Positions 1-64,000 of a stretch of DNA of 64,000 nt are shown here, one piece after another. Below the pieces are notes generated by a model. The model had not been told where the DNA came from, made no database searches, and saw only the letters and a list, made by a program, of their open reading frames with translations. The number at the start of each line of letters is the position of its first letter. The first letter of the stretch is position 1. The position numbers and the translations under genes are program-made. This stretch comes from Stella humosa (GTDB lineage: Bacteria > Pseudomonadota > Alphaproteobacteria > ATCC43930 > Allostellaceae), in assembly GCF_006738645.1 (NCBI RefSeq), contig NZ_AP019700.1:1-64000 (forward strand), read 5' to 3'.

Positions 1-95
1 TCGGCGACGGCTTCGAAGGCCCCCCCGACTCCGAGCGCCATCGCGGGCGCATCACCGGATGGAAAGCCGCCGGCCTGCCCTGGACCCAGGAGTAG
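1..95 (+). CDS. C-terminal end of an unrecognised protein (cut by window start)
   Basis: The third forward frame is open from the window edge to a TAG at 93-95 and reads as a plausible protein tail ending in ITGWKAAGLPWTQE. It stops five bases before the dnaA start, and the dnaA ribosome binding site lies across its stop codon. I do not recognise the family from 30 residues. The other two frames read as Arg/Pro-rich low-complexity sequence, typical of shadow frames here. Only the 3' end is present. Confidence 0.45.
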   Translation, partial: GDGFEGPPDSERHRGRITGWKAAGLPWTQE

Positions 96-100
96 GCCGC

Positions 101-1489
101 ATGCTGGATCGCGACGACAGCGCCGTGCAGGCGCAATGGGCGCGTGTTCGTGGGCGCCTGCGCGAGGAATTCGGCGAGGCGGCCTTCCGCACCTGGCTGA
201 AGCCGCTGACGCTGAAGGAAGCGAAGGCGGGCGTCGTCCGCCTGGCCGTACCGACCCGCTTCATGCGCGACTGGGTGCAGGCCAACTACATCGACCGCCT
301 GCGCATCCTGTGGTCGGGCGAGAACGCCGCCATGCGCACGATCGAGATCGCGATCGAAAGCACGCTGGCGCGCAGCCCCTCGGTCGAAGTCGTGGCCGCC
401 GCGGCGGAAGTTCCGGCCGAGCCGCCCGAGGTTGGTGGCGAGGAAATGCCGGTCGACCGCGGCGACTTCGCCGGCCGTCTCGACCCGCGCTTCACCTTCG
501 AGAACTTCGTCGTCGGCAAGCCGAACGAACTGGCCCACGCCGCCGCCCGCCGGGTGGCAGAGGCGTCGGCCGTGCCGTTCAATCCGCTCTTCCTCTATGG
601 CAGCGTCGGGCTCGGCAAGACCCACCTCATGCACGCGATCGCCTGGCACGTCCGCCGGCGCGAGCCGCAGAAGCGGGTCATCTACCTTTCGGCCGAGAAG
701 TTCATGTTCCAGTTCGTGAAGGCCGTCCGCTACAAGGACACCATGGCCTTCAAGGAGCAGTTCCGCTCCGTCGACCTGCTGATGATCGACGACGTGCAGT
801 TCCTCTGCGGCAAGGACTCGACCCAGGAAGAGTTCTTCTACACCTTCAACGCGCTGGTCGATCAGAACCGGCAGATCGTCATCTCCGCCGACAAGTCGCC
901 GTCCGACCTGGAAGGGCTGGAAGAGCGCATGCGCTCGCGACTCGGCTGGGGCCTCGTCGCCGACATCCATCCGACCACCTATGAGCTCCGCCTGGGCATC
1001 CTCCAGACCAAGGCCGAGCAGCTCGGCATCTCGGTGCCGATCAAGGTGGTGGAGTTCCTGGCCCACAAGATCACCTCGAACGTCCGCGAGCTGGAAGGTG
1101 CCTTGAACCGCATCTCGGCCCACGCCTCGCTGGTCGGGCGCCCGGTCACGATCGAGACCGCGCAGGAGGTGCTGCACGACCTGCTGCGGGCCAACGACCG
1201 CCGGATCACCATCGAGGAGATCCAGAAGCGCGTGGCCGAGCATTTCAGCATCCGCATGGCCGACATGCATTCCGCCCGGCGCGCGCGCGCCGTCGCCCGG
1301 CCGCGCCAGGTCGCCATGTACCTGTGCAAGCAGCTGACGCCGCGCTCGCTGCCCGAGATCGGGCGCAAGTTCGGCGGCCGCGACCATACGACCGTGATGC
1401 ATGCCGTGCGCAAGATCGAGGAGCTGCGCGCCAGCGATCCCAACCTGTCGGAGGATATCGAGCTGCTGCGCCGCATGCTCGAGACCTGA
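101..1489 (+). CDS. dnaA: Chromosomal replication initiator protein DnaA
   Basis: DnaA binds DnaA boxes at the origin, oligomerises with ATP and opens the duplex. The 462-residue product has the N-terminal DnaB/DiaA-interaction domain (FRTWLKPL), a variable linker, the AAA+ domain with Walker A GSVGLGKTH at about residues 167-175 and Walker B LLMIDD at about 226-231, and the C-terminal DNA-binding signature GGRDHTTVMHAVRKIEEL. Length is normal. I chose the ATG at 101 because AGGAG at 88-92 sits eight bases upstream; an in-frame ATG at 59 has no such site and lies inside the preceding gene tail. No cluster of DnaA boxes was noticed next to it, which fits alphaproteobacteria, where the origin is usually not beside dnaA. 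Confidence 0.97.
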   Translation: MLDRDDSAVQAQWARVRGRLREEFGEAAFRTWLKPLTLKEAKAGVVRLAVPTRFMRDWVQANYIDRLRILWSGENAAMRTIEIAIESTLARSPSVEVVAAAAEVPAEPPEVGGEEMPVDRGDFAGRLDPRFTFENFVVGKPNELAHAAARRVAEASAVPFNPLFLYGSVGLGKTHLMHAIAWHVRRREPQKRVIYLSAEKFMFQFVKAVRYKDTMAFKEQFRSVDLLMIDDVQFLCGKDSTQEEFFYTFNALVDQNRQIVISADKSPSDLEGLEERMRSRLGWGLVADIHPTTYELRLGILQTKAEQLGISVPIKVVEFLAHKITSNVRELEGALNRISAHASLVGRPVTIETAQEVLHDLLRANDRRITIEEIQKRVAEHFSIRMADMHSARRARAVARPRQVAMYLCKQLTPRSLPEIGRKFGGRDHTTVMHAVRKIEELRASDPNLSEDIELLRRMLET

Positions 1490-1504
1490 GGCGGGAACAG
1501 TCAC

Positions 1505-1522
1505 GGCCGCCGCGAAGCGGCC
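1505..1522 (+). terminator. Short GC hairpin after dnaA
   Basis: GGCCGC (1505-1510) and GCGGCC (1517-1522) form a perfect 6-bp stem with a 6-base loop 16 bases after the dnaA stop. There is no T-run, so intrinsic termination is uncertain. Confidence 0.3.
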
Positions 1523-1608
1523 ATGATCGCGCGGCACGATCGCTCGTGGAACCAAGTGCCGGCGCCGTCGTTGTCGAGCCAAGTTTCCGCCCTGGAGGTA
1601 TTTCGGCA

Positions 1609-2274
1609 ATGGTGAAGTGGCTTGTTTCGACCCTCGCGGTCCTGGTCCTGTGGACCGGCACCGCCGTGGCCCAGTCCGAAGAGCAGGAGGTGGTCGATCG
1701 CGCGCGCATCACCGCGAGCTCGATGCTGTCCAGCCCGGACTATCGCGAGGCCCGCGCCCAGATGCGCAAGGCCAAGGGCGTCATCATCATCCCCTCGCTG
1801 GTCAAGGGCGGCTTCATCGTGGGCGGCGAAGGCGGCTCTGGCGTGCTGATGGTGCGCGGCCGTGACGGTAGCTGGAGCAATCCCAGCTTCGTGACCATGG
1901 CGGCGGGTTCGATCGGCCTCCAGATCGGCGTGCAGACGGCCGAAGTGCTGTTCCTGATCATGACCGACAAGGGCCTGCAGTCGGTCATGCGCGACGAGTT
2001 CAAGATGGGCGCGGACGCGTCCGTCGCCGTCGGCCCGATCGGCGCCGGCGTCGAGGCGGGCACGACCGCCAACCTGCGTGCCGACATCCTGTCCTTCTCG
2101 CGCACCCAGGGCCTGTTCGGCGGCGTCAGCTTCGAGGGCTCGCTGATCAAGCCGCGCCTGTCCTGGAACGAGCGCTACTACGGCCGCTCGGCCTCGGTGC
2201 GCGACGTCGTCCTCGACCGCCGCGTGTCCTCGCCCGGTGCGGAGGCCCTCCGCCGCTCGGTCGTCGTCAACTGA
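1609..2274 (+). CDS. SYLF-domain (Ysc84-type) lipid-binding protein, exported
   Basis: A 221-residue protein with a cleavable-looking signal peptide ([22 protein letters not shown]). It is followed by the features of the SYLF/Ysc84 family: a start such as [43 protein letters not shown], read here in pieces, then a Gly-rich beta region with several small-residue turns. SYLF domains bind phosphoinositides or other anionic lipids; in bacteria the proteins are periplasmic or membrane-associated with poorly known roles. Start: GGAGG at 1594-1598 lies ten bases before the ATG. It stands alone between dnaA and cobQ. Confidence 0.85.
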
Positions 2275-2303
2275 CACGGGCTACGCGTCCGGCCCCTGCC
2301 CTG

Positions 2304-3776
2304 ATGCTCCAGGGCACGGGGTCGGACGTCGGCAAATCCATTCTCGTCGCCGGCCTGGGCCGCGCCTTCACCAGGCGCGGTCTTCGCGTTCTGCCCTTCA
2401 AGCCGCAGAACATGGCCAACAACGCCGCGGTCACCCCGGACGGGGGCGAGATCGGCCGCGCCCAGTTCCTCCAGGCCCGGGCCTGCCGGGTGCCGGCCAG
2501 CCGCGACATGAACCCCGTCCTGCTGAAGCCAGAGGCCGATCGCCGTGCCCAGGTGATCGTGCGGGGCGATGTGGCCGGCGGCTACGACGCCGGCGGCTAT
2601 CACCGGCTGAAGCCGGACCTGCTGCCCATCGTCCGCGAGAGCTTCCAGCGCCTGGCGGCCGACGCCGACCTGGTCCTGGTCGAGGGCGCGGGCAGCCCGG
2701 CCGAGGTCAACCTGCGCCAGGGCGACATCGCCAACATGGGCTTCGCGCTGGCCGAGCAGGTGTCCGTCGTCCTGGTGGCCGACATCGACCGTGGTGGCAT
2801 GCTGGCCTCGGTGGTGGGCACCATGGCCCTGCTGCCGCCCGATGAGCGGGCGCTGATCGCCGGGTATCTCGTCAACAAGTTCCGCGGCGACCCGGCCCTG
2901 CTGGCCCCGGCCTTTCCGATCATTGCCGGCCATTGCGGGCTGCCCTGCCTGGGCGTGGTGCCGTGGCTGGCGGCCGCGCGGGCCTTGCCAGCCGAGGATG
3001 CCGTGTCGACGGAGGCAGACGGGGGCCGATCGCGCGGCGGCTTCCTCGTGGCCGTGCCGATGCTGCCGCGCATCGCCAATTTCGACGATCTAGACCCGCT
3101 GAAGGCCGAGGACGGCGTGTCGGTGGTCTTCGTGCCGCCGGGCCGGCCCATCCCGGCCGAAGCCGACCTCGTCGTCATCCCGGGCAGCAAGGCTACGCGC
3201 GCCGACCTCGCCTTCCTGCAAGCGGAGGGCTGGGACGTCGACATCCACGCCCATGTCCGCCGCGGCGGCGCGGTGCTGGGCCTCTGCGGCGGCTATCAGA
3301 TGCTGGGGGCCAGCGTGGCCGATCCCGACGGGGTCGAGGGTGCCGCCGGCACCAGCGCCGGCCTGGGGCTGCTGGCGGTCGACACGGTGATGGCCGGCCG
3401 CAAGCACCTGGCGCCAGCCACGGGCAGCGACCCCGTCAGCGGCGAGGCCGTGCGGGGCTACGAGATGCACATGGGCGTGACCGACGGCGCCGACCGCGCC
3501 CGCCCGTTCCTGACGGTCGACGGCCGGACGGAGGGGGCGCAGTCGTCCTGCGGGCGCATCATGGGCACCTACCTGCACGGCCTGTTCGCGGCCGACGGGT
3601 TCCGCCGCGCCTTCCTGGCCCGCCTGGGTGCGCCGGCCCGGCGCCGGGTGCACTACGAGGCGACGGTCGACGCCGCCCTGGACGCCATCGCCGACCTGCT
3701 GGAATCCGAGATCGACCTCGACCGCCTGCTGGACCTGGCCGGCCGGCGGCCGGTCAGCGCCGCCACCACAGGATGA
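2304..3776 (+). CDS. cobQ: Cobyric acid synthase (CobQ/CbiP)
   Basis: CobQ amidates adenosylcobyrinic acid a,c-diamide at four side chains with glutamine and ATP, late in cobalamin synthesis. The 490-residue product begins with the P-loop-like GTGSDVGKS (residues 4-12), continues with the dethiobiotin-synthetase-like domain ([20 protein letters not shown]) and ends with a class I glutamine amidotransferase domain carrying the nucleophile in GLCGGYQML (Cys328) and the catalytic His in GTYLHG (His425). No strong ribosome binding site precedes the ATG at 2304 and no nearby alternative start was found. The 3' end overlaps the convergent cobD gene by 23 bp. No cobalamin riboswitch was recognised in the 29-bp gap upstream. 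Confidence 0.95.
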
Positions 3777-4749
3777 CCGCGGCCAGCCCGATCGCGCCGA
3801 TCAGCAAGGCGCAGGCCCGGACATAGACCATGAGCGCCCGGCCGATGTCGCCGCTGTCCGCGCGCGCCCGGCCCTGGCCGATCCAGGGCGCATCGACGAC
3901 CAGGCCCGGATAGCGCCGCGGCCCGCACAACGCCAGGCCCAGCGCGCCCGCCATCGCCGCTTCCGGCCAGCCGGCGTTGGGCGAGCGATGCTTGCCCGCA
4001 TCCCGCACCATGGTGACCAGCGCCGATCCCGGCCGCGCGGCGGGCGTCACGGCCGCCGCCGCGGCCACCAGCAGGCCGGCCAGGCGCGCCGGCACCAGGT
4101 TCAGGACGTCGTCCAGCCGGGCGGCCGCCCAGCCGAACGCGCGGTATTGCGGCGTGCGGTGGCCGATCATGCTGTCCATGGTGTTGACCGCCTTGTAGAC
4201 GAAGAGGCCCGGCAGGCCGAACAGCAGGGTCCAGAATACGGGTGCCGCGACCCCGTCCGAGAAGTTCTCGGCCAGGCTTTCGATGGCGGCCCGGGCGACG
4301 CCGTGCTCGTCCAGCGACTCCGGGCTGCGGCCGACGATGTGGGCGACGGCGGCGCGTCCGGCCTCCGTCCCGCCCTGGTCGAGTGCCGTGGCGACGGCTG
4401 CCACATGGTCGAAGAGGCTGCGCTGCGACACCAGGATGGCGATGGCCAGCACCTCGATCGCCGGCCCCGCGCGCAGCCGCCCGGCGATCCAGGCCAGCAC
4501 CGCGCCCACCGCGCCCGCCGCCAGCACGACCGCCAGCACCGTGAAGCAGCCGCGCAGGCGGCGCGCCATCTCGCTGCGCTCTGGCCGGTTGAGGCGGCGG
4601 TCGAAGAAGGTTATGAGCCGTCCGCAGAGGACGACCGGATGGGGCACCAGCCGCCACAGCAGCGGCGGGTCGCCGACCGCGGCGTCGAGCAGCAGCGCCA
4701 GGAACAGATGGACGAGCGGGGCGACGCTACCAGGATCGGCGAGGAGCAT
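3754..4749 (-). CDS. cobD: Adenosylcobinamide-phosphate synthase (CobD/CbiB)
   Basis: This membrane enzyme joins cobyric acid to aminopropanol (phosphate), the step after CobQ. The 331-residue product has multiple hydrophobic segments and the family signatures DAAVGDPP near the N-terminus, [17 protein letters not shown] in the middle, and [18 protein letters not shown]. The start [12 protein letters not shown] at 4749 fits the family's N-terminus; the frame stays open far upstream only because it runs antisense to the GC-rich glycosyltransferase gene. It is convergent with cobQ, so the two pathway neighbours are transcribed separately. Confidence 0.93.
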
Positions 4750-4803
4750 CGCCCGACAATCCACCGCGGGGTGGGTTCCGGTCAACGCGGGGCAGCGGGC
4801 GTC

Positions 4804-6450
4804 GTGCGCACGGCGATCGACGCCTGGTCGGCCGGGCGCCGGCCCTACCTGCTGCTTGTCCTGCTGTGCCTGGCGCTCCACCTGCCGGGGTTGGCGGCCC
4901 TGCCGCCCTTCGACCGCGACGAGGCGCGCTTCGTCCAGGCCACGCGCCAGATGCTGGACAGCGGCGACTTCGTGCAGATCCGCTTCCAGGACGAGGCGCG
5001 CAACAAGAAGCCGGTCGGCATCCACTGGCTCCAGGCCGCCTCGGTCGGCGCGCTGTCGGACGCCGCCTCGACCGCGGTCTGGCCCTATCGGCTGGTGTCG
5101 GCGGCGGCGGCCATGATCGCCGTCCTCCTGACCTTTGCGCTGGGGGCGGCCCTGTTCGGGCGGCCGGCAGCACTCCTGGGGGCGGCCGTCACCGCCGGCG
5201 CGCTGGTGGTGGTGACCGAGGCGCATCTCGCCAAGACCGATGCGGCCCTGCTGGCCTCGGCGCTGGCGGTGGAACTGGGACTGGCGCGCATCTATCTCGC
5301 CCATCGCGCCGGCCAGGTGGCCGGCCGGGGGGCGGCCCTGCTGTTCTGGGCCGGCATCGGTGTCGCCGGGCTGATCAAGGGCCCGGTGGTGCCGGCGCTG
5401 GCCCTGCTGGCGGCGGGCGCGCTGACGGTGGCCGACCGCAGCACGGCCTGGCTGTCGGGCCTGCGCACGCTCTGGGGCCTGCCGCTGGCGGTTGCGCTCG
5501 TCGCCCCCTGGCTGGTGCTGGTGTCGAGTGCCACCGATGGCGCCTTCCTGGGCGAGGCGATCCGGTCCGACCTGCTGCCCAAGCTGACGGGCGGCCAGGA
5601 ATCGCACGGCGCGCCGCCCGGATACTATCTGGCCCTGCTGGCCGTCACGGCCTGGCCGGCCTCGCTGTTCGTGCCGCTGGGCATCGCCGTGGCCTGGTTC
5701 GGCCGGCGGACGCCCGGGTTCCGCTTCGCGCTCGCCTGGATCGTGCCGGGCTGGCTGCTGTTCGAACTCGTGCCGACCAAGCTGCCGCACTACGTCATGC
5801 CGCTCTATCCGACCCTGTTCCTGCTGGCCGCACATGCGGCCTGGACGGGGGTGGCGGCCGCCGGGCGCTGGCGCTGGGCCATGGCGGCTTGGCTGGCGCT
5901 GTGGGCGGCGGTCGGGCTCGGCCTGGGGGTGCTGGCCGTCGCGACGGGCTTCGTCTTCGCCGATGGGCCTTCGCTGGCGGCGATCGTCGTGGCGGCGGCG
6001 GCGCTGGCAGCCGTGGCCGGCGGCATCCGCCTGGCGGGCCGCGACGCGCCGTCGGCGATGGCGGCCGGGCTGGCCGGCGCGGTCGTCGTCTTCGGGCTGC
6101 TATTCGCGGTCATCCTGCCGCGCCTGGACGGCCTGTGGCTCGGCCGCTCGACGGCGGCCCTGCTGGCGCGCGAGGGGGTGCCGGCCAACCGCACCGTCGT
6201 CGTCGGCTACAGCGAGCCCAGCCTGGTATTCCTGGCCGGCACGGCGATCGACTTCGCCGACGCGGCCGGTGCTGCCCGCCACCTGGCGGCCGGCCCCGGC
6301 AATGCCGCCCTGATCGGCGACCGCGACCGGGCGCGCTTTGCCGCCGCGGCCGCGGCGGCCGGCCTCGACCTGGTCGAGGGGCCGGCGGTGCGCGGCCTCA
6401 ACTACTCGCGCGGCCGCTGGACCGAGCTCACCCTCTATCGCCGCCGCTGA
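4804..6450 (+). CDS. ArnT/PMT-like glycosyltransferase (GT39/GT83 type), integral membrane
   Basis: About 548 residues with a long hydrophobic array. The first periplasmic loop after TM1 contains FDRDEARFVQATRQML; the acidic DE pair is the hallmark of dolichyl- or undecaprenyl-phosphate sugar transferases of the ArnT/PMT type. Further family features are NKKPVGIHWLQ and FELVPTKLPHYVMPLYP. Such enzymes transfer a sugar from a lipid-phosphate donor to lipid A, protein or polysaccharide on the periplasmic face; the acceptor cannot be read from the sequence. A GTG at 4804 (54 bases from the divergent cobD start) is the likely start; a GTG at 4771 is possible. The frame is open upstream to 3628, but that part is antisense to cobD. 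Confidence 0.85.
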   Translation: MRTAIDAWSAGRRPYLLLVLLCLALHLPGLAALPPFDRDEARFVQATRQMLDSGDFVQIRFQDEARNKKPVGIHWLQAASVGALSDAASTAVWPYRLVSAAAAMIAVLLTFALGAALFGRPAALLGAAVTAGALVVVTEAHLAKTDAALLASALAVELGLARIYLAHRAGQVAGRGAALLFWAGIGVAGLIKGPVVPALALLAAGALTVADRSTAWLSGLRTLWGLPLAVALVAPWLVLVSSATDGAFLGEAIRSDLLPKLTGGQESHGAPPGYYLALLAVTAWPASLFVPLGIAVAWFGRRTPGFRFALAWIVPGWLLFELVPTKLPHYVMPLYPTLFLLAAHAAWTGVAAAGRWRWAMAAWLALWAAVGLGLGVLAVATGFVFADGPSLAAIVVAAAALAAVAGGIRLAGRDAPSAMAAGLAGAVVVFGLLFAVILPRLDGLWLGRSTAALLAREGVPANRTVVVGYSEPSLVFLAGTAIDFADAAGAARHLAAGPGNAALIGDRDRARFAAAAAAAGLDLVEGPAVRGLNYSRGRWTELTLYRRR

Positions 6451-6454
6451 GGCC

Positions 6455-7627
6455 TCAGAGGTCCTCCACCAGCGTGCGCATCAGCGCATACAGGTTGGCC
6501 TTGGTCTCGAAGCCGACGCCCGGCACGTCGGGCAGGCGGACCCGCCCATCCTCGACCGCGATCCCGTCGGCGAAGCCGCCGAAGGGCTGGAAGACGTCGG
6601 GATAGGATTCGTTGCCGCCCAGATGCAGGCCGGCGGCGATGTTCAGCGACATCTGGTGCCCGCCATGGGGCACCACGCGGCGCGACGACCAGCCCAGCTC
6701 GGCGATGGCGTCCAGCGTGCGCAGGTATTCCACCAGCCCATAGGACAGCGCGCAGTCGAACTGCAGGTAGTCGCGGTCGGGCCGCATCCCGCCATAGCGC
6801 ACGAGGTTGCGGGCATCCTGGTGCGAGAAAAGGTTCTCGCCCGTGGCGAGCGCGCCGGGATACGCGGCCGCCAGCTCGGCGTTCAGCGCATAGTCGAGCG
6901 GGTCTCCCGCCTCCTCGTACCAGTGCAGGCCATAGGGCCGCAGGGCCTCGCCATAGGCCAGCGCCGTCTTCAGGTCGAAGCGACCGTTGGCGTCGACCGC
7001 CAGGTTGGCGCCGTCGCCCACGATCTCCAGCACCGCCTCGATCCGGCGGCGGTCGTCGTCGATCGAGGTGCCGCCGATCTTCATCTTCACGACGCGATAG
7101 CCGCGGTCGCGATAGCTGCGCATCTCGTCCTGGAGCTGCCGGTCGTCCTTGCCCGGATAGTAGTAGCCGCCGGCGGCATAGACCCACACCGTCTCGTCGG
7201 CCACCCCGCCGCGATAACGGTCGGCCAGCAGGCGCCACAGCGGCTGGCCGGCGATCTTGGCAACCGCATCCCACACCGCCATGTCGATGGTGCCGACGGC
7301 CACCGAGCGGTCGCCATGCCCGCCCGGCTTCTCGTTGGTCATCATCGCCTTCCAGATGGCGAAGGGGTCGAGGTTGGCGTTGGCCTCGTCGACCAGCGTT
7401 TCCGGCCTGGCCTCCAGCACGCGCGGGATGAACCGCTCGCGCATCAGGGCGCCCTGGCCGTAGCGGCCGTTGGAATTGAAGCCGAAGCCTACCACCGGCC
7501 GCCCGTCGCGCACCACGTCGGTGACCACGGCCACCACCGACGCCGTCATCTTCGAGAAGTCGATATAGGCGTTGGCGATGGGGGACGCGATCGACGCGGT
7601 CTTCTCGCGGATTTCCAGGATGCGCAC
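6455..7627 (-). CDS. tarD: D(-)-tartrate dehydratase, enolase superfamily
   Basis: Predicted to dehydrate D-tartrate to oxaloacetate. The 390-residue product closely resembles, from memory, the characterised Bradyrhizobium enzyme: PIANAYIDFSKMT near the N-terminus, MTNEKPGGHGDRSVAVGTID, AAGGYYYPGK, GENLFSHQDARN and PHGGHQMSLNIAAGL. Superfamily catalytic residues are visible: KMK with Lys181/Lys183, metal ligands Asp212, Glu238 and Glu264, and His321. GTG start at 7627, with AGGAGAG eight to nine bases upstream. No transporter or regulator for tartrate is adjacent, so it appears to be a single-gene unit ending four bases from the convergent glycosyltransferase. Confidence 0.9.
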   Translation of the reverse strand: MRILEIREKTASIASPIANAYIDFSKMTASVVAVVTDVVRDGRPVVGFGFNSNGRYGQGALMRERFIPRVLEARPETLVDEANANLDPFAIWKAMMTNEKPGGHGDRSVAVGTIDMAVWDAVAKIAGQPLWRLLADRYRGGVADETVWVYAAGGYYYPGKDDRQLQDEMRSYRDRGYRVVKMKIGGTSIDDDRRRIEAVLEIVGDGANLAVDANGRFDLKTALAYGEALRPYGLHWYEEAGDPLDYALNAELAAAYPGALATGENLFSHQDARNLVRYGGMRPDRDYLQFDCALSYGLVEYLRTLDAIAELGWSSRRVVPHGGHQMSLNIAAGLHLGGNESYPDVFQPFGGFADGIAVEDGRVRLPDVPGVGFETKANLYALMRTLVEDL

Positions 7628-7694
7628 GAAGGATCTCTCCTAGCGGATGGTCGGGGCGGGGGTGCCGGGGCCGCGGCTGGACCCTCCGGGTAGC

Positions 7695-8288
7695 CTACTG
7701 GCTGGCGGCCCGCTTCAGCACGTCGGTCACCCGCCGCTGGTTCGACCGCTCGGCCCAGTCGAGGGCGGAAAAGCCGGAATAGTCCTGGCGCTTCGCGTCG
7801 GCCCCGCGCTTCAGCAGCAAGCGGGCGACCTCGACCCGGCCGGAGGCCGCCGCCTGCATCAACGGGGTGACGCCCTGGCGGTTCTCCGCATCGGCCTTGG
7901 CGCCGCGTTCGAGCAGGAGTTCAGCCACCTCGGCACGGCCGCGGTCGGCGGCCAGCATGAGTGCCGTGTTGCCGAAACGGTCGCGCATCTCGACCCAGGC
8001 GCCGCCGTTCAGTAGCACCCGGACGATGTCGGCATTGCCGGAAACGGCTGCATACATCAGGGCAGTGCGCCCTTCGGTATCGACTCGGTTGGCGCTGGCA
8101 CCGCCGGTCAGTTGGGCGCGCACCCCGTCGATGTCCTGGTTGTAGGCGGCGACCAGCAGTTCGTCGCGCGGCGCCAGCAGGCTGATCTCGGCCGCGGCCG
8201 GGGCGGCGGCTGCCATGGCCAGGACCAGGGCCAATCCGCGAAGGGTGCGCGTGGCAGGCGACGGCTGGGTTCGATTGCGTCCGGTCAT
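7695..8288 (-). CDS. Exported ankyrin-repeat protein
   Basis: A 197-residue protein with an N-terminal signal segment (LRGLALVLAMAAAAPAAA) followed by about five ankyrin repeats. These are recognisable as RDELLVAAYNQDIDGVRAQL, EGRTALMYAAVSGNADIVRVLL, FGNTALMLAADRGRAEVAELLL, GVTPLMQAAASGRVEVARLLL and a degenerate last one ending in LDWAERSNQ. The repeats form a protein-binding scaffold, here probably periplasmic; the partner is unknown. GGAGGG sits four to nine bases before the ATG at 8288. Its upstream region holds a 14-bp tandem repeat (8312-8339). Confidence 0.88.
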   Translation of the reverse strand: MTGRNRTQPSPATRTLRGLALVLAMAAAAPAAAEISLLAPRDELLVAAYNQDIDGVRAQLTGGASANRVDTEGRTALMYAAVSGNADIVRVLLNGGAWVEMRDRFGNTALMLAADRGRAEVAELLLERGAKADAENRQGVTPLMQAAASGRVEVARLLLKRGADAKRQDYSGFSALDWAERSNQRRVTDVLKRAASQ

Positions 8289-8311
8289 ATCACCCTCCCT
8301 TCCCGCCACAT

Positions 8312-8339
8312 GGGCTCTGCGACAGGGGCTCTGCGACAG
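8312..8339. repeat. Two exact tandem copies of a 14-bp unit upstream of the ankyrin gene
   Basis: GGGCTCTGCGACAG occurs at 8312-8325 and again at 8326-8339 without a gap. Read on the minus strand, CTGTCGC occurs three times at 14-15 bp spacing (a third, diverged copy lies just beyond 8340). It lies about 25-50 bases upstream of the ankyrin gene start, where promoter or operator elements would be expected. Confidence 0.75.
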
Positions 8340-8407
8340 CGACCCTGGCGACAGGGTGCCAACTTGTAGCCGGCATCCCTCGCCGTCAACCCGACGCAGC
8401 CAGGCGG

Positions 8408-9778
8408 CTACTCCGCCGCCGCGAGGCTGCCGCGCGTATGGCCGTGGATCTCTGCCACCCGCTCCTGGGTGTAGAGGTCGGTCCAGTTGGTCCAGGCGAA
8501 GTCCGTCACCTTGCGCGGATCGTAGCCGCGGGCCGGAATCCGCATCTCGCGCCCGTCGATATAGACGTTGAGGATGCGCTTCTTGTCGAGCAGCACCGAC
8601 ACGTTCTGCAGGGGCGAGCCGTCGACGACGATGAAGTCGGCTGCCATGCCGGGCGCCAGCAGGCCGGTGCGGTCGCCCTCGGCCATGAAGCCCGCCGTCA
8701 CCTGGGTGGCGGCATGCAGCGCCTCGGCCGGGGTGAAGCCCAGATGCTGCACGAAGATCTCCAGCTCGCGGGCATGCCATTCGCCATAGGGGGTGACGGC
8801 GAAGCCCGAATCGGTGCCGGTCATCATCGGCACGCCCGCCTGCTTGGCCCGGCGCAGGTTCTCGCACGCGACCTCGAACTCGCGCTGGGTGTCGTTGATC
8901 CGCCCTTTCAGGTGGGCCGGCTCGTGTGGCTGGGTGAAGTCGACGATGTTGCGCGGGAAGGTCAGGGTCGGGCCGATGGCGCTGCCGGACTTCACCAGCG
9001 CGTCCAGGCACTCGTCGTCGAGATAGTAGGCGTGGAAGATCAGGTCGACGCCGGCCCGCGCCGAATAGAGCGTCGCCTCGCGGCCGCGGGCATGCACCAC
9101 CACCTTCTTGCCCAGGCGCTGGGCCTCCTGGACCATGACCGTGGTCTCGTCCTGGGTGAAGGCCGCCACCAGCTCGCCATTGGCCCGGCGGTGGAAGCCG
9201 TCCATGGCCAGCTTGATGCAGTCGACGCCGTTCTTCACCTGGACGCGGATTTCCTCGACCGCCTCGTCCTTGCTGGCGACCAGCCGGCCGATGGAGGTCT
9301 CGGGCGCGCCGATCCAGCTCGGATACCAGTCGGTCAGGCCCTGGCGGGTGGTCAGGTAGCGGCCGGCCGCCGTCACCCGCGGGCCGTCGAACAGGCCGGC
9401 GCGGATGGCGTTGCGCACCGACAGGCTGATCTGCCCGGCATCGCCCGGCGCGCAGATCGAGGTATAGCCGGCGGCAATGCATTTCTGGGCGAAGAACAGC
9501 CCGCGCAGGGCGCGGAACTCCAGCGGCGCGTAGAGGTCGATGTCCTCCTCGGTCTTGGCGTTGCCATAGGCCAGGTGGGTGTGGACGTCGTGCAGCCCCG
9601 GCATGACGAAGCGGTCGGAATAGTCCAGCACCGTGTCGCCGCGCGCGGGCGGCGGGGCACCGGCGGTCGGGCCGACATGCAGGATGCGGCCGTCATCGCC
9701 GACGATGAACGTCTGGTCGGTAGCGGCCGAATCGGCAGCCCCGGTGAACAGGGTGCCGCACCGCACATGCTTGCTCAT
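8408..9778 (-). CDS. Metal-dependent amidohydrolase (imidazolonepropionase/prolidase-like)
   Basis: A 456-residue amidohydrolase-superfamily enzyme. Visible metal-site residues are the HxH pair in HDVHTHL (His66, His68), a candidate carboxylated lysine in CIKLAMDG (Lys189), His229 in VVHARG, His249 in IFHAYY, and Asp323 in MTGTDSG. The terminal domain LLAPGMAADFIVVDGSPL is typical. Such proteins hydrolyse cyclic amides, dipeptides or similar C-N bonds; the substrate is not deducible. The ATG at 9778 is preceded by GGAGG at eight bases; a GTG five codons upstream overlaps that site and is less likely. It is divergent from a GntR-type regulator, its probable controller. Confidence 0.88.
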   Translation of the reverse strand: MSKHVRCGTLFTGAADSAATDQTFIVGDDGRILHVGPTAGAPPPARGDTVLDYSDRFVMPGLHDVHTHLAYGNAKTEEDIDLYAPLEFRALRGLFFAQKCIAAGYTSICAPGDAGQISLSVRNAIRAGLFDGPRVTAAGRYLTTRQGLTDWYPSWIGAPETSIGRLVASKDEAVEEIRVQVKNGVDCIKLAMDGFHRRANGELVAAFTQDETTVMVQEAQRLGKKVVVHARGREATLYSARAGVDLIFHAYYLDDECLDALVKSGSAIGPTLTFPRNIVDFTQPHEPAHLKGRINDTQREFEVACENLRRAKQAGVPMMTGTDSGFAVTPYGEWHARELEIFVQHLGFTPAEALHAATQVTAGFMAEGDRTGLLAPGMAADFIVVDGSPLQNVSVLLDKKRILNVYIDGREMRIPARGYDPRKVTDFAWTNWTDLYTQERVAEIHGHTRGSLAAAE

Positions 9779-9809
9779 TCCACGCGCCTCCACGATCCGC
9801 TGCCGGTGT

Positions 9810-9847
9810 CAGTCTATTCGGGGCCAGTCTGTCTTCGGGACCAGTCT
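9810..9847. repeat. Three direct CAGTCT repeats in the divergent promoter region
   Basis: CAGTCT occurs at 9810-9815, 9825-9830 and 9842-9847, spaced 15 and 17 bp, with partly repeated flanks (ATTCGGGG and CTTCGGGA). It lies just upstream of the amidohydrolase start and may be a regulator-binding or promoter element. Confidence 0.5.
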
Positions 9848-9922
9848 AGGATCAGTTCGTCCTCGCCGCCACCGGCCGGCACCGGGACGACGCCGGCGGA
9901 TGCCGGTGGCCAATGGGATGCC

Positions 9923-9934
9923 AATGGTATACCA
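9923..9934. promoter_or_regulatory. Putative GntR (FCD) operator, palindrome TGGTATACCA
   Basis: TGGTATACCA at 9925-9934 is a perfect 10-bp palindrome inside AATGGTATACCA. It is the core bound by FCD-type GntR regulators such as UxuR/ExuR. A direct repeat of CCAATGG at 9910-9916 and 9921-9927 (11-bp spacing, one helical turn) adjoins it. It lies between the divergent amidohydrolase and GntR genes, so it could regulate both. The same 11-mer AATGGTATACC recurs, inverted, at 35731-35741. Confidence 0.65.
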
Positions 9935-10036
9935 GATCGCGCCCGATGTTGCACCGGGTCCTGGGGCCATGTCAGATTCGATATGGGCTCATGCCGAATC
10001 GGCAAGTCTTCTGGCGGTGCTCGAAGATCTCGTGTG

Positions 10037-10825
10037 ATGATGCAACTTGCTCGCAGCCAGGCTGCGGGCGCCGACCAGGATGGACCCGTGGCGCCGGTAT
10101 CGACCGCAAGACGCATCATCGCCCCCATCGAGACCCCGGCCGCGACCACCGCCGACAGCGGCGAGGACGGGTTGGGCAAGAGCCTGGGCGACCGGGCCTA
10201 CGACCAGCTTCTCGACCGCATGCTGGAGGGGGTCTTCGCCGCCGGCACCCTGCTGCAGGAACGCGCGCTGGCCGAAATGCTGGGCATCTCCCGCACGCCG
10301 GTGCGCGAGGCCCTGGCCAAGCTGGAGTCGGAGGGCTTCGTCACTCGCCATGCCGGCCGCCTGCTGGTGGTCCGCGAGGTGCCGCTGCAGGAACTGATGG
10401 AGATCCTGCATGTCCGCGCCATCCTGGAGACCGAGGCCGCGGGCATCGCGGCCGGGCGCGTGGGCGCGGACGAACTGCGTGCGCTGCGCCGCCTGTTCGA
10501 GGCCCAGCTCCAGGGGCCGCTGCCCGATGGCGGCGATTTCTGGGCGGCCGACGACCGCCTGCACGGCGTCATCGTCGATGCGGCCGGCAACGCGGTCCTG
10601 GCGGTGACCGTGCGCACGCTGCGCCGCCGCACGCGGATGTTCAACCTGAAGCGCCTGCCGGAGCGGCTGGTGCCGGGCTGCCACGAGCACCTGGCGATCG
10701 TCGATGCGCTTGAGCGGGGCGACGGCGAGGCGGCCCGGACCGCCATGGCGACCCATCTCGACAACACCCGCCGCAGCATACTGGCCAAGCTGGAGCCGCT
10801 GTCCGGGGTTCGCCCCGGCGCCTGA
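10037..10825 (+). CDS. GntR-family transcriptional regulator, FCD (FadR) subgroup
   Basis: 262 residues: an unstructured N-terminal stretch of about 48 residues, a winged helix-turn-helix (LLQERALAEMLGISRTPVREALAKLESEGFV read in pieces, about residues 72-102), and an all-helical FCD effector domain. The FCD metal/ligand residues are visible: DDRLH (Asp172/173, His176), CHEH (His216/His218) and MATHLDNTRR (His240). It likely represses the divergent amidohydrolase and itself through the palindrome at 9925-9934. ATG at 10037 or 10040 is chosen; the ribosome site is weak and a later start just before the helix-turn-helix cannot be excluded. Confidence 0.9.
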   Translation: MMQLARSQAAGADQDGPVAPVSTARRIIAPIETPAATTADSGEDGLGKSLGDRAYDQLLDRMLEGVFAAGTLLQERALAEMLGISRTPVREALAKLESEGFVTRHAGRLLVVREVPLQELMEILHVRAILETEAAGIAAGRVGADELRALRRLFEAQLQGPLPDGGDFWAADDRLHGVIVDAAGNAVLAVTVRTLRRRTRMFNLKRLPERLVPGCHEHLAIVDALERGDGEAARTAMATHLDNTRRSILAKLEPLSGVRPGA

Positions 10826-12207
<1,382 letters not shown>

Positions 12208-12291
12208 GCAACACCGGGCCCCGGACCGCTGTCGGCTGGGGGGCCGGCGGCGGGCGACCGGCGTCCCGCGAGGAGGGGGGAAGCTCCAAGC

Positions 12292-13179
12292 ATGCGTTCG
12301 CAGTCGCCGTTGCGTCTGACCATGCCGATCCGCGCATGGATGCAGCGCTTCGCGCTCCTGCTGCTGATTCTGGCCGCCTTCGGCCTGATTGTGCTGGGCA
12401 AGGCCGACACCGTGGTGGTCGAGCGCCTGCGCATCCAACTCGCCGACACCGTGGCCCCCCTGCTCGACCTCATCTCGCGCCCCGCCGCCAGCTTCGGCCG
12501 GATGAGCGAGGAGGTGCGCGAGATCACCGCGCTGAAGGCCGAGAACGAGCGCCTGCGCGAGGCCAACGGCCGCCTGCTGCAATGGCAGGAGGTGGCGCGC
12601 CGGCTGGAGGCCGAGAACCTGCAACTGCGCGTGCTGATGAACGTCACGCCCGAACCCAGCCTCAGCTACGTCTCGGCCCGCATCATCGCCGATTCGGGCG
12701 GCGCCTTCGTGCGCAGCGTCCTGGTGAATGCCGGCGGGCGCAGCGGGGCGGCCCGGGGCCAGGCTGCCGTCGCCGACCGCGGGCTGGTCGGCCGGGTGGT
12801 CGAGGTGGGCGACCGCTCGTCGCGCATCCTGCTGCTGACCGACCTCAATTCGCGCATCCCGGTGCTGCTGGAAGGCTCGCGCGAGCGTGCGGTGCTGGCG
12901 GGCGACAACGGCCCCCGGCCACGGCTCCTCTACATGCCGGCCAAGCGCGAGGCCGCACCGGGCGGCGACCGGGTCATCACGTCGGGCCATGGCGGGGTGT
13001 TCCCGCCGGGCATCCCGGTGGGTGAGACGGTGGCGGGCGAGGACGGCGTCGTCCGCGTCATCCCCTATGCCGATTTCGACCGCCTGGAGTTCCTGCGCCT
13101 GGTCGACACGGGCCTGGCCCACACCCTGACCGAGCCGATTCCGGGGCCGCAGCGCGCCCGCGGCCGCCCGCGCCCATGA
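12292..13179 (+). CDS. mreC: Rod shape-determining protein MreC
   Basis: A 295-residue single-pass inner-membrane protein (TM at about residues 17-37) with a periplasmic coiled coil (EEVREITALKAENERLREANG) and the beta-barrel MreC domain (RIIADSGGAFVRSVLVNAG, RGQAAVADRGLVGRVVEVG). MreC activates PBP2 in the elongasome. It starts 84 bases after mreB and overlaps mreD by 4 bases (ATGA), indicating translational coupling. Confidence 0.95.
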   Translation: MRSQSPLRLTMPIRAWMQRFALLLLILAAFGLIVLGKADTVVVERLRIQLADTVAPLLDLISRPAASFGRMSEEVREITALKAENERLREANGRLLQWQEVARRLEAENLQLRVLMNVTPEPSLSYVSARIIADSGGAFVRSVLVNAGGRSGAARGQAAVADRGLVGRVVEVGDRSSRILLLTDLNSRIPVLLEGSRERAVLAGDNGPRPRLLYMPAKREAAPGGDRVITSGHGGVFPPGIPVGETVAGEDGVVRVIPYADFDRLEFLRLVDTGLAHTLTEPIPGPQRARGRPRP

Positions 13180-13691
13180 CGGTGGGGTTCCTCCACCGCA
13201 TGGACGGCTGGGCGCGCGACCTGTTGCCGACGTTGACCACCATCTTTCTGCTGACCCTGTCGACGGTCCGCGTGCCGGTCGCGGGCTTCCGCACGGTGGC
13301 GCCGGCGGTCGTGCTGATCGCGGTCTACCACTGGGCCGTGCACCGGCCGCTGCTGCTGCCGCCATCGGTCATCTTCGCGGTGGGCTTCGTCCAGGACCTG
13401 CTGTCGGGCAGCCCGGTCGGCACCGGCTCGCTGACCTTGCTGGCGGTCTACCTGGCGGTGCTGTCGCAGCGCCGCTTCCTGGCCGGCAAGCCCTTTCCCA
13501 TGGTCTGGGGCGGCTTCGCGATCGTGGCGGCCGGCACTTTCCTGGCGGTCTGGGCGGCGGTCAGCGCGCTGTCCGGCATCCTGCTCGACCCGAGCGAGAC
13601 GGTCTTCCGGTTCCTGGCGACCGTCGCCTGCTACCCGCTCTTCGCCGGCCTGCTGCTGGCGGTGCAGCGCGCCTTCATGACGCGGCAGTAG
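13176..13691 (+). CDS. mreD: Rod shape-determining protein MreD
   Basis: A 171-residue multi-pass membrane protein with the MreD pattern: polar N-terminus, hydrophobic segments, and a conserved FVQDLLSGSPVGTGSL region around residue 70. It completes the MreBCD complex. It overlaps mreC by 4 bases and ends 8 bases before the PBP2 gene. Confidence 0.9.
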   Translation: MTVGFLHRMDGWARDLLPTLTTIFLLTLSTVRVPVAGFRTVAPAVVLIAVYHWAVHRPLLLPPSVIFAVGFVQDLLSGSPVGTGSLTLLAVYLAVLSQRRFLAGKPFPMVWGGFAIVAAGTFLAVWAAVSALSGILLDPSETVFRFLATVACYPLFAGLLLAVQRAFMTRQ

Positions 13692-13699
13692 GGCGGCCG

Positions 13700-15583
13700 A
13701 TGCGCCAGCAGCGCACCCAGGCCCGCACCTTCACCCGCCGCGCCCTGCTGCTGGGCGGCGGCCAGGCCGTGCTGTTCGCGGCGCTCGGCGCGCGCCTCTA
13801 CTACCTCCAGGTGGTCGAGGCCGGCCGCTACACCATGCTGGCCGACGAGAACCGCATCAACCTGCGCCTGCTGCCGCCGCCGCGCGGCCGGGTGGTCGAC
13901 CGCTATGGCGAGCCGCTGGCGGTCAATGGCGAGAACTATCGCCTCGTCCTCATCCCCGAACAGGTGGGCGACCTGGAGAAGGCGCTCGACATCATCGACC
14001 GCATCGCGCCTCTGGGCGAGGTCGACCGCCGCCGGGTGCTGCGCGAGGCGCGGCGCAAGCGCGGCTTCGTGCCGATCCTGGTGCGCGGCAACCTGACCTG
14101 GGACGAGGTCGCCCGGATCGAGGTGAACGCCAACGACCTGCCGGGCGTCGCCATCGACCTCGGCCTGACCCGGCAATATCCCCAGGGTGCCGTCATGGGG
14201 CACGTCGTGGGCTATGTCTCGGCCGTGGCCGAGCATGAGCTGACCGGCGACCCGGTGCTGGAGCTGCCCGACTTCCGCATCGGCAAGAACGGTGTCGAGC
14301 GCCACCGCGAGATGGCGCTGCGCGGCACCGCCGGGGCGAGCGAGGTCGAGGTGAACGCCTATGGCCGCATCATCCGCGAGCTGGGCCGCCAGGAAGGGCG
14401 CCCGGGCGAGGAGGTGGTGCTGACGGTCGACCTCGGCCTGCAGCGCTATGTCGACCAGCGCCTGGCGCAGGAGGAGAGTGCGGCTGCCGTCGTCATGGAC
14501 GTTCATACCGGCGAGGTGGTGGCCCTGGTGTCGAGCCCGGGCTTCGACCCGAACCTGTTCGCCAACGGCATCAGCACCCAGCAGTGGAACGACCTGCGGC
14601 AGAACCCGCGCGGGCCGCTGGCCAACAAGGCGGTGGCGGGCCAGTACGCGCCCGGCTCCACCTTCAAGATGGTGGTGGCGGTGGCCGGGCTGGAGACGCG
14701 GGCCATCACCACCGACCAGCGCATCCACTGCCCCGGCCATTTCGAATTGGGCGAGCAGCGCTTCCATTGCTGGAAGCGTTCGGGCCATGGGCCCATGAAC
14801 ATGCACGAGGCCATGAAGCAGTCGTGCGACGTCTATTTCTACGAGCTGGCGCGGCGTGTCGGCATCGACCGGCTGGCACCCATGTGCCGCCGCTTCGGCC
14901 TGGGCGAATCGAGCGAGATCGGCTTGCCGGGCGAGCGGTCGGGCCTGATCCCCAGCCGCGAGTGGAAGCAGGCCGCGCGCAAGGCGTCCTGGGTCCATGG
15001 CGACACCATCCTGACCGGGATCGGCCAGGGTTTTGTGCTGACGACACCCTTGCAGTTGGCGGTGATGACCGCGCGCCTGGTCAATGGCGGCCGGGCGGTG
15101 ATGCCGCGGCTGACGCGGGCGGCCGTGATGCGCGAGAACCAGCCGGCGGTGCGCCGCGACCTGTTTCCGTCGCTCGGCATCTCGGCCCATGCCCTGGCGG
15201 CGGTGCGCGACGGCATGTCTGCCGTCGTCAACGAGCAGGGCGGCACGGCCTATGCCATCCGCGTGCGCGATCCCGACATGGCGATCGGCGGCAAGACGGG
15301 CACGGCCCAGGTGCGCCGCATCACCATGGCCGAGCGCGAGCGCGGCGTGCGCCGCAACGACGAGCTGGCCTGGCGCGAGCGCGACCACGCCCTCTTCGTC
15401 GGCTATGGCCCGGTCGAGGCGCCGCGCTATGCCGTGTCGGTGGTGGTGGAGCATGGCGGCGGCGGCTCCAGCATCGCCGGCCCGATCGCCCGCGACATCC
15501 TGGTGGAGACGATGCGCCGGGACCCCGCGCGCATGGTGCCGCCCTCTCGCATCATGGCCGGCCGCCCGGACGGGCGATCGTGA
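13700..15583 (+). CDS. mrdA: Penicillin-binding protein 2, peptidoglycan DD-transpeptidase
   Basis: 627 residues. N-terminal TM anchor (about residues 14-36), pedestal domain starting with PPPRGRVVDRYGEPLA, then the transpeptidase with active-site STFK (Ser320-Lys323), SCD (Ser375-Asp377) and KTGTAQ (about residue 534). It crosslinks lateral-wall peptidoglycan as partner of RodA, whose gene follows after 10 bases. Length and motif spacing are normal. Confidence 0.96.
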   Translation: MRQQRTQARTFTRRALLLGGGQAVLFAALGARLYYLQVVEAGRYTMLADENRINLRLLPPPRGRVVDRYGEPLAVNGENYRLVLIPEQVGDLEKALDIIDRIAPLGEVDRRRVLREARRKRGFVPILVRGNLTWDEVARIEVNANDLPGVAIDLGLTRQYPQGAVMGHVVGYVSAVAEHELTGDPVLELPDFRIGKNGVERHREMALRGTAGASEVEVNAYGRIIRELGRQEGRPGEEVVLTVDLGLQRYVDQRLAQEESAAAVVMDVHTGEVVALVSSPGFDPNLFANGISTQQWNDLRQNPRGPLANKAVAGQYAPGSTFKMVVAVAGLETRAITTDQRIHCPGHFELGEQRFHCWKRSGHGPMNMHEAMKQSCDVYFYELARRVGIDRLAPMCRRFGLGESSEIGLPGERSGLIPSREWKQAARKASWVHGDTILTGIGQGFVLTTPLQLAVMTARLVNGGRAVMPRLTRAAVMRENQPAVRRDLFPSLGISAHALAAVRDGMSAVVNEQGGTAYAIRVRDPDMAIGGKTGTAQVRRITMAERERGVRRNDELAWRERDHALFVGYGPVEAPRYAVSVVVEHGGGGSSIAGPIARDILVETMRRDPARMVPPSRIMAGRPDGRS

Positions 15584-15593
15584 GGACCCTCCC

Positions 15594-16748
15594 ATGAGCA
15601 TGCTGGACCGCCAGCCGCGGGCGACCGCCCCCCTGCTGCTCGACCGCATCTGGCAGATCAACTGGCTGCTCGTCCTGCTGCTGTCGGCCATCGCCGGCGT
15701 CGGCTTCGCGATGCTCTATTCGGCGGCCGGCGGCAGCTTCCAGCCCTGGGCCGAGAAGCAGATGCTGCGCTTCGCCTTCGGCCTCACCGGGATGATCCTG
15801 GTGGCCCTGGTCGACCTGCGGATCTGGCTGCGGCTGGCCTACGTCATCTACGGGTTGGCGCTCGTCCTGCTGATCGGGGTGGAGATCCGCGGCGAGATCG
15901 GCATGGGCGCGCAGCGCTGGATCGATTTCGGCTTCATCCAGCTCCAGCCGTCCGAGATCATGAAGATCGCGCTGGTGCTGGCGCTCGCCCGCTACTTCCA
16001 CGGTCTCGACATGGACGAGATCGGGCGGCCGCTGATGCTGCTGGTGCCGATCGCGCTCGTGTTCGCGCCGGCCGTCCTGGTGCTGAAGCAGCCCGACCTC
16101 GGCACCGCGATCATGCTGATCGCCGGGGGCGGGGCGATGTTCTTCATCGCCGGCGTCCGCCTCTGGAAGTTCGCGGCTGTCCTGGCCTTTGCCGCGGCCA
16201 CCCTGCCGATCGCCTGGGAGCTGCTGCGCGACTACCAGAAGAAGCGGGTCTACACCTTCCTCAATCCCGAGGCGGACCCGCTCGGCGCCGGCTACCACAT
16301 CATCCAGTCGAAGATCGCGCTGGGATCGGGCGGCCTCTTCGGCAAGGGCTACCTGCAGGGCAGCCAGACCCACCTCAACTTCCTGCCCGAGAAGCAGACC
16401 GACTTCATCTTCACCATGCTGGCCGAGGAATGGGGCCTGGTCGGCGGCCTGGCGCTGCTCGGCCTCTATGCCCTGGTCATCCTCTACGGCTTCCTCATCG
16501 CGCTGCGCAGCCGCAACCAGTTCGGCCGCCTGCTGGCGCTGGGCGTCACCTCGACGCTCTTCCTTTACGCCTTCATCAATTCCGGCATGGTGATGGGCCT
16601 GATGCCCGTCGTCGGCGTGCCGCTGGCGCTGGTCTCCTTCGGCGGCACGGCCATGCTGACCGTGCTGTTCGGCATGGGCCTCGTCATGGGCGTCTACGTC
16701 CATCGCGACCTGGAACTGAACCGCCAGGGCGAAGTCGGCACCGACTGA
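15594..16748 (+). CDS. rodA: Peptidoglycan glycosyltransferase RodA (SEDS family)
   Basis: 384 residues with about ten membrane segments. SEDS signatures are visible: QRWIDFGFIQLQPSEIMKIAL, VLKQPDLGTAIMLI, the loop QSKIALGSGGLFGKGYLQGSQTHLNFLPEKQTDFIF (read in pieces) and GVPLALVSFGGTAMLTVL. RodA polymerises glycan strands together with PBP2. The ATG at 15594 is used; the frame is open upstream only as a shadow of the PBP2 gene. Last gene of the elongasome block. Confidence 0.96.
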   Translation: MSMLDRQPRATAPLLLDRIWQINWLLVLLLSAIAGVGFAMLYSAAGGSFQPWAEKQMLRFAFGLTGMILVALVDLRIWLRLAYVIYGLALVLLIGVEIRGEIGMGAQRWIDFGFIQLQPSEIMKIALVLALARYFHGLDMDEIGRPLMLLVPIALVFAPAVLVLKQPDLGTAIMLIAGGGAMFFIAGVRLWKFAAVLAFAAATLPIAWELLRDYQKKRVYTFLNPEADPLGAGYHIIQSKIALGSGGLFGKGYLQGSQTHLNFLPEKQTDFIFTMLAEEWGLVGGLALLGLYALVILYGFLIALRSRNQFGRLLALGVTSTLFLYAFINSGMVMGLMPVVGVPLALVSFGGTAMLTVLFGMGLVMGVYVHRDLELNRQGEVGTD

Positions 16749-16812
16749 CGCCGCCCAAGGGAGATAATAGCGTGACAAGCCCCGGTGCCTTTGGTATACG
16801 GCGCCCCCCGGC

Positions 16813-16888
<76 letters not shown>

Positions 16889-17002
16889 TTCCTTTCCGCC
16901 GGGCTCTCCCCTTTCAGTGATCCTGCCGGTGCGGTGGACGCGGGCCGCCGCCGCCGCCATTCTGGCGTCCGGACATCAATCCTGGACAGGCTGGAGCCGC
17001 CG

Positions 17003-18550
17003 ATGAATCTCGTGCGAATGGTGGGGCTGGGCTGCGGCCTGGCAATGCTGGCCGGCGCCGCGGCTGCCCAGGCACCGCTGCGCGTGGCCTTGAACGCCGA
17101 CATCCGCGGCAGCGACCCCGGGGTCAACCGCGACGGCAACACCGACGGCGTGATGATGCACGTGCTGGAGGGGCTGGTCGGGCTGACCGAGACGGGCGAC
17201 GTGGCGCCGCTGCTGGCGGCCAGGGTCGACGTGTCGCCCGACGGCCGAGCCTACACCTTCACACTGCGCGACGGGCTGGTCTTCCACAACGGCCAGCCGG
17301 TCACGGCCGACGACGTCGCCTGGAGCTGGAAGCGCTACCTCGACCCCGCCACCAAGTGGCGCTGCCAGTCCGAGCTGGGTGGCAAGGGGCTGACGCGCAT
17401 CGAGGCGATCGAGACGCCGGACGCCAAGACGGTCGTCTTTCGCATCGACAAGCCGACCGCGCTCTTCCTGTCGGTGATGACCCGGCTCGATTGCGGCGGC
17501 GGCGGCATCCTCCACCGCGATTCCGTGGCGGCCGACGGCAAGTGGAAAGGCCCGATCGCCACCGGCCCCTTCAAGTTCGGCGAGTGGAAGCGCGGCGAGT
17601 ATGTCGAGCTGGAGCGGTTCGCCGGCTACCAGTCCCTGCCGGGGCCGCGCGATGGCTATGTCGGCGGCAAGGCCGTGTCGGTCGAGCGGGTCCGCTTCAT
17701 GGTCATCCCCGACCCCTCGGCCACCAAGGCGGCCTTGCTCTCCGGGTCGATCGACGTGATGCCCGATGTCGCCGTCGACGACCTGCCCGAGTTGAAGCGC
17801 CGCGCCGACATCACCATCGACACCGCCCCCACCATGTCGATCAGCGCCATCCTGATGCAGACCAAGGACCCGGTGCTGCAGGACGTGCGCGTGCGGCGCG
17901 CCATCGCGCACGCCATCGACACGGCCGAGATCACCGCCGGCATCACCCAGGGCACCGCCCGGCCCAACGCCTCCATGGTACCCGTCCCCAGCTCCTACTA
18001 CAGCCCGGCCCAGGCGCAGCGCACGCCGCACGACCCGGCCCTGGCGAAGAAGCTGCTGGCCGAGGCCGGCTATCGCGGCCAGCCGATCAAGATGCTGGCC
18101 AACAAGCGCTACGGGCCGATGTTCGATGCGGCCGTCCTGGCCCAGGCGATGATGCAGCAGGTGGGCATCGTGGCCGAGATCGAGGTGCTGGAATGGGCGA
18201 CCCAGCTCGACCGCTTCCTCAAGGGCGATTACCAGATGATGTCGTTCTCGATGTCGGCGCGGCTGGATGCGGCCCTCAGCTACGAGGTGGTGACCGGGCC
18301 GAAGGCGACGCAGCCGCGCAAGGTGTGGGACACGCCCGAATCGACGAAGCTGCTGGAGGAGGCGATGGTGGTGGCCGACCGCGGCCGGCGCCAGGCGATC
18401 TTCGACCAGATGCATGGCCTGTTCCTGGCCGATGCGCCGATGCTGGTGCTCTACAACGGCGTCGACATCGCCGCCACCAGCCGCCGCGTCCGCGGCTACA
18501 AGGGCTGGGCCGCCGGGCAGCCGCGCTTGTGGGGCATCGAGATGCGCTGA
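17003..18550 (+). CDS. ABC transporter substrate-binding protein, family 5 (peptide/nickel type)
   Basis: 515 residues with a signal peptide (GLGCGLAMLAGAAAAQA) and the SBP_bac_5 fold. Recognisable features are LRVALNADIRGSDPG, LARVDVSPDGRAYTFTLRDGLVFHNGQPVTADDVAWSWKRY (in pieces), VRRAIAHAID and the C-terminal region ending in RVRGYKGW. It binds peptides or other solutes in the periplasm. No permease or ATPase genes are adjacent, so it is an orphan that must use components encoded elsewhere. ATG at 17003 with GGAG nine bases upstream. Confidence 0.9.
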   Translation: MNLVRMVGLGCGLAMLAGAAAAQAPLRVALNADIRGSDPGVNRDGNTDGVMMHVLEGLVGLTETGDVAPLLAARVDVSPDGRAYTFTLRDGLVFHNGQPVTADDVAWSWKRYLDPATKWRCQSELGGKGLTRIEAIETPDAKTVVFRIDKPTALFLSVMTRLDCGGGGILHRDSVAADGKWKGPIATGPFKFGEWKRGEYVELERFAGYQSLPGPRDGYVGGKAVSVERVRFMVIPDPSATKAALLSGSIDVMPDVAVDDLPELKRRADITIDTAPTMSISAILMQTKDPVLQDVRVRRAIAHAIDTAEITAGITQGTARPNASMVPVPSSYYSPAQAQRTPHDPALAKKLLAEAGYRGQPIKMLANKRYGPMFDAAVLAQAMMQQVGIVAEIEVLEWATQLDRFLKGDYQMMSFSMSARLDAALSYEVVTGPKATQPRKVWDTPESTKLLEEAMVVADRGRRQAIFDQMHGLFLADAPMLVLYNGVDIAATSRRVRGYKGWAAGQPRLWGIEMR

Positions 18551-18673
18551 CCGCCGGCCCTGCCCTGGAACCAAATCCGATCGCTGGCATTGATGCTGTG
18601 ACACCGCGGGTGGCGGCGCCGGACGATCCGGCCCCATCGGCGGCAGATATCCAGCCGTGAAAGGGCAACGATC

Positions 18674-18889
18674 ATGGGCAGCACGTCCGACAAGATCAAA
18701 GGCTTGGCCAACGAGGCCGTCGGCAATGTGAAGCAGGGCGTCGGCAAGGTCGTCGGCTCCGAGAAGATGCAGGCCGAAGGCAAGGCGCAGGAGCTGAAGG
18801 GCGAAGGCCAGCAGGCGATCGGCAAGGCCAAGGACGCCATCAAGGATGGTGTCGACAAGGCCGCCGGCGCCGTCCACCGCAAGATCTGA
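18674..18889 (+). CDS. CsbD-family stress-response protein
   Basis: 71 residues, Lys/Gly/Ala-rich and hydrophilic, with the repeated CsbD pattern DKIKGLANEAVGNVKQGVGKV then AEGKAQELKGEGQQAIGKAKDAIKDG. CsbD proteins accumulate under general stress in many bacteria; their biochemical role is not known. Isolated gene, followed by two tandem hairpins. Confidence 0.9.
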   Translation: MGSTSDKIKGLANEAVGNVKQGVGKVVGSEKMQAEGKAQELKGEGQQAIGKAKDAIKDGVDKAAGAVHRKI

Positions 18890-18895
18890 TCGACG

Positions 18896-18915
18896 CCGGT
18901 CCCGCTTGGGACCGG
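18896..18915 (+). terminator. Hairpin after csbD gene
   Basis: CCGGTCCC (18896-18903), loop GCTT, GGGACCGG (18908-18915): perfect 8-bp stem seven bases after the stop codon. No clear T-run follows. Confidence 0.55.
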
Positions 18916-18926
18916 AAGTCTGGCGC

Positions 18927-18952
18927 GGCCCCGTCCGGTAACGGATGGGGCC
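18927..18952. terminator. Second hairpin after csbD gene
   Basis: GGCCCCGTCCG (18927-18937) pairs with CGGATGGGGCC (18942-18952), 11 bp with one G-T wobble and loop GTAA. It may act with the preceding hairpin as a tandem terminator. Confidence 0.5.
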
Positions 18953-19072
18953 GTAGCCATGTCCGGCCGGCCGTTCATCCGGCTGGAATCTCTAGCCAAG
19001 CGCGCGCTTCCCGTGTTTCCCTGATTGCCATCGCGGCCGTTGAAACGGCTGCCGGACGGGAGGGGAGCGGGG

Positions 19073-20035
19073 ATGATGGCGCTGCGCGGATTGATCGCAT
19101 CCTTGGCGCTGGCCGGGCTGGCCGCCACACCGATGACGGGCAGTGCCCAGGCGTCCTTCCCCGAGCGACCCGTGAAGCTGATCGTCCCGTGGGCGGCCGG
19201 CGGCGACACCGACAACATCTTCCGGCCCTTCGCCCAGGCCTTCCAGAAGCACCTCGGCCAGACCGTGGTGATCGCCAATGTCGGCGGCGCCTCGGGCACG
19301 GTCGGCGCGCGCGAGGCCAAGGCGGCCCCGGCGGACGGCTATGTCCTCTTCGCCGTCCATGACTTCATCCACCTCACCTACTATACCGGCGTCGCCGACA
19401 CGGCCTATTCGGACTTCGCGCCGGTCTGCTCGGTCGCTTCCACCCCCTCGGTGCTGACGGCCAGCCCCAAGACGAAATGGCAGTCCCTGCGCGAGCTGAT
19501 CGCCGACGCGAAGGCGCGGCCGGGTGCCGTCACCGTCGGCGCCACGCTCGGCTCGACCAGCCATTTCTTCCCCGCCATCATCGAGAAGGCGGCCGCGATC
19601 AAGCTGAAATACGTCTCCTATGACGGCCTGGCCCAGCGCATGAACGCGATCCTGGGCGGCCATATCGACCTGACCGACGGCAACCTGACCCAGAAGGGCA
19701 AGGTCGATGCGGGCCAGCTCCGCTTCCTGGCCATCGCCACCGAGAAGCGCAGCGCCGAGATCCCCAACGTGCCCACCTTCAAGGAACTGGGCCTCGACGT
19801 GGTCTATTCGGTGACGCGCGGCGTGCTGGCGCCCAAGAACACGCCAGACGCGGTGCTGGCCACGCTCGAGGCCGCCTGTGCCAAGGCCGTGGTCGAGGTG
19901 GCCTTCCAGGATTCCATGAAGGCCCAGGGCACGGAGGTGCTGCACCTCGACCGCAAGGGCTATGGCGATTTCCTGACGCGGGTCGACGCCGAGAACCGCA
20001 CCCTGGCGCAGGAGGTCGGGCTGCTGCGCCGCTAG
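19073..20035 (+). CDS. tctC: Tripartite tricarboxylate transporter substrate-binding protein (TctC/Bug)
   Basis: About 320 residues with a signal peptide and the Bug fold. It has FPERPVKLIVPWAAGGDTDNIFRP at the mature N-terminus, NVGGASGTVGAREAKAAPADGY, and later the AILGGHIDLTDGNL-type region. It captures a carboxylated solute in the periplasm for TctAB encoded directly downstream. The paired ATGs at 19073 and 19076 follow GGGAGGGG; the frame's earlier ATG at 19025 would add a non-signal-like extension. Confidence 0.92.
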   Translation: MMALRGLIASLALAGLAATPMTGSAQASFPERPVKLIVPWAAGGDTDNIFRPFAQAFQKHLGQTVVIANVGGASGTVGAREAKAAPADGYVLFAVHDFIHLTYYTGVADTAYSDFAPVCSVASTPSVLTASPKTKWQSLRELIADAKARPGAVTVGATLGSTSHFFPAIIEKAAAIKLKYVSYDGLAQRMNAILGGHIDLTDGNLTQKGKVDAGQLRFLAIATEKRSAEIPNVPTFKELGLDVVYSVTRGVLAPKNTPDAVLATLEAACAKAVVEVAFQDSMKAQGTEVLHLDRKGYGDFLTRVDAENRTLAQEVGLLRR

Positions 20036-20040
20036 GGGCG

Positions 20041-20538
20041 GTGCTGCCGCACATGCTGCGCCTCCGGGAGCGGCTCGGTCGCGACGCGGTGGCCGGGCTG
20101 GTCGGCCTGGTCGTCAGCGTCTGGCTCTTCGCCCTCACCTGGGGGATGCCGAAATCCCCCTTCGTGCCGATCGGGCCGGACTTCTATCCGCGCATCGTGC
20201 TCGCGGTCACCGCCCTTCTCAGCCTGTGGCTGATCGCGACCGACCTGACGACGCGCCGGCGCCGGCCGCCGGGCGACGTGGTGGCACGCAACTACGGCCT
20301 GGTCGCGCTCACCTTCCTGGCCTTCGGGCTCTATGTCCTGGCGCTGCCGGGGCTGGGCTTCCGCATCGCCACGCTGCTCTTCGTCGCGGGCTTGCAGGTC
20401 CTGCTCGACCCGCCCCGCACCTGGCCGCGCCGGCTGACGGTGGCGGCCGTGGCGCTCGTCGTCAGCTTCGGCGTCTTCCCGGTGTTCGAGCGCTACCTGT
20501 CGGTGCTGCTGCCGCGCGGCACCTGGACGGGGTTCTAG
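20041..20538 (+). CDS. tctB: Tripartite tricarboxylate transporter small membrane subunit TctB
   Basis: 165 residues, four predicted membrane segments, matching TctB in size and pattern (conserved GPDFYPRIV in the first loop). It starts with GTG at 20041, five bases after tctC; an internal ATG at 20053 is an alternative. It ends three bases before tctA, so the three genes form one operon. Confidence 0.88.
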   Translation: MLPHMLRLRERLGRDAVAGLVGLVVSVWLFALTWGMPKSPFVPIGPDFYPRIVLAVTALLSLWLIATDLTTRRRRPPGDVVARNYGLVALTFLAFGLYVLALPGLGFRIATLLFVAGLQVLLDPPRTWPRRLTVAAVALVVSFGVFPVFERYLSVLLPRGTWTGF

Positions 20539-20541
20539 GCG

Positions 20542-22062
20542 ATGTTCGAGCTTCTGGGCGACGGCCTGCTCAACGTCCTGCAACTGAAGTATTTCGTGCC
20601 GCTCGCCATCGGCACGCTGGTCGGCGTGGTCGGCGGTGCGCTGCCTGGCATCACCATCACCATGACGGTGATCATGGTGCTGCCCTTCACCTTCGGGCTG
20701 GAGCCGCTGCAGGGCCTGGCGGCGATGATCGGGGTCTATGTCGGCGGCGAATCGGGGGGGCTAATCACGGCCACCCTGATCGGCATCCCGGGCAAGCCGT
20801 CCTCGATCTCCACCACCTTCGACGGCTTCCCGATGACCCGCAAGGGCGAGCCCGGCCGGGCTGTGTGGCTCGGCATCTGGGCCTCCTTCTTCGGCGGGCT
20901 GCTGGGGGGCGTGTTCCTCATCGGCGCCACCGGCTGGCTGGCCGACATCGCGCTGCAGTTCGGCCCGTGGGAGTTCTTCGCCCTCTTCATCTTCGCCCTT
21001 TCCATGGTGGCGGGCCTGACCGAGGAATCGCTGGCCAAGGGCCTGCTGGCGGGCGCGCTCGGCCTCATCATCACCACCTTCGGGTCCGACCCGATCATGA
21101 GCGTGCCGCGCTTCACCATGGGCAGCCAGTTCCTGGTCGGCGGCTTTCCCTTCCTGCCGGTGCTGATCGGCATCTTCGCCTTCGCGCAGCTGATGACCGA
21201 CATCGAGCGGGCGCGCTCGCTGGCCGTGGGCGACGCCTCGGCCAAGCAGATGATCAGCCTGGCCGTGTCGCAGACCCGCGTGGTGGGGGAGATCCTGTCG
21301 CGCCCGTTCCTGCTGCTGTGGTCGACCTTCATCGGCATCCTGATCGGCGTGCTGCCGGCGATCGGCGGCAGTGCCGCCAGCGTCATGGCCTACGACCAGG
21401 CCAAGAAGCTGTCGCGCCACCCCGAGCGCTTCGGCACCGGCACGCCCGAGGGCATCATCGCGTCCGAGGCCTCGAACAACGCCAATGTCGGCGGATCGCT
21501 CGTCACCATCATGGCCTTCGGCATCCCGGGCGACGCGGTGACGGCGGTGATGCTGGGGGCCATGACGATCCACGGCATCCAGTCCGGCCCGCTCTTCATG
21601 AGCCAGGAAACGACGCTGGCCTACGGCATCTTCGCCGCCTACCTGCTGGCCCACCCGATCATGCTGGCGATCATGGCGATCGGCGCGCGCTGGTTCCTGT
21701 TGATCGTCACCATCCCCAAGTCGGTGCTGATCCCGGTCGTCCTGGTGCTCTGCGTCGTCGGCGCCTATGCGCTGAACAATACCATCGACAGCGTCTGGGT
21801 GCTGGCCCTGTTCGGCCTCGTCGGCTACGGGCTGGTGAAGCTGGGATTTCCCCTGGCGCCGCTCATCCTCGGCCTCATCCTGGGCGACCAGATCGAGGTG
21901 AACCTGGTGCGCGCGCTGATGACCGACAGCGACCTGTGGCTGTTCGTCACCCGGCCGATCTCGGCCTTGCTGCTGGCGCTATCGGTGCTGTCGGTGGCGA
22001 TCGCCTTGTGGCAGCGTCGGCGCCCGGCGCGCGGCGCCACCGAACCGGATGTCGATTTCTGA
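20542..22062 (+). CDS. tctA: Tripartite tricarboxylate transporter large membrane subunit TctA
   Basis: 506 residues with about 11-12 membrane segments. TctA signatures include GGALPGITITMTVIMVLPFTF, VYVGGESGGLITATLIGIPG, the internal repeat region GVLPAIGGSAASVMAYDQAKK and NAN-VGGSLVTIMAFGIPGDAVTA. It is the transport channel of the TctABC system, driven by ion gradients. The substrate is unknown; the dehydrogenase gene downstream may act on the imported compound. Confidence 0.94.
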   Translation: MFELLGDGLLNVLQLKYFVPLAIGTLVGVVGGALPGITITMTVIMVLPFTFGLEPLQGLAAMIGVYVGGESGGLITATLIGIPGKPSSISTTFDGFPMTRKGEPGRAVWLGIWASFFGGLLGGVFLIGATGWLADIALQFGPWEFFALFIFALSMVAGLTEESLAKGLLAGALGLIITTFGSDPIMSVPRFTMGSQFLVGGFPFLPVLIGIFAFAQLMTDIERARSLAVGDASAKQMISLAVSQTRVVGEILSRPFLLLWSTFIGILIGVLPAIGGSAASVMAYDQAKKLSRHPERFGTGTPEGIIASEASNNANVGGSLVTIMAFGIPGDAVTAVMLGAMTIHGIQSGPLFMSQETTLAYGIFAAYLLAHPIMLAIMAIGARWFLLIVTIPKSVLIPVVLVLCVVGAYALNNTIDSVWVLALFGLVGYGLVKLGFPLAPLILGLILGDQIEVNLVRALMTDSDLWLFVTRPISALLLALSVLSVAIALWQRRRPARGATEPDVDF

Positions 22063-22084
22063 CCGAAACCTCGAGGAAGCAACG

Positions 22085-22852
22085 ATGAAGATGTTCGATC
22101 TGACCGGCCGCGTCGCGGTCGTCACCGGCGGCAATGGCGGCATCGGCCTCGGCATGGCGGAGGGCCTGGCGGAGGCCGGGGCCGCGGTCGTCGTCGCCGG
22201 CCGCAACGCCGAGAAGAATGGCGCCGCGGTTGCGACGCTGGAGGCCAAGGGCGGCCGGGCGATCGCGATCGCCGTCGACGTGACCGACGAGGCGTCGGTG
22301 AAGGCGCTGATGGCCGAGGCCGAAAAGGCCATGGGCCGCATCGACATCCTGGTCAACAATGCCGGCATCAACATCCGCAAGCGGCCGGAGGAGTATGTCC
22401 TGTCGGAATGGATGGAGGTCATCCAGACCAACCTGACCAGCGCCTTCCTGTGCAGCCATGCCGTCCACCCGGCGATGAAGCGGGCCGGGGCGGGCAAGAT
22501 CATCAACATCGGCTCGATGATGTCGATCTTCGGCGCGCCCTTCACGTCCGCCTATGCCGCCAGCAAGGGCGGTATCGTGCAGTTCAGCCGGGCGCTGGCC
22601 ACCGCCTGGGCGGTCGACAACATCCAGGTGAACGCCATCCTGCCCGGCTGGATCGACACGGCCCTTACCCGCCGCGCCCGCGAGCAGGTGCGCGGCATGC
22701 ACGAGCGCATCCTGTCGCGCACGCCGGCCGGCCGCTGGGGCACGCCCGAGGACCATGCCGGCATCGCCGTCTTCCTGGCGAGCGCGGCGTCGGACTTCGT
22801 CACCGGCACCGCCATCCCCGTCGATGGCGGCTACTCGGTGCAGGGCGTCTGA
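22085..22852 (+). CDS. Short-chain dehydrogenase/reductase (SDR), gluconate-5-dehydrogenase-like
   Basis: 255 residues of a classical SDR: cofactor motif TGGNGGIG (about residues 13-20), NNAGIN, active-site Ser in the GSMMS region, and YAASK catalytic Tyr/Lys. The C-terminus [13 protein letters not shown] is typical. Position 22 bases after tctA puts it in the transporter operon, suggesting oxidation or reduction of the imported sugar acid or carboxylate. ATG at 22085 follows GAGGAAG; the longer frame from 22049 overlaps tctA and is unlikely. Confidence 0.9.
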
Positions 22853-22864
22853 CTTCCGGCTGTT

Positions 22865-22905
22865 CCCCGCAACCCGGCGGCCGCCAGCGGCCCGGGGTTG
22901 CGGGG
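22865..22905 (+). terminator. Long hairpin after the SDR gene
   Basis: CCCCGCAACCC (22865-22875) and GGGTTGCGGGG (22895-22905) form a perfect 11-bp stem 12 bases after the stop; the 19-base GC-rich loop can fold further. It likely closes the tctCBA-SDR operon. Confidence 0.6.
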
Positions 22906-22925
22906 GCACGATCGAGGGACGATGG

Positions 22926-23681
22926 ATGAACATCAAGCCGAGCTGGCCGGCGGCCGTTCTCGTCTACGCGATCTACAACGCCATCATCTTCGCGACGTGG
23001 GGTGCCGTCGGCGCGCGCTATGCCGACATGGTGTCCAAGGACACGGCGCTGACGAGCCTCGACCTTCCCCTCGGCCTTGGCGCGATTTTCATGATCGCAG
23101 CGGTAAGCTGGCTCGGGTGGTGGCGTCCTGCAACGCAGGAAACCCGCAGCGGCGGGCCGGCCTGGGCGCTCGCCATCGTCCTGTTCGGCATGATCGGCAT
23201 GGCGGCCGTCAACGCGGCGGCGACGCCCTGGTCGAGCATTTCGCCGGCGCACCTGGCGATGCTGGTGGCAGCCGGCGTCCTGGTCGGCTTCAACGAGGAA
23301 CTGGTGACGCGGGGCGTCCTCGTCACCGGCCTGCGGGGATCGACATCCAACGAACTGGCGGTCTGGCTCTGGTCGTCGCTTCTCTTCGGCGCCATGCACA
23401 TTCCGAACGCGATCTTCGGGATCCCGCTCTTCGCGTCGCTCATCCAGTGCGTGTTCGCCTTCGTGATGGGCAGCGCCCTCTACGTCCTGCGCCGCATCAG
23501 CGGCAGCATCTGGCTGCCTATGGTCATGCATGGCGTCTGGGATTTCACATCGTTCGGGGCACAGGCATCCGGTGCTGCCCCCGCGCTGTCGCCGGTTTTC
23601 CAGTTCGGCACTTACTTCCTGGCCATCGTCGCGATCGTCGCCGTGCTACGGCATGAGCGTCACGCTGGCGGGCGGGCGTAG
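22926..23681 (+). CDS. CPBP-family intramembrane glutamic endopeptidase
   Basis: 251 residues, about seven to eight membrane segments. The CPBP/Rce1-type motifs are present: EExxxR in NEELVTRG (Glu124, Glu125, Arg129), a second His in LLFGAMHIP (His158) and HGVWDF (His202). These are intramembrane proteases or bacteriocin-self-immunity-type proteins; the substrate is unknown. GAGGGA precedes the ATG at 22926. It is convergent with an unknown membrane protein gene, 28 bases apart. Confidence 0.85.
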
Positions 23682-23709
23682 CGACCAGCCTTCGCTGCGG
23701 AGCGGGGAG

Positions 23710-24378
23710 CTACTGGAAAAGCAGGGCCAAGCCCAGCGTGATCGCAAAGCTTCCGATCATGCCGATCGCGGCATCGACGATCGACCGGAAGACCGACTGG
23801 TCGAGCGCCTGCTGGAACCAGCGGACCTGGACTGCGCCGTAGAACAGGAAAGCGGCGACGAGCGCGGTCAGGCCCAGGACCTGAACCGGAAGAAGCGCAT
23901 GTCCCAACGCGATCGTGCCGCTGCTGACGAGCAGCGCGAACGGCGCGATGGCATAGCACTGCGCGTAGAAGGCAGGCTTCAGCGAATCCCGGTCCAGGTC
24001 GACGGCGCTGCGCTGGACCTTGCGGGTGGCGAGAAGGATCGCAAACGAACCGAACAGTACGAGGCGAAGCAGGAAGAGGGACGTATTGTCGCTTATCAGC
24101 TCTGCCAGGCCCTGGTGGCTCGTCACGATGGGGTTGGTGTTGTCGACCGCGAGGTCAATGCATTGTGTGACCGCAACGGTCAGGATCAGCATGATCGGCG
24201 GGCTGACGGTGCCGCGATATTGTCGGTTTTCGTCCAGCCGTAGTTGCTCTTCGGCGTAGCGCATCGTCGCGATCGGGTGGCGCAGCAGGCGCCACATGGT
24301 CACCGGGAAAAAGACGAACCAGCTCATCAGCTCGTAGAGGAGCTCGTCGAGCGAATTGAGGAACTGGAAGATATTCAT
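23710..24378 (-). CDS. Hypothetical multi-pass membrane protein
   Basis: 222 residues. An N-terminal region with aromatic-rich LYELMSWFVFFPVTMWRLLRHP, then DENRQYRGTVSPPIMLILTV and about four further hydrophobic segments. A Yip1-like or related integral-membrane family is possible, but I do not recognise it with confidence. No strong ribosome binding site was seen before the ATG. Separate from the FMN reductase operon upstream by a strong hairpin (24407-24434). Confidence 0.7.
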   Translation of the reverse strand: MNIFQFLNSLDELLYELMSWFVFFPVTMWRLLRHPIATMRYAEEQLRLDENRQYRGTVSPPIMLILTVAVTQCIDLAVDNTNPIVTSHQGLAELISDNTSLFLLRLVLFGSFAILLATRKVQRSAVDLDRDSLKPAFYAQCYAIAPFALLVSSGTIALGHALLPVQVLGLTALVAAFLFYGAVQVRWFQQALDQSVFRSIVDAAIGMIGSFAITLGLALLFQ

Positions 24379-24406
24379 CGGACCGGGCGGGCGGAATTCT
24401 CAAGGG

Positions 24407-24434
24407 CGCCAGGCACCCGAAGCGGTGCCTGGCG
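24407..24434 (-). terminator. Strong hairpin ending the DUF1028/ABC/FMN-reductase operon
   Basis: CGCCAGGCACC (24407-24417) and GGTGCCTGGCG (24424-24434) form a perfect 11-bp stem with a 6-base loop, 22 bases past the FMN reductase stop on the minus strand. No T-run of note. Confidence 0.6.
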
Positions 24435-24455
24435 TGACGGAGCCGGCAGGCGGCG

Positions 24456-25025
24456 TCACCCGTGATGACGGCGGGCGTAGGCGGCGAAGTTCTCCAGCTG
24501 GGCCTTGATGATGCCGCGGGTGGTCTCGTCGGTCAGCGTGTCGGTGGCCGCATCCACCTTGGTGTGGACGGCGCCGATGATCACCTCGGGCTTGTTGAGG
24601 ATGCGGGCGTCCAGGAACACCATCGACTGGCGCAGGTGGTACTGGCAGCGCACGCCGCCCAGCGGGCTCATGGAGGCGGTCTGGATGGCGATCGGCTTGC
24701 CGGCGAAGGGCTGGTTGGGCAGGCGCGACAGCCAGTCGATGGCGTTCTTCAGCCCGCCCGGGATCGAGTAGTTGTATTCGGGCGAGATGATGATGACCCC
24801 ATCGGCCGCGCGCACGGCGTCGGCCATGGCGGTCACCTCGGCCGGGAAGCCCTCGGCCTGGATGTCGGCGTCGTAGATCGGCAGCGCGCCGACCGAGGCC
24901 AGCGGCTGGATGGTGACGTCGGCCGGGGCCAGGCCCGGCAGCGCGCGGGCGACGATGCCGTTGAAGGACGCCTTGCGCAGGCTGCCCAGCATGACCGCGA
25001 AGGTGATCGGTCCGTCCTTGCTCAT
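24456..25025 (-). CDS. NADPH-dependent FMN reductase (flavodoxin-like fold)
   Basis: 189 residues with the family signatures GSLRKASFN (phosphate loop, about residues 14-22) and SPEYNYSIPGGLKNAIDWLS (flavin loop). Such enzymes reduce FMN, quinones or chromate with NAD(P)H. It is the last gene of a minus-strand operon after an amino-acid-type ABC transporter, 33 bases from the permease. A flavin reductase there could feed a two-component monooxygenase or simply be redox protection; none is adjacent. Confidence 0.9.
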   Translation of the reverse strand: MSKDGPITFAVMLGSLRKASFNGIVARALPGLAPADVTIQPLASVGALPIYDADIQAEGFPAEVTAMADAVRAADGVIIISPEYNYSIPGGLKNAIDWLSRLPNQPFAGKPIAIQTASMSPLGGVRCQYHLRQSMVFLDARILNKPEVIIGAVHTKVDAATDTLTDETTRGIIKAQLENFAAYARRHHG

Positions 25026-25058
25026 CCGTGAATCCTCGATGTTATGGCTTGGTGCGGC

Positions 25059-25730
25059 TCAGCGCCCGGCCAGCATGCGATGCTCCAGGCGCGACAACAG
25101 CCGCACGAAGGGCCACAACAGCACGAAGTAGAGGATGGCGGCCAGCACGATCGGCGAGGGGTTGTAGGTCAGCGACTGTGCCTGGCGGGCGGCGAACAGC
25201 AGCTCTGGCAATGCCACCACCGAGGCGAGCGAGGTCAGCTTCACCACCTCCAACGTGTTGCCCACCAGGTCGGGCAGGACGTTGCGCACCGCCTGCGGCA
25301 GCACCACCCAGGCCATGGCGCGCCCGGCCGACAGGCCGGTGGAGCGCGCGGCCTCCATCTGGCCGCGCGGCACGCTCTCGATGCCGGCCCGCAGCACCTC
25401 GCCGTAATAGGCCGACGTGTTGAGGAAGAAGGCGATGGCAACGGCCGCGAAGGCGCCGATCTCGAGCCCGGCGAAGGGCAGGCCGGCATAGAGGAAGATC
25501 AGCAGCACCAGGGGCGGGAAGGCGCGGAAGAAGTCGACATAGAGGATGAGCGGCCAGCGCACCCGCCGCCGCGGGCTGCGATAGAGCAGGGCGACGCCGA
25601 GCCCGCCGGCCACCCCCAGCGGCACCACCAGGGCCACCAGCAGCAACGTCGTCCACAAGCCCTGCAGCAGGTAGGGCAGGGCCGCCTGCATGATGGCGAG
25701 GTTGAGGAAGGTTTCCGCGAAGCCCGGCAT
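25059..25730 (-). CDS. Polar amino-acid-type ABC transporter permease
   Basis: 223 residues of a HisMQ/GlnP-type permease. Five predicted membrane segments, the N-terminal LPYLLQGLWTTLLLVALVV, FFRAFPPLVLLIFLYAGLP, and the EAA loop EAARSTGLSAGRAMAWVVLPQAVRNVLP that contacts the ATPase. Together with the second permease upstream (7 bases) it forms a heterodimeric channel. The start is ATG at 25730. Confidence 0.9.
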   Translation of the reverse strand: MPGFAETFLNLAIMQAALPYLLQGLWTTLLLVALVVPLGVAGGLGVALLYRSPRRRVRWPLILYVDFFRAFPPLVLLIFLYAGLPFAGLEIGAFAAVAIAFFLNTSAYYGEVLRAGIESVPRGQMEAARSTGLSAGRAMAWVVLPQAVRNVLPDLVGNTLEVVKLTSLASVVALPELLFAARQAQSLTYNPSPIVLAAILYFVLLWPFVRLLSRLEHRMLAGR

Positions 25731-25737
25731 GGCGCCT

Positions 25738-26427
25738 CTATCGCTTCCAGGCGTAGCGCGTCTCGACCCAGCGGCCGAACAGCACTACGGGGAAGAAGAG
25801 GATGATGTAGGCAGCCGCCCCCAGCGTCAGCGGCGAGGGGTTGAACGAGAAGGAGACGGCGGTCTGCGCCTGGGCCAGGATCTCGGACACGGCCACCACC
25901 GATCCCAGCGCCGTGCCCTTGGTGATGGCGATGGTACGGTTGGTGAGCGGCGGGATGGTGAGCCGCAGCGCCTGCGGCAGCACGACATGGGCCAGCGTGG
26001 CCGCGAAGCCCAGGCCGGTCGAGCGCGCGGCCTCCCACTGCCCCTTCGGCACGGCCAGGATGCCGGCCCAGAAGATCTCCTCGGCGAAGGCCGACAGGAC
26101 CAGCGTCAGCGCCAGCCAGGTGGCGACGAAGCCGGACGGGCTCCAGCCGGCATTGGGCATGGCGAAGTAGAGCAGCACGATGACGACCAGCGGCGGCAGG
26201 GCGCGGAACAGGTCGACATGGAGCACGATCAGCAGGTTGAGCGGCCGGATGCGCAGGCTGCGCAGCAGCGCCAGCGCCAGCCCGAGCGCCAGCCCCGCCA
26301 GCACCACCAGGATCGCCAGCCACACCGTGACGAAGAAGCCCGACACGATGTCCGGCAGGTAGCGCGCCATCACGGCGGCGTTGAAGAAGGTCTCCGCGAA
26401 GCGGTCCCACTGGCTCACGGCCGGCAC
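25738..26427 (-). CDS. Polar amino-acid-type ABC transporter permease
   Basis: 229 residues, paralogous to the neighbouring permease: DIVSGFFVTVWLAILVV, LFRALPPLVVIVLLYFAMP and EAA loop EAARSTGLGFAATLAHVVLPQALRLTIPP. GTG at 26427 or a second GTG three codons later (26418) may be the start. It begins 22 bases after the ATPase gene. Confidence 0.88.
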   Translation of the reverse strand: MPAVSQWDRFAETFFNAAVMARYLPDIVSGFFVTVWLAILVVLAGLALGLALALLRSLRIRPLNLLIVLHVDLFRALPPLVVIVLLYFAMPNAGWSPSGFVATWLALTLVLSAFAEEIFWAGILAVPKGQWEAARSTGLGFAATLAHVVLPQALRLTIPPLTNRTIAITKGTALGSVVAVSEILAQAQTAVSFSFNPSPLTLGAAAYIILFFPVVLFGRWVETRYAWKR

Positions 26428-26449
26428 CCGCCCTGGCGACCGGTCGCGC

Positions 26450-27196
26450 TCAATGGCGCACGAGTTGTTCGACGAAGGCGCGCGTGCGGGCGTGCTGCGG
26501 GGCGCCGAAGACCGCGGCCGGCGGCCCCTGCTCGACGATCACGCCCTGGTCCATCACCACCACCCGGTCGGCCGCCGCCCGCGCGAAGCCCATCTCGTGG
26601 CTGACCACGACCATGGTCATGCCGGCCTCGCGCAGGTCGCGCATCACCGCCAGCACGCTGCCGACCAATTCCGGGTCCAAGGCCGAGGTCGGCTCGTCGA
26701 ACAGCACCGCCTTGGGCTCCAGCGCCAGAGCGCGCGCGATGGCGACCCGCTGCTGCTGCCCGCCCGACAGCTCGTTGGGATAGGCATCGCGCTTCTCGGC
26801 CAGGCCGACGCGCGCCAGGGCGGCGGCGGCCATGGCATCGGCCTCCCGCCGGTCCTTCTTCAGCACCTGGCGGAGCGCCAGCGTGACGTTCCCGGCCGCC
26901 GTCATGTGCGGGTAGAGGTTGAAGTTCTGGAACACCATGCCGATGCGCCGGCGCACGCCGTTGATATCGGTGCCGGGCGCCAGGATGTCGGTTCCGTCGA
27001 AATGGATCGACCCGTCGCTCGGCACCTCCAGCCGGTTGCAGCAGCGCAGCAGCGTGCTCTTGCCCGAGCCGGACGGGCCGATGACGAAGACCAGCTCGCC
27101 CGGGGCCACGTCCAGGTCTATGCCGCGCAGCACCTCGACCGCGCCGAACGACTTGCGCAGCCCCCGGATGGACAGGACGGGTGCCGCGCGCGGCAA
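26450..27196 (-). CDS. Polar amino-acid-type ABC transporter ATP-binding protein
   Basis: 248 residues with Walker A GPSGSGKST (about residues 40-48), Q-loop MVFQNFNLYPH, ABC signature LSGGQQQR, Walker B AVLFDEPTSALDPE and switch His in VVSHEMGFA. The GlnQ/HisP type is clear. The best start is a TTG at 27196, five bases after the binding-protein stop; the next in-frame candidates are not better. A weak start may lower its translation. Confidence 0.92.
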   Translation of the reverse strand: MPRAAPVLSIRGLRKSFGAVEVLRGIDLDVAPGELVFVIGPSGSGKSTLLRCCNRLEVPSDGSIHFDGTDILAPGTDINGVRRRIGMVFQNFNLYPHMTAAGNVTLALRQVLKKDRREADAMAAAALARVGLAEKRDAYPNELSGGQQQRVAIARALALEPKAVLFDEPTSALDPELVGSVLAVMRDLREAGMTMVVVSHEMGFARAAADRVVVMDQGVIVEQGPPAAVFGAPQHARTRAFVEQLVRH

Positions 27197-27201
27197 GGGC
27201 G

Positions 27202-28044
27202 TCAGCCGCAGCTAGGCGTGTGGGCGGTCGCCTCGTATCCCGGCAGGTCGGGCACGCCATAGCCGGGGAACACCGTCCGCTCGGCCGCATCGGCCGCCGG
27301 CGCCACGCCGAACCACTTCTCGGACAGCTTGGCGACGGTGCCGTCCAGCTTCATGCACTCCAGCGCCTCTTCCACCTGGTTGCGGAGCGCGCCGCTGGCC
27401 TTGGGGAAGGGCGCGCCCCAATGGGCCCGCGTCTCGTTCAGGGCCAGGCCCAGCTCGACCTGCGGGTTGCGCTTGGCGGCCCAGGCCAGCACCGTGTTGC
27501 CGGCGAGGTTGGCATAGGCGCGGCCGGCGATCACCGCCTGGATGGCGTCGGTGTTGGTATCGAAGGACTGCACCTCGAAGCCGTACTTCTCGGCATTGGC
27601 GCGCGCCCAGGAATCATAGGCCGATCCCTTGTTGACGCTGACGACCTTGCCCTTCAGCTCCTCCAGCTTGGCCACCTGCGGGCTGCCCTTGCGGATCAGC
27701 AACTGGTACTGCGTGTAGAGGTAGCCCTCGGTGAAGAGCAGGCTTTCGGCGCGCTCCTTCGTCACCGTCACGGGGGCGGCCAGGAAGTCGTAGCGGCCGG
27801 CGTTCATGGCCGGGATCAGGCCCGAGAACGAGGCCGAATCGATCTGGATCTCGCGCTTCATCCGCCGCGCGACCTCGATGAAGAGGTCGATGTTGAAGCC
27901 CTCGACCCCGCCGCCCATCTTCGGCATCGCGTGGGGGGCGAAGGTGCCGTCGACGGCGACCCGCAGCGGCGGCTGCTGGGCCGCGGCCGTGCCGGCCAAG
28001 CCCAATGCCATCAGTGCCGCGGCCGCAATGGAAAAGCGGTTCAT
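27202..28044 (-). CDS. Amino-acid ABC transporter substrate-binding protein, family 3
   Basis: 280 residues with a signal peptide (MNRFSIAAAALMALGLAGTAAA) and the SBP_bac_3 fold: LRVAVDGTFAPHAMPK, VEGFNIDLFIEVARRM, MNAGRYDFLAAPVTVTKERAESLLFTEGYL, and LKGKVVSVNKGSAYDSWA. It captures a polar amino acid or related compound. The Met at 28044 begins the signal peptide; a longer frame from 28104 would put 20 polar residues in front. The DUF1028 gene lies 70 bases upstream on the same strand. Confidence 0.92.
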   Translation of the reverse strand: MNRFSIAAAALMALGLAGTAAAQQPPLRVAVDGTFAPHAMPKMGGGVEGFNIDLFIEVARRMKREIQIDSASFSGLIPAMNAGRYDFLAAPVTVTKERAESLLFTEGYLYTQYQLLIRKGSPQVAKLEELKGKVVSVNKGSAYDSWARANAEKYGFEVQSFDTNTDAIQAVIAGRAYANLAGNTVLAWAAKRNPQVELGLALNETRAHWGAPFPKASGALRNQVEEALECMKLDGTVAKLSEKWFGVAPAADAAERTVFPGYGVPDLPGYEATAHTPSCG

Positions 28045-28114
28045 CCCCTGGCTCCCCGTTCGTTGGTGGTTTCCCGATCTGCCGTCTTGCGCAGCAATCG
28101 ACATGCCAGCCGGG

Positions 28115-28891
28115 TCAGGCGCCGGCGGTCTTGCCGCCGGACTTCGCCTTGGCTTTCGGCTTGGCTGCAGGCTTTGCGGCCTTGGCCCGTTCCTTCTCCT
28201 GGCGCGCGACGGCGGCCTCGATCACCTTCCAGTCGGTGACGCCGGCCGGGTTGGCGCGGGTCGCCGTGAACTGGCGCATGACGGCATAGCGCCTCTCGGA
28301 CACCTGGTAGAGCCGGCGCAGCTCGGCCAGCGGTTCCGGATGGTCGTCGACCCGCAGGTCGAGCTGGGCATATTCCTCGCCCGCGAAGATCAGGAGGGCG
28401 GCGGACTGGCGGCCGCGCTTGTCGCCACCGGCTGCCTGGCCGGCATCGAGCGCCCGCAGCAGCCGCTCGGCCAGCGGCAGCCGCCGGCCGGACTGATAGA
28501 CGCGCATCGTCTCGGCCACCACCTCGGGGCCGGCCAGCATGTTGCCGGCGATCGACACGTTCTCGGCCGCCAGGTGGCCGCACCAGGGAATGCAGGACGG
28601 GCCGGTCCATTGGCCGGTCGAGCCGTCGCGGTCGACGACATGCACCTGGCGGTGGTCGCGGCCCGAGTCGGCATCGGTCAGCAGCCGGACCACGTCGGCC
28701 GCGGGCACGCCCGCCTCCAGCAGGGCAAGGCCGCGCCGGCCATAGAGCGGGTTGGACAGCGCCTGCGTCGAAAGGGCGCCGATTCCGCTCAGGATGAAGG
28801 GGCAGCGCGCGCCGACGGCGAATGCGCGCGTGGTGACGGCGACGGCAAAGGCTCCGGCCTTGGGGTCGCGGGCGACGATGGACCAGGTCAT
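28115..28891 (-). CDS. DUF1028 protein, predicted Ntn-type hydrolase, with Lys/Ala tail
   Basis: 258 residues. DUF1028 hallmarks are the N-terminus MTWSIVARDPKAGAFAVAVTTRAFAVGARCPF (in pieces), GIGALSTQALSNPLYGRRGL, RDHRQVHVVDRDGSTGQWTG and VSIAGNMLAGPEVV. Thr2 directly after Met could become the N-terminal nucleophile after Met removal, as in Ntn-hydrolases; this is inference from the family. The C-terminal 35 residues are a Lys/Ala/Pro low-complexity tail. It probably leads the amino-acid ABC transporter operon, suggesting hydrolysis of an amide or peptide linked to amino-acid uptake. No signal peptide is seen. Confidence 0.87.
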   Translation of the reverse strand: MTWSIVARDPKAGAFAVAVTTRAFAVGARCPFILSGIGALSTQALSNPLYGRRGLALLEAGVPAADVVRLLTDADSGRDHRQVHVVDRDGSTGQWTGPSCIPWCGHLAAENVSIAGNMLAGPEVVAETMRVYQSGRRLPLAERLLRALDAGQAAGGDKRGRQSAALLIFAGEEYAQLDLRVDDHPEPLAELRRLYQVSERRYAVMRQFTATRANPAGVTDWKVIEAAVARQEKERAKAAKPAAKPKAKAKSGGKTAGA

Positions 28892-28986
28892 GGCGCGAGC
28901 ATAACCCGCCCGCCTCCTCCCGCCCATGCGCTTCGAGGAATGGGGATCGGTTTGCCGTCAGCCCCCAGGGGTGGTATCGGATTCCC

Positions 28987-29577
28987 ATGCGCGTGCCGAT
29001 TCCCCCCACGGCACTGATGGCAATCCTGCTGGCGGCCCTGTTCGTCGCCGGCCCCGTCCCCGTCTCCGCCCAGGTGGAGACGCAGGTTGCCGCAGTGGCC
29101 AGACCCAGTTCGGAGCGGGTGAAGCTGCCCCAGGCGAAGCCGTCCAAGCCGGCCAAGCCGTCGCGGATCGCCAAGACCTCCGGCAAGGCCAAGGCCTCCA
29201 AGAGCGCCAAGGCACCCAAGACCCTCCGGTCCGCCCACATGGACCCGGGCCGGCCCTGCGGCGGCGCCGACGTGGCGCCGTACCGGCAATCGGGCCGGGC
29301 GCACTATTACGGCGTGCGCCACCACGGCCAGCGCACCGCTAACGGCGAGGAATTCGACATGGGCGCGCTGACCGCGGCCCACCTGACCTTGCCGTTCGGC
29401 ACCCGGGTGCGCGTGACCAACGTCTCCAACGGCCGCTCGGTCGTGGTGCGCATCAACGACCGCCACGCGCGGCGCACGCCCAAGATCATCGACCTCAGCC
29501 GGGGGGCGGCCGACAGCCTGGGCTTCCGGCGCAAGGGCGTCACGATGGTGCGGCTGGCGGCGGTCTGCGGCGGCTAG
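28987..29577 (+). CDS. RlpA-like septal ring lytic transglycosylase / DPBB-domain protein
   Basis: 196 residues: signal peptide (MAILLAALFVAGPVPVSA), a Lys/Ser/Pro-rich linker of about 50 residues (KPSKPAKPSRIAKTSGKAK), and a C-terminal double-psi beta barrel typical of RlpA. The barrel has GRAHYYGVRHHGQRTANGEEFD, LTAAHLTLPFGTRVRVTN, VVVRINDRHARRTPKIIDLSRGAAD. RlpA cleaves naked glycan strands at the septum. There is no SPOR domain and no lipobox Cys at the signal end. Its last 38 bases overlap the convergent HyuA gene. Confidence 0.88.
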   Translation: MRVPIPPTALMAILLAALFVAGPVPVSAQVETQVAAVARPSSERVKLPQAKPSKPAKPSRIAKTSGKAKASKSAKAPKTLRSAHMDPGRPCGGADVAPYRQSGRAHYYGVRHHGQRTANGEEFDMGALTAAHLTLPFGTRVRVTNVSNGRSVVVRINDRHARRTPKIIDLSRGAADSLGFRRKGVTMVRLAAVCGG

Positions 29578-31114
29578 CCCGCCGCCCCAATATCCCCACC
29601 ACCCGCACCCGCACCCGCAGCGCGTTGCCCGGCAGGTAGGCCAGCGGGATATCCTCCACCTCGATCGTCTGCAGCGTGGCGGCGTCGGCGCCGGCCGCGA
29701 CCGCCCGGTCCTGGGCCAGGCCGGTGGCGGCGGCGACCGCTTCGGTGCGGCCCATCCCTTGGAACACCTGGTCGATCTCGCCCGAGACCTGGGCGATGGC
29801 CGCCCCCACCGCGTTGGCGCAGTCGCCATGGGTGACGCGCACCACCTGGCTGGTGCCGGCGACCGCGTCGGGCACCAGGAAGGCGCCGCCGCCGACCGCG
29901 ATCAGCGGCAGGGGGGCGGAATCGGTCTTCATGCGGTCGACGTTCTCCTCGACCATGGCATGGGCGCGGGCCAGCATGCGCCCGATCAGTGCCGGGTCCA
30001 GGTGGGCGACGCGGGCCCGGTCGCCCAGCTCCAGCATGCCGGCCGCGACCGCCACGTCGCTCGTCGTCAGGCGGCTGCCGCCGAACACCAGGGCCTCGGT
30101 CGTCAGGCGGTGGCCGACGCTGAGCGGGCCCACCACGTCGCCGTCGGCCTCCACATGGCTGCCGCCGCCCAACCCGATCGACAGCAGGTCGGGCATGCGG
30201 AAGAGCGTGCGCACGCCGCCCACCTCGACCACGCCGTTGGCCTCGCGCGGGAAGCCGTGGCGGAGTTGGCCGATGTCGGTGGTGGTGCCGCCGACGTCGA
30301 TCACCATGGCGTCGGCGATGCCCGACAGGAAGGCCGCGCCGCGCATGGAGTTGGTGGCGCCCGACGCGAAGCTCAGCACCGGCTGGCGCATGGCGTGGGC
30401 GGCCAGCATCACCGTGCCGTCGTTCTGGGTGATGTAGAGCGGCGCCTTCAGGCCGCTCTCGGCGATGGCGGCCTCGAAGGCGGCCACCGTCTCCCGCGCC
30501 AGCTCGGCCAGGGCGGCGTTCATCAGGGCCGCGTTCTCGCGCTCCAGCAGGCCGATCCGCCCCAGCTCGTGCGAGCAGGTGATGGCGGCGTCGGGAATGA
30601 TGGTGCGCACGATCTCCGCCGCCTCGGTCTCGCAGGACGGGTCGATCGGCGAGAAGACGGAGGCAATGGCGACGGCCTTCAGCCCGGCCGCGGCGAAGCG
30701 GTGGGCGGCGGCCGTGACCGCGGCCCGGTCGAGGGGCATGAAGGGCCGGCCGTCATAGTCGTGCCCGCCCTCGACCATCGCCACCTCGCCGCGCACCAGG
30801 TCGGCCAGGGCCGGCGGCCAGTCGCAGAAGGGCGGCAAGGTCGCCCCCGCCGGCAGGCCGATGCGCAGCGCGCCCACCCGGTTCAGCGAGCGGCCCTGGA
30901 CGACCGCGTTGATGAAGTGGGTGGTGCCGATCATCACCGCGTCGATCGGCTGGCCGGTCACTTCGGGAAAGCGCGACAGCGCCTTCAGGGCCGCCAGGAT
31001 GCCGCCGGTCACGTCGGCCGTGGTGGCGGTCTTGACCGCGCGCACGACGTTGCTGCCGGCGATCAGCACCGCATCGGTGTTGGTGCCGCCGACATCGATT
31101 CCAATCCGTCGCAT
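29540..31114 (-). CDS. Hydantoinase/oxoprolinase family protein (HyuA-like)
   Basis: 524 residues. It has the Hydant_A N-terminal domain with RIGIDVGGTNTDAVLI (residues 3-18), IGTTHFINAVVQ, and the Hydantoinase_A domain with the second phosphate motif MVIDVGGTTTDIG and GLGGGSHV. Family members are ATP-dependent ring-opening hydrolases of hydantoins or 5-oxoproline. The ATG at 31114 has GGAG nine bases upstream and sits five bases after the DUF917 stop; the open frame upstream is a shadow. No separate HyuB subunit is adjacent. Its 3' end overlaps the rlpA-like gene by 38 bp. Confidence 0.9.
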   Translation of the reverse strand: MRRIGIDVGGTNTDAVLIAGSNVVRAVKTATTADVTGGILAALKALSRFPEVTGQPIDAVMIGTTHFINAVVQGRSLNRVGALRIGLPAGATLPPFCDWPPALADLVRGEVAMVEGGHDYDGRPFMPLDRAAVTAAAHRFAAAGLKAVAIASVFSPIDPSCETEAAEIVRTIIPDAAITCSHELGRIGLLERENAALMNAALAELARETVAAFEAAIAESGLKAPLYITQNDGTVMLAAHAMRQPVLSFASGATNSMRGAAFLSGIADAMVIDVGGTTTDIGQLRHGFPREANGVVEVGGVRTLFRMPDLLSIGLGGGSHVEADGDVVGPLSVGHRLTTEALVFGGSRLTTSDVAVAAGMLELGDRARVAHLDPALIGRMLARAHAMVEENVDRMKTDSAPLPLIAVGGGAFLVPDAVAGTSQVVRVTHGDCANAVGAAIAQVSGEIDQVFQGMGRTEAVAAATGLAQDRAVAAGADAATLQTIEVEDIPLAYLPGNALRVRVRVVGILGRRASRRRPPPAAPS

Positions 31115-31119
31115 CGCCT

Positions 31120-32220
31120 TTACTCCGCCGCCGTCGGCGCGAAGACCGATCGGAACTCGATGTCGTAGCCGAATGCCCGGGGGCCCACATGCTCCAGCCC
31201 CTTGGGCGTCATCAGGATCGGCGGGGCGGGCAGCGCCACCACCGCCACGCGCTGGCCGTAGCGCAGGGTCTCGGTGCCGATCGCCTCGCCCGTCACGGCA
31301 TCCAGCACGCAAATCAGGTCGGGCACGGTCGCGACCGGCACGCCGTCGCGCCAGGCGACCGCCCATTCGTTCTGGAAGGCGATCTCCATGCGGGCGCCGC
31401 GGTCGCCGTCCAGCCCTTCGATGGTGGCGGTGCCACGCAGGAAGCCCTCGGTCGTCCGCCGCGCGATGTCCGACACCTTGCCCGCGAACAGGCGCAAGCC
31501 GCCCTCGGCCTCCAGGATGGCCGCGATCGGGTCGCTGTGGCGGCGCTGGGCCGCGCGCACGGCGCGGCCCAGGCCGATCGCCTTGGTGGTGGTGTGGTGG
31601 ATCGCCCAGTCCTTCACCTCGCGGCCGGTGCGCGGCGCCTTGCAGGTGGACGCGACCGAGCCCAGCTCGACGCAGGCCTTGCGGCTGACGCGCTCCATCC
31701 ATTTCCAGGTGGTGACGCGGGCGACGATCACTTCCTGCCCGCGGCAGTCGGCCATGGAGAGCGGCCAGGGCTGCAGGTCGCCGATGGCGAAGCTGGTCAT
31801 CTGCGCCTCGGGGAAGGCGCGGCCCATGCAGTCGGCATCGACCACGGGGATGCCCAGGTGGGCCGCTGCCATCAGGGGCTGGATGGCGTTGCCGCCGCCG
31901 ATCTCCAGCGACATGACGGCGCGGAACTTGCGGCCCTGGTAGCGCTCCATGATCTCGACCGCGCGCGCGACGGTGCGGCTGTCGGTCAGCCGCTCCTGGC
32001 CGACCAGCGGCGCACCCATGTTGGAGACGACGGCGACGTCGTCGTCGTCCGCCAGGTCGAACGGGTCCATCAGCGAGACCTGGCGGCCCTCGGCATAGAG
32101 CTGGCGCATGTTCAGCAGTCCCAGATAGGGGCTGCCGCCGCCGCCGGTGCCGAGAATCCAGGCACCAACCGCCAGCGATTCGATGTCTTCCAGGGGGATC
32201 GGGGTGGTGCGCACGGTCAC
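31120..32220 (-). CDS. DUF917 family protein (S-methyl thiohydantoin desulfurase-like)
   Basis: 366 residues with DUF917 features: LEDIESLAVGAWILGTGGGGSPYLG at the N-terminus, VVSNMGAPLVGQERL, SLEIGGGNAIQPLMAAAHLGIPVVDADCMGRAFPEAQM (in pieces) and FQNEWAVAW. The family is named in domain databases for S-methyl thiohydantoin desulfurase activity, and members often neighbour HyuA genes, as here. GTG start at 32220: the GTGA overlaps the AroM stop by 4 bases, so translation is coupled. Its role with AroM and HyuA in breaking down a (thio)hydantoin-like ring is inference. Confidence 0.9.
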   Translation of the reverse strand: MTVRTTPIPLEDIESLAVGAWILGTGGGGSPYLGLLNMRQLYAEGRQVSLMDPFDLADDDDVAVVSNMGAPLVGQERLTDSRTVARAVEIMERYQGRKFRAVMSLEIGGGNAIQPLMAAAHLGIPVVDADCMGRAFPEAQMTSFAIGDLQPWPLSMADCRGQEVIVARVTTWKWMERVSRKACVELGSVASTCKAPRTGREVKDWAIHHTTTKAIGLGRAVRAAQRRHSDPIAAILEAEGGLRLFAGKVSDIARRTTEGFLRGTATIEGLDGDRGARMEIAFQNEWAVAWRDGVPVATVPDLICVLDAVTGEAIGTETLRYGQRVAVVALPAPPILMTPKGLEHVGPRAFGYDIEFRSVFAPTAAE

Positions 32221-32894
32221 AGGAACATCTCCCGGAGGATGGCGGCGGTGGTGGTGATGCCCAGCAGCACCGGGCAGGACAGGCGGCGGCGCACGGCGGC
32301 GCGGTGGGCCGGCGTGTAGCTGATGCAGTCCATGACGACCAGATCCGGCCGATGGGCGGCCATGCGGTCGCCAGCCGCCATCGCCTCGGCGTCGTCGGCC
32401 AGCGGCAGCAGCGCCTCGGCCACCACCTCCAGCCCCGGGCGCTCCCACTTGGCGGCCAGGGCCCCGGTCTGGGCCGGCAGCGGCACCAGCAGGCCCAGCC
32501 GCCCGGCCGGCAGCAGCCCGTCCGCCAGGCCCGACAAGAGGGCCGAGGGGAAGATGACGACGCCGGCAGGCTTCAGGCCGGGGAAGGCGCCGGTGCAGCA
32601 CATCAGGGTGGCGCCCACGCCCGCCTCGGCCGCGAAGCCGTCGACCAGCGCCTGGGCGCGCGTGGTCACCAGGCGCTTGGACAGGACGGCACCGCTGCCG
32701 TCCGGCAGCTTGGTGAACAGCGTGTCGCCGTCATCGACCGGCGGCACGGCCGCCATCTCGTCCCGCGACAGGCCGTCCATGCAGCCGACCAGGCGCACGC
32801 GCGTGCCGGGCCCGACGGCGGCCTGCAGCAGGGCGGCCACATCCGGCCGCGGCGATTGCCCGATGACGATCGCCGCCAGCGTCCGCTCCTCCAT
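32217..32894 (-). CDS. AroM family protein (Asp/Glu/hydantoin racemase superfamily-like)
   Basis: 225 residues. It shows the AroM N-terminus (AIVIGQSPRPDV) and two cysteine motifs placed as in the Asp/Glu/hydantoin racemases: MCCTGAFPGL (Cys99/Cys100) and MDCISYTPAHR (Cys190). These could be the two-base cysteines of a racemase. The AroM family itself has no firm biochemical function. GGAG precedes the ATG at 32894; the longer frame upstream to 32978 runs into the divergent promoter region. First gene of a three-gene operon with DUF917 and HyuA. Confidence 0.85.
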   Translation of the reverse strand: MEERTLAAIVIGQSPRPDVAALLQAAVGPGTRVRLVGCMDGLSRDEMAAVPPVDDGDTLFTKLPDGSGAVLSKRLVTTRAQALVDGFAAEAGVGATLMCCTGAFPGLKPAGVVIFPSALLSGLADGLLPAGRLGLLVPLPAQTGALAAKWERPGLEVVAEALLPLADDAEAMAAGDRMAAHRPDLVVMDCISYTPAHRAAVRRRLSCPVLLGITTTAAILREMFL

Positions 32895-33010
32895 TCCCGA
32901 ACTCCTTCTCCCGCGGGGGGCCGCATGGCGGCGCTCTGTCGGCAAGGTTAGCACGGCGCGTGCCGGGCCACTCGCCATGGCCGCCGGCAGCCTGATATCG
33001 TCCGATCGCC

Positions 33011-33511
33011 ATGACCGATGTCCCCGAAACTGCCTGGCGGATCGTGCCGCTGGCCGACCGCCCCGACCTCGTCCCGCCGCTGGCCCGGGCGCTGTGGGAA
33101 TTCTGGGGCGCCACCTTCCCGCAGAAGACGGTGGCGGTCCGCACCGCCAGCCTCGAGGCCCGGATGAACCACGACCGCCTGCCGCTGGCGGTGGTGGCCG
33201 TGGCGCCGGACGGATCGGCGCTCGGCACCGCCAGCATCATGGCCGACGACATGGAGACCCGGCCCGACCTCAACCCGTGGCTCGCGACCGTGTTCGTGCT
33301 GCCCGGGCAGCGCAGCCGTGGCCTGGGGGCGGCGCTGTGCGCGGCGGCCGAGGCTGAGGCATGGCGCCTGGCGATCCCGCGCCTCTATCTCTTCACCTTC
33401 GACAAGCGGGGCTACTATGCCGGGCTCGGCTGGCGCGACCATGAGACGGTCGATTATGCCGGCCAGCCCACCGCGATCATGGTCAAGGACCGTCCCGCCC
33501 GGCCGGCGTGA
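33011..33511 (+). CDS. GNAT family N-acetyltransferase
   Basis: 166 residues of the GNAT fold, with the acetyl-CoA loop in NPWLATVFVLPGQRSRGLGAALCAAAEAEA (motif A, R/QxxGxG/A near residues 98-104) and the C-terminal LYLFTFDKRGYYAGLGW. Transfers acetyl groups from acetyl-CoA to an amine; acceptor unknown. It is divergent from the aroM operon with 116 bases between, so it may share its control region. Confidence 0.88.
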   Translation: MTDVPETAWRIVPLADRPDLVPPLARALWEFWGATFPQKTVAVRTASLEARMNHDRLPLAVVAVAPDGSALGTASIMADDMETRPDLNPWLATVFVLPGQRSRGLGAALCAAAEAEAWRLAIPRLYLFTFDKRGYYAGLGWRDHETVDYAGQPTAIMVKDRPARPA

Positions 33512-33577
33512 GCGCCCGGCGCTTGTCCCGCCCGGCCGGGCTACCTATCCTCGCCGCCGGATAAAAGGGGAGGAACC

Positions 33578-34449
<872 letters not shown>

Positions 34450-34450
<1 letters not shown>

Positions 34451-35598
34451 TGGAAATGAACCCGATCATCGTCGCCGCCCTCGTGGTGGCCGCAGCCGCC
34501 GTCATCGTCGCGGTTCTCCTCATGCGGCGGGGCGGCGGGGCTGCCGATGAACTGCGCGAAATGAGCGACCGGCTGGCCGACAGCCAGGCGGCCCTGGCCG
34601 GCCGGTTGGCCCAGATGGCCGAGCAGGCGACCGCCGCCCAGGCCGCCACCGCCGAGCGGCTGGCCGCCCAGGAGCGCCACATCGCCGAGGCGGTCGAACA
34701 GCGACTGGCGCGGCTGGGACAGAGCGTCGGCCAGACGCTGGAGCGCAATGCCCAGGCGGCGGCGGTGACGCTGGGCGACCTGACGGCCCGGCTGGCGGTG
34801 ATCGACGCTGCCCAGACCAAGATCACCGAGCTGTCGACCCAGGTCGTCCAGCTCCAGGACATCCTGTCCAACAAGCAGGCGCGCGGCGCCTTCGGCGAGG
34901 TCCAGCTCGAGGCGCTGGTGTCCGGCATCCTGCCGCCCTCGGCCTATGCCTTCCAGGCGCCGCTGGGCGACGGGCGGCGCGTCGACTGCCTGTTGCACCT
35001 GCCGAACCCGCCCGGCTCGATCGCCATCGACGCCAAGTTCCCGCTGGAAAGCTGGCACGCCCTGCGCCAGGCCAAGGACGATGCCGCGCGCCTGGTCGCC
35101 AGCCGGGCCTTCGCCGCGGCAATCCTGCTGCATGTCCGCGCCATTGCCGACAAGTACATCGTGCCGGGCCAGACGGCCGAGAGCGCGCTGATGTTCATCC
35201 CGGCCGAGGCGGTCTATGCCGAGCTGCACGCGAACTTCCCCGAGGTGGTCGAGAAGTCCTACCTCTCGCGTGTCTGGATCGTGTCGCCGACCACGCTGAT
35301 GGCGACGCTCAACACCGTGCGCGCGGTGCTGAAGGACGTGCGCATGCGCGAGCAGGCGGGTCTGGTGCAGAAGGAGGTGCGGCTGCTGATCGACGATGTC
35401 GGCCGCCTCGACGACCGGGTCGGGCGCCTGCAGCGCCATTTCGACCAGACGAGCGAGGACGTGCGCCAGATCCGCATCTCGACCGACAAGGTCACCAAGC
35501 GCGGCGAGCGCATCGGCGAACTGGAGGTGGAGGACGCGGCCACCATTGCGCTGCGCGCCGTGCCGCCGACGGCGCCGGCCGCCCTGCCACCCGCCTGA
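34450..35598 (+). CDS. rmuC: DNA recombination protein RmuC
   Basis: 382 residues: N-terminal membrane anchor (VAALVVAAAAVIVAVLLM), a long coiled coil rich in Ala/Gln/Glu (residues about 40-135), and the RmuC nuclease-like domain. Visible family features are NKQARGAFGEVQLEALV, AIDAKFPLESW, VPGQTAESALMFIPAEAVYAELH and RVWIVSPTTLMATLNTVRAV (in pieces). RmuC limits certain recombination events and has been linked to anti-phage-like roles in some bacteria. It starts at 34450, overlapping the ATPase stop by one base; an ATG two codons later is also possible. Confidence 0.93.
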
Positions 35599-35620
35599 AG
35601 CCGGGCGGGTCGGGAAGGGG

Positions 35621-35643
35621 GATCGGTCGACCGGCGACCGATC
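35621..35643 (+). terminator. Hairpin after rmuC
   Basis: GATCGGTCG (35621-35629) and CGACCGATC (35635-35643), a perfect 9-bp stem with 5-base loop, 22 bases after the rmuC stop. No T-run. Confidence 0.45.
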
Positions 35644-35716
35644 GCGAATGGAGGAGAACCGAGCCGGCACGGAACTTGGATACAGTCGCCAAGGCTGGGC
35701 ACAAACGGGATGGCGC

Positions 35717-35741
35717 AATGGTATTCCTTCGGTATACCATT
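35717..35741. promoter_or_regulatory. Putative GntR-type operator upstream of the oxygenase operon
   Basis: AATGGTAT (35717-35724) and ATACCATT (35734-35741) form a perfect 8-bp inverted repeat. The right half contains the palindrome GGTATACC (35731-35738). The minus-strand reading AATGGTATACC (35741-35731) is identical to 9923-9933 beside the GntR gene. It lies about 75-95 bases upstream of the oxygenase start. Confidence 0.6.
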
Positions 35742-35812
35742 TTTCATGCCCATGGCCGGCAGGTGCCGCGATCGGCTCGGGGCCTCTCATTCGATGGCGA
35801 CAGGAGTGCCGC

Positions 35813-36853
35813 ATGCTTCCCCAGGCGCGTGCCCCCCACCCGGGCGAAATAGCGATCATCGACCTTGCCGATATCGACAGCCCCGACCCGGCCAAGCGGG
35901 CCCGCCTGGCCGAGGAGGTCGCCAAGGCGTCTCGTGAGGTCGGCTTCTTCTATATCGTCAACCACGGGATTCCGGCCGCCTCGGTCGGGCGCATGTTCCA
36001 GTCGGCCGAGGAGTTCTTCTCGCTCCCGGCCGACGACAAGAACGCCGTCTCGATCTCCAGGTCGAAGCTGTTCCGCGGCTACATCCCGCCCAACCATATC
36101 GGCGTCGACCAGAAGCTGAAGGCGAACCTGCAGGAGGCCTTCCAGATCCATCTCGACCTGCCGGCCGACGATCCCGACGTGGCCGCCGGCAAGCCGATGC
36201 ACGGGCCCAACCCGTGGCCCGCCGCCATGCCGTCGCTGAAGCCGGACATGACCGCCTACCAGGGCCAGCTCTGGTCGCTGGGCCAGCGGATGCTGCCGCT
36301 CTTCGCGCTGGGGCTGGGCCTGCCCGAGGATGCGTTCAGTCCCTACTTCACCAAGCCGATGATCATGCTGCGGATCCTGCACTACCCGCCGCAGGCGCCC
36401 GACGATTCGACCGAGAGCATCGGCACGCGCGCCCATACCGACACCGGCGTCTTCACCATCCTGGCCCAGGACACGGTGGGCGGGCTGGAGATCCTGACCA
36501 AGGGTGGCGACTGGATGACCGTGCCGCCGATCCCCGACAGCTACGTCGTCAACATCGGCGAGATGATGAAGGCATGGTCGGATGCCATCTTCTCGTCGAC
36601 CCCGCACCGGGTGGTGAACCGCTACGGGCTTGAGCGCTACTCGGTGCCGTTCTTCGTCAATCCGGACTACGACACCATCTTCAAGCCGTTGGTGACGAAC
36701 CCCGCGCCGACCGACCTGCCGCAGTTCCACAGCTCGCTCGACCGCACCAAGAACATCAAGATCGGCGAGTGGATGGTGGATCTCTACTCGCGCATCTATC
36801 CCTCGCCCTACAAGACGGCGGCCGCCGAAAAGCCCCTCGCCGCCGCGCAATGA
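35813..36853 (+). CDS. 2-oxoglutarate/Fe(II)-dependent oxygenase, isopenicillin N synthase-like
   Basis: 346 residues. N-terminal DIOX_N domain (IAIIDLADIDSPDPAKRARL, REVGFFYIVNHGIP) and the double-stranded beta helix with iron ligands His208 and Asp210 in RAHTDTG and His265 in STPHRVVNR. The 2-oxoglutarate-binding RxS is at Arg275/Ser277 (ERYSVPFF). It hydroxylates or oxidatively cleaves an unknown substrate. AGGAG lies six bases before the ATG at 35813. Its stop overlaps the ATG of the transporter ATPase (ATGA), so oxygenase and importer are made together; the imported solute is the likely substrate. Confidence 0.92.
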   Translation: MLPQARAPHPGEIAIIDLADIDSPDPAKRARLAEEVAKASREVGFFYIVNHGIPAASVGRMFQSAEEFFSLPADDKNAVSISRSKLFRGYIPPNHIGVDQKLKANLQEAFQIHLDLPADDPDVAAGKPMHGPNPWPAAMPSLKPDMTAYQGQLWSLGQRMLPLFALGLGLPEDAFSPYFTKPMIMLRILHYPPQAPDDSTESIGTRAHTDTGVFTILAQDTVGGLEILTKGGDWMTVPPIPDSYVVNIGEMMKAWSDAIFSSTPHRVVNRYGLERYSVPFFVNPDYDTIFKPLVTNPAPTDLPQFHSSLDRTKNIKIGEWMVDLYSRIYPSPYKTAAAEKPLAAAQ

Positions 36854-37704
36854 GCCGCGGCGCCGCATCCGGGCCGGTCGTCCGGCCAGTGACGATCGAG
36901 GAAGACCAGCGCCCTGCCACCCCGCCCGGCATCGTCCGGGTGGAGGTGGCGGGCCTGTCGAAATCCTACGAATCCGACCGCGGGCCGGTCACGGCGCTGG
37001 AGGGGATCGACCTGCAGATCCACGACAGCGAGTTCCTGACGGTGCTGGGCCCCAGCGGCTGCGGCAAGAGCACGCTGCTGAAATGCATCGCCGGGCTGGA
37101 GCCGGTCTCGGCCGGGCGCATCCTGATCGACGGCAAGGCGGTGACCCGGCCGCCGGCCGACCTCGGCATCGTCTTCCAGCGCGACCTGCTGCTGGACTGG
37201 CGCACCAACCTGCAGAATGTCCTGATCAGCGTCGAGTTCCTCGGGCTGAAGCCGCGTGACTTCGAGGAGCGGGCGCGCCAGCTCCTCGATCTCTTCGGCC
37301 TGGCGGGTTACGAGGACCGCTACCCGTGGGAACTGTCGGGCGGCATGCGCCAGCGCGTCGCCATCTGCCGGGCGCTGGTCGACAATCCGGGCTTCCTCCT
37401 GATGGACGAGCCTTTCGGCGCGCTCGACGCGATGACGCGGGACGAACTGAACCTGGAGCTGCAGCGGATCTGGCTGCGCGACAAGAAGACCGCCCTCTTC
37501 ATCACCCACAGCGTGCCCGAGGCGGTGTTCCTGTCGGACCGCATCATCGTCATGGACCGCAACCCCGGACGCATCGCGGCCGAGTTCGTGGTCGACCTGC
37601 CGCGGCCGCGCACGCTGGCCGATCGCGAGACCCAGCCCTTCATCCGCTACAGCGCCGAAATCCGCGCGACCATCACCGGCCTGGGGATCATCCGCAATGG
37701 CTAG
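36850..37704 (+). CDS. NitT/TauT-type ABC transporter ATP-binding protein
   Basis: 284 residues of the SsuB/TauB type: Walker A GPSGCGKST, Q-loop IVFQRDLLLDWRTNLQNV, signature LSGGMRQR, Walker B FLLMDEPFGALDAMTRDEL and switch His in FITHSVPEAVF. Start overlaps the oxygenase stop by 4 bases; its own end overlaps the permease start by 8 bases. It drives uptake through the permease encoded next. Confidence 0.93.
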   Translation: MSRGAASGPVVRPVTIEEDQRPATPPGIVRVEVAGLSKSYESDRGPVTALEGIDLQIHDSEFLTVLGPSGCGKSTLLKCIAGLEPVSAGRILIDGKAVTRPPADLGIVFQRDLLLDWRTNLQNVLISVEFLGLKPRDFEERARQLLDLFGLAGYEDRYPWELSGGMRQRVAICRALVDNPGFLLMDEPFGALDAMTRDELNLELQRIWLRDKKTALFITHSVPEAVFLSDRIIVMDRNPGRIAAEFVVDLPRPRTLADRETQPFIRYSAEIRATITGLGIIRNG

Positions 37705-38503
37705 CGTCGCAATCGCCCGCCGCCGCCGGTCGCGATTCCTGACCGACATCCTGCCCGTCATCCTGGTCCTGGGCAGCGTGGTGGCGATCTGGCAGGCGGT
37801 CGTGATGATCTTCCGCATCCCGCCCTTCCTGCTGCCCTCGCCGGTGGTGGTGGCGACGGAGTTCATGTCCTCGCCCGCCTTCTACCTGTCCAACACCGCC
37901 TTCACCCTGACGACGACGGTGACGGGCTTCCTCTTCGCGCTGGTGGTGGGGGTGGCGCTGGCGCTTCTCATCGTCTCTTCGCGGATCTTCGACCGGGTGC
38001 TGTTCACGCTGCTGTCGGCGCTGCACAGCGTGCCCAAGGTGGCGCTGGCGCCGCTGCTCGTCATCTATCTCGGCACCGGGATGACGCAGAAGGTGGTGAT
38101 CGCGGCGATGATCGCGGTCTTCACCATCGTCATCAACACCGTGGTCGGCCTGCGCTCGGTCGATCCAGAGGTGCTGAACATGGCCTATTCCAAGCGCGCG
38201 AGCCGCCTCACCATCCTGCTGAAGGTGCGCCTGCCCCAGGCCCTGCCGAACCTGTTCGGCGCCTTGAAGGCCGCCACCACCTTCACCCTGATCGGTGCCA
38301 TCGTCGGCGAGTTCGTCGCCGGCGAGCAGGGGCTGGGCTACGTCATCCTGACCGCCCAGGGCGCCTTCGACACGCCGCGCGCCTTCGTGGCCGTGGTCAT
38401 CCTGGGGATGGTCGGGACCTCGCTGTTCCACCTGCTGGCCTTCATCGAGCGCAAGGTCATCCCCTGGCACGTCTCCATCCGTTCCGAGCGGCGCGGCCGC
38501 TGA
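37697..38503 (+). CDS. NitT/TauT-type ABC transporter permease
   Basis: 268 residues, about six membrane segments, with the SsuC/TauC pattern: Arg-rich start (ARRRRSRF), PPFLLPSPVVVATEF, HSVPKVALAPLLVIYLGTGMTQK, and the EAA-type loop KRASRLTILLKVRLPQALPNLFGALK. It forms the homodimeric channel. Overlaps the ATPase gene by 8 bases. Confidence 0.92.
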   Translation: MASVAIARRRRSRFLTDILPVILVLGSVVAIWQAVVMIFRIPPFLLPSPVVVATEFMSSPAFYLSNTAFTLTTTVTGFLFALVVGVALALLIVSSRIFDRVLFTLLSALHSVPKVALAPLLVIYLGTGMTQKVVIAAMIAVFTIVINTVVGLRSVDPEVLNMAYSKRASRLTILLKVRLPQALPNLFGALKAATTFTLIGAIVGEFVAGEQGLGYVILTAQGAFDTPRAFVAVVILGMVGTSLFHLLAFIERKVIPWHVSIRSERRGR

Positions 38504-38529
38504 CATGAACCATCGAAAGGAATAGTGGG

Positions 38530-39564
38530 ATGCGGCATCTGGTGAAGCGCCTGGATCTGGTGAAGGGCCCGGGTCTGGTGCGTAGACTGGCGGCCGGCCT
38601 GGCGATCCTGTCGGCGGCATGCGTGGCGGCCGCCGGCGGGGCCGGCGCGCAGACCCTGTCCAAGGTCACCGTGCAGCTTGCCCTGGAGCCGGCCGGCACC
38701 ACGGCGGCCCTGTTCCTGGCCGAGGCCAAGGGCTGGAACCGCGAGGCCGGCTTCGAAGCCGACATCAAGGACGGCCGCGGCAGCATGGCCAGCATCCAGC
38801 TCGTCGCCGCCGGCCAGATGGACATCGGCACGGGCGGGCTCGGTGCCATGGCGGTCGCCAAGGGCAAGGGCGCGCCGCTGATCTCGATCGCCGGCCTGTC
38901 GCGCCGCACCGACCTCGGCGTGCTGGTCGATGCGAACGGCCCGATCCGCACCGTGGCCGACCTGCGCGGCAAGCGCGTGCTGCTGTTTGCCGCCAGCCCG
39001 TGGGTCCCCTTCCTCGACAGCTTCCTGAAGAATGGCGGGCTCACCCGCAACGACCTGACGATCGTCTTCCTGGATGCCGGCGCCTTCAACGCCGCCTACG
39101 CGGCCGGCCAGGCCGACGCGGTGATGAGCATCGGCCCCTACGTCCTGCCGGTCATCGGCGACCGCCGCCCGTCGCGCGTTATCGACGCTGCCGAATACGG
39201 GGTGTCCTCGCCCGGCACCGGGCTCTATGTCCGCGAGGAGATGGTGCAGAAGTCGCCCGAGCTGCTGGGCCGGTTCGTGAAGAACCAGATCCGCGCCTGG
39301 GACCACATCTTCGCCGGCAATGCCGACGAGGCGGTGGCCGCCATCATGAAGGCGCGGCCCAACGCCAAGCTCAATCCCGACATCCTGAAGGGCCAGATCG
39401 CGGCCTATCGCCCCTATTTCGACACGCCCAACACCAAGGGCAAGCCGATCGGCTGGCAGTCGGAGATCGACTGGAAGGAGACGATCCGCTCGGGCGAGGA
39501 AGCCGGCCTGCTGAAGCCGGGCTACAAGCCGGCGGACTTCTTCACCAACCGCTTCGTCGAATAG
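38530..39564 (+). CDS. NitT/TauT-type substrate-binding protein (NMT1/THI5-like)
   Basis: 344 residues with a signal peptide (LAAGLAILSAACVAAAGGAGAQ) after a polar N-terminus, then the NMT1-like fold: KVTVQLALEPAGTTAALFLAEAKGWNREAGFEADIKDGRGSMASIQLVAAGQMDIG (in pieces), LRGKRVLLFAASP, VGQADAVMSIGP-like region and DFFTNRFVE at the end. Family members bind sulfonates, nitrate, pyrimidine thiamin precursors or aromatic acids; ligand unknown. It is the last gene of the oxygenase-transporter operon, followed by a strong hairpin. Confidence 0.92.
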   Translation: MRHLVKRLDLVKGPGLVRRLAAGLAILSAACVAAAGGAGAQTLSKVTVQLALEPAGTTAALFLAEAKGWNREAGFEADIKDGRGSMASIQLVAAGQMDIGTGGLGAMAVAKGKGAPLISIAGLSRRTDLGVLVDANGPIRTVADLRGKRVLLFAASPWVPFLDSFLKNGGLTRNDLTIVFLDAGAFNAAYAAGQADAVMSIGPYVLPVIGDRRPSRVIDAAEYGVSSPGTGLYVREEMVQKSPELLGRFVKNQIRAWDHIFAGNADEAVAAIMKARPNAKLNPDILKGQIAAYRPYFDTPNTKGKPIGWQSEIDWKETIRSGEEAGLLKPGYKPADFFTNRFVE

Positions 39565-39571
39565 CGGGGGT

Positions 39572-39601
39572 CCCCCCGGAGCGCCAGGGCGCTCCGGGGG
39601 G
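39572..39601. terminator. Strong bidirectional hairpin between convergent genes
   Basis: CCCCCCGGAGCGC (39572-39584) and GCGCTCCGGGGGG (39589-39601) form a perfect 13-bp stem with a 4-base loop. It lies 7 bases from the stops of both convergent genes and could end both transcripts. No T-run. Confidence 0.65.
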
Positions 39602-39607
39602 CGCCGG

Positions 39608-41479
39608 TCACATGATGACGAAGTCGCCGGAGTTGTTGCCGGTCGGGCCTTCGTTCAGCTTGTCGAGCTGGCTGACGGCGGTGATGTTGTTGAAGACGGC
39701 GATCAGCTCCGCGCCCGCGGTGCTGGTCATGTCCTCGTCGAAATACATCTCCGCCTGGTTCGTGCTGGTATTGAAGAAGATGTAGAAGCCGGGCTTGTTG
39801 TTGTCGGCAGCACCTTCCGACAGGAACGTGTCGAACTGCGCCAGGTCGGAATAGCCCTGGCCCGTGGCGATCAGCAGGTTGTCGTTGGCCGTGCTGCCGA
39901 CGCCGGTCGTGCCTTTGTAGCCGTCAATCGCTGCCATGCCGCCGAAGTTGTTGCCGTTGAAGACCAGCAGGTCGACACCGCCGGTGAAGTCTTCCAGCGA
40001 ATCCACCGACTCGAACGGGCCGTCCATCATGAACTGGTCGGAGCCGGCACCGCCTTCCAGCTCGTCATCGCCATAACCGCCGACCAGGGTGTCGTCGAGC
40101 GCGCCGCCGATCAGGGTGTCGTTCTCCTGGCCGCCGAACAGCTCGTAGGTGCCGTTGGTCTCGCGCGAGGCATCAAGGTAGTCCTCGCCCTCGTTGCCGA
40201 ACACCACCATCGACTCGCCGGCCGCGACGTTGCCGTCGGCGAAGACGACGTTGTCCTCATCCTGGCTGAAGTTGACCGTCTCGAAGTTCTTCAACGACAG
40301 GTCGCGGAGCTGCTGGTCGGTCGTGCCGTTGAACGAGATCTCGTCGTCGCCGTCGCCGCCATCATTGGCGTCGGTGATGAAGAGGCCGCGCTCATAGGTG
40401 ACCGTGTCGTCGCCCTCGCCGCCCTCGACCGTCACGGCGGCATTGGGGAAGATCCCCTCCGAGCCGATGCCCGAGGTGTCGCCGACATAGATCGAATCGT
40501 CGCCGCCACCGCCCAGCAACTGCTTGTCGCCGACCGAGCCCTCGGCGATGCCGATGGTATCGTCGTCATCCCCGCCGTCGAACGTGTCGTCGCCGAAGTT
40601 CTGGCCGATGATGCTGTCATTGCCACCGTCGCCGAAGACCTGCACGTCGCCGGCATTGGCCTCCAGGTTGGCGATGTCGTTGTTCTCTCCCAGGTAGACG
40701 ATGTGATCGCCCGTGGTCGAGATGATGTTCACCAGGTCCTGCAGCTTATCCATGTAGATGAGCTTGTCGCCGGTGTCGCTGTCGCCGACCGTCACGGTGT
40801 CGTTGCCGTTGCCGGCGAAGATCGTGTCGTTGCCGACATCCGGGTCGATGACGTCGTTGCCGGCACCGCCGTACAGGATGTCGTTGCCGGCCCCGCCATA
40901 GATCTGGTCGTTGCCGAGGTCGCCCGCGACGTTGTCGTTGCCGGCCCCGCCCAGCAGCGTGTCGTTCTCCTGGCCGCCATAGACCGAATCGTTGCCCGCG
41001 CCGGCGACCACGAAATCGGCCCCGGTGTTGCCATAGACGCGGTCGTTGCCGTCACCGGTCGAGATCGTGTCGGCACCACCAAGGCCCCACACCTGCACCG
41101 ACTGCGTCGTGCCGGCCAGGATGGTCACGTCGTTGCCCGCGTCGTCCGTCAGCGTGTCGGTCAGCCGGTCGCCGACCCAGAGCTGGCCACCATTCGACAG
41201 CACGATATTGGCGCTGGCCGGCGTCGGATCGTCGCCGCCGATCTGGCGTGCCAGCATGTTGGGGATGTAGGCGTACCGAATCTCGCCCGCCGGCAGCGGC
41301 GCCCCGTTGATGTCCCGCGACTTGACGATCGCGATGTCGGTCCCGTTCTCGACGATGTCGAACTGCTGGGCCTGGAGGGCCGGATCGGAGATTTGCAGCA
41401 CGTCCGAGCGGAAGTCGAACGTCTGGCCGAGAATCTTGAGATCGAAATTCGACGATCCGTTCCAACTGAAGATTGCCAT
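39608..41479 (-). CDS. RTX/hemolysin-type calcium-binding repeat protein
   Basis: 623 residues, very acidic and Gly/Asn/Asp-rich, with no signal peptide. An N-terminal domain of about 120 residues (FDLKILGQTFDFRSDVLQI) of unknown function is followed by tandem GGxGxDxxx nonapeptides at about 132-228, dispersed copies around 275-330, and another block at about 452-488 (GGQENDTLIGGALDDTLVGG). The C-terminus ends in GDFVIM, an Asp followed by hydrophobic residues, as in type I secretion substrates. No type I secretion genes are nearby. AAGGAAG precedes the ATG at 41479. It could be a surface or S-layer-like, adhesin or matrix protein. Confidence 0.88.
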   Translation of the reverse strand: MAIFSWNGSSNFDLKILGQTFDFRSDVLQISDPALQAQQFDIVENGTDIAIVKSRDINGAPLPAGEIRYAYIPNMLARQIGGDDPTPASANIVLSNGGQLWVGDRLTDTLTDDAGNDVTILAGTTQSVQVWGLGGADTISTGDGNDRVYGNTGADFVVAGAGNDSVYGGQENDTLLGGAGNDNVAGDLGNDQIYGGAGNDILYGGAGNDVIDPDVGNDTIFAGNGNDTVTVGDSDTGDKLIYMDKLQDLVNIISTTGDHIVYLGENNDIANLEANAGDVQVFGDGGNDSIIGQNFGDDTFDGGDDDDTIGIAEGSVGDKQLLGGGGDDSIYVGDTSGIGSEGIFPNAAVTVEGGEGDDTVTYERGLFITDANDGGDGDDEISFNGTTDQQLRDLSLKNFETVNFSQDEDNVVFADGNVAAGESMVVFGNEGEDYLDASRETNGTYELFGGQENDTLIGGALDDTLVGGYGDDELEGGAGSDQFMMDGPFESVDSLEDFTGGVDLLVFNGNNFGGMAAIDGYKGTTGVGSTANDNLLIATGQGYSDLAQFDTFLSEGAADNNKPGFYIFFNTSTNQAEMYFDEDMTSTAGAELIAVFNNITAVSQLDKLNEGPTGNNSGDFVIM

Positions 41480-41767
41480 GGGAACTTCCTTATCTACTTC
41501 CTGCGCTGAGCTGCGAGCCAGCCGCCGTCGCCGCGCGCTCGAACCGGCCATCTCTCGCTTGTCGCGGCGGGACGGCTCGGCGGTGGGATGGACTAGGCCC
41601 ACCCGGACGGGCTCATGGGGCGAACCGCCCCGGGCGCCATTGGTTCCCGCCGTCATACCTAAATTCAGTGTAACGTTCGGAACGGGTTCTGTGGCGAATC
41701 GGCTCCGCGGCAATCGGCTTTCGGCTACAATGGGCGCCATTCGGCAACCCATCGGAGCCAGCGCCAG

Positions 41768-42733
<966 letters not shown>

Positions 42734-42750
42734 GCCCGGAACGCAGCGGC

Positions 42751-43185
42751 ATGTCCGGCATCGAGTTCTGGCACTGGCTCAGCCTGGGGGCGATCCTGGC
42801 CGTCGTCGAGATGGTGGCGCCCGGGGTCTATTTCCTCTGGCTCGGCATCGCCGCCCTGCTGGTGGGCGGCGTCGCCTGGCTGTGGCCCGACCTGCACTGG
42901 CAGTACCAGGTGCTGCTGTTCGCGCTCTTCGCCATCGCCGACGTCACCCTGTCGCGGCGCTGGATGCGGGCGCGCCCGGCCGTCACCGACCAGCCGCACC
43001 TGAACCGCCGGGGCGAGCAGTATGTCGGCCGGCTGCTGACGCTGGACCAGCCGATCGTCGACGGGGTCGGCCGCGCCCATGTCGAGGACACCATGTGGCG
43101 GGTGAGCGGCCCCGACCTGCCGGCCGGCCAGCGCATCCGCGTGGTCGGCGTGGATGGCGCCACCTTGCGGGTCGAAGCCGCCTGA
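42751..43185 (+). CDS. NfeD family membrane protein
   Basis: 144 residues: two to three N-terminal membrane segments (LGAILAVVEMVAPGVYFLWLGIAALLVGGVAWLW) and a C-terminal OB-fold NfeD domain (YVGRLLTLDQPIVDGVGRAHVEDTMWRVSGPDLPAG in pieces). Partner of the upstream SPFH protein; a classic two-gene operon for membrane organisation. Confidence 0.92.
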   Translation: MSGIEFWHWLSLGAILAVVEMVAPGVYFLWLGIAALLVGGVAWLWPDLHWQYQVLLFALFAIADVTLSRRWMRARPAVTDQPHLNRRGEQYVGRLLTLDQPIVDGVGRAHVEDTMWRVSGPDLPAGQRIRVVGVDGATLRVEAA

Positions 43186-43200
43186 CCGGCGGCGCCGACG

Positions 43201-44406
43201 ATGGCCAGGGACCGTTTCTCCGCCGCCGAGGCGCGGCGCATCGCGCTGGCTGCCCAGGGCTTCGCCGAGGCGCGGCCGACCGGGCCGGTCGACGCGCGCC
43301 ATGTCCGCCGGGTGCTGGACCGGGTCGGGCTCTTGCAGATCGATTCGGTCAACGTCCTGGTGCGGTCCCACTACCTGCCGCTGCACGCCCGGCTGGGCCA
43401 GTATCCGACCGCACTGCTCGACCGCCTGGCCTATGACCGGCGTCGCAGCCTCTTCGAATATTGGGGCCACGAGGCCTCGCTGCTGCCGCTGGAACTGCAT
43501 CCGCTGATGCGCTGGCGGATGAATGGCGCGCGCGAGGGCAGGGGCCTCTACAGCGGCCTGGCGCGCTTCGGCGCCGAGCGCGGCGACTATATCGCCCGGG
43601 TCCTGGACGAGGTGACCGACCGCGGCGCGCTCGGCGCCGGCGACCTGTCGGACGGCAGCCGCGGCGAAGGCGGCTGGTGGGGCTGGAGCGACGGCAAGTC
43701 CGCGCTGGAGTACCTGTTCTGGACCGGCCAGGTGACGACCGCCACCCGCCGCAACTTCGAGCGCATCTACGACCTGCCCGAACGCGTGCTGCCGGCGGCC
43801 GTGCTGGCGGCCGCGGCGCCGGCCGAGGACGAGGCCCAGCGCCGGCTGCTGCGCATTGCCGCGCGCGCGCTCGGTATCGCCACCTATCGTGACCTGCGCG
43901 ACTATTTCCGCCTGCCGGTGGAGGGCAGCAAGCAGCGCCTGGCCGAACTGGTGGAGGCAGGCGACCTGCGCCCGGTCGCGGTCGAAGGCTGGGACCAGAC
44001 CGCCTATCTGCACGCCGAGGCGCGCCTGCCCCGGCGGATCGCGGCCGCGGTCCTGCTGTCGCCCTTCGATTCGCTGATCTGGGAGCGCGACCGGACGGAG
44101 CGGCTGTTCGGCTTCCACTACCGCATCGCCCTCTACACGCCGGCCGCCAAGCGCACGCATGGCTATTACGTCCTGCCGTTCCTGCTGGGCGACCGGCTGG
44201 TCGGGCGCATCGACCTGAAGTCCGATCGCGCCGCCGGCCGGCTGCTGGTGCTGGCTGCCCATGGCGAGCCCGGGGTCGATCCGGCGGCGGTGGCGCCGGC
44301 GCTCCATATGGAGCTTGCCGGGCTCGCCCGCTGGCTGGGGCTGGACGGGCTGACGATCACGGCGCGCGGCGACCTTGCCCCGGCGCTCATCCGCATGGCG
44401 GGGTAG
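43201..44406 (+). CDS. Winged-helix DNA glycosylase, YcaQ/AlkX-like crosslink repair family
   Basis: 401 residues. Family signatures: ARRIALAAQGF, LLQIDSVNVLVRSHYLPLHARLG, LFEYWGHEASLLP, and the C-terminal LLSPFDSLIWERDRTERLFGFHYRIALYTPAAKRTHGYYVLPFLLGDRLVGRIDLK (in pieces). Members with the QxD-type motif unhook DNA interstrand crosslinks; here the equivalent spot reads LLQIDSVN, the typical IDS-containing sequence. Starts 15 bases after nfeD and 4 bases before the VOC gene, so these may share a transcript. Confidence 0.9.
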   Translation: MARDRFSAAEARRIALAAQGFAEARPTGPVDARHVRRVLDRVGLLQIDSVNVLVRSHYLPLHARLGQYPTALLDRLAYDRRRSLFEYWGHEASLLPLELHPLMRWRMNGAREGRGLYSGLARFGAERGDYIARVLDEVTDRGALGAGDLSDGSRGEGGWWGWSDGKSALEYLFWTGQVTTATRRNFERIYDLPERVLPAAVLAAAAPAEDEAQRRLLRIAARALGIATYRDLRDYFRLPVEGSKQRLAELVEAGDLRPVAVEGWDQTAYLHAEARLPRRIAAAVLLSPFDSLIWERDRTERLFGFHYRIALYTPAAKRTHGYYVLPFLLGDRLVGRIDLKSDRAAGRLLVLAAHGEPGVDPAAVAPALHMELAGLARWLGLDGLTITARGDLAPALIRMAG

Positions 44407-44410
44407 GCCG

Positions 44411-44848
44411 ATGGGCAACGCGCTGGTGCCGGAACTCTATTGCACCGACATCGACCGCAGCCTGGCCTTCTATACGGGCGTGCTGGGCTTCCACGTCCGC
44501 TACGCCCGGCCCGAGGAGGGCTTTGCCTATCTCGAGCGCGAGGGGGCCGAACTGATGCTCGACCGGCTGGCCTCGGGGCCGGCGGTCGCGGGCAGCCGGA
44601 CGTGGCTGGCGGGGCCGATCGCCCACCCGTTCGGCCGCGGCATCAACCTGCAGATCCGGGTGGCCGACGTCGACGGGCTGCACCGGGCCGCCCGCGCCGC
44701 CGGGACCACGATCTTCCTGGAGATGGAGGAGAAGTGGTATCGCGCGGGGACGCACGAGGTCGGCAACCGGCAGTTCATCCTGCTCGACCCGGACGGCTAC
44801 CTGCTGCGCTTCTACCAGGACCTGGGGCGGCGGCCCCTGGTCGCCTAG
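44411..44848 (+). CDS. VOC family protein (glyoxalase/bleomycin-resistance fold)
   Basis: 145 residues with paired beta-alpha-beta-beta-beta modules: VPELYCTDIDRSLAFYTGVLGFHVRY at the start, then NLQIRVADVDGLHRAARAAG, GNRQFILLDPDGYLLRFYQDLG at the end. A metal-binding enzyme or antibiotic-binding protein; substrate not deducible. ATG at 44411 is preferred; the frame's extension lies inside the glycosylase gene. Confidence 0.88.
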   Translation: MGNALVPELYCTDIDRSLAFYTGVLGFHVRYARPEEGFAYLEREGAELMLDRLASGPAVAGSRTWLAGPIAHPFGRGINLQIRVADVDGLHRAARAAGTTIFLEMEEKWYRAGTHEVGNRQFILLDPDGYLLRFYQDLGRRPLVA

Positions 44849-45583
44849 CTAGCTCGTCGGCGGGCGGATCATCGCCGCACCCAGGATCGGGCCATGCTCC
44901 TTGGCCTGGACGATGATGACAGCACCCCGGCCGGCCGTCAGCGCGTCGGAGGTATAGGCCAGCCGCTGCGCGGCACCCGACCACTCGCCGATCGGCACCA
45001 TCGAATGCACGACATGGGCGTTCACCATCGCGCGCCCGCTGTTCTCGCCGCGCTCGACGACGGTCTTGTGGGTGCGGGCGAAGACCGCCAGCCACACCGT
45101 CGCCGGGCCGGCGCCGGCCCGCTCCGGCAGCACGGCCGTCACGGTGCTGCCGTCCTGCAACAGCTCGACCGGCAGGTGCGGCTTGGTCGCCGCCTCGCGG
45201 ATCATCCGCTCGACCGTCTCGCGCTCGGTGCCGACCGCCTGGGCCCGGCCGTCGATCACCATCTGCGGGGTATAGACGTAGCGCAGGCCCATGGCGGCCT
45301 TGTAGCCGCGCTGGCGGGCCGAGCTCTCGACCCGGCTGAACGGGTCGGTCCAGCCCATGTAGTTCCAGTAGTCGACATGGAAGGAGAGGGCGATCACGTC
45401 GCCGCGGCCGGCCAGTTCGGCCAGGAACTTGTCCGCCGCCGGGCAAGACGAGCAGCCCTGCGAGGTGAACAGCTCGACGACGACGGGGCCACGCTCGCCG
45501 GCCTGGCCGGCAAGCGGCACACCACCGACGGCGACGGCGGCAGTGGCGGCGATCGAACGGAGGAAGTGGCGGCGGGTGACCAT
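44849..45583 (-). CDS. DUF1223 exported thioredoxin-like protein
   Basis: 244 residues. A twin-arginine-like signal (VTRRHFLRSIAATAAVAVGG) and a thioredoxin-fold core with redox motif CSSC (Cys44, Cys47 in LFTSQGCSSCPAADKFL). Later family features are SFHVDYWNYMGWTDPFS and YTPQMVIDGR. DUF1223 proteins are predicted secreted oxidoreductases without a settled function. Start at 45583 gives the signal; a GTG three codons earlier is possible. The gene abuts the VOC gene tail to tail with no spacing. Confidence 0.88.
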   Translation of the reverse strand: MVTRRHFLRSIAATAAVAVGGVPLAGQAGERGPVVVELFTSQGCSSCPAADKFLAELAGRGDVIALSFHVDYWNYMGWTDPFSRVESSARQRGYKAAMGLRYVYTPQMVIDGRAQAVGTERETVERMIREAATKPHLPVELLQDGSTVTAVLPERAGAGPATVWLAVFARTHKTVVERGENSGRAMVNAHVVHSMVPIGEWSGAAQRLAYTSDALTAGRGAVIIVQAKEHGPILGAAMIRPPTS

Positions 45584-45672
45584 GGAAGGCACCTTACGCC
45601 GGTCTGGCCCGGCTAGGAATTCAACCCGCCATCACGTCCGCGTGACGGTTTCGTGCGCGGGTTGTGGTCGAC

Positions 45673-45708
45673 GGCCAGCCCCCGGACCGGACGATCCGGG
45701 GGCTGGCC
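45673..45708 (-). terminator. Strong hairpin after aconitase
   Basis: GGCCAGCCCCCGGA (45673-45686) and TCCGGGGGCTGGCC (45695-45708): perfect 14-bp stem, 8-base loop, starting 6 bases beyond the acnA stop on the minus strand. Confidence 0.7.
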
Positions 45709-45714
45709 GAACGA

Positions 45715-48408
<2,694 letters not shown>

Positions 48409-48568
48409 GGGTATTCTCCTCGCGGAACGGATGGCAGGGGCGGCCGCGTGAGGGGGAGGGCGCGGCGGCGCCTATAGATATCCATCCGATGCGGGAAGTC
48501 CAGTGCGGGACGTCCGGCTGGACGGGCGCAGACCGGCCATGCATGCCGGCCTGCGCCCGGAACCGGGG

Positions 48569-48880
48569 CTAGTAGCCGTTCCAGTCACGCTTTTCGCGAT
48601 TGATCCGCTGGCCCTGGCGGTTCTGCATGTCGCGGATGCGCTGGCGCTCACCCCGGCTGACATAGCCATCGGCCTTGGCCCGGCGCTCCACGCGGTTCAC
48701 CCGGCGCTGGCCCTGGTCAAGCTTCCAGGCTTCCTGGGCCGACAGCGTGCCCGAGCGATAGCCTTGCTCGATTCGCTGGCTCTGGATCGCCTGACGGCGG
48801 TCGATGCCGGGGGTGCCGGACTGGGCGAAAGCCGGCAGGGCGACGGCCGAAAGCAGGATGGCTGCAAAGACGGAACGCAT
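48569..48880 (-). CDS. Small exported hypothetical protein
   Basis: 103 residues: signal peptide (MRSVFAAILLSAVALPAFA), then a highly charged Arg/Gln-rich mature part with two helical modules, SGTLSAQEAWKLDQGQRRVNRVERRAKADGYVSRGERQRI (in pieces), and a tail RDMQNRQGQRINREKRDW. Similar small periplasmic proteins of unknown function are common in proteobacteria. Ribosome site AAAGGA precedes the ATG. No specific role is supported. Confidence 0.75.
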   Translation of the reverse strand: MRSVFAAILLSAVALPAFAQSGTPGIDRRQAIQSQRIEQGYRSGTLSAQEAWKLDQGQRRVNRVERRAKADGYVSRGERQRIRDMQNRQGQRINREKRDWNGY

Positions 48881-48964
48881 GTGCGGGTCCTTTCGGGAAA
48901 TGGGTGGGCCTTGCGGCCTCAGCCATTGAAACCGTCCAGCCCGCCGATCCGTTCCCGGCTCTGG

Positions 48965-50005
48965 CTATCCCGCGGAATAGACGAGTACCCCGTCCTCGCG
49001 CCGGTCGCGCCGGATGCGGCCGCGCTGGTGCAGGTAGGCCAGGTGGGCGATGGCCTCGCCGATGGCAAAGCCCAGTTGGTGCAGGTCGAGCTTGCGGCGG
49101 AACAGCACCGGCAGGATGTCGGCCGCCGTGCGCGGCTGGTCGAGCGCGCCCAGCACGTCGGCCAAGCGGTCGTCATGGTGGTCCTTCAGCGCCTGGACCC
49201 GCGAATGCAGCCCGTGGAAGGGCAGGCGGTGGGACGGCAGCACCAGCGTGTCGGCCGGCAGGTCGAAGAACTGTTCCAGGCAGTCCAGATACTCGCCCAG
49301 CGGGTCGGCCTCGGGCTGGGACGGCCAGACGCTGACGTTGGGGGTGATCTTGGGCAGTACGATGTCGCCCGAGATCAGCACGCCGGCGCTGGGGGAATGC
49401 AGGCAGGCATGCTCGGGCGCGTGCCCGCGGCCGATCAGCACGTCCCAGTCATGGGCGCCGATGCGGATGCGCTCGCCCGCCTGGATGCGGCGGAAGACCG
49501 ACGGCACCGGCGCCACCCGGTTGCGATAGGGCTCGCCGCGGTCGGCGAACTGCTCCAGCCAGTCCTGCCCCAGCCCGTGCATGCGATAGAATTCGACCCG
49601 GCTGCCGTGGACATGGTTGCGCTCGTCGATCGACAGCGCCTGGGCCATCAGCCATTCGGTCTGGCTCATCCACAGTTCGGCGCCCAGCTCCTCGCACAGC
49701 CAGCCCGCCAGCCCGACATGGTCGGGGTGGAAATGGGTGACGATGACGCGTTTCACCCCGCGCGGCCCCTTCAGAGCCTTGGCGTCGAAATGCCGGCCCC
49801 AAAGCTCCTTGGTCTCGTCGCGAGCGATGCCGCAATCGACGATGGTCCAGCCGTCGCCATCCTCCAGCAGCCACAGGTTGATGTGGTCGAGCGCGAACGG
49901 CAGCGGCATGCGCAGCCAGTGGATGCCGGGGGCGACCTCGATCGTGGTGCCCCCCGCCGGTGCTTCGTCATGCGGGAAGATCAGGGGGGCGGAGTCGGGC
50001 GCCAT
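48965..50005 (-). CDS. Metallo-beta-lactamase-fold hydrolase
   Basis: 346 residues with the metal motif HFHPDHVG (His91, His93, Asp95, His96), further ligands in GRGHAPEHAC and ISGDIVLP, and a C-terminal helical domain (HHDDRLADVLGALDQPRTAADILPVLFRRKLD in pieces). It resembles the glyoxalase-II/LACTB2-type MBL hydrolases. It starts four bases after the stop of the upstream alpha/beta hydrolase, so the two hydrolases form an operon; substrate unknown. Confidence 0.9.
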   Translation of the reverse strand: MAPDSAPLIFPHDEAPAGGTTIEVAPGIHWLRMPLPFALDHINLWLLEDGDGWTIVDCGIARDETKELWGRHFDAKALKGPRGVKRVIVTHFHPDHVGLAGWLCEELGAELWMSQTEWLMAQALSIDERNHVHGSRVEFYRMHGLGQDWLEQFADRGEPYRNRVAPVPSVFRRIQAGERIRIGAHDWDVLIGRGHAPEHACLHSPSAGVLISGDIVLPKITPNVSVWPSQPEADPLGEYLDCLEQFFDLPADTLVLPSHRLPFHGLHSRVQALKDHHDDRLADVLGALDQPRTAADILPVLFRRKLDLHQLGFAIGEAIAHLAYLHQRGRIRRDRREDGVLVYSAG

Positions 50006-50009
50006 CGGG

Positions 50010-50825
50010 TCAGCCTCGGATCGAATTGCGGATGAATCGGGTCATGGCGGCCAGCACCTGTTGGCGCTGGTCGCGGTGCGGGCTGTGGCCGCAGCCGGGC
50101 AGCATCATGGTCTCGACCGGACCGGCGGCGCGGTCGGCGATCGCGTCGAGCTGCGCCTGCGTGCCGTACTGGTCGCCCTCGCCCTGGATCACCAGGGTGG
50201 GGCAGGCGATGGCACCCAGACGGTCGAGGCAGTTCCAGCCGCGGAAGGCGGCCGTCTGCCAAGTGTCGTGCCAGCCATGGAAGACGGCGTCGGTCTGCTG
50301 CCCGTGGTGGCGCATCAGCTTCTCGCGCAGCCCGCCCCGATAGATCGGCAGGGCCTCGCGGATGCCGGCCAGTGTCTCTTCCTCGACGAAGACGTGGGGG
50401 GCCTCGGCGATGACGCCCTCGACATTCCGCCCGGCGACGCTGCCGGCATGCATCAGCGCGATGGTGGCGCCGTCGCTGTGGCCGACCAGGATCGGCCGGC
50501 CGATGCCGAGTGCCGCCAGGATGCCGGGCAGGGCGCGGTCGGCCTCGATGTCGAGATAGTCGGTCGGCAGCGGCAGGTGGCGCGGGTCGGACCCGCCGAA
50601 GCCCCGCCGGCTGTAGGCCATGGCCGGCAGCCCGGTCGCGGCCGCCAGGGCACCCGGAAAGTCGCGCCACAGGCCGGCCGATCCCAAGGCCTCGTGCAGG
50701 AACACGAGGACCGGTCCTTCCACGGGCCGGGCCAGGGTCCGGGCGCCGAACCAGCGATATTCGAGGCGATGATCTTCGACCCGCACCGCCTCGGTCGGCG
50801 GGTCGATCAGGGTGGCGGTCGCCAT
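50010..50825 (-). CDS. Alpha/beta hydrolase
   Basis: 271 residues of the alpha/beta-hydrolase fold: oxyanion region VFLHEALGSAGLWRDFP, nucleophile elbow VGHSDGAT (Ser117), an acid in the EGDQYGT region and the catalytic His in LPGCGHSPHRDQ. Esterase or lactonase-like, substrate unknown. Cotranscribed with the MBL hydrolase; divergent from trpB with 166 bases between. Confidence 0.88.
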   Translation of the reverse strand: MATATLIDPPTEAVRVEDHRLEYRWFGARTLARPVEGPVLVFLHEALGSAGLWRDFPGALAAATGLPAMAYSRRGFGGSDPRHLPLPTDYLDIEADRALPGILAALGIGRPILVGHSDGATIALMHAGSVAGRNVEGVIAEAPHVFVEEETLAGIREALPIYRGGLREKLMRHHGQQTDAVFHGWHDTWQTAAFRGWNCLDRLGAIACPTLVIQGEGDQYGTQAQLDAIADRAAGPVETMMLPGCGHSPHRDQRQQVLAAMTRFIRNSIRG

Positions 50826-50991
50826 GGGATCGGGGCCAGACTACCCGGAAGGTGGGGGCGGGTCCACCCGGCGCGGGCGTCTCTAGACGGAGCGCTTGCG
50901 ACGGCGGGGTTGCGAGCCTTGCCGATGTTCCGGTATTGCGTGCCCAGCCCCGGGCAAGCATGATCCGCGGCCTTTCCGGACAGGCACCAGG

Positions 50992-52203
50992 ATGAGCAAC
51001 GTCAATACCTATCGGGCCGGGCCCGACGAGCGCGGGCATTTCGGTCCCTATGGCGGCCGCTATGTGGCCGAGACGCTGATGCCGCTCATCCTCGAGGTCG
51101 AGGCGGCGTACAAGGCGGCCAAGGCCGATCCGGCCTTCCAGGCGGAGATGGACTACTACCTGGCCCACTATGTCGGCCGGCCGAGCCCGCTCTATTACGC
51201 CCAGCGCCTGACCGAGCATCTCGGCGGGGCCAAGGTCTACTTCAAGCGCGACGAGCTGAACCACACCGGCGCGCACAAGATCAACAACTGCCTGGGCCAG
51301 GTCATGCTGGCCCGCCGCATGGGCAAGAAGCGCATCATCGCCGAGACCGGGGCGGGACAGCACGGCGTCGCCACGGCGACCGTGGCGGCCCTCTTCGGCA
51401 TGAAGTGCCAAGTCTACATGGGCGCCACCGACATCGAGCGCCAGAAGCCCAACGTCTTCCGCATGCGCCTGCTGGGTGCCGAGGTGATCCCGGTCACTTC
51501 GGGTGCCGGCACGCTGAAAGACTCGATGAACGACGCCCTGCGGGCCTGGGTGGCGCAGGTCGAGGACACCTTCTACTGCATCGGCACGGTGGCTGGCCCG
51601 CACCCCTATCCCGCCATGGTCCGCGACTTCCAGTCGGTCATCGGCGAGGAGGTGCGCGAGCAGATGATGGCGGCCGAAGGGCGCCTGCCCGACACGCTGG
51701 TCGCCTGCATCGGCGGCGGCTCCAACGCCATGGGTCTCTTCTATCCCTTCCTCGACGATGCCTCGGTGGCGATGACGGCGGTAGAGGCGGCCGGCCACGG
51801 CATCGAGTCCGGGCAGCATGCGGCCTCGCTGGCGGGTGGGCGCCTGGGCGTGCTGCATGGCAACGCCACCTACCTGCTGCAGGATGCCGACGGGCAGATC
51901 CAGGAGGCGCACTCGATCTCGGCCGGGCTCGACTATCCCGGCATCGGGCCGGAGCATTCCTGGCTGCACGACATGAAGCGGGTGACCTACGTCTCGGCCA
52001 CCGACGACGAGGCGCTGGAGGCCTTCAAGCTCTGCGCCCGGCTGGAGGGCATCCTGCCGGCACTGGAGCCCTCGCACGCCCTGGCTCAGGTGACGCGCAT
52101 GGCGCCCGGCCTGCCGAAGGATCATCTGCTGGTCATGAACATGTGCGGGCGCGGCGACAAGGACGTGTTCACCGTCGCCGCCGCGCTCGGCATGGACATC
52201 TGA
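50992..52203 (+). CDS. trpB: Tryptophan synthase beta chain
   Basis: 403 residues; converts indole plus serine to tryptophan with PLP. The PLP lysine is Lys96 in [13 protein letters not shown]; other signatures are [40 protein letters not shown] and [12 protein letters not shown] at 50992 follows CAGG with modest complementarity; the frame runs open upstream into the promoter region. No trp leader peptide or attenuator was recognised upstream. First gene of trpB-trpA-accD-folC. Confidence 0.97.
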
Positions 52204-52218
52204 CGGGAGGGCGGAAAG

Positions 52219-53058
52219 TTGAGCCAAGGTCGCATCGCCCGCCGCTTCGCCGCACTGGCCCGGGAAGGCCGCGCCGGCCTCGTCACCTTCGTCACCGCCG
52301 GTGACCCGGACGCGGCCACGGCCGCCGCCATCCTGGACCGCCTGCCGGCGGCCGGCGCCGACGTCATCGAACTGGGCATGCCTTTCTCCGACCCGATGGC
52401 CGATGGCCCGGCGGTACAGGCGGCGGGCCTGCGCGCGCTGAAGGCGGGCCAGACCATGATCCGCACGCTGGATCTCGTGCGCGGTTTCCGCGTCCGCGAG
52501 CAGGAGACCCCGATCGTGCTGATGGGGTACTTCAACCCCATCCTGCAATACGGCGTCGACCGCTTCTGCGTGGACGCGTCGGCGGCCGGCGTCGACGGCC
52601 TCATCATCGTCGACCTGCCGCCCGAGGAGGCCGAGCCGCTGGCCGTGCCGGCGGCGGCCAATGGGATCGACCTGATCCGCCTGGTGGCGCCGACCACGCC
52701 CGAGGCGCGGATGCCCAAGGTGATGGCCGGCGCCAGCGGCTTCATCTACGCGGTCGCGATCACCGGCGTCACCGGCACGGCTTCGGCCGCCCAGGGTGCG
52801 GTCGCCGAACTGGTGGCACGCGTCCGCCGCCACACCGACCTGCCGGTCGTCGTCGGCTTCGGCATCAACACCCCGGCCCAGGCGGCCGCCACCGCGGCCG
52901 TCGCCGATGGCATCGCCGTCGGCTCGGCCATCGTCCGGCAGGTGGAAATGGCGATCGACAGCAAGGGCCATGTCTCGCCCGATGTCGGCGACCGGCTGAT
53001 CGGCTTCGTCGGCCAGCTCGCGGCGGGCGTGCGCTCGGCTGCCCGCGTCGTGGCGTAG
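52219..53058 (+). CDS. trpA: Tryptophan synthase alpha chain
   Basis: 279 residues; releases indole from indole-3-glycerol phosphate and channels it to TrpB. Signatures: LVTFVTAGDPD, the catalytic Glu in VIELGMPFSDPMADGPAVQ, MGYFNPILQYG, and the phosphate loop VVVGFGINTPAQA. It starts with TTG at 52219, after GGGAGGG, 15 bases from trpB. Confidence 0.96.
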   Translation: MSQGRIARRFAALAREGRAGLVTFVTAGDPDAATAAAILDRLPAAGADVIELGMPFSDPMADGPAVQAAGLRALKAGQTMIRTLDLVRGFRVREQETPIVLMGYFNPILQYGVDRFCVDASAAGVDGLIIVDLPPEEAEPLAVPAAANGIDLIRLVAPTTPEARMPKVMAGASGFIYAVAITGVTGTASAAQGAVAELVARVRRHTDLPVVVGFGINTPAQAAATAAVADGIAVGSAIVRQVEMAIDSKGHVSPDVGDRLIGFVGQLAAGVRSAARVVA

Positions 53059-53071
53059 CGAAGGACCGGCC

Positions 53072-54070
53072 GTGAACTGGCTTACCAACTTCGTCCGGCC
53101 GAAGATCCGAGCGCTCGTCCGCAAGGCGGACGTGCCCGACAACCTGTGGCACAAGTGCCCGGCCTGCGGGCAGATGATCTTCCACCGCGAGCTGGAGGCC
53201 AACCTCCACGTCTGCCACCATTGCGGCCATCACCTGCGCATCGGCGCCCGCCGCCGCTTCGGCATGGTGTTCGACGAAGGCATCTTCCACGAGATCGAGC
53301 TGCCCAAGACCCCGGTCGACCCGCTGAAGTTTCGCGACGTGAAGCGCTATTCCGATCGCCTGCGCGAGGCCCAGGGCCGCCATCAGGCCGATGACGCCAT
53401 CAAGGTGGCGCACGGGCGCATGGGCGGGTCCAACGTCGTCTTCGCCTGCTTCGAGTTCGACTTCATGGGCGGCTCCATGGGCGTGGCGGTGGGCGAGGGG
53501 CTGGTGGCCGCCGCCCGCTTGGCCGTCCTGCAGCAGGCGCCGCTGGTCGTCGTCCCGGCCTCGGGCGGGGCGCGCATGCAGGAGGGCATCCTGTCCCTGA
53601 TGCAGATGGCGCGCACCACCATCGCCATCGAGGAAGTGAAGGCAGCCGGCCTGCCCTACATCGTCGTGCTGGCCGACCCGACGACGGGCGGCGTGACGGC
53701 CTCTTTCGCCATGCTGGGCGACATCACCGTGGCCGAGCCGGGCGCGGTGATCGGCTTCGCCGGCGCCCGCGTGATCGAGGAGACGATCCGCGAGAAGCTG
53801 CCTGAGGGCTTCCAGCGCGCCGAATACCTGCTGGAACATGGCATGGTCGACATGGTCGTGCCGCGCCGCGACCTGCGCCAGACGCTGATCCGCGTGCTCG
53901 ACCTGCTGCATCGCCGCCAGCCGCCGGCCGAGGTGCTGCCGCCGCAGCCCGTCCTGGTCAGCCAGCAGGCGGCCAACCAGATCGGGCCCGGCCCCATGGG
54001 GGGCAGCGGTTCGATGGGCGGGGGACCATCGGCAATCGGCCATGGGCCGGCCGCCACCGAGGACCGCTAG
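53072..54070 (+). CDS. accD: Acetyl-CoA carboxylase carboxyltransferase subunit beta
   Basis: 332 residues. N-terminal four-Cys zinc ribbon (Cys29, Cys32, Cys48, Cys51 in CPACGQ and CHHCGHH) and the crotonase-like carboxyltransferase core (SGGARMQEGILSLMQMA, GGVTASFAMLGDI, GFAGARVIEETI). It makes malonyl-CoA with AccA. The last 35 residues are a Gly/Met/Pro-rich extension beyond the core. GTG start at 53072. The trpBA-accD-folC order is common in alphaproteobacteria. Confidence 0.96.
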   Translation: MNWLTNFVRPKIRALVRKADVPDNLWHKCPACGQMIFHRELEANLHVCHHCGHHLRIGARRRFGMVFDEGIFHEIELPKTPVDPLKFRDVKRYSDRLREAQGRHQADDAIKVAHGRMGGSNVVFACFEFDFMGGSMGVAVGEGLVAAARLAVLQQAPLVVVPASGGARMQEGILSLMQMARTTIAIEEVKAAGLPYIVVLADPTTGGVTASFAMLGDITVAEPGAVIGFAGARVIEETIREKLPEGFQRAEYLLEHGMVDMVVPRRDLRQTLIRVLDLLHRRQPPAEVLPPQPVLVSQQAANQIGPGPMGGSGSMGGGPSAIGHGPAATEDR

Positions 54071-54114
54071 CCCGCAGCGCTTCGCCTCTTGCCGGCCCGG
54101 GGGGCCTGCCCGCG

Positions 54115-55425
54115 ATGAACCTTCCTGCTTCCTCCGCCGATGCCGCGCGCGTGGATGCGCTGCTGGCGCGCCTGCTGGTGCTGCATCCGCGGGTCATCGA
54201 CCTGTCGCTCGGCCGCATCCGCCGCCTGCTGGACCAGCTGGGCCGGCCGCACGAGCGGCTGCCGCCCGTCTTCCACGTCACCGGCACCAACGGCAAGGGC
54301 TCCACCTGCGCCTATCTGCGCGCGATGCTGGAAGCCGCCGGCCGGCGGGTGCACGTCTTCACCTCGCCCCACCTCGTGCGCTTCAACGAGCGCATCCGGC
54401 TGGCGGGCGAACTCATCTCCGACGGCGACCTGGCCGCCCTGCTGGAGGAGGTGGAGGCGGTGAACGCGGGCGAGCCGATCACCTTCTTCGAGATCATCGG
54501 TGCCGCCGCCTTCCTCGCCTTCGCCCGCGTGCCGGCGGACGCCCTGGTGCTGGAAGTCGGCATGGGTGGCCGGCTCGACGCCACCAACGTCATAGCCCGG
54601 CCGGCGGCCAGCATCATCACGCCGGTGTCGCTCGACCACATGTCCTACCTGGGCGACACGGTGGCCGCCATCGCACGCGAGAAGGCGGGTATCCTGAAGC
54701 CCGGCGCCTTCGGCATCATCGGCCCGCAGACGGCCGATGCCGCTGCCGTCATCGAGAAGCATGCGGCTTCGGTGGCCGCACCCCTGCGCCGCTTCGGGCG
54801 GGAATGGACCGTCATGCCGACCGCGGCCGGCCTGCGCTACGAGGGGCCGGAATGGCGCCTCGACCTGCCGGCGCCGGGCCTGCTCGGCCGCCACCAGTAC
54901 GACAATGCCGGCGGCGCCCTGGCCGCGCTGGAGGCGTTCGATCCGACCCTGCCGGCGGCCGCCCTGGCGGCCGGCATCGCCGGCGTGCAGTGGCCGGCGC
55001 GGTTGCAGCGGCTGACGCAGGGGCCACTGGCCCGGACCCTGCCGGCCGGGTCCGAGCTGTGGCTCGATGGCGGCCACAACGTCGCCTGCGCCGAGGCGGT
55101 CGCGGCCGAACTGGCGCGCTGGCCGGCGATGCCGATGCACCTCGTCTTCGCGATGCTGGACAATCGCGACCCGGCGGCCTTCCTGCGGGTGCTGGCGCCC
55201 CTGTCGGCCGGCCTGGAGGCGGTGGCCATTCCGGGCGAGCACAAGAGCTGGAGTGCGGAGGCGGCGGCCGAGGCGGCCTGCTCGGCGGGTATCCCGGCGG
55301 CCCCGGCTGCCGATCTCGGGGCGGCAATGGCGGCGATCACTACCCGGTCCGGGGGAAGCCCGGTCCGGGTGCTGATCTGCGGCTCGCTCTACCTGGCGGG
55401 CGTCGTGCTGGCGGAGAATTCCTGA
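54115..55425 (+). CDS. folC: Bifunctional folylpolyglutamate synthase/dihydrofolate synthase
   Basis: 436 residues; adds glutamate to dihydropteroate and to folates. Mur-ligase-type fold with ATP loop GTNGKGST (residues 57-64), FTSPHLVRFNERI, LEVGMGGRLDATN, VSLDHMSYLGDTVAAIAREKAGI, and the C-terminal LDGGHN. ATG at 54115, 44 bases after accD. It is convergent with trxA, 22 bases apart. Confidence 0.95.
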   Translation: MNLPASSADAARVDALLARLLVLHPRVIDLSLGRIRRLLDQLGRPHERLPPVFHVTGTNGKGSTCAYLRAMLEAAGRRVHVFTSPHLVRFNERIRLAGELISDGDLAALLEEVEAVNAGEPITFFEIIGAAAFLAFARVPADALVLEVGMGGRLDATNVIARPAASIITPVSLDHMSYLGDTVAAIAREKAGILKPGAFGIIGPQTADAAAVIEKHAASVAAPLRRFGREWTVMPTAAGLRYEGPEWRLDLPAPGLLGRHQYDNAGGALAALEAFDPTLPAAALAAGIAGVQWPARLQRLTQGPLARTLPAGSELWLDGGHNVACAEAVAAELARWPAMPMHLVFAMLDNRDPAAFLRVLAPLSAGLEAVAIPGEHKSWSAEAAAEAACSAGIPAAPAADLGAAMAAITTRSGGSPVRVLICGSLYLAGVVLAENS

Positions 55426-55447
55426 CCGCCAGCCCCACCCATGCCGC

Positions 55448-55768
55448 TCAGATGACGGATTCGACCCACTCGTAGAGCTTCTGCTTCGGCAGGGCGCCGA
55501 TCTTCTGGGCCGCGACCTGGCCGTCCTTGAACACGATCAGCGTCGGGATGCCGCGGACGCCATATTTGCGCGGGGTGGCCGGGTTCTCGTCGATGTTGAT
55601 CTTGGCCACGGTCACGCGGCCCTTCATCTCGGTCGACAGGTCTTCCAGGAACGGCCCGATCGCCTTGCAGGGGCCGCACCATTCGGCCCAGAAATCGACC
55701 AGCACGGGGCCGGTCGCCTTCAGCACACTGGCCTCGAACGTGTCGTCGCTTACGCTGGTGCTCGGCAT
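55448..55768 (-). CDS. trxA: Thioredoxin
   Basis: 106 residues, the size of TrxA, with the active site WCGPC (Cys31, Cys34) and the cis-Pro loop GIPTL. Cytosolic disulfide reductase. It sits downstream of addA with 82 bases between, on the same strand, in the common alphaproteobacterial order addB-addA-trxA. Confidence 0.96.
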   Translation of the reverse strand: MPSTSVSDDTFEASVLKATGPVLVDFWAEWCGPCKAIGPFLEDLSTEMKGRVTVAKINIDENPATPRKYGVRGIPTLIVFKDGQVAAQKIGALPKQKLYEWVESVI

Positions 55769-55850
55769 TCTCGGATACTCCCGGCGACAAGGCGCCGTTC
55801 GAGGGGTTGGGTCTGCTACCCGAGAAATTAGGGGACGGCAGCGAAGGGGG

Positions 55851-58800
55851 TCAAGGAGGCCCGGCCACCGTGATGGCGCCGTCGAGCGCGGCCTCGGACA
55901 GCCACATCAGGTTCGGCCCGTCCGTCCACAGGATGGCGCAGCGGATGGGCCGGTCGGGATAGATCGCGGCCACCGCTGTGCGATAGGCCGCCATCTGCCG
56001 CAGGTAGAGCGGCGGGGTGTCGGCTTCGACCGCGGGCGGCGGCCGGTTGGTCTTGTAGTCGAGGATGACGACGGCCTCGTCCGTCACCACCAGGCGGTCG
56101 ATCGTGCCGGAAATGGCAGCCGCCCCCACCCGGCCGACGATCGGCACCTCGGCCTGCCCCGGCGCATCGAAGAGCGCGGCCGCCGCCGGATCGTCCAGCA
56201 CTGCCAGCACCTCGCGCGTCCAGGCGGCGCGCGTCGCGGGGTCGAGCCGGTGCGACGGCTGGGCCAGGAAGCGCTCGCTGGCGGCCGCCCGCTCGCCCGC
56301 CGGCAGGTCGGGCAGGGACTGCAGCAGGCGGTGCAGCAGCAGGCCGCGGCGAAAGCGCTGGCCGTCGTCGTTGCCGACCGGCGACCGGGGGGCGGGCTCC
56401 TCCTCGGTCGGGCGCGAGGGCGCCAGCGGCCGGCTCGGGCTCGGCTCGGGCGGCGGCGGGTGGAAGAGCCAGGGCGGGTCGGCGGCCGCGGCCGACGGGG
56501 CGCGATGGCTGGCCCCGGCCCGCACCTGGTCGCCCTCCACCTCGAACCGCCAGATGGTCGCATCCTGGTCGTCCGGGTCGGTCGATGTCGGGTCCGGCAA
56601 TTCCTCACCCAGCGCGCCCGCCCGCATCGCCTGGTCGACCAGCGCGTGCCAGTTGCCGGCCGGCGGCTCGCGCGTGCCACGCCAGCCGCAGACATAGAGA
56701 CGGTCCTCCGCCCGCGTCATCGCGACATAGAGCAGCCGGCGATACTCCTGCATGCCGCGCCGCTGGGCCGCCTCGCGCAGGCCCCGGCACAGGCTCTCCT
56801 CGTTGTCGCGGCGGACGGGCCACAGCACCAGCTCGCTGCCCGATCCGGCGTCGCCCGGCCCCTCGCCCCACAGCAGCGGCGACGTGTCGCGCGGCACCTG
56901 GGCGGTGTCGGGCAGGAAGACGATCGGCGCCTCCAGCCCCTTGGCGCCATGCACCGTCATCACCCGCACGGCATCGGTCCCGGCCTCGACCTCGCGGCGG
57001 ACCTCGGTTGCCTGGATGTCGAGCCAGTGCAGGAAGCCTTGCAGGCTGGGCGCGTGCGAGCGCTCATAGACCAGGGTCTGCGACAGGAACTCGTCGATCG
57101 GGTCGGCCGCGTCCGGCCCCAGCCGGTCGAGCAGGCGGGTGCGCCCGCCACCCGGGCCCAGCGTCTCGGCGAAGAAGGCGAAGGGGGTGACGAAGTCGGC
57201 CCGGCGCAGCCGGTCGGCCAGGAAGGCGTGGGCGGCGGCAAAGCGCGGCTCGCCGCGCCGCCGGGCCAGGGCCGACCACAAAGGCTGCGTCACCCGCCCG
57301 GTGGCCAGTTGGAACAGGTCGTCCTCGTCCAGGCCGACCAGCGGGCTCTTCAGCAGGGTCGCCAGGTTCAGGTCGTCCTCGGGCAGCAGGACGAAGCGGC
57401 CCAGCGCGGCCAGGTCCATCACCGCCATCTGCTGCGGCAGGACCATGCGGTCGATGCCCGCCACCGGCACGCCCGCATCCTTGAAGGCGCGCACCATCTG
57501 GGCGGCAAAGGCGGTGCGCCGGCGCAGCAGCACCAGCACGTCGCCCGGGCGGATCGGCCGCCCGGCCGATTCCAGGATGGTCCCCTCGTCGAGCCAGCGG
57601 CGGACCATGCGGGCGATGCGCCGGGCGAGCCGCGCGATCGGCGACACGGCGAAGCGCTGGTCGACCGGCGGGCTCCAGGGGGCCTCCTCCTCGGCCGCGG
57701 CCGGCGCCAGCAGCGGCCAGACCTCGACCCGCCCGGTCTGCCCCAGGCGCGACACCAGATGCTCGATCACGGCGGGGTCGCCGCGGCCGGTATCGGCTAG
57801 TCCGTCCTTGGCCTCCACACCGGCGAAGACGGTATCGACCGCCGTCAGGATCGCCTCGGTCGAGCGGAACGAGACCATCAGCTCGACCGGGCGCCAGACC
57901 GCGTCGACGGCCTCCGCGCGGGCCTGGAAATGGGCCCGCATGCGCCGGAAGGCGTCGGGGTCCGCACCCTGGAAGCTGTAGATCGACTGCTTCACGTCGC
58001 CGACCGCGAAGAGCGTGCGGTCGGTCTCGCGCGCGCTGCGGCCGGCGAAGAACTCCTCGGCCAGGGCGGCCACCACCGCCCACTGGTCGGGGCTGGTGTC
58101 CTGGGCCTCGTCGACCAGCACATGGTCGATGCCGCCATCCAGCTTGTAGAGCACCCAGGGGGCGATCCCGGGCAGGTCGAACAGCGCCCGGGTGCGCAGG
58201 ATCAGGTCCTCGTAGTCGAGCAGCGCGCGGGCCGCCTTGGCTTGCTCGTAGCGCACCAGGATCGCCTGGCCCAGGCGCAGCAGGGCGGCGGTGGCCGCGC
58301 GCACGGCGGCCGCGCGGGCCTGTTCCTGCAAGGCCAGCAAGCGATGGGCCTCGTCGCGCAGCGTGGTCTCCGCGGCCGGGTAGGCCGCGGCCGTGCCCTT
58401 GTTGACCAGGCGGGCCAGCACCGTGCCTTCCTTGGTCAGGAAGGCCCGGCGATAGGCGGCCATGGCCTCGACGCGCGCCGCCGGCCGGTCGAGCCATTCC
58501 AGGATGATGCCGGCGCGCTCGGCCTCTTTCTCGGTCCCGGCGGCCAGCCCGCGGGCGGCCATGCGCAGGCTGGCCTCGTCGCAACTGCCGGGGCCGCAGC
58601 CCGATGCCAGGACCGACGCCTCGGTCGCCTCGGGATCGACGCCGAGTGCCGCCGCGATGCGGTTCAGCAGCGGCTCCAGCCCGCCCGCCTGGTCGCGCAT
58701 CCGCGCCAGGCGCCCGCGCCGGCCCAGCAACTGGCGCAGCAGGTCGAGGAAGGCATCCTCGCGGACATGGCGGGCGACCTCGGCCACGGCCGCCCCCAGC

Positions 58801-59339
58801 GCCTGGTCAGCGGCCGCCGCCGCCAGTGTCGCGTTCAGGGCAGCCTGCAACAGCTCGGCCGCGGTGTTGTCGTCGGCGATGTCGAAATGCGGCGGCACCC
58901 CGGCCTCAATGGGGAAGCGCGACAGCAGCGACTGGCAGAAGGAATGGATGGTCTGGATCCGCATGCCGCCCGGCGTGTCCAGCACGCGGGCGAACAGGCG
59001 GCGGGCGGCATCGCGGCGCTTCTCGTCGGCGACCTGCCCTTCGAGCCGATGAAGCTCCTCGCCCAGCGCGGCCTCGTCGGTCGTGGCCCAGCGCCCCAGC
59101 ACCCGGTGCAGGCGAATCGCCATCACCGCGGCGGCCGCCTTGGTGAAGGTGAGGCACAAGAGCCGCTCGGGTGCTGCACCCGCCAGCAGCAGGCGCAGGA
59201 TGCGGTTGGTCAGCACGGTGGTCTTGCCGGTGCCGGCCGATGCGCCGACCCAGGCCGATACCGCGGGGTCGGCCGCCGCGCGCTGGGCGGCCGCGGCCGC
59301 CGCGCGGTTCAATGCATCCTGGCTTGGGACCGCCGTCAT
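55851..59339 (-). CDS. addA: Double-strand break repair helicase-nuclease AddA
   Basis: 1162 residues. UvrD-type helicase with Walker A GASAGTGKTTVL (residues 32-43), LLCLTFTKAAAAVMA, VDEAQDTSPDQWAVV, and motif VMTVHGAKGLEAPIVFLPD; C-terminal RecB-type nuclease domain with VILDYKTNRPP. With AddB it resects double-strand ends for RecA. The ATG at 59339 overlaps the addB stop (ATGA). No frameshift is apparent in this gene. Confidence 0.95.
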   Translation of the reverse strand: MTAVPSQDALNRAAAAAAQRAAADPAVSAWVGASAGTGKTTVLTNRILRLLLAGAAPERLLCLTFTKAAAAVMAIRLHRVLGRWATTDEAALGEELHRLEGQVADEKRRDAARRLFARVLDTPGGMRIQTIHSFCQSLLSRFPIEAGVPPHFDIADDNTAAELLQAALNATLAAAAADQALGAAVAEVARHVREDAFLDLLRQLLGRRGRLARMRDQAGGLEPLLNRIAAALGVDPEATEASVLASGCGPGSCDEASLRMAARGLAAGTEKEAERAGIILEWLDRPAARVEAMAAYRRAFLTKEGTVLARLVNKGTAAAYPAAETTLRDEAHRLLALQEQARAAAVRAATAALLRLGQAILVRYEQAKAARALLDYEDLILRTRALFDLPGIAPWVLYKLDGGIDHVLVDEAQDTSPDQWAVVAALAEEFFAGRSARETDRTLFAVGDVKQSIYSFQGADPDAFRRMRAHFQARAEAVDAVWRPVELMVSFRSTEAILTAVDTVFAGVEAKDGLADTGRGDPAVIEHLVSRLGQTGRVEVWPLLAPAAAEEEAPWSPPVDQRFAVSPIARLARRIARMVRRWLDEGTILESAGRPIRPGDVLVLLRRRTAFAAQMVRAFKDAGVPVAGIDRMVLPQQMAVMDLAALGRFVLLPEDDLNLATLLKSPLVGLDEDDLFQLATGRVTQPLWSALARRRGEPRFAAAHAFLADRLRRADFVTPFAFFAETLGPGGGRTRLLDRLGPDAADPIDEFLSQTLVYERSHAPSLQGFLHWLDIQATEVRREVEAGTDAVRVMTVHGAKGLEAPIVFLPDTAQVPRDTSPLLWGEGPGDAGSGSELVLWPVRRDNEESLCRGLREAAQRRGMQEYRRLLYVAMTRAEDRLYVCGWRGTREPPAGNWHALVDQAMRAGALGEELPDPTSTDPDDQDATIWRFEVEGDQVRAGASHRAPSAAAADPPWLFHPPPPEPSPSRPLAPSRPTEEEPAPRSPVGNDDGQRFRRGLLLHRLLQSLPDLPAGERAAASERFLAQPSHRLDPATRAAWTREVLAVLDDPAAAALFDAPGQAEVPIVGRVGAAAISGTIDRLVVTDEAVVILDYKTNRPPPAVEADTPPLYLRQMAAYRTAVAAIYPDRPIRCAILWTDGPNLMWLSEAALDGAITVAGPP

Positions 59340-62300
59340 TCGCCGTCCTCGCCCGCGCCCTCGGCCCATTCGCCGACCCGGGCCAGGTGGGTGTAGTCGC
59401 TGAAGCGCGGCGCCCAGTCGGGCCGCGGCCGGGCGAGGTACGGCGTGGCGGGGTCGTCAAAGCGGGCGATCAGCTCCACCAGCCCGTCATGGGCGTCGGC
59501 CACCAACGCCTCCACCTGGTCGCGCGTGCGGGCGATCTCGGTCACCTCGCCGGCGGGGGCGGCCCCCGACAGGCGCCAGTAGGCCAGGGCGGCCACCGGC
59601 CCCTGCGCCACCAGGGGGAAGGCGCCGGCCGCGACCATCGCCGCCTCCAGCGGTAGCTGCGGCGCCCGGCCGCTGGTCACCGCGCGGCCGTTCGGCACGC
59701 CGCCCGTCTTGTAGTCGATGATCGTGGCCTCGCCGCTCGCCAGCCGGTCGATGCGGTCGGCCCGCCCCGACAGGCGGAACGGCCCCGCCGGCCCGGCCAG
59801 CATCCAGGTGCCATTGCACTCGGTCCAGGAGCCGACGATGCCGCCGCGCCGGCCGGCCTCCTCGGCCAGGAACCATTCGGCGATCCGCTCGAAGCGCGGC
59901 CACCAGAAGGCGCGCACGATCGGCCGTTGCAGCAGGTCGGCCAGGGCTCGCTCGCCATGATGCAGCAGCCGCGCGAGCGCGTCCGCCGGCAGGGCGCCCG
60001 GCGGCGGAAACTCCCTGATGAACTCGTCCAGCGCCTTGTGGATCATCGTCCCGCGCTCGGCCGCACCGGGGTCCATGTCGAGCGGGTCCAACGCCCGCAG
60101 CCGCAGCAGGTGGCGGGCATAGATGGCGTAGGGGTCGGCCAGCCAGGTCTCGATCTCGGTCACGCGCAGGCTGCGCGGGCGGAGCGCCACCGGCGGCGCC
60201 GGCCGGGGCGGGGCGATCGGTCGGGCCGGGCGCGCCACCGGCACCCCGTCCTGGCCGGCCGCGCGGTCGTCCAGCCGCTGCTGCCAGACGCCGGCATGGC
60301 CGGCCGTCGGCACGCGGCGGCCCAGCGCCTCCAGCATGGTGTCGAGCCGCAGCAGCCAGCGGCTGGCGACGGTGGGCGTCCCCTCCATCTTGACCGCCCG
60401 GGTCAGGAACACCTCGCCGGCGGATGCCGCCTGCACGAAGTCGTGGCCGGCCAGCCCGATCCGCCGCTCCGGCGGGGGCAGGCCCAGCGCCGTGCGCATC
60501 GGCCGGCTGAGCCACGGGTCGCTGCGGGCGACGCCGGGCCAGGTGCCTTCGTTGAGGCCGCCCAGGACCAGCCGGTCGGCCTGTTGCAGGCGGGCCTCCA
60601 GCGGCCCCCAGATATGCAGGCGCGGGTGGCTGCCATAGGCCGGGCGGACGGCGACCGCACCCGCCAGGGCCGCGAACAGACCGGGATAGGCCGCCCCGGC
60701 GATGGGCGGGAAATCCTCGGCCGCGGCCAGCAGCTCGGCGATGAAGCGCGCGGCGGCCTCGCCGGCCTCGCCGCGCCACAGCCGGCCGGCGCCGGGCTCG
60801 CGGTCGCTGGCAGCCAGCGCCTCGGCCACGCCGGCGTGGGCCGACACCAGGTCCTTCAGGGTGATCGACGGGGCAGAGACGGCCTGGGCGAAATCCCGCG
60901 TGGACCGGTCCAGCGCGCCGGCAAACCGTCGCAGCCCCGACCGCTTGGCCGGCAGGGCGGCCAGGATGCCGGCGATGCCGGGTGCCGGCCGCGCGCCGCG
61001 CAGGACCGCCTGCTCCAGCCGGCGCACGCGGCCGCGGAAACGGGCCGGGGCGATGCCGCCGGCCGCCAGCGGGTGCTTCAGCACGGCCAGCAGGGGCACG
61101 GGTGCCGCCTCGGCCGCGAAGGCATCGGCCAGCAGGCGCAGGAAGGTGCCGGGCGGCGTCGTGTCCAGGGGCGTGCCGGCCGAATCGTCGACCGCGATGC
61201 CCCAGCGCGCCAACTCGGCCGCGACGCGGCGGGCGAGGTTGCGGTCGGGCGTGACCAGGGCCGCCGTCCGACCCGGGGCCTCCAGCGTCTCGCGCAGCAG
61301 CAGGGCGATGGCGCCCGCTTCCTCGTGCGCGCCGGCGCAGTCGATGCGGGCGATCCCGGCCATGGCGGCATACATGGCAGCGGGCTCGAGCCGGGCTGCC
61401 TGGCGCCAGTCGTCGCGGGTCCAGACCTCGGTGGCGGCTGCCGGCCGCAGCGCCTCGGCCAGCAGGCGCGCGCGGGCTGGTGCGGGCGCCGGCCGGCCAA
61501 GGCCAGTCCGGCACGGTGTGGGGGGCGACGTCCATGCCGTCCAGCAGCAGCGCCATGCCGTGCTGCGGGTGGGTGGGGTCGGCCGCGATCGCGGGCCACA
61601 GCAGCGGGTCGCCGCCGGTATCGAGGCCGGGCAGCACGACCGCCCCGTTGGGCAGGCGGGCGACGACGGCCAGCAGCTCGGCGGTGGCGGGGATCGAGCC
61701 GGTGGAGCCTGCCGCGATGACCGGGTCGGCCGGCGGCGCCCGGCGCCAGCGCTCCGCCTGGAGGCGCAGCAGCCGGTCGCGCCGGGCGGCCGGGTCGGCC
61801 ACCGCGCGCTCGGCCAGGACTGCCGGCCAGGCCTCGGTCAGGATGCCGAGGAAGGAGAGGGTGCGTTCCCAGTGGCGGGCGAAGTCGCCGCCCAGGCCGG
61901 TCAGTCGGGCGGGGTCGACGCCCTCGGTCTGCAACTGGTCGAGCAGCCGGCCCAGTTCGCCCGCCAGGGCTGCCGCCTGGCCGGGCGAGGGCGCGCCCGC
62001 GGGCCCAAGCTCGCTGTCGGGCTGGGCGGCACCCCAGGCGAGGACCAGGCGCGCCAGCAGCATCTGCCGGCTGAGGCCGGTCAGCGCCTGCGGGCTTTCC
62101 AGCCCGCCGTCCGGCCCGGTCTCGTCGATCGGCGCCAGCAGCAGTTCGTCGGCGTCGACGTCGCCCAGCGGCGTCATGCGCGGCAGCAGCAGGGGCCGGC
62201 CGTCGCCCAGGCGCAGGAAGGCTTCGCGCAACGCCCGCCCGGCACGACGGGTCGGCAACAGCACCGTCATCCGCGCCAGGCGCAGCGGGTCGCCCCCGGC

Positions 62301-62381
62301 CTGGGCCAGCAGCCCTTCGGCCAGGGCATCGACGAACGGAATGCCGGCCGGGATCGAATGGATGTTCGGCCGGTCGGGCAT
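59336..62381 (-). pseudogene. addB: AddB subunit of the AddAB helicase-nuclease, broken by an apparent one-base frameshift
   Basis: The product is split between two frames. Residues 1 to about 293 (start MPDRPNIHSIPAGIPFV at 62381, to TVPDW at about 61503) are in one frame. The rest, from ARARLLAEALRPAA (about 61477) to the stop at 59336, is in another; it includes VTPDRNLARRVAAELARWG and the nuclease motif TIIDYKTG. Joined, they give about 1,010 residues, the usual AddB length. Restoring the frame needs one base fewer (or two more) between about 61475 and 61505, where the sequence is a run of GGCC repeats. The first frame then stays open to 59487, which hides the break. Sequence error or a real lesion are both possible. 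Confidence 0.85.
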
Positions 62382-62395
62382 GGCGGGCAGCCGGC

Positions 62396-63118
62396 CTAGA
62401 GCCAGATGCGCTGGGTGGCCAGCGCCTCCTCGGCGTCGGCCAGGGCCTGGGGCGTGCCGACGTGGTACCACTCACCGTCATGCACCAGCCCGCCCAGGCG
62501 GCCGGCCTCGGCGGCCCGGTCATACAGGCGGTTCAGCGAGAAGGGGCCGTCGGGCGCCTCGGCGAACAGGCGCGGGTGCAGGACCTGGATGCCGGCGAAC
62601 AGGTAGGGCGGGATCTCGCCCGGCTTGGGCCGGCGGATGCTGCCGTCCTGGCTCAGCATGAAGTCGCCGCGCCCGTCGTAGCCGACCGCCGACACCGTCC
62701 GTTGCAGCAGCAGCAGCGCGTCCATGCGGCCCTCGTCCCAGGCGCCGGCCAGGCGATCGAGCGCCGAGCGCTTGCCGTTGCGCCACAGGATGTCGCCATT
62801 GACGACGAAAAAGGGGTCCGGCCCCAGCAGCGCCAGGGCATGCCGCACGCCGCCGCCCGTCTCCAGCAGCGTCTCCTCGCGCGATTCGACGATGCGCGGC
62901 CGGTCGCGCCGGGCAAGGTGGCCGGAAAGCTGGTCGGCCTTGTGGTGCAGGTTCACGACCGTCTCCTCGACCCCGGCCTCGGCCATGCGGTCGAGGATGC
63001 GGTCGATCAGCGTCTCGCCCGCGACGGCGACCAGCGGCTTGGGCAGGCTGTCTGTCAGGGGCCGCATGCGGGTGCCCAGCCCCGCCGCCAGCACCATCCC
63101 CCGGCGGATCGCGGTCAT
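62396..63118 (-). CDS. murU: N-acetylmuramate-1-phosphate uridylyltransferase (MurU-type nucleotidyltransferase)
   Basis: 240 residues of a sugar nucleotidyltransferase: VLAAGLGTRMRPLTDSLPKPLVAVAGETLID (signature GxGTRxxPLT...PKPL), VVNGDI with the metal-binding Asp, and PYLFAGIQVLHP. MurU makes UDP-MurNAc from MurNAc-1-P, bypassing fosfomycin-sensitive MurA. The role is inferred from the coupled kinase gene (4-bp overlap ATGA); a mannose-1-phosphate guanylyltransferase is the alternative by sequence alone. Confidence 0.85.
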   Translation of the reverse strand: MTAIRRGMVLAAGLGTRMRPLTDSLPKPLVAVAGETLIDRILDRMAEAGVEETVVNLHHKADQLSGHLARRDRPRIVESREETLLETGGGVRHALALLGPDPFFVVNGDILWRNGKRSALDRLAGAWDEGRMDALLLLQRTVSAVGYDGRGDFMLSQDGSIRRPKPGEIPPYLFAGIQVLHPRLFAEAPDGPFSLNRLYDRAAEAGRLGGLVHDGEWYHVGTPQALADAEEALATQRIWL

Positions 63119-64000
63119 GCCGCACCCCGCGCGGGCGGGGCGGTGCGCCATTCCGCCGGCACGTGCCGGTCGAGCCATTCGGCGATCGGCGCCAGTGCGG
63201 GGTGCCGCAGGTCGCGCGCGACCAGGCCCCAGACGCGGTCCATGAAGGGCAGGTAGTGCGGCTTGCCGTCACGCCGGTCGAGCCGGGTGAAGACACCGAT
63301 GATGCGCAGGTTGCGCTGTGCGCCCAGCACGGCATAGGCGTGGGCGAACCCGTCCGGGTCGGCAACCCCGGCGCGATCGAGATAGCGTTGGTACATCATG
63401 GCTCCGAGATCGGCCGGGACGTCGCGGCGGGCGTCCTCCAGCAGCGAGACGAGATCGTAGGCGGCGGGACCGCTGACCGCATCCTGGAAGTCGAGCAGCC
63501 CGCAGCGCGCGATGCCCGCGCGTTCCGGCAGCCACATCAGGTTGCCGACGTGATAATCGCGCAGCACCAGGGTGGGCGGCCCCAGGGGGGCAGCCGCCAG
63601 CACCGCCGTCCAGCGGTCGAGATAGTCGGCACGGACCCCCGCCTCGGTCTTCCGGCCCGTCCAGGCGGGCAGGAACCAGTCCGGCACCAGGGTCGATTCC
63701 TGCAGGATACGGCCGGTATCGTAGGCCGGCAGCCGCGCCATGTCGGCGGCCGTGACGCGCGCCTGGACGGCGACGAGCAGGTCGATGGCCGCGCCATAGA
63801 GCAGTACCGGGTCAGTGCCGGCTTCCAGCAGGCTGGCATAGGTGCCGTCGCCCAGGTCCTCCTCGAGCACCAGCCCCTGGCCGGTGTCGTGGGCCAGGAT
63901 GGCGGGCACGCTGAATCCCAGCCGCCCCAGCAGGCCCGCCACGTTGAGGAACGGCCGCACGTCTTCCATCGGCGGCGGCGCATCCATCAGGACGGCCGTG
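63115..64000 (-). CDS. amgK: N-acetylmuramate/N-acetylglucosamine kinase AmgK (5' end outside window)
   Basis: Aminoglycoside-phosphotransferase-like kinase; about 295 residues visible, the N-terminus lies beyond 64000 since TAVLMDAPPPMEDVRPF is an internal family motif. Catalytic loop in LVLRDYHVGNLMWL (His, Asn) and metal-binding Asp in GLLDFQDAVSGPAAYDLVSLL. AmgK phosphorylates MurNAc at C1 for MurU, the cell-wall recycling route of many proteobacteria lacking MurQ. Overlaps murU by 4 bases. Confidence 0.88.
   Translation of the reverse strand, partial: TAVLMDAPPPMEDVRPFLNVAGLLGRLGFSVPAILAHDTGQGLVLEEDLGDGTYASLLEAGTDPVLLYGAAIDLLVAVQARVTAADMARLPAYDTGRILQESTLVPDWFLPAWTGRKTEAGVRADYLDRWTAVLAAAPLGPPTLVLRDYHVGNLMWLPERAGIARCGLLDFQDAVSGPAAYDLVSLLEDARRDVPADLGAMMYQRYLDRAGVADPDGFAHAYAVLGAQRNLRIIGVFTRLDRRDGKPHYLPFMDRVWGLVARDLRHPALAPIAEWLDRHVPAEWRTAPPARGAA

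Follow-up and report, generated by a model that had tools for sequence, protein, structure and literature searches.

The window, by which we mean the whole 64,000-nt stretch of DNA that was analysed (positions 1-64,000 of contig NZ_AP019700.1, Stella humosa assembly GCF_006738645.1), contains an AroM gene, a DUF917 gene and a HyuA-like gene, which form a coupled operon on the minus strand of the Stella genome. Its features, in the order of transcription, are the following:

32217..32894, minus strand: AroM-family protein of 225 aa (PF07302), a putative two-cysteine racemase/epimerase (Cys100, Cys190)
32217..32220, minus strand: overlap of the AroM stop and the DUF917 start, 4 bases (GTGA), read directly from the sequence
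31120..32220, minus strand: DUF917 / S-Me-THD-like protein of 366 aa with a GTG start (PF06032 + PF20906), proposed hydrolase subunit
31115..31119, minus strand: gap of 5 bases between the DUF917 stop and the HyuA start, read directly from the sequence
29540..31114, minus strand: short HyuA-like ASKHA protein of 524 aa (PF05378, partial PF01968), proposed ATP-dependent amide-activating subunit

Both junctions were as the original prediction had described them, with AroM and the GTG start of DUF917 sharing the bases at 32217-32220, and the HyuA ATG (from 31114) following the DUF917 TAA (31122-31120) after five bases. A DUF917-HyuA spacing of -4 to +9 nt was observed in 67/76 relatives. Third-position GC was strong across the AroM, DUF917 and HyuA genes (0.94-0.96), indicating that all three are coding. 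A search for Rfam families in 28000-34000 at the gathering threshold gave no match, and neither did sigma-70 or terminator patterns within 29300-33200.

Conservation of the trio and its neighbours

A neighbour survey of the three families was performed on 80 related DUF917 loci of the window's own type, for each of which up to ~10 kb was fetched on either side. AroM, DUF917 and HyuA all lay within the fetched locus in 61 of the 80, confirming that the trio is conserved; AroM was absent from 16, indicating that the HyuA-DUF917 core is not always dependent on it. Among 240 genomes of the class, AroM was present in 11 (a count that takes in fusion-type AroMs and a single weak, partial match) and DUF917 in 21. 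Ten of the 11 AroM genomes also held DUF917 (Fisher p=2.6e-11), and in nine of the 11 the distance between the two genes, taken from their coordinates, was within ~4 kb. The co-occurrence of AroM and DUF917 in the class is more than chance.

The binding proteins of ABC importers at the 80 loci were of the SBP_bac_8 type in 50 and of the SBP_bac_5 (peptide) type in 29, and genes annotated as cytosine permease adjoined DUF917-HyuA in two Firmicutes plasmids. N-carbamoyl-amino-acid hydrolase was not recognised as a recurrent neighbour among that part of the neighbour clusters which could be identified. One alternative for the operon is peptide salvage, in which AroM would racemise a free amino acid derived from peptides, while HyuA-DUF917 would repair or open succinimide, pyroglutamyl-like or cyclic dipeptide by-products. 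Consistent with it, AroM occurred together with DUF1177 at three loci (L140, L141 and L142), in the company of aminopeptidase, dipeptidase PepE, OPT transporter or dipeptide-type ABC genes, and at a further one (L025) Peptidase S51, DUF1177, DUF917 and HyuA were found with AroM. DUF1177 was not detected, however, at any locus of the window's own type (0/80), where the commonest importer is not the peptide type, and we consider peptide salvage unlikely.

Fold, cysteines and LuxR fusions of AroM

AroM matched PF07302 over the whole model (E=1.4e-57), a family separate from PF01177 (Asp_Glu_race), against which it scored 11.7 bits, under the cut-off of 31. Its structure prediction (AF2 model, pLDDT 95.8) nevertheless returned a racemase fold when compared with known structures, as had been anticipated: the top Foldseek match was the allantoin racemase 5lg5 (E=1.2e-6, TM 0.62), and the top folds were allantoin/Asp racemase, arylmalonate decarboxylase and maleate isomerase. 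Ranks 1-29 carried titles of the Asp/Glu/hydantoin racemase superfamily, with the exception of rank 6, a protein of unknown function; some binding proteins of other function appeared from rank 30 onward, at a lower TM of 0.3-0.4. In a profile search of the PDB the best matches were weak (E 0.035-0.29) and fell on hydantoin and allantoin racemases. By its predicted alpha/beta two-domain fold, AroM belongs to the Asp/Glu/hydantoin racemase superfamily.

Cysteines are found at positions 99, 100 and 190 of the window AroM, and two motifs, Cys99/100 and Cys190, had been claimed to be placed like the cysteine pair of the racemases. This held for Cys100 and Cys190, which aligned with Cys79 and Cys184 of the racemase pair, respectively (hhalign, prob 93%), and were kept in 73/74 and 74/74 comparable standalone AroMs; they make up a putative two-cysteine pair, one cysteine per half-domain, in the same register as the racemase cysteines. 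Cys99, on the other hand, was present in just 6/74 and was rejected as a member of the catalytic pair, Cys100 aligning instead.

AroM might alternatively be a cis-trans isomerase (maleate isomerase-like) or a decarboxylase, with HyuA-DUF917 acting on a lactam, lactone or imide without a racemisable centre. The top folds of AroM include maleate isomerase and arylmalonate decarboxylase, and two cysteines are present in maleate isomerase as well. The best PDB profile matches, although weak, are nonetheless racemases, and three plasmid operons that lack AroM but encode an ABC importer, HyuA and DUF917 contain a PF01177 Asp/Glu/hydantoin racemase gene, so that such chemistry seems improbable. The plasmid loci were 15 regions chosen for reading, 10 of them with HyuA, and the racemase was thus seen in 3/10. 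That PF01177 racemases generally take the place of AroM was rejected, since they were found at 0/80 loci and, across 16 class genomes, near only one short-HyuA gene out of 20; the substitution is therefore kept as an example only.

The gene name AroM has been in use since the 1980s (a 1986 title is cited in PMC11055893, in the part available), and no tested activity or settled function of AroM was found in print. The original prediction that a racemase role would be new was overstated, because an isomerisation activity is already suggested for AroM in the accessible text of PMC11055893 (2024).

AroM was also found fused to a LuxR-type domain, encoded by genes divergent from DUF917 operons, and both racemase cysteines were lost in 12/12 of these fusions. 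P15, R16, D40, T61, T101 and G102 were retained in all 11 fusions compared; of the other strongly conserved AroM positions, 12/26 were kept in 11/11, and P116 was lost in 11/11. In a tree with 10 of the 12, the fusions formed one clade (support 100/97), and repeated independent loss of the cysteines was therefore rejected: given the single-clade origin, the loss is one event, not twelve. The AroM-LuxR protein is probably an enzyme turned sensor. The role of AroM is now directly testable, as both cysteines of the pair are kept in the standalone protein, only one remains in the E. coli-type AroM and neither in the AroM-LuxR fusion, and these three states lead to three comparable predicted behaviours, namely racemase, something else, and binding only. 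If AroM-LuxR is indeed a sensor with a dead racemase pocket, screening for its inducers would open a route to the true substrate.

Short HyuA and its DUF917 partner

The HyuA-like protein matched PF05378 nearly in full (1-175 of 176, 2.6e-38), and its best PF01968 stretch covered 1-176 of 291 only. The DxGGT phosphate motifs were present at both sites in 99/99 short HyuA proteins, whereas the adenosine motif GxxPGP was found in 0/99, versus 5/7 distinct long HyuA proteins, and consequently the use of ATP is not assured. DUF917 stood beside short HyuA in 13/13 cases in 398 genomes of the phylum that were sampled without selection, and in 19/20 cases in the 16 class genomes, which were picked for holding DUF917 or AroM (29/30 over both samples, with three cases common to both).

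No HyuB was found up to 10 kb away, or as far as the contig extended, in 18 of the 19 HyuA-DUF917 pairs of the class, the other having one 5.9 kb away; HyuB genes occur in all 16 genomes, and the one nearest to the window operon is at C1:544714. HyuB homologues were present in 6/80 loci; each of them is accompanied by a long HyuA of its own and lies 3.8 kb or more from the short HyuA. The short HyuA proteins form a subfamily apart, which has no HyuB, and for this reason the name ATP-dependent hydantoinase cannot be transferred unchanged. The earlier assignment to the ATP-dependent hydantoinases/oxoprolinases was thus borne out by PF05378 and the DxGGT motifs, but not by GxxPGP, the full C-terminal part or a neighbouring HyuB, all of which are missing.

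The DUF917 protein matched PF06032 (1.2e-55) and PF20906 (2.7e-72), and the idea that it removes sulfur had its basis in the family name, S-methyl thiohydantoin desulfurase. Desulfurase activity of DUF917 is known for another branch only. The window protein scored 118.8 bits with the NCBIfam equivalog desulfurase model NF058532, whose cut-off is 450, and 88.9 bits with NF058529, whose cut-off is 440; a Deinococcus DUF917 (L169), encoded next to genes for aromatic-amino-acid lyase and urocanate hydratase, came much nearer (295.5 and 394.9), yet remained under both cut-offs. Lyase and urocanase neighbours were likewise present at L160, whereas tblastn with one Deinococcus lyase and one urocanase detected no homologue at 80/80 DUF917 loci.

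In the tree, a 100/100 branch separated the window DUF917 from the lyase/urocanase-linked rows. Residues E106, N111, D130, E176 and R254 were invariant in 55 HyuA-linked rows and differed in both lyase/urocanase-linked rows, with E106, D130 and E176 being also common to some HyuA-free rows. Thiohydantoin desulfuration by the window DUF917 was rejected on the family cut-offs, the neighbours and the tree. A route that starts with the racemisation of a thiohydantoin, continues with removal of its sulfur by DUF917 and ends with HyuA opening the ring to give an N-carbamoyl amino acid is accordingly most improbable, even though the family name and residues D128, R134, R180, N284, E285 and D301, common to both lyase/urocanase-linked rows, speak for it; what survives of this proposal is the conserved trio and the racemase fold and cysteines of AroM. 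DUF917 was also considered as a homologue of HyuB, which found no support in a fold search, where the only close solved relative was 2o3i and no common fold was recognised.

Proposed pathway and known systems

We propose, at about even odds, that the operon serves the catabolism of an imported cyclic amide or ureide, which AroM epimerises and HyuA-DUF917 opens, with no sulfur chemistry and with an AroM sensor in a sister lineage. The imported substrate might be a hydantoin-like ring or a cyclic dipeptide. AroM, as a two-cysteine enzyme of the racemase superfamily, would interconvert the stereo-forms at the ring alpha-carbon; the short HyuA, with its ASKHA fold, would activate the ring amide with ATP (phosphoimidate); and DUF917, as the coupled partner of HyuA, would hydrolyse the activated ring, filling the place of HyuB, possibly within a HyuA-DUF917 complex. 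In the sister lineage, the AroM paralogue minus both cysteines and plus a LuxR-type DNA-binding domain would be a probable sensor of the pathway ligand.

The fuller combination, of a HyuB-free ATP-dependent ring opening by HyuA-DUF917, a dedicated AroM epimerase and a cysteine-less AroM-LuxR sensor controlling the same operon in sister lineages, is more tentative, and we lean somewhat against it; this joint judgement includes the hydrolysis of a phospho-activated amide by the desulfurase-family fold of DUF917. If true, HyuA-DUF917 would represent a HyuB-free ATP-dependent amidohydrolase, which would caution against naming HyuA-linked DUF917 proteins 'thiohydantoin desulfurase'. In the literature searched (titles and the starts of abstracts, with few subscription journals), AroM-LuxR fusions and HyuA-DUF917 as a pair were not described.

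The PF01177 Asp/Glu/hydantoin/allantoin racemases resemble AroM in fold (5lg5, 1jfl) and in the two-cysteine register, and AroM, with a predicted activity, differs in having a family of its own. The S-methyl thiohydantoin/thiohydantoin desulfurase, an enzyme of ergothioneine-type catabolism, has the DUF917 family and several invariant residues in common with the window DUF917, which differs from it in falling far under both cut-offs, in its neighbours and in its place in the tree. The HyuA/HyuB hydantoinase, caprolactamase CapAB and 5-oxoprolinase are like the short HyuA in the N-terminal domain, both DxGGT motifs, a coupled gene cluster and the expected activation of an amide by ATP; the short HyuA is, however, of ~520 aa and not ~690, has no GxxPGP, and is accompanied by DUF917 instead of HyuB, the subunit that hydrolyses what HyuA phosphorylates according to the available portions of PMC8453981 and PMC5214803.

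In the cyclodipeptide-oxidase gene clusters of PMC11055893, as far as its accessible text goes, AroM, DUF917 and hydantoin racemases are enriched, AroM and DUF917 together and with peptide-type importers, as here; none of the 10 Pfam-scanned window proteins is a cyclodipeptide oxidase, and that text makes no mention of LuxR fusions or of the HyuA-DUF917 pair. The AroM-LuxR fusions are comparable to the BzdR-type 'enzyme turned regulator' (PMC3602430, from the part available), in which an enzyme-fold domain is likewise joined to a DNA-binding domain, but they combine a racemase-superfamily domain with a LuxR HTH and have lost both putative active-site cysteines.

The AroM-DUF917-HyuA operon and its conservation

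Direct reading of the sequence reproduced exactly the gene positions and overlaps claimed in the original prediction, and the three family names were all backed by Pfam family searches:

32894-32217, minus strand, AroM
32220-31120, minus strand, DUF917, GTG start
31114-29540, minus strand, HyuA

The source genome measures 5.83 Mb, the window being bases 1-64000 of its contig 1; the nearest named relatives among the matches listed were Stella vacuolata ATCC 43931 and Stella sp. ATCC 35155 (DUF917 identity 91% and 88%, respectively). AroM was detected in 11 and DUF917 in 21 of 240 alphaproteobacterial genomes; DUF917 was present in 10 of the 11 AroM genomes (Fisher p = 2.6e-11), and the two genes lay within about 4 kb of each other in 9 of the 11.

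Public genome contigs were scanned with eight DUF917 queries, yielding at least 495 confirmed stretches; analysis was confined to the best 80, a set of closest relatives and not a random sample. Among these best 80 of at least 495 loci, short HyuA genes like that of the window (>200 bits) were found in 75, AroM or an AroM domain in 65 (64 by a wider query set), and all three genes, anywhere in the locus, in 61, supporting the trio as conserved neighbors; several of the loci without the full trio were short contigs. The DUF917-HyuA spacing ranged from a 4-base overlap to a 9-base gap in 67 of 76 of these loci. Measured to the first aligned DUF917 residue, AroM ended no more than 33 bases away in 38 of 62 loci; it lay 34-4000 bases upstream of DUF917 in 17 and downstream in 7. 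Binding proteins of the SBP_bac_8 type occurred in 50 and of the SBP_bac_5 (peptide) type in 29 of the same best 80. In Bradyrhizobium, 14 of 23 loci showed the unbroken order IclR regulator, two permeases, SBP_bac_8 binding protein, ABC ATPase, AroM, DUF917 and HyuA.

DUF917 was duplicated in tandem (two or three copies) 5' or 3' of HyuA in loci L097, L102, L105, L109, L118, L125, L146 and L165, and the copies perhaps form hetero-oligomers. Adjoining the window operon (24456-28927, minus strand) is a cluster of DUF1028, SBP_bac_3 binding protein, ATPase, permeases and FMN reductase, in which the ATPase and second permease were assigned by eye. This FMN reductase was 58% identical over 163 residues to the one beside DUF917 in L125, whose sequence cluster was present in 13 of the best 80 of at least 495 loci. 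A long ORF (39608-42085, minus strand) carries many glycine/aspartate-rich repeats, which we take to be of calcium-binding RTX appearance.

Short HyuA proteins and their DUF917 partners

With the window HyuA as query, 16 alphaproteobacterial genomes picked for holding DUF917 or AroM yielded 20 full-length matches, all scoring 514 bits or more, and the next match reached only 118.5 bits. The short HyuA proteins were 510-539 aa long (99 proteins, 98 distinct) and all 99 retained the DxGGT phosphate motifs at both sites, whereas the GxxPGP adenosine motif was found in none of the 99 versus five of seven distinct long HyuA proteins (motif naming from the accessible part of PMC8453981). Judged by sequence, the window-type HyuA is a short, separate family.

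DUF917 adjoined 19 of the 20 short HyuA genes in the picked genomes, the exception being genome G163, where the two genes were on separate contigs. In an unselected test on 398 Pseudomonadota genomes (scoring at most three HyuA candidates per genome), DUF917 lay beside 13/13 HyuA matches at E<=1e-60; short HyuA lay beside 15 of 16 DUF917 matches of at least 176 bits (genome G554 being the exception) and beside none of the 10 weaker ones (<=103 bits, one under the cut-off). When both samples were merged and three shared cases removed, DUF917 neighbored 29 of 30 short HyuA genes.

HyuB was absent within 10 kb, or up to the contig end, around 18 of the 19 alphaproteobacterial pairs; the single near HyuB, 5.9 kb from a second pair in the window's genome, came with its own long HyuA. 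HyuB genes were present elsewhere in all 16 picked genomes. In the best 80 of at least 495 loci HyuB occurred in six; each time a separate long HyuA accompanied it, and its distance from the short HyuA was never below 3.8 kb. The second pair (L029; G000:C1:1459363-1461980) lacks AroM and has a peptide-type (SBP_bac_5) importer a few kb away.

The two NCBIfam desulfurase models have cut-offs of 450 and 440 bits; against them the window DUF917 reached 118.8 and 88.9 bits, respectively, and three further HyuA-linked DUF917 proteins 86-119 bits, whereas a Deinococcus DUF917 (L169) scored much higher, yet under both cut-offs (295.5 and 394.9 bits). The latter neighbors an aromatic-amino-acid lyase, urocanate hydratase, amidohydrolases and a Zn hydrolase. 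In a 66-row tree, a 100/100 branch split the two lyase/urocanase-linked rows and one haloarchaeal row from the rest; the deep order is uncertain, because long branches were flagged. Both lyase/urocanase-linked rows had residues D128, R134, R180, N284, E285 and D301 in common with the window DUF917, whereas E106, N111, D130, E176 and R254, invariant in 55 HyuA-linked rows, differed in both lyase/urocanase-linked rows (E106, D130 and E176 also occurred in some HyuA-free rows). The DUF917 model (pLDDT 89.5) resembled only 2o3i, an uncharacterized protein. These scores, the tree split and the absence of lyase or urocanase homologues from the best 80 of at least 495 loci (one query each) speak against the desulfurase role first assigned to DUF917, which by sequence comparison is not of that type.

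AroM cysteines and LuxR fusions

The AlphaFold2 model of AroM (pLDDT 95.8) had allantoin racemase 5lg5 as its nearest solved structure (E=1.2e-6, TM 0.62), and further near folds were aspartate racemase, arylmalonate decarboxylase and maleate isomerase; some periplasmic binding proteins appeared from rank 30 (TM 0.3-0.4). When its profile was compared with that of five annotated racemases (PF01177 membership confirmed for four), the match had 93% probability and placed Cys100 on Cys79 and Cys190 on Cys184. By sequence the PF01177 match was weak (11.7 bits); a profile search of the PDB returned hydantoin and allantoin racemases (E=0.035-0.29), then an unrelated esterase (0.65), and a single-sequence PDB search gave no match. 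The predicted likeness to hydantoin-type racemases is thus borne out by modeled fold and cysteine register, and AroM is, on its predicted model, a racemase-fold protein.

The AroM alignment comprised 88 rows, 77 standalone and 11 with a C-terminal extension. Three standalone rows were fragments without the cysteine positions; Cys100 was present in 73 and Cys190 in all of the 74 comparable ones, the sole protein without Cys100 being that of E. coli (Ser100). AroM was found in 14 of the 398 Pseudomonadota genomes: five of 12 examined had both cysteines, and the other seven, all from the family labeled f183, had Ser100 and an altered GQ.PR motif and clustered with E. coli AroM; the remaining two, from the window and G066, had two cysteines. 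Since its group has Ser100 and a degenerate GQ.PR, the name-giving E. coli protein is a poor model for the two-cysteine proteins and is probably not a two-cysteine racemase. This enterobacterial type of AroM, with Ser in place of Cys100, is that of E. coli K-12 (aroM, L058:3429-4106) and of loci L171-L174 and L176-L178.

Several AroM proteins are fused to a LuxR-type (GerE) DNA-binding domain, detected by Pfam in all five scanned (L020, L025, L026, L118, L144) and visible by alignment in L021; the other six were assigned from their length and relatedness. The following have lost both racemase cysteines and are divergent from DUF917 operons:

L020:9319-10398, plus strand, AroM-LuxR fusion
L021:11905-12999, minus strand, AroM-LuxR fusion
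L025:5974-6966, plus strand, AroM-LuxR fusion
L026:8871-9800, minus strand, AroM-LuxR fusion
L118:8839-9846, minus strand, AroM-LuxR fusion
L144:6983-7897, minus strand, AroM-LuxR fusion

Cys100 and Cys190 were both gone in all 11 aligned fusions (position 100, Met in seven and Ser in four; position 190, Ser in ten and Ala in one), the twelfth, from a Ketogulonicigenium plasmid, having neither cysteine either, and all 12 were transcribed divergently from a DUF917 gene or its operon. A further 26 positions were conserved in 95% or more of 73 standalone AroMs; 12 of these were kept in all 11 fusions (G12, P15, R16, G37, D40, P52, T61, T101, G102, G134, P138 and P208) and 14 varied, P116 being lost in all 11 like the cysteines. 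The fusions formed one clade (100/97) beside two-cysteine AroM paralogues, and therefore the cysteine loss was one evolutionary event, retained through long divergence. We infer that the racemase domain of the fusions still binds the pathway ligand, without turnover, in which case the cysteine pair would separate enzyme from sensor. The window's genome has no such fusion, its sole AroM match being that of the operon.

Proposed pathway and comparison with known systems

Plasmid AroM genes were also found beside DUF1177, peptidases, and peptide or OPT transporters. A haloarchaeal plasmid operon (L140:6986-12171) has the order DUF917, DUF1177, AroM, aminopeptidase and Asp/Glu racemase, with AroM and a PF01177 racemase in one place. 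A PF01177 racemase gene was seen on plasmids of Aureimonas, Rhizobium and Shinella, where it shares an operon with HyuA, DUF917 and a binding-protein importer; AroM was not found in these operons, and the racemase gene occupies a different place from the one AroM takes in Bradyrhizobium. A racemase step in the pathway is thereby supported; the arrangement is not general, as PF01177 racemases occurred in none of the best 80 of at least 495 loci and in one of 20 alphaproteobacterial cases. On two Firmicutes plasmids the HyuA-DUF917 pair was beside a permease annotated as cytosine permease, a family that also includes hydantoin carriers.

A racemase role for AroM had been put forward as new. The accessible part of PMC11055893 reports hydantoin racemases, DUF917 and AroM as enriched in cyclodipeptide-oxidase clusters without cyclodipeptide synthase, and already proposes that AroM acts as an isomerase and DUF917 as a hydantoinase, so that this novelty does not hold. 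In the literature searched, no account was found of AroM-LuxR fusions with double cysteine loss, of the short HyuA family, or of DUF917 taking the place of HyuB as its regular neighbor.

Because of the racemase fold, the HyuA kinship and the transporters, the substrate would belong to the cyclic amides or ureides and have an epimerizable center. In the mechanism proposed for caprolactamase and its relatives (PMC8453981 and PMC5214803), the HyuA-type subunit phosphorylates the oxygen of the amide, and hydrolysis of the activated ring falls to the HyuB-type subunit. Since no HyuB lies alongside and DUF917 is translationally coupled to HyuA, DUF917 is proposed as the hydrolytic partner of the short HyuA; the name of another branch of the family, which refers to sulfur displacement at a ring carbon, would fit a hydrolytic DUF917 chemically.
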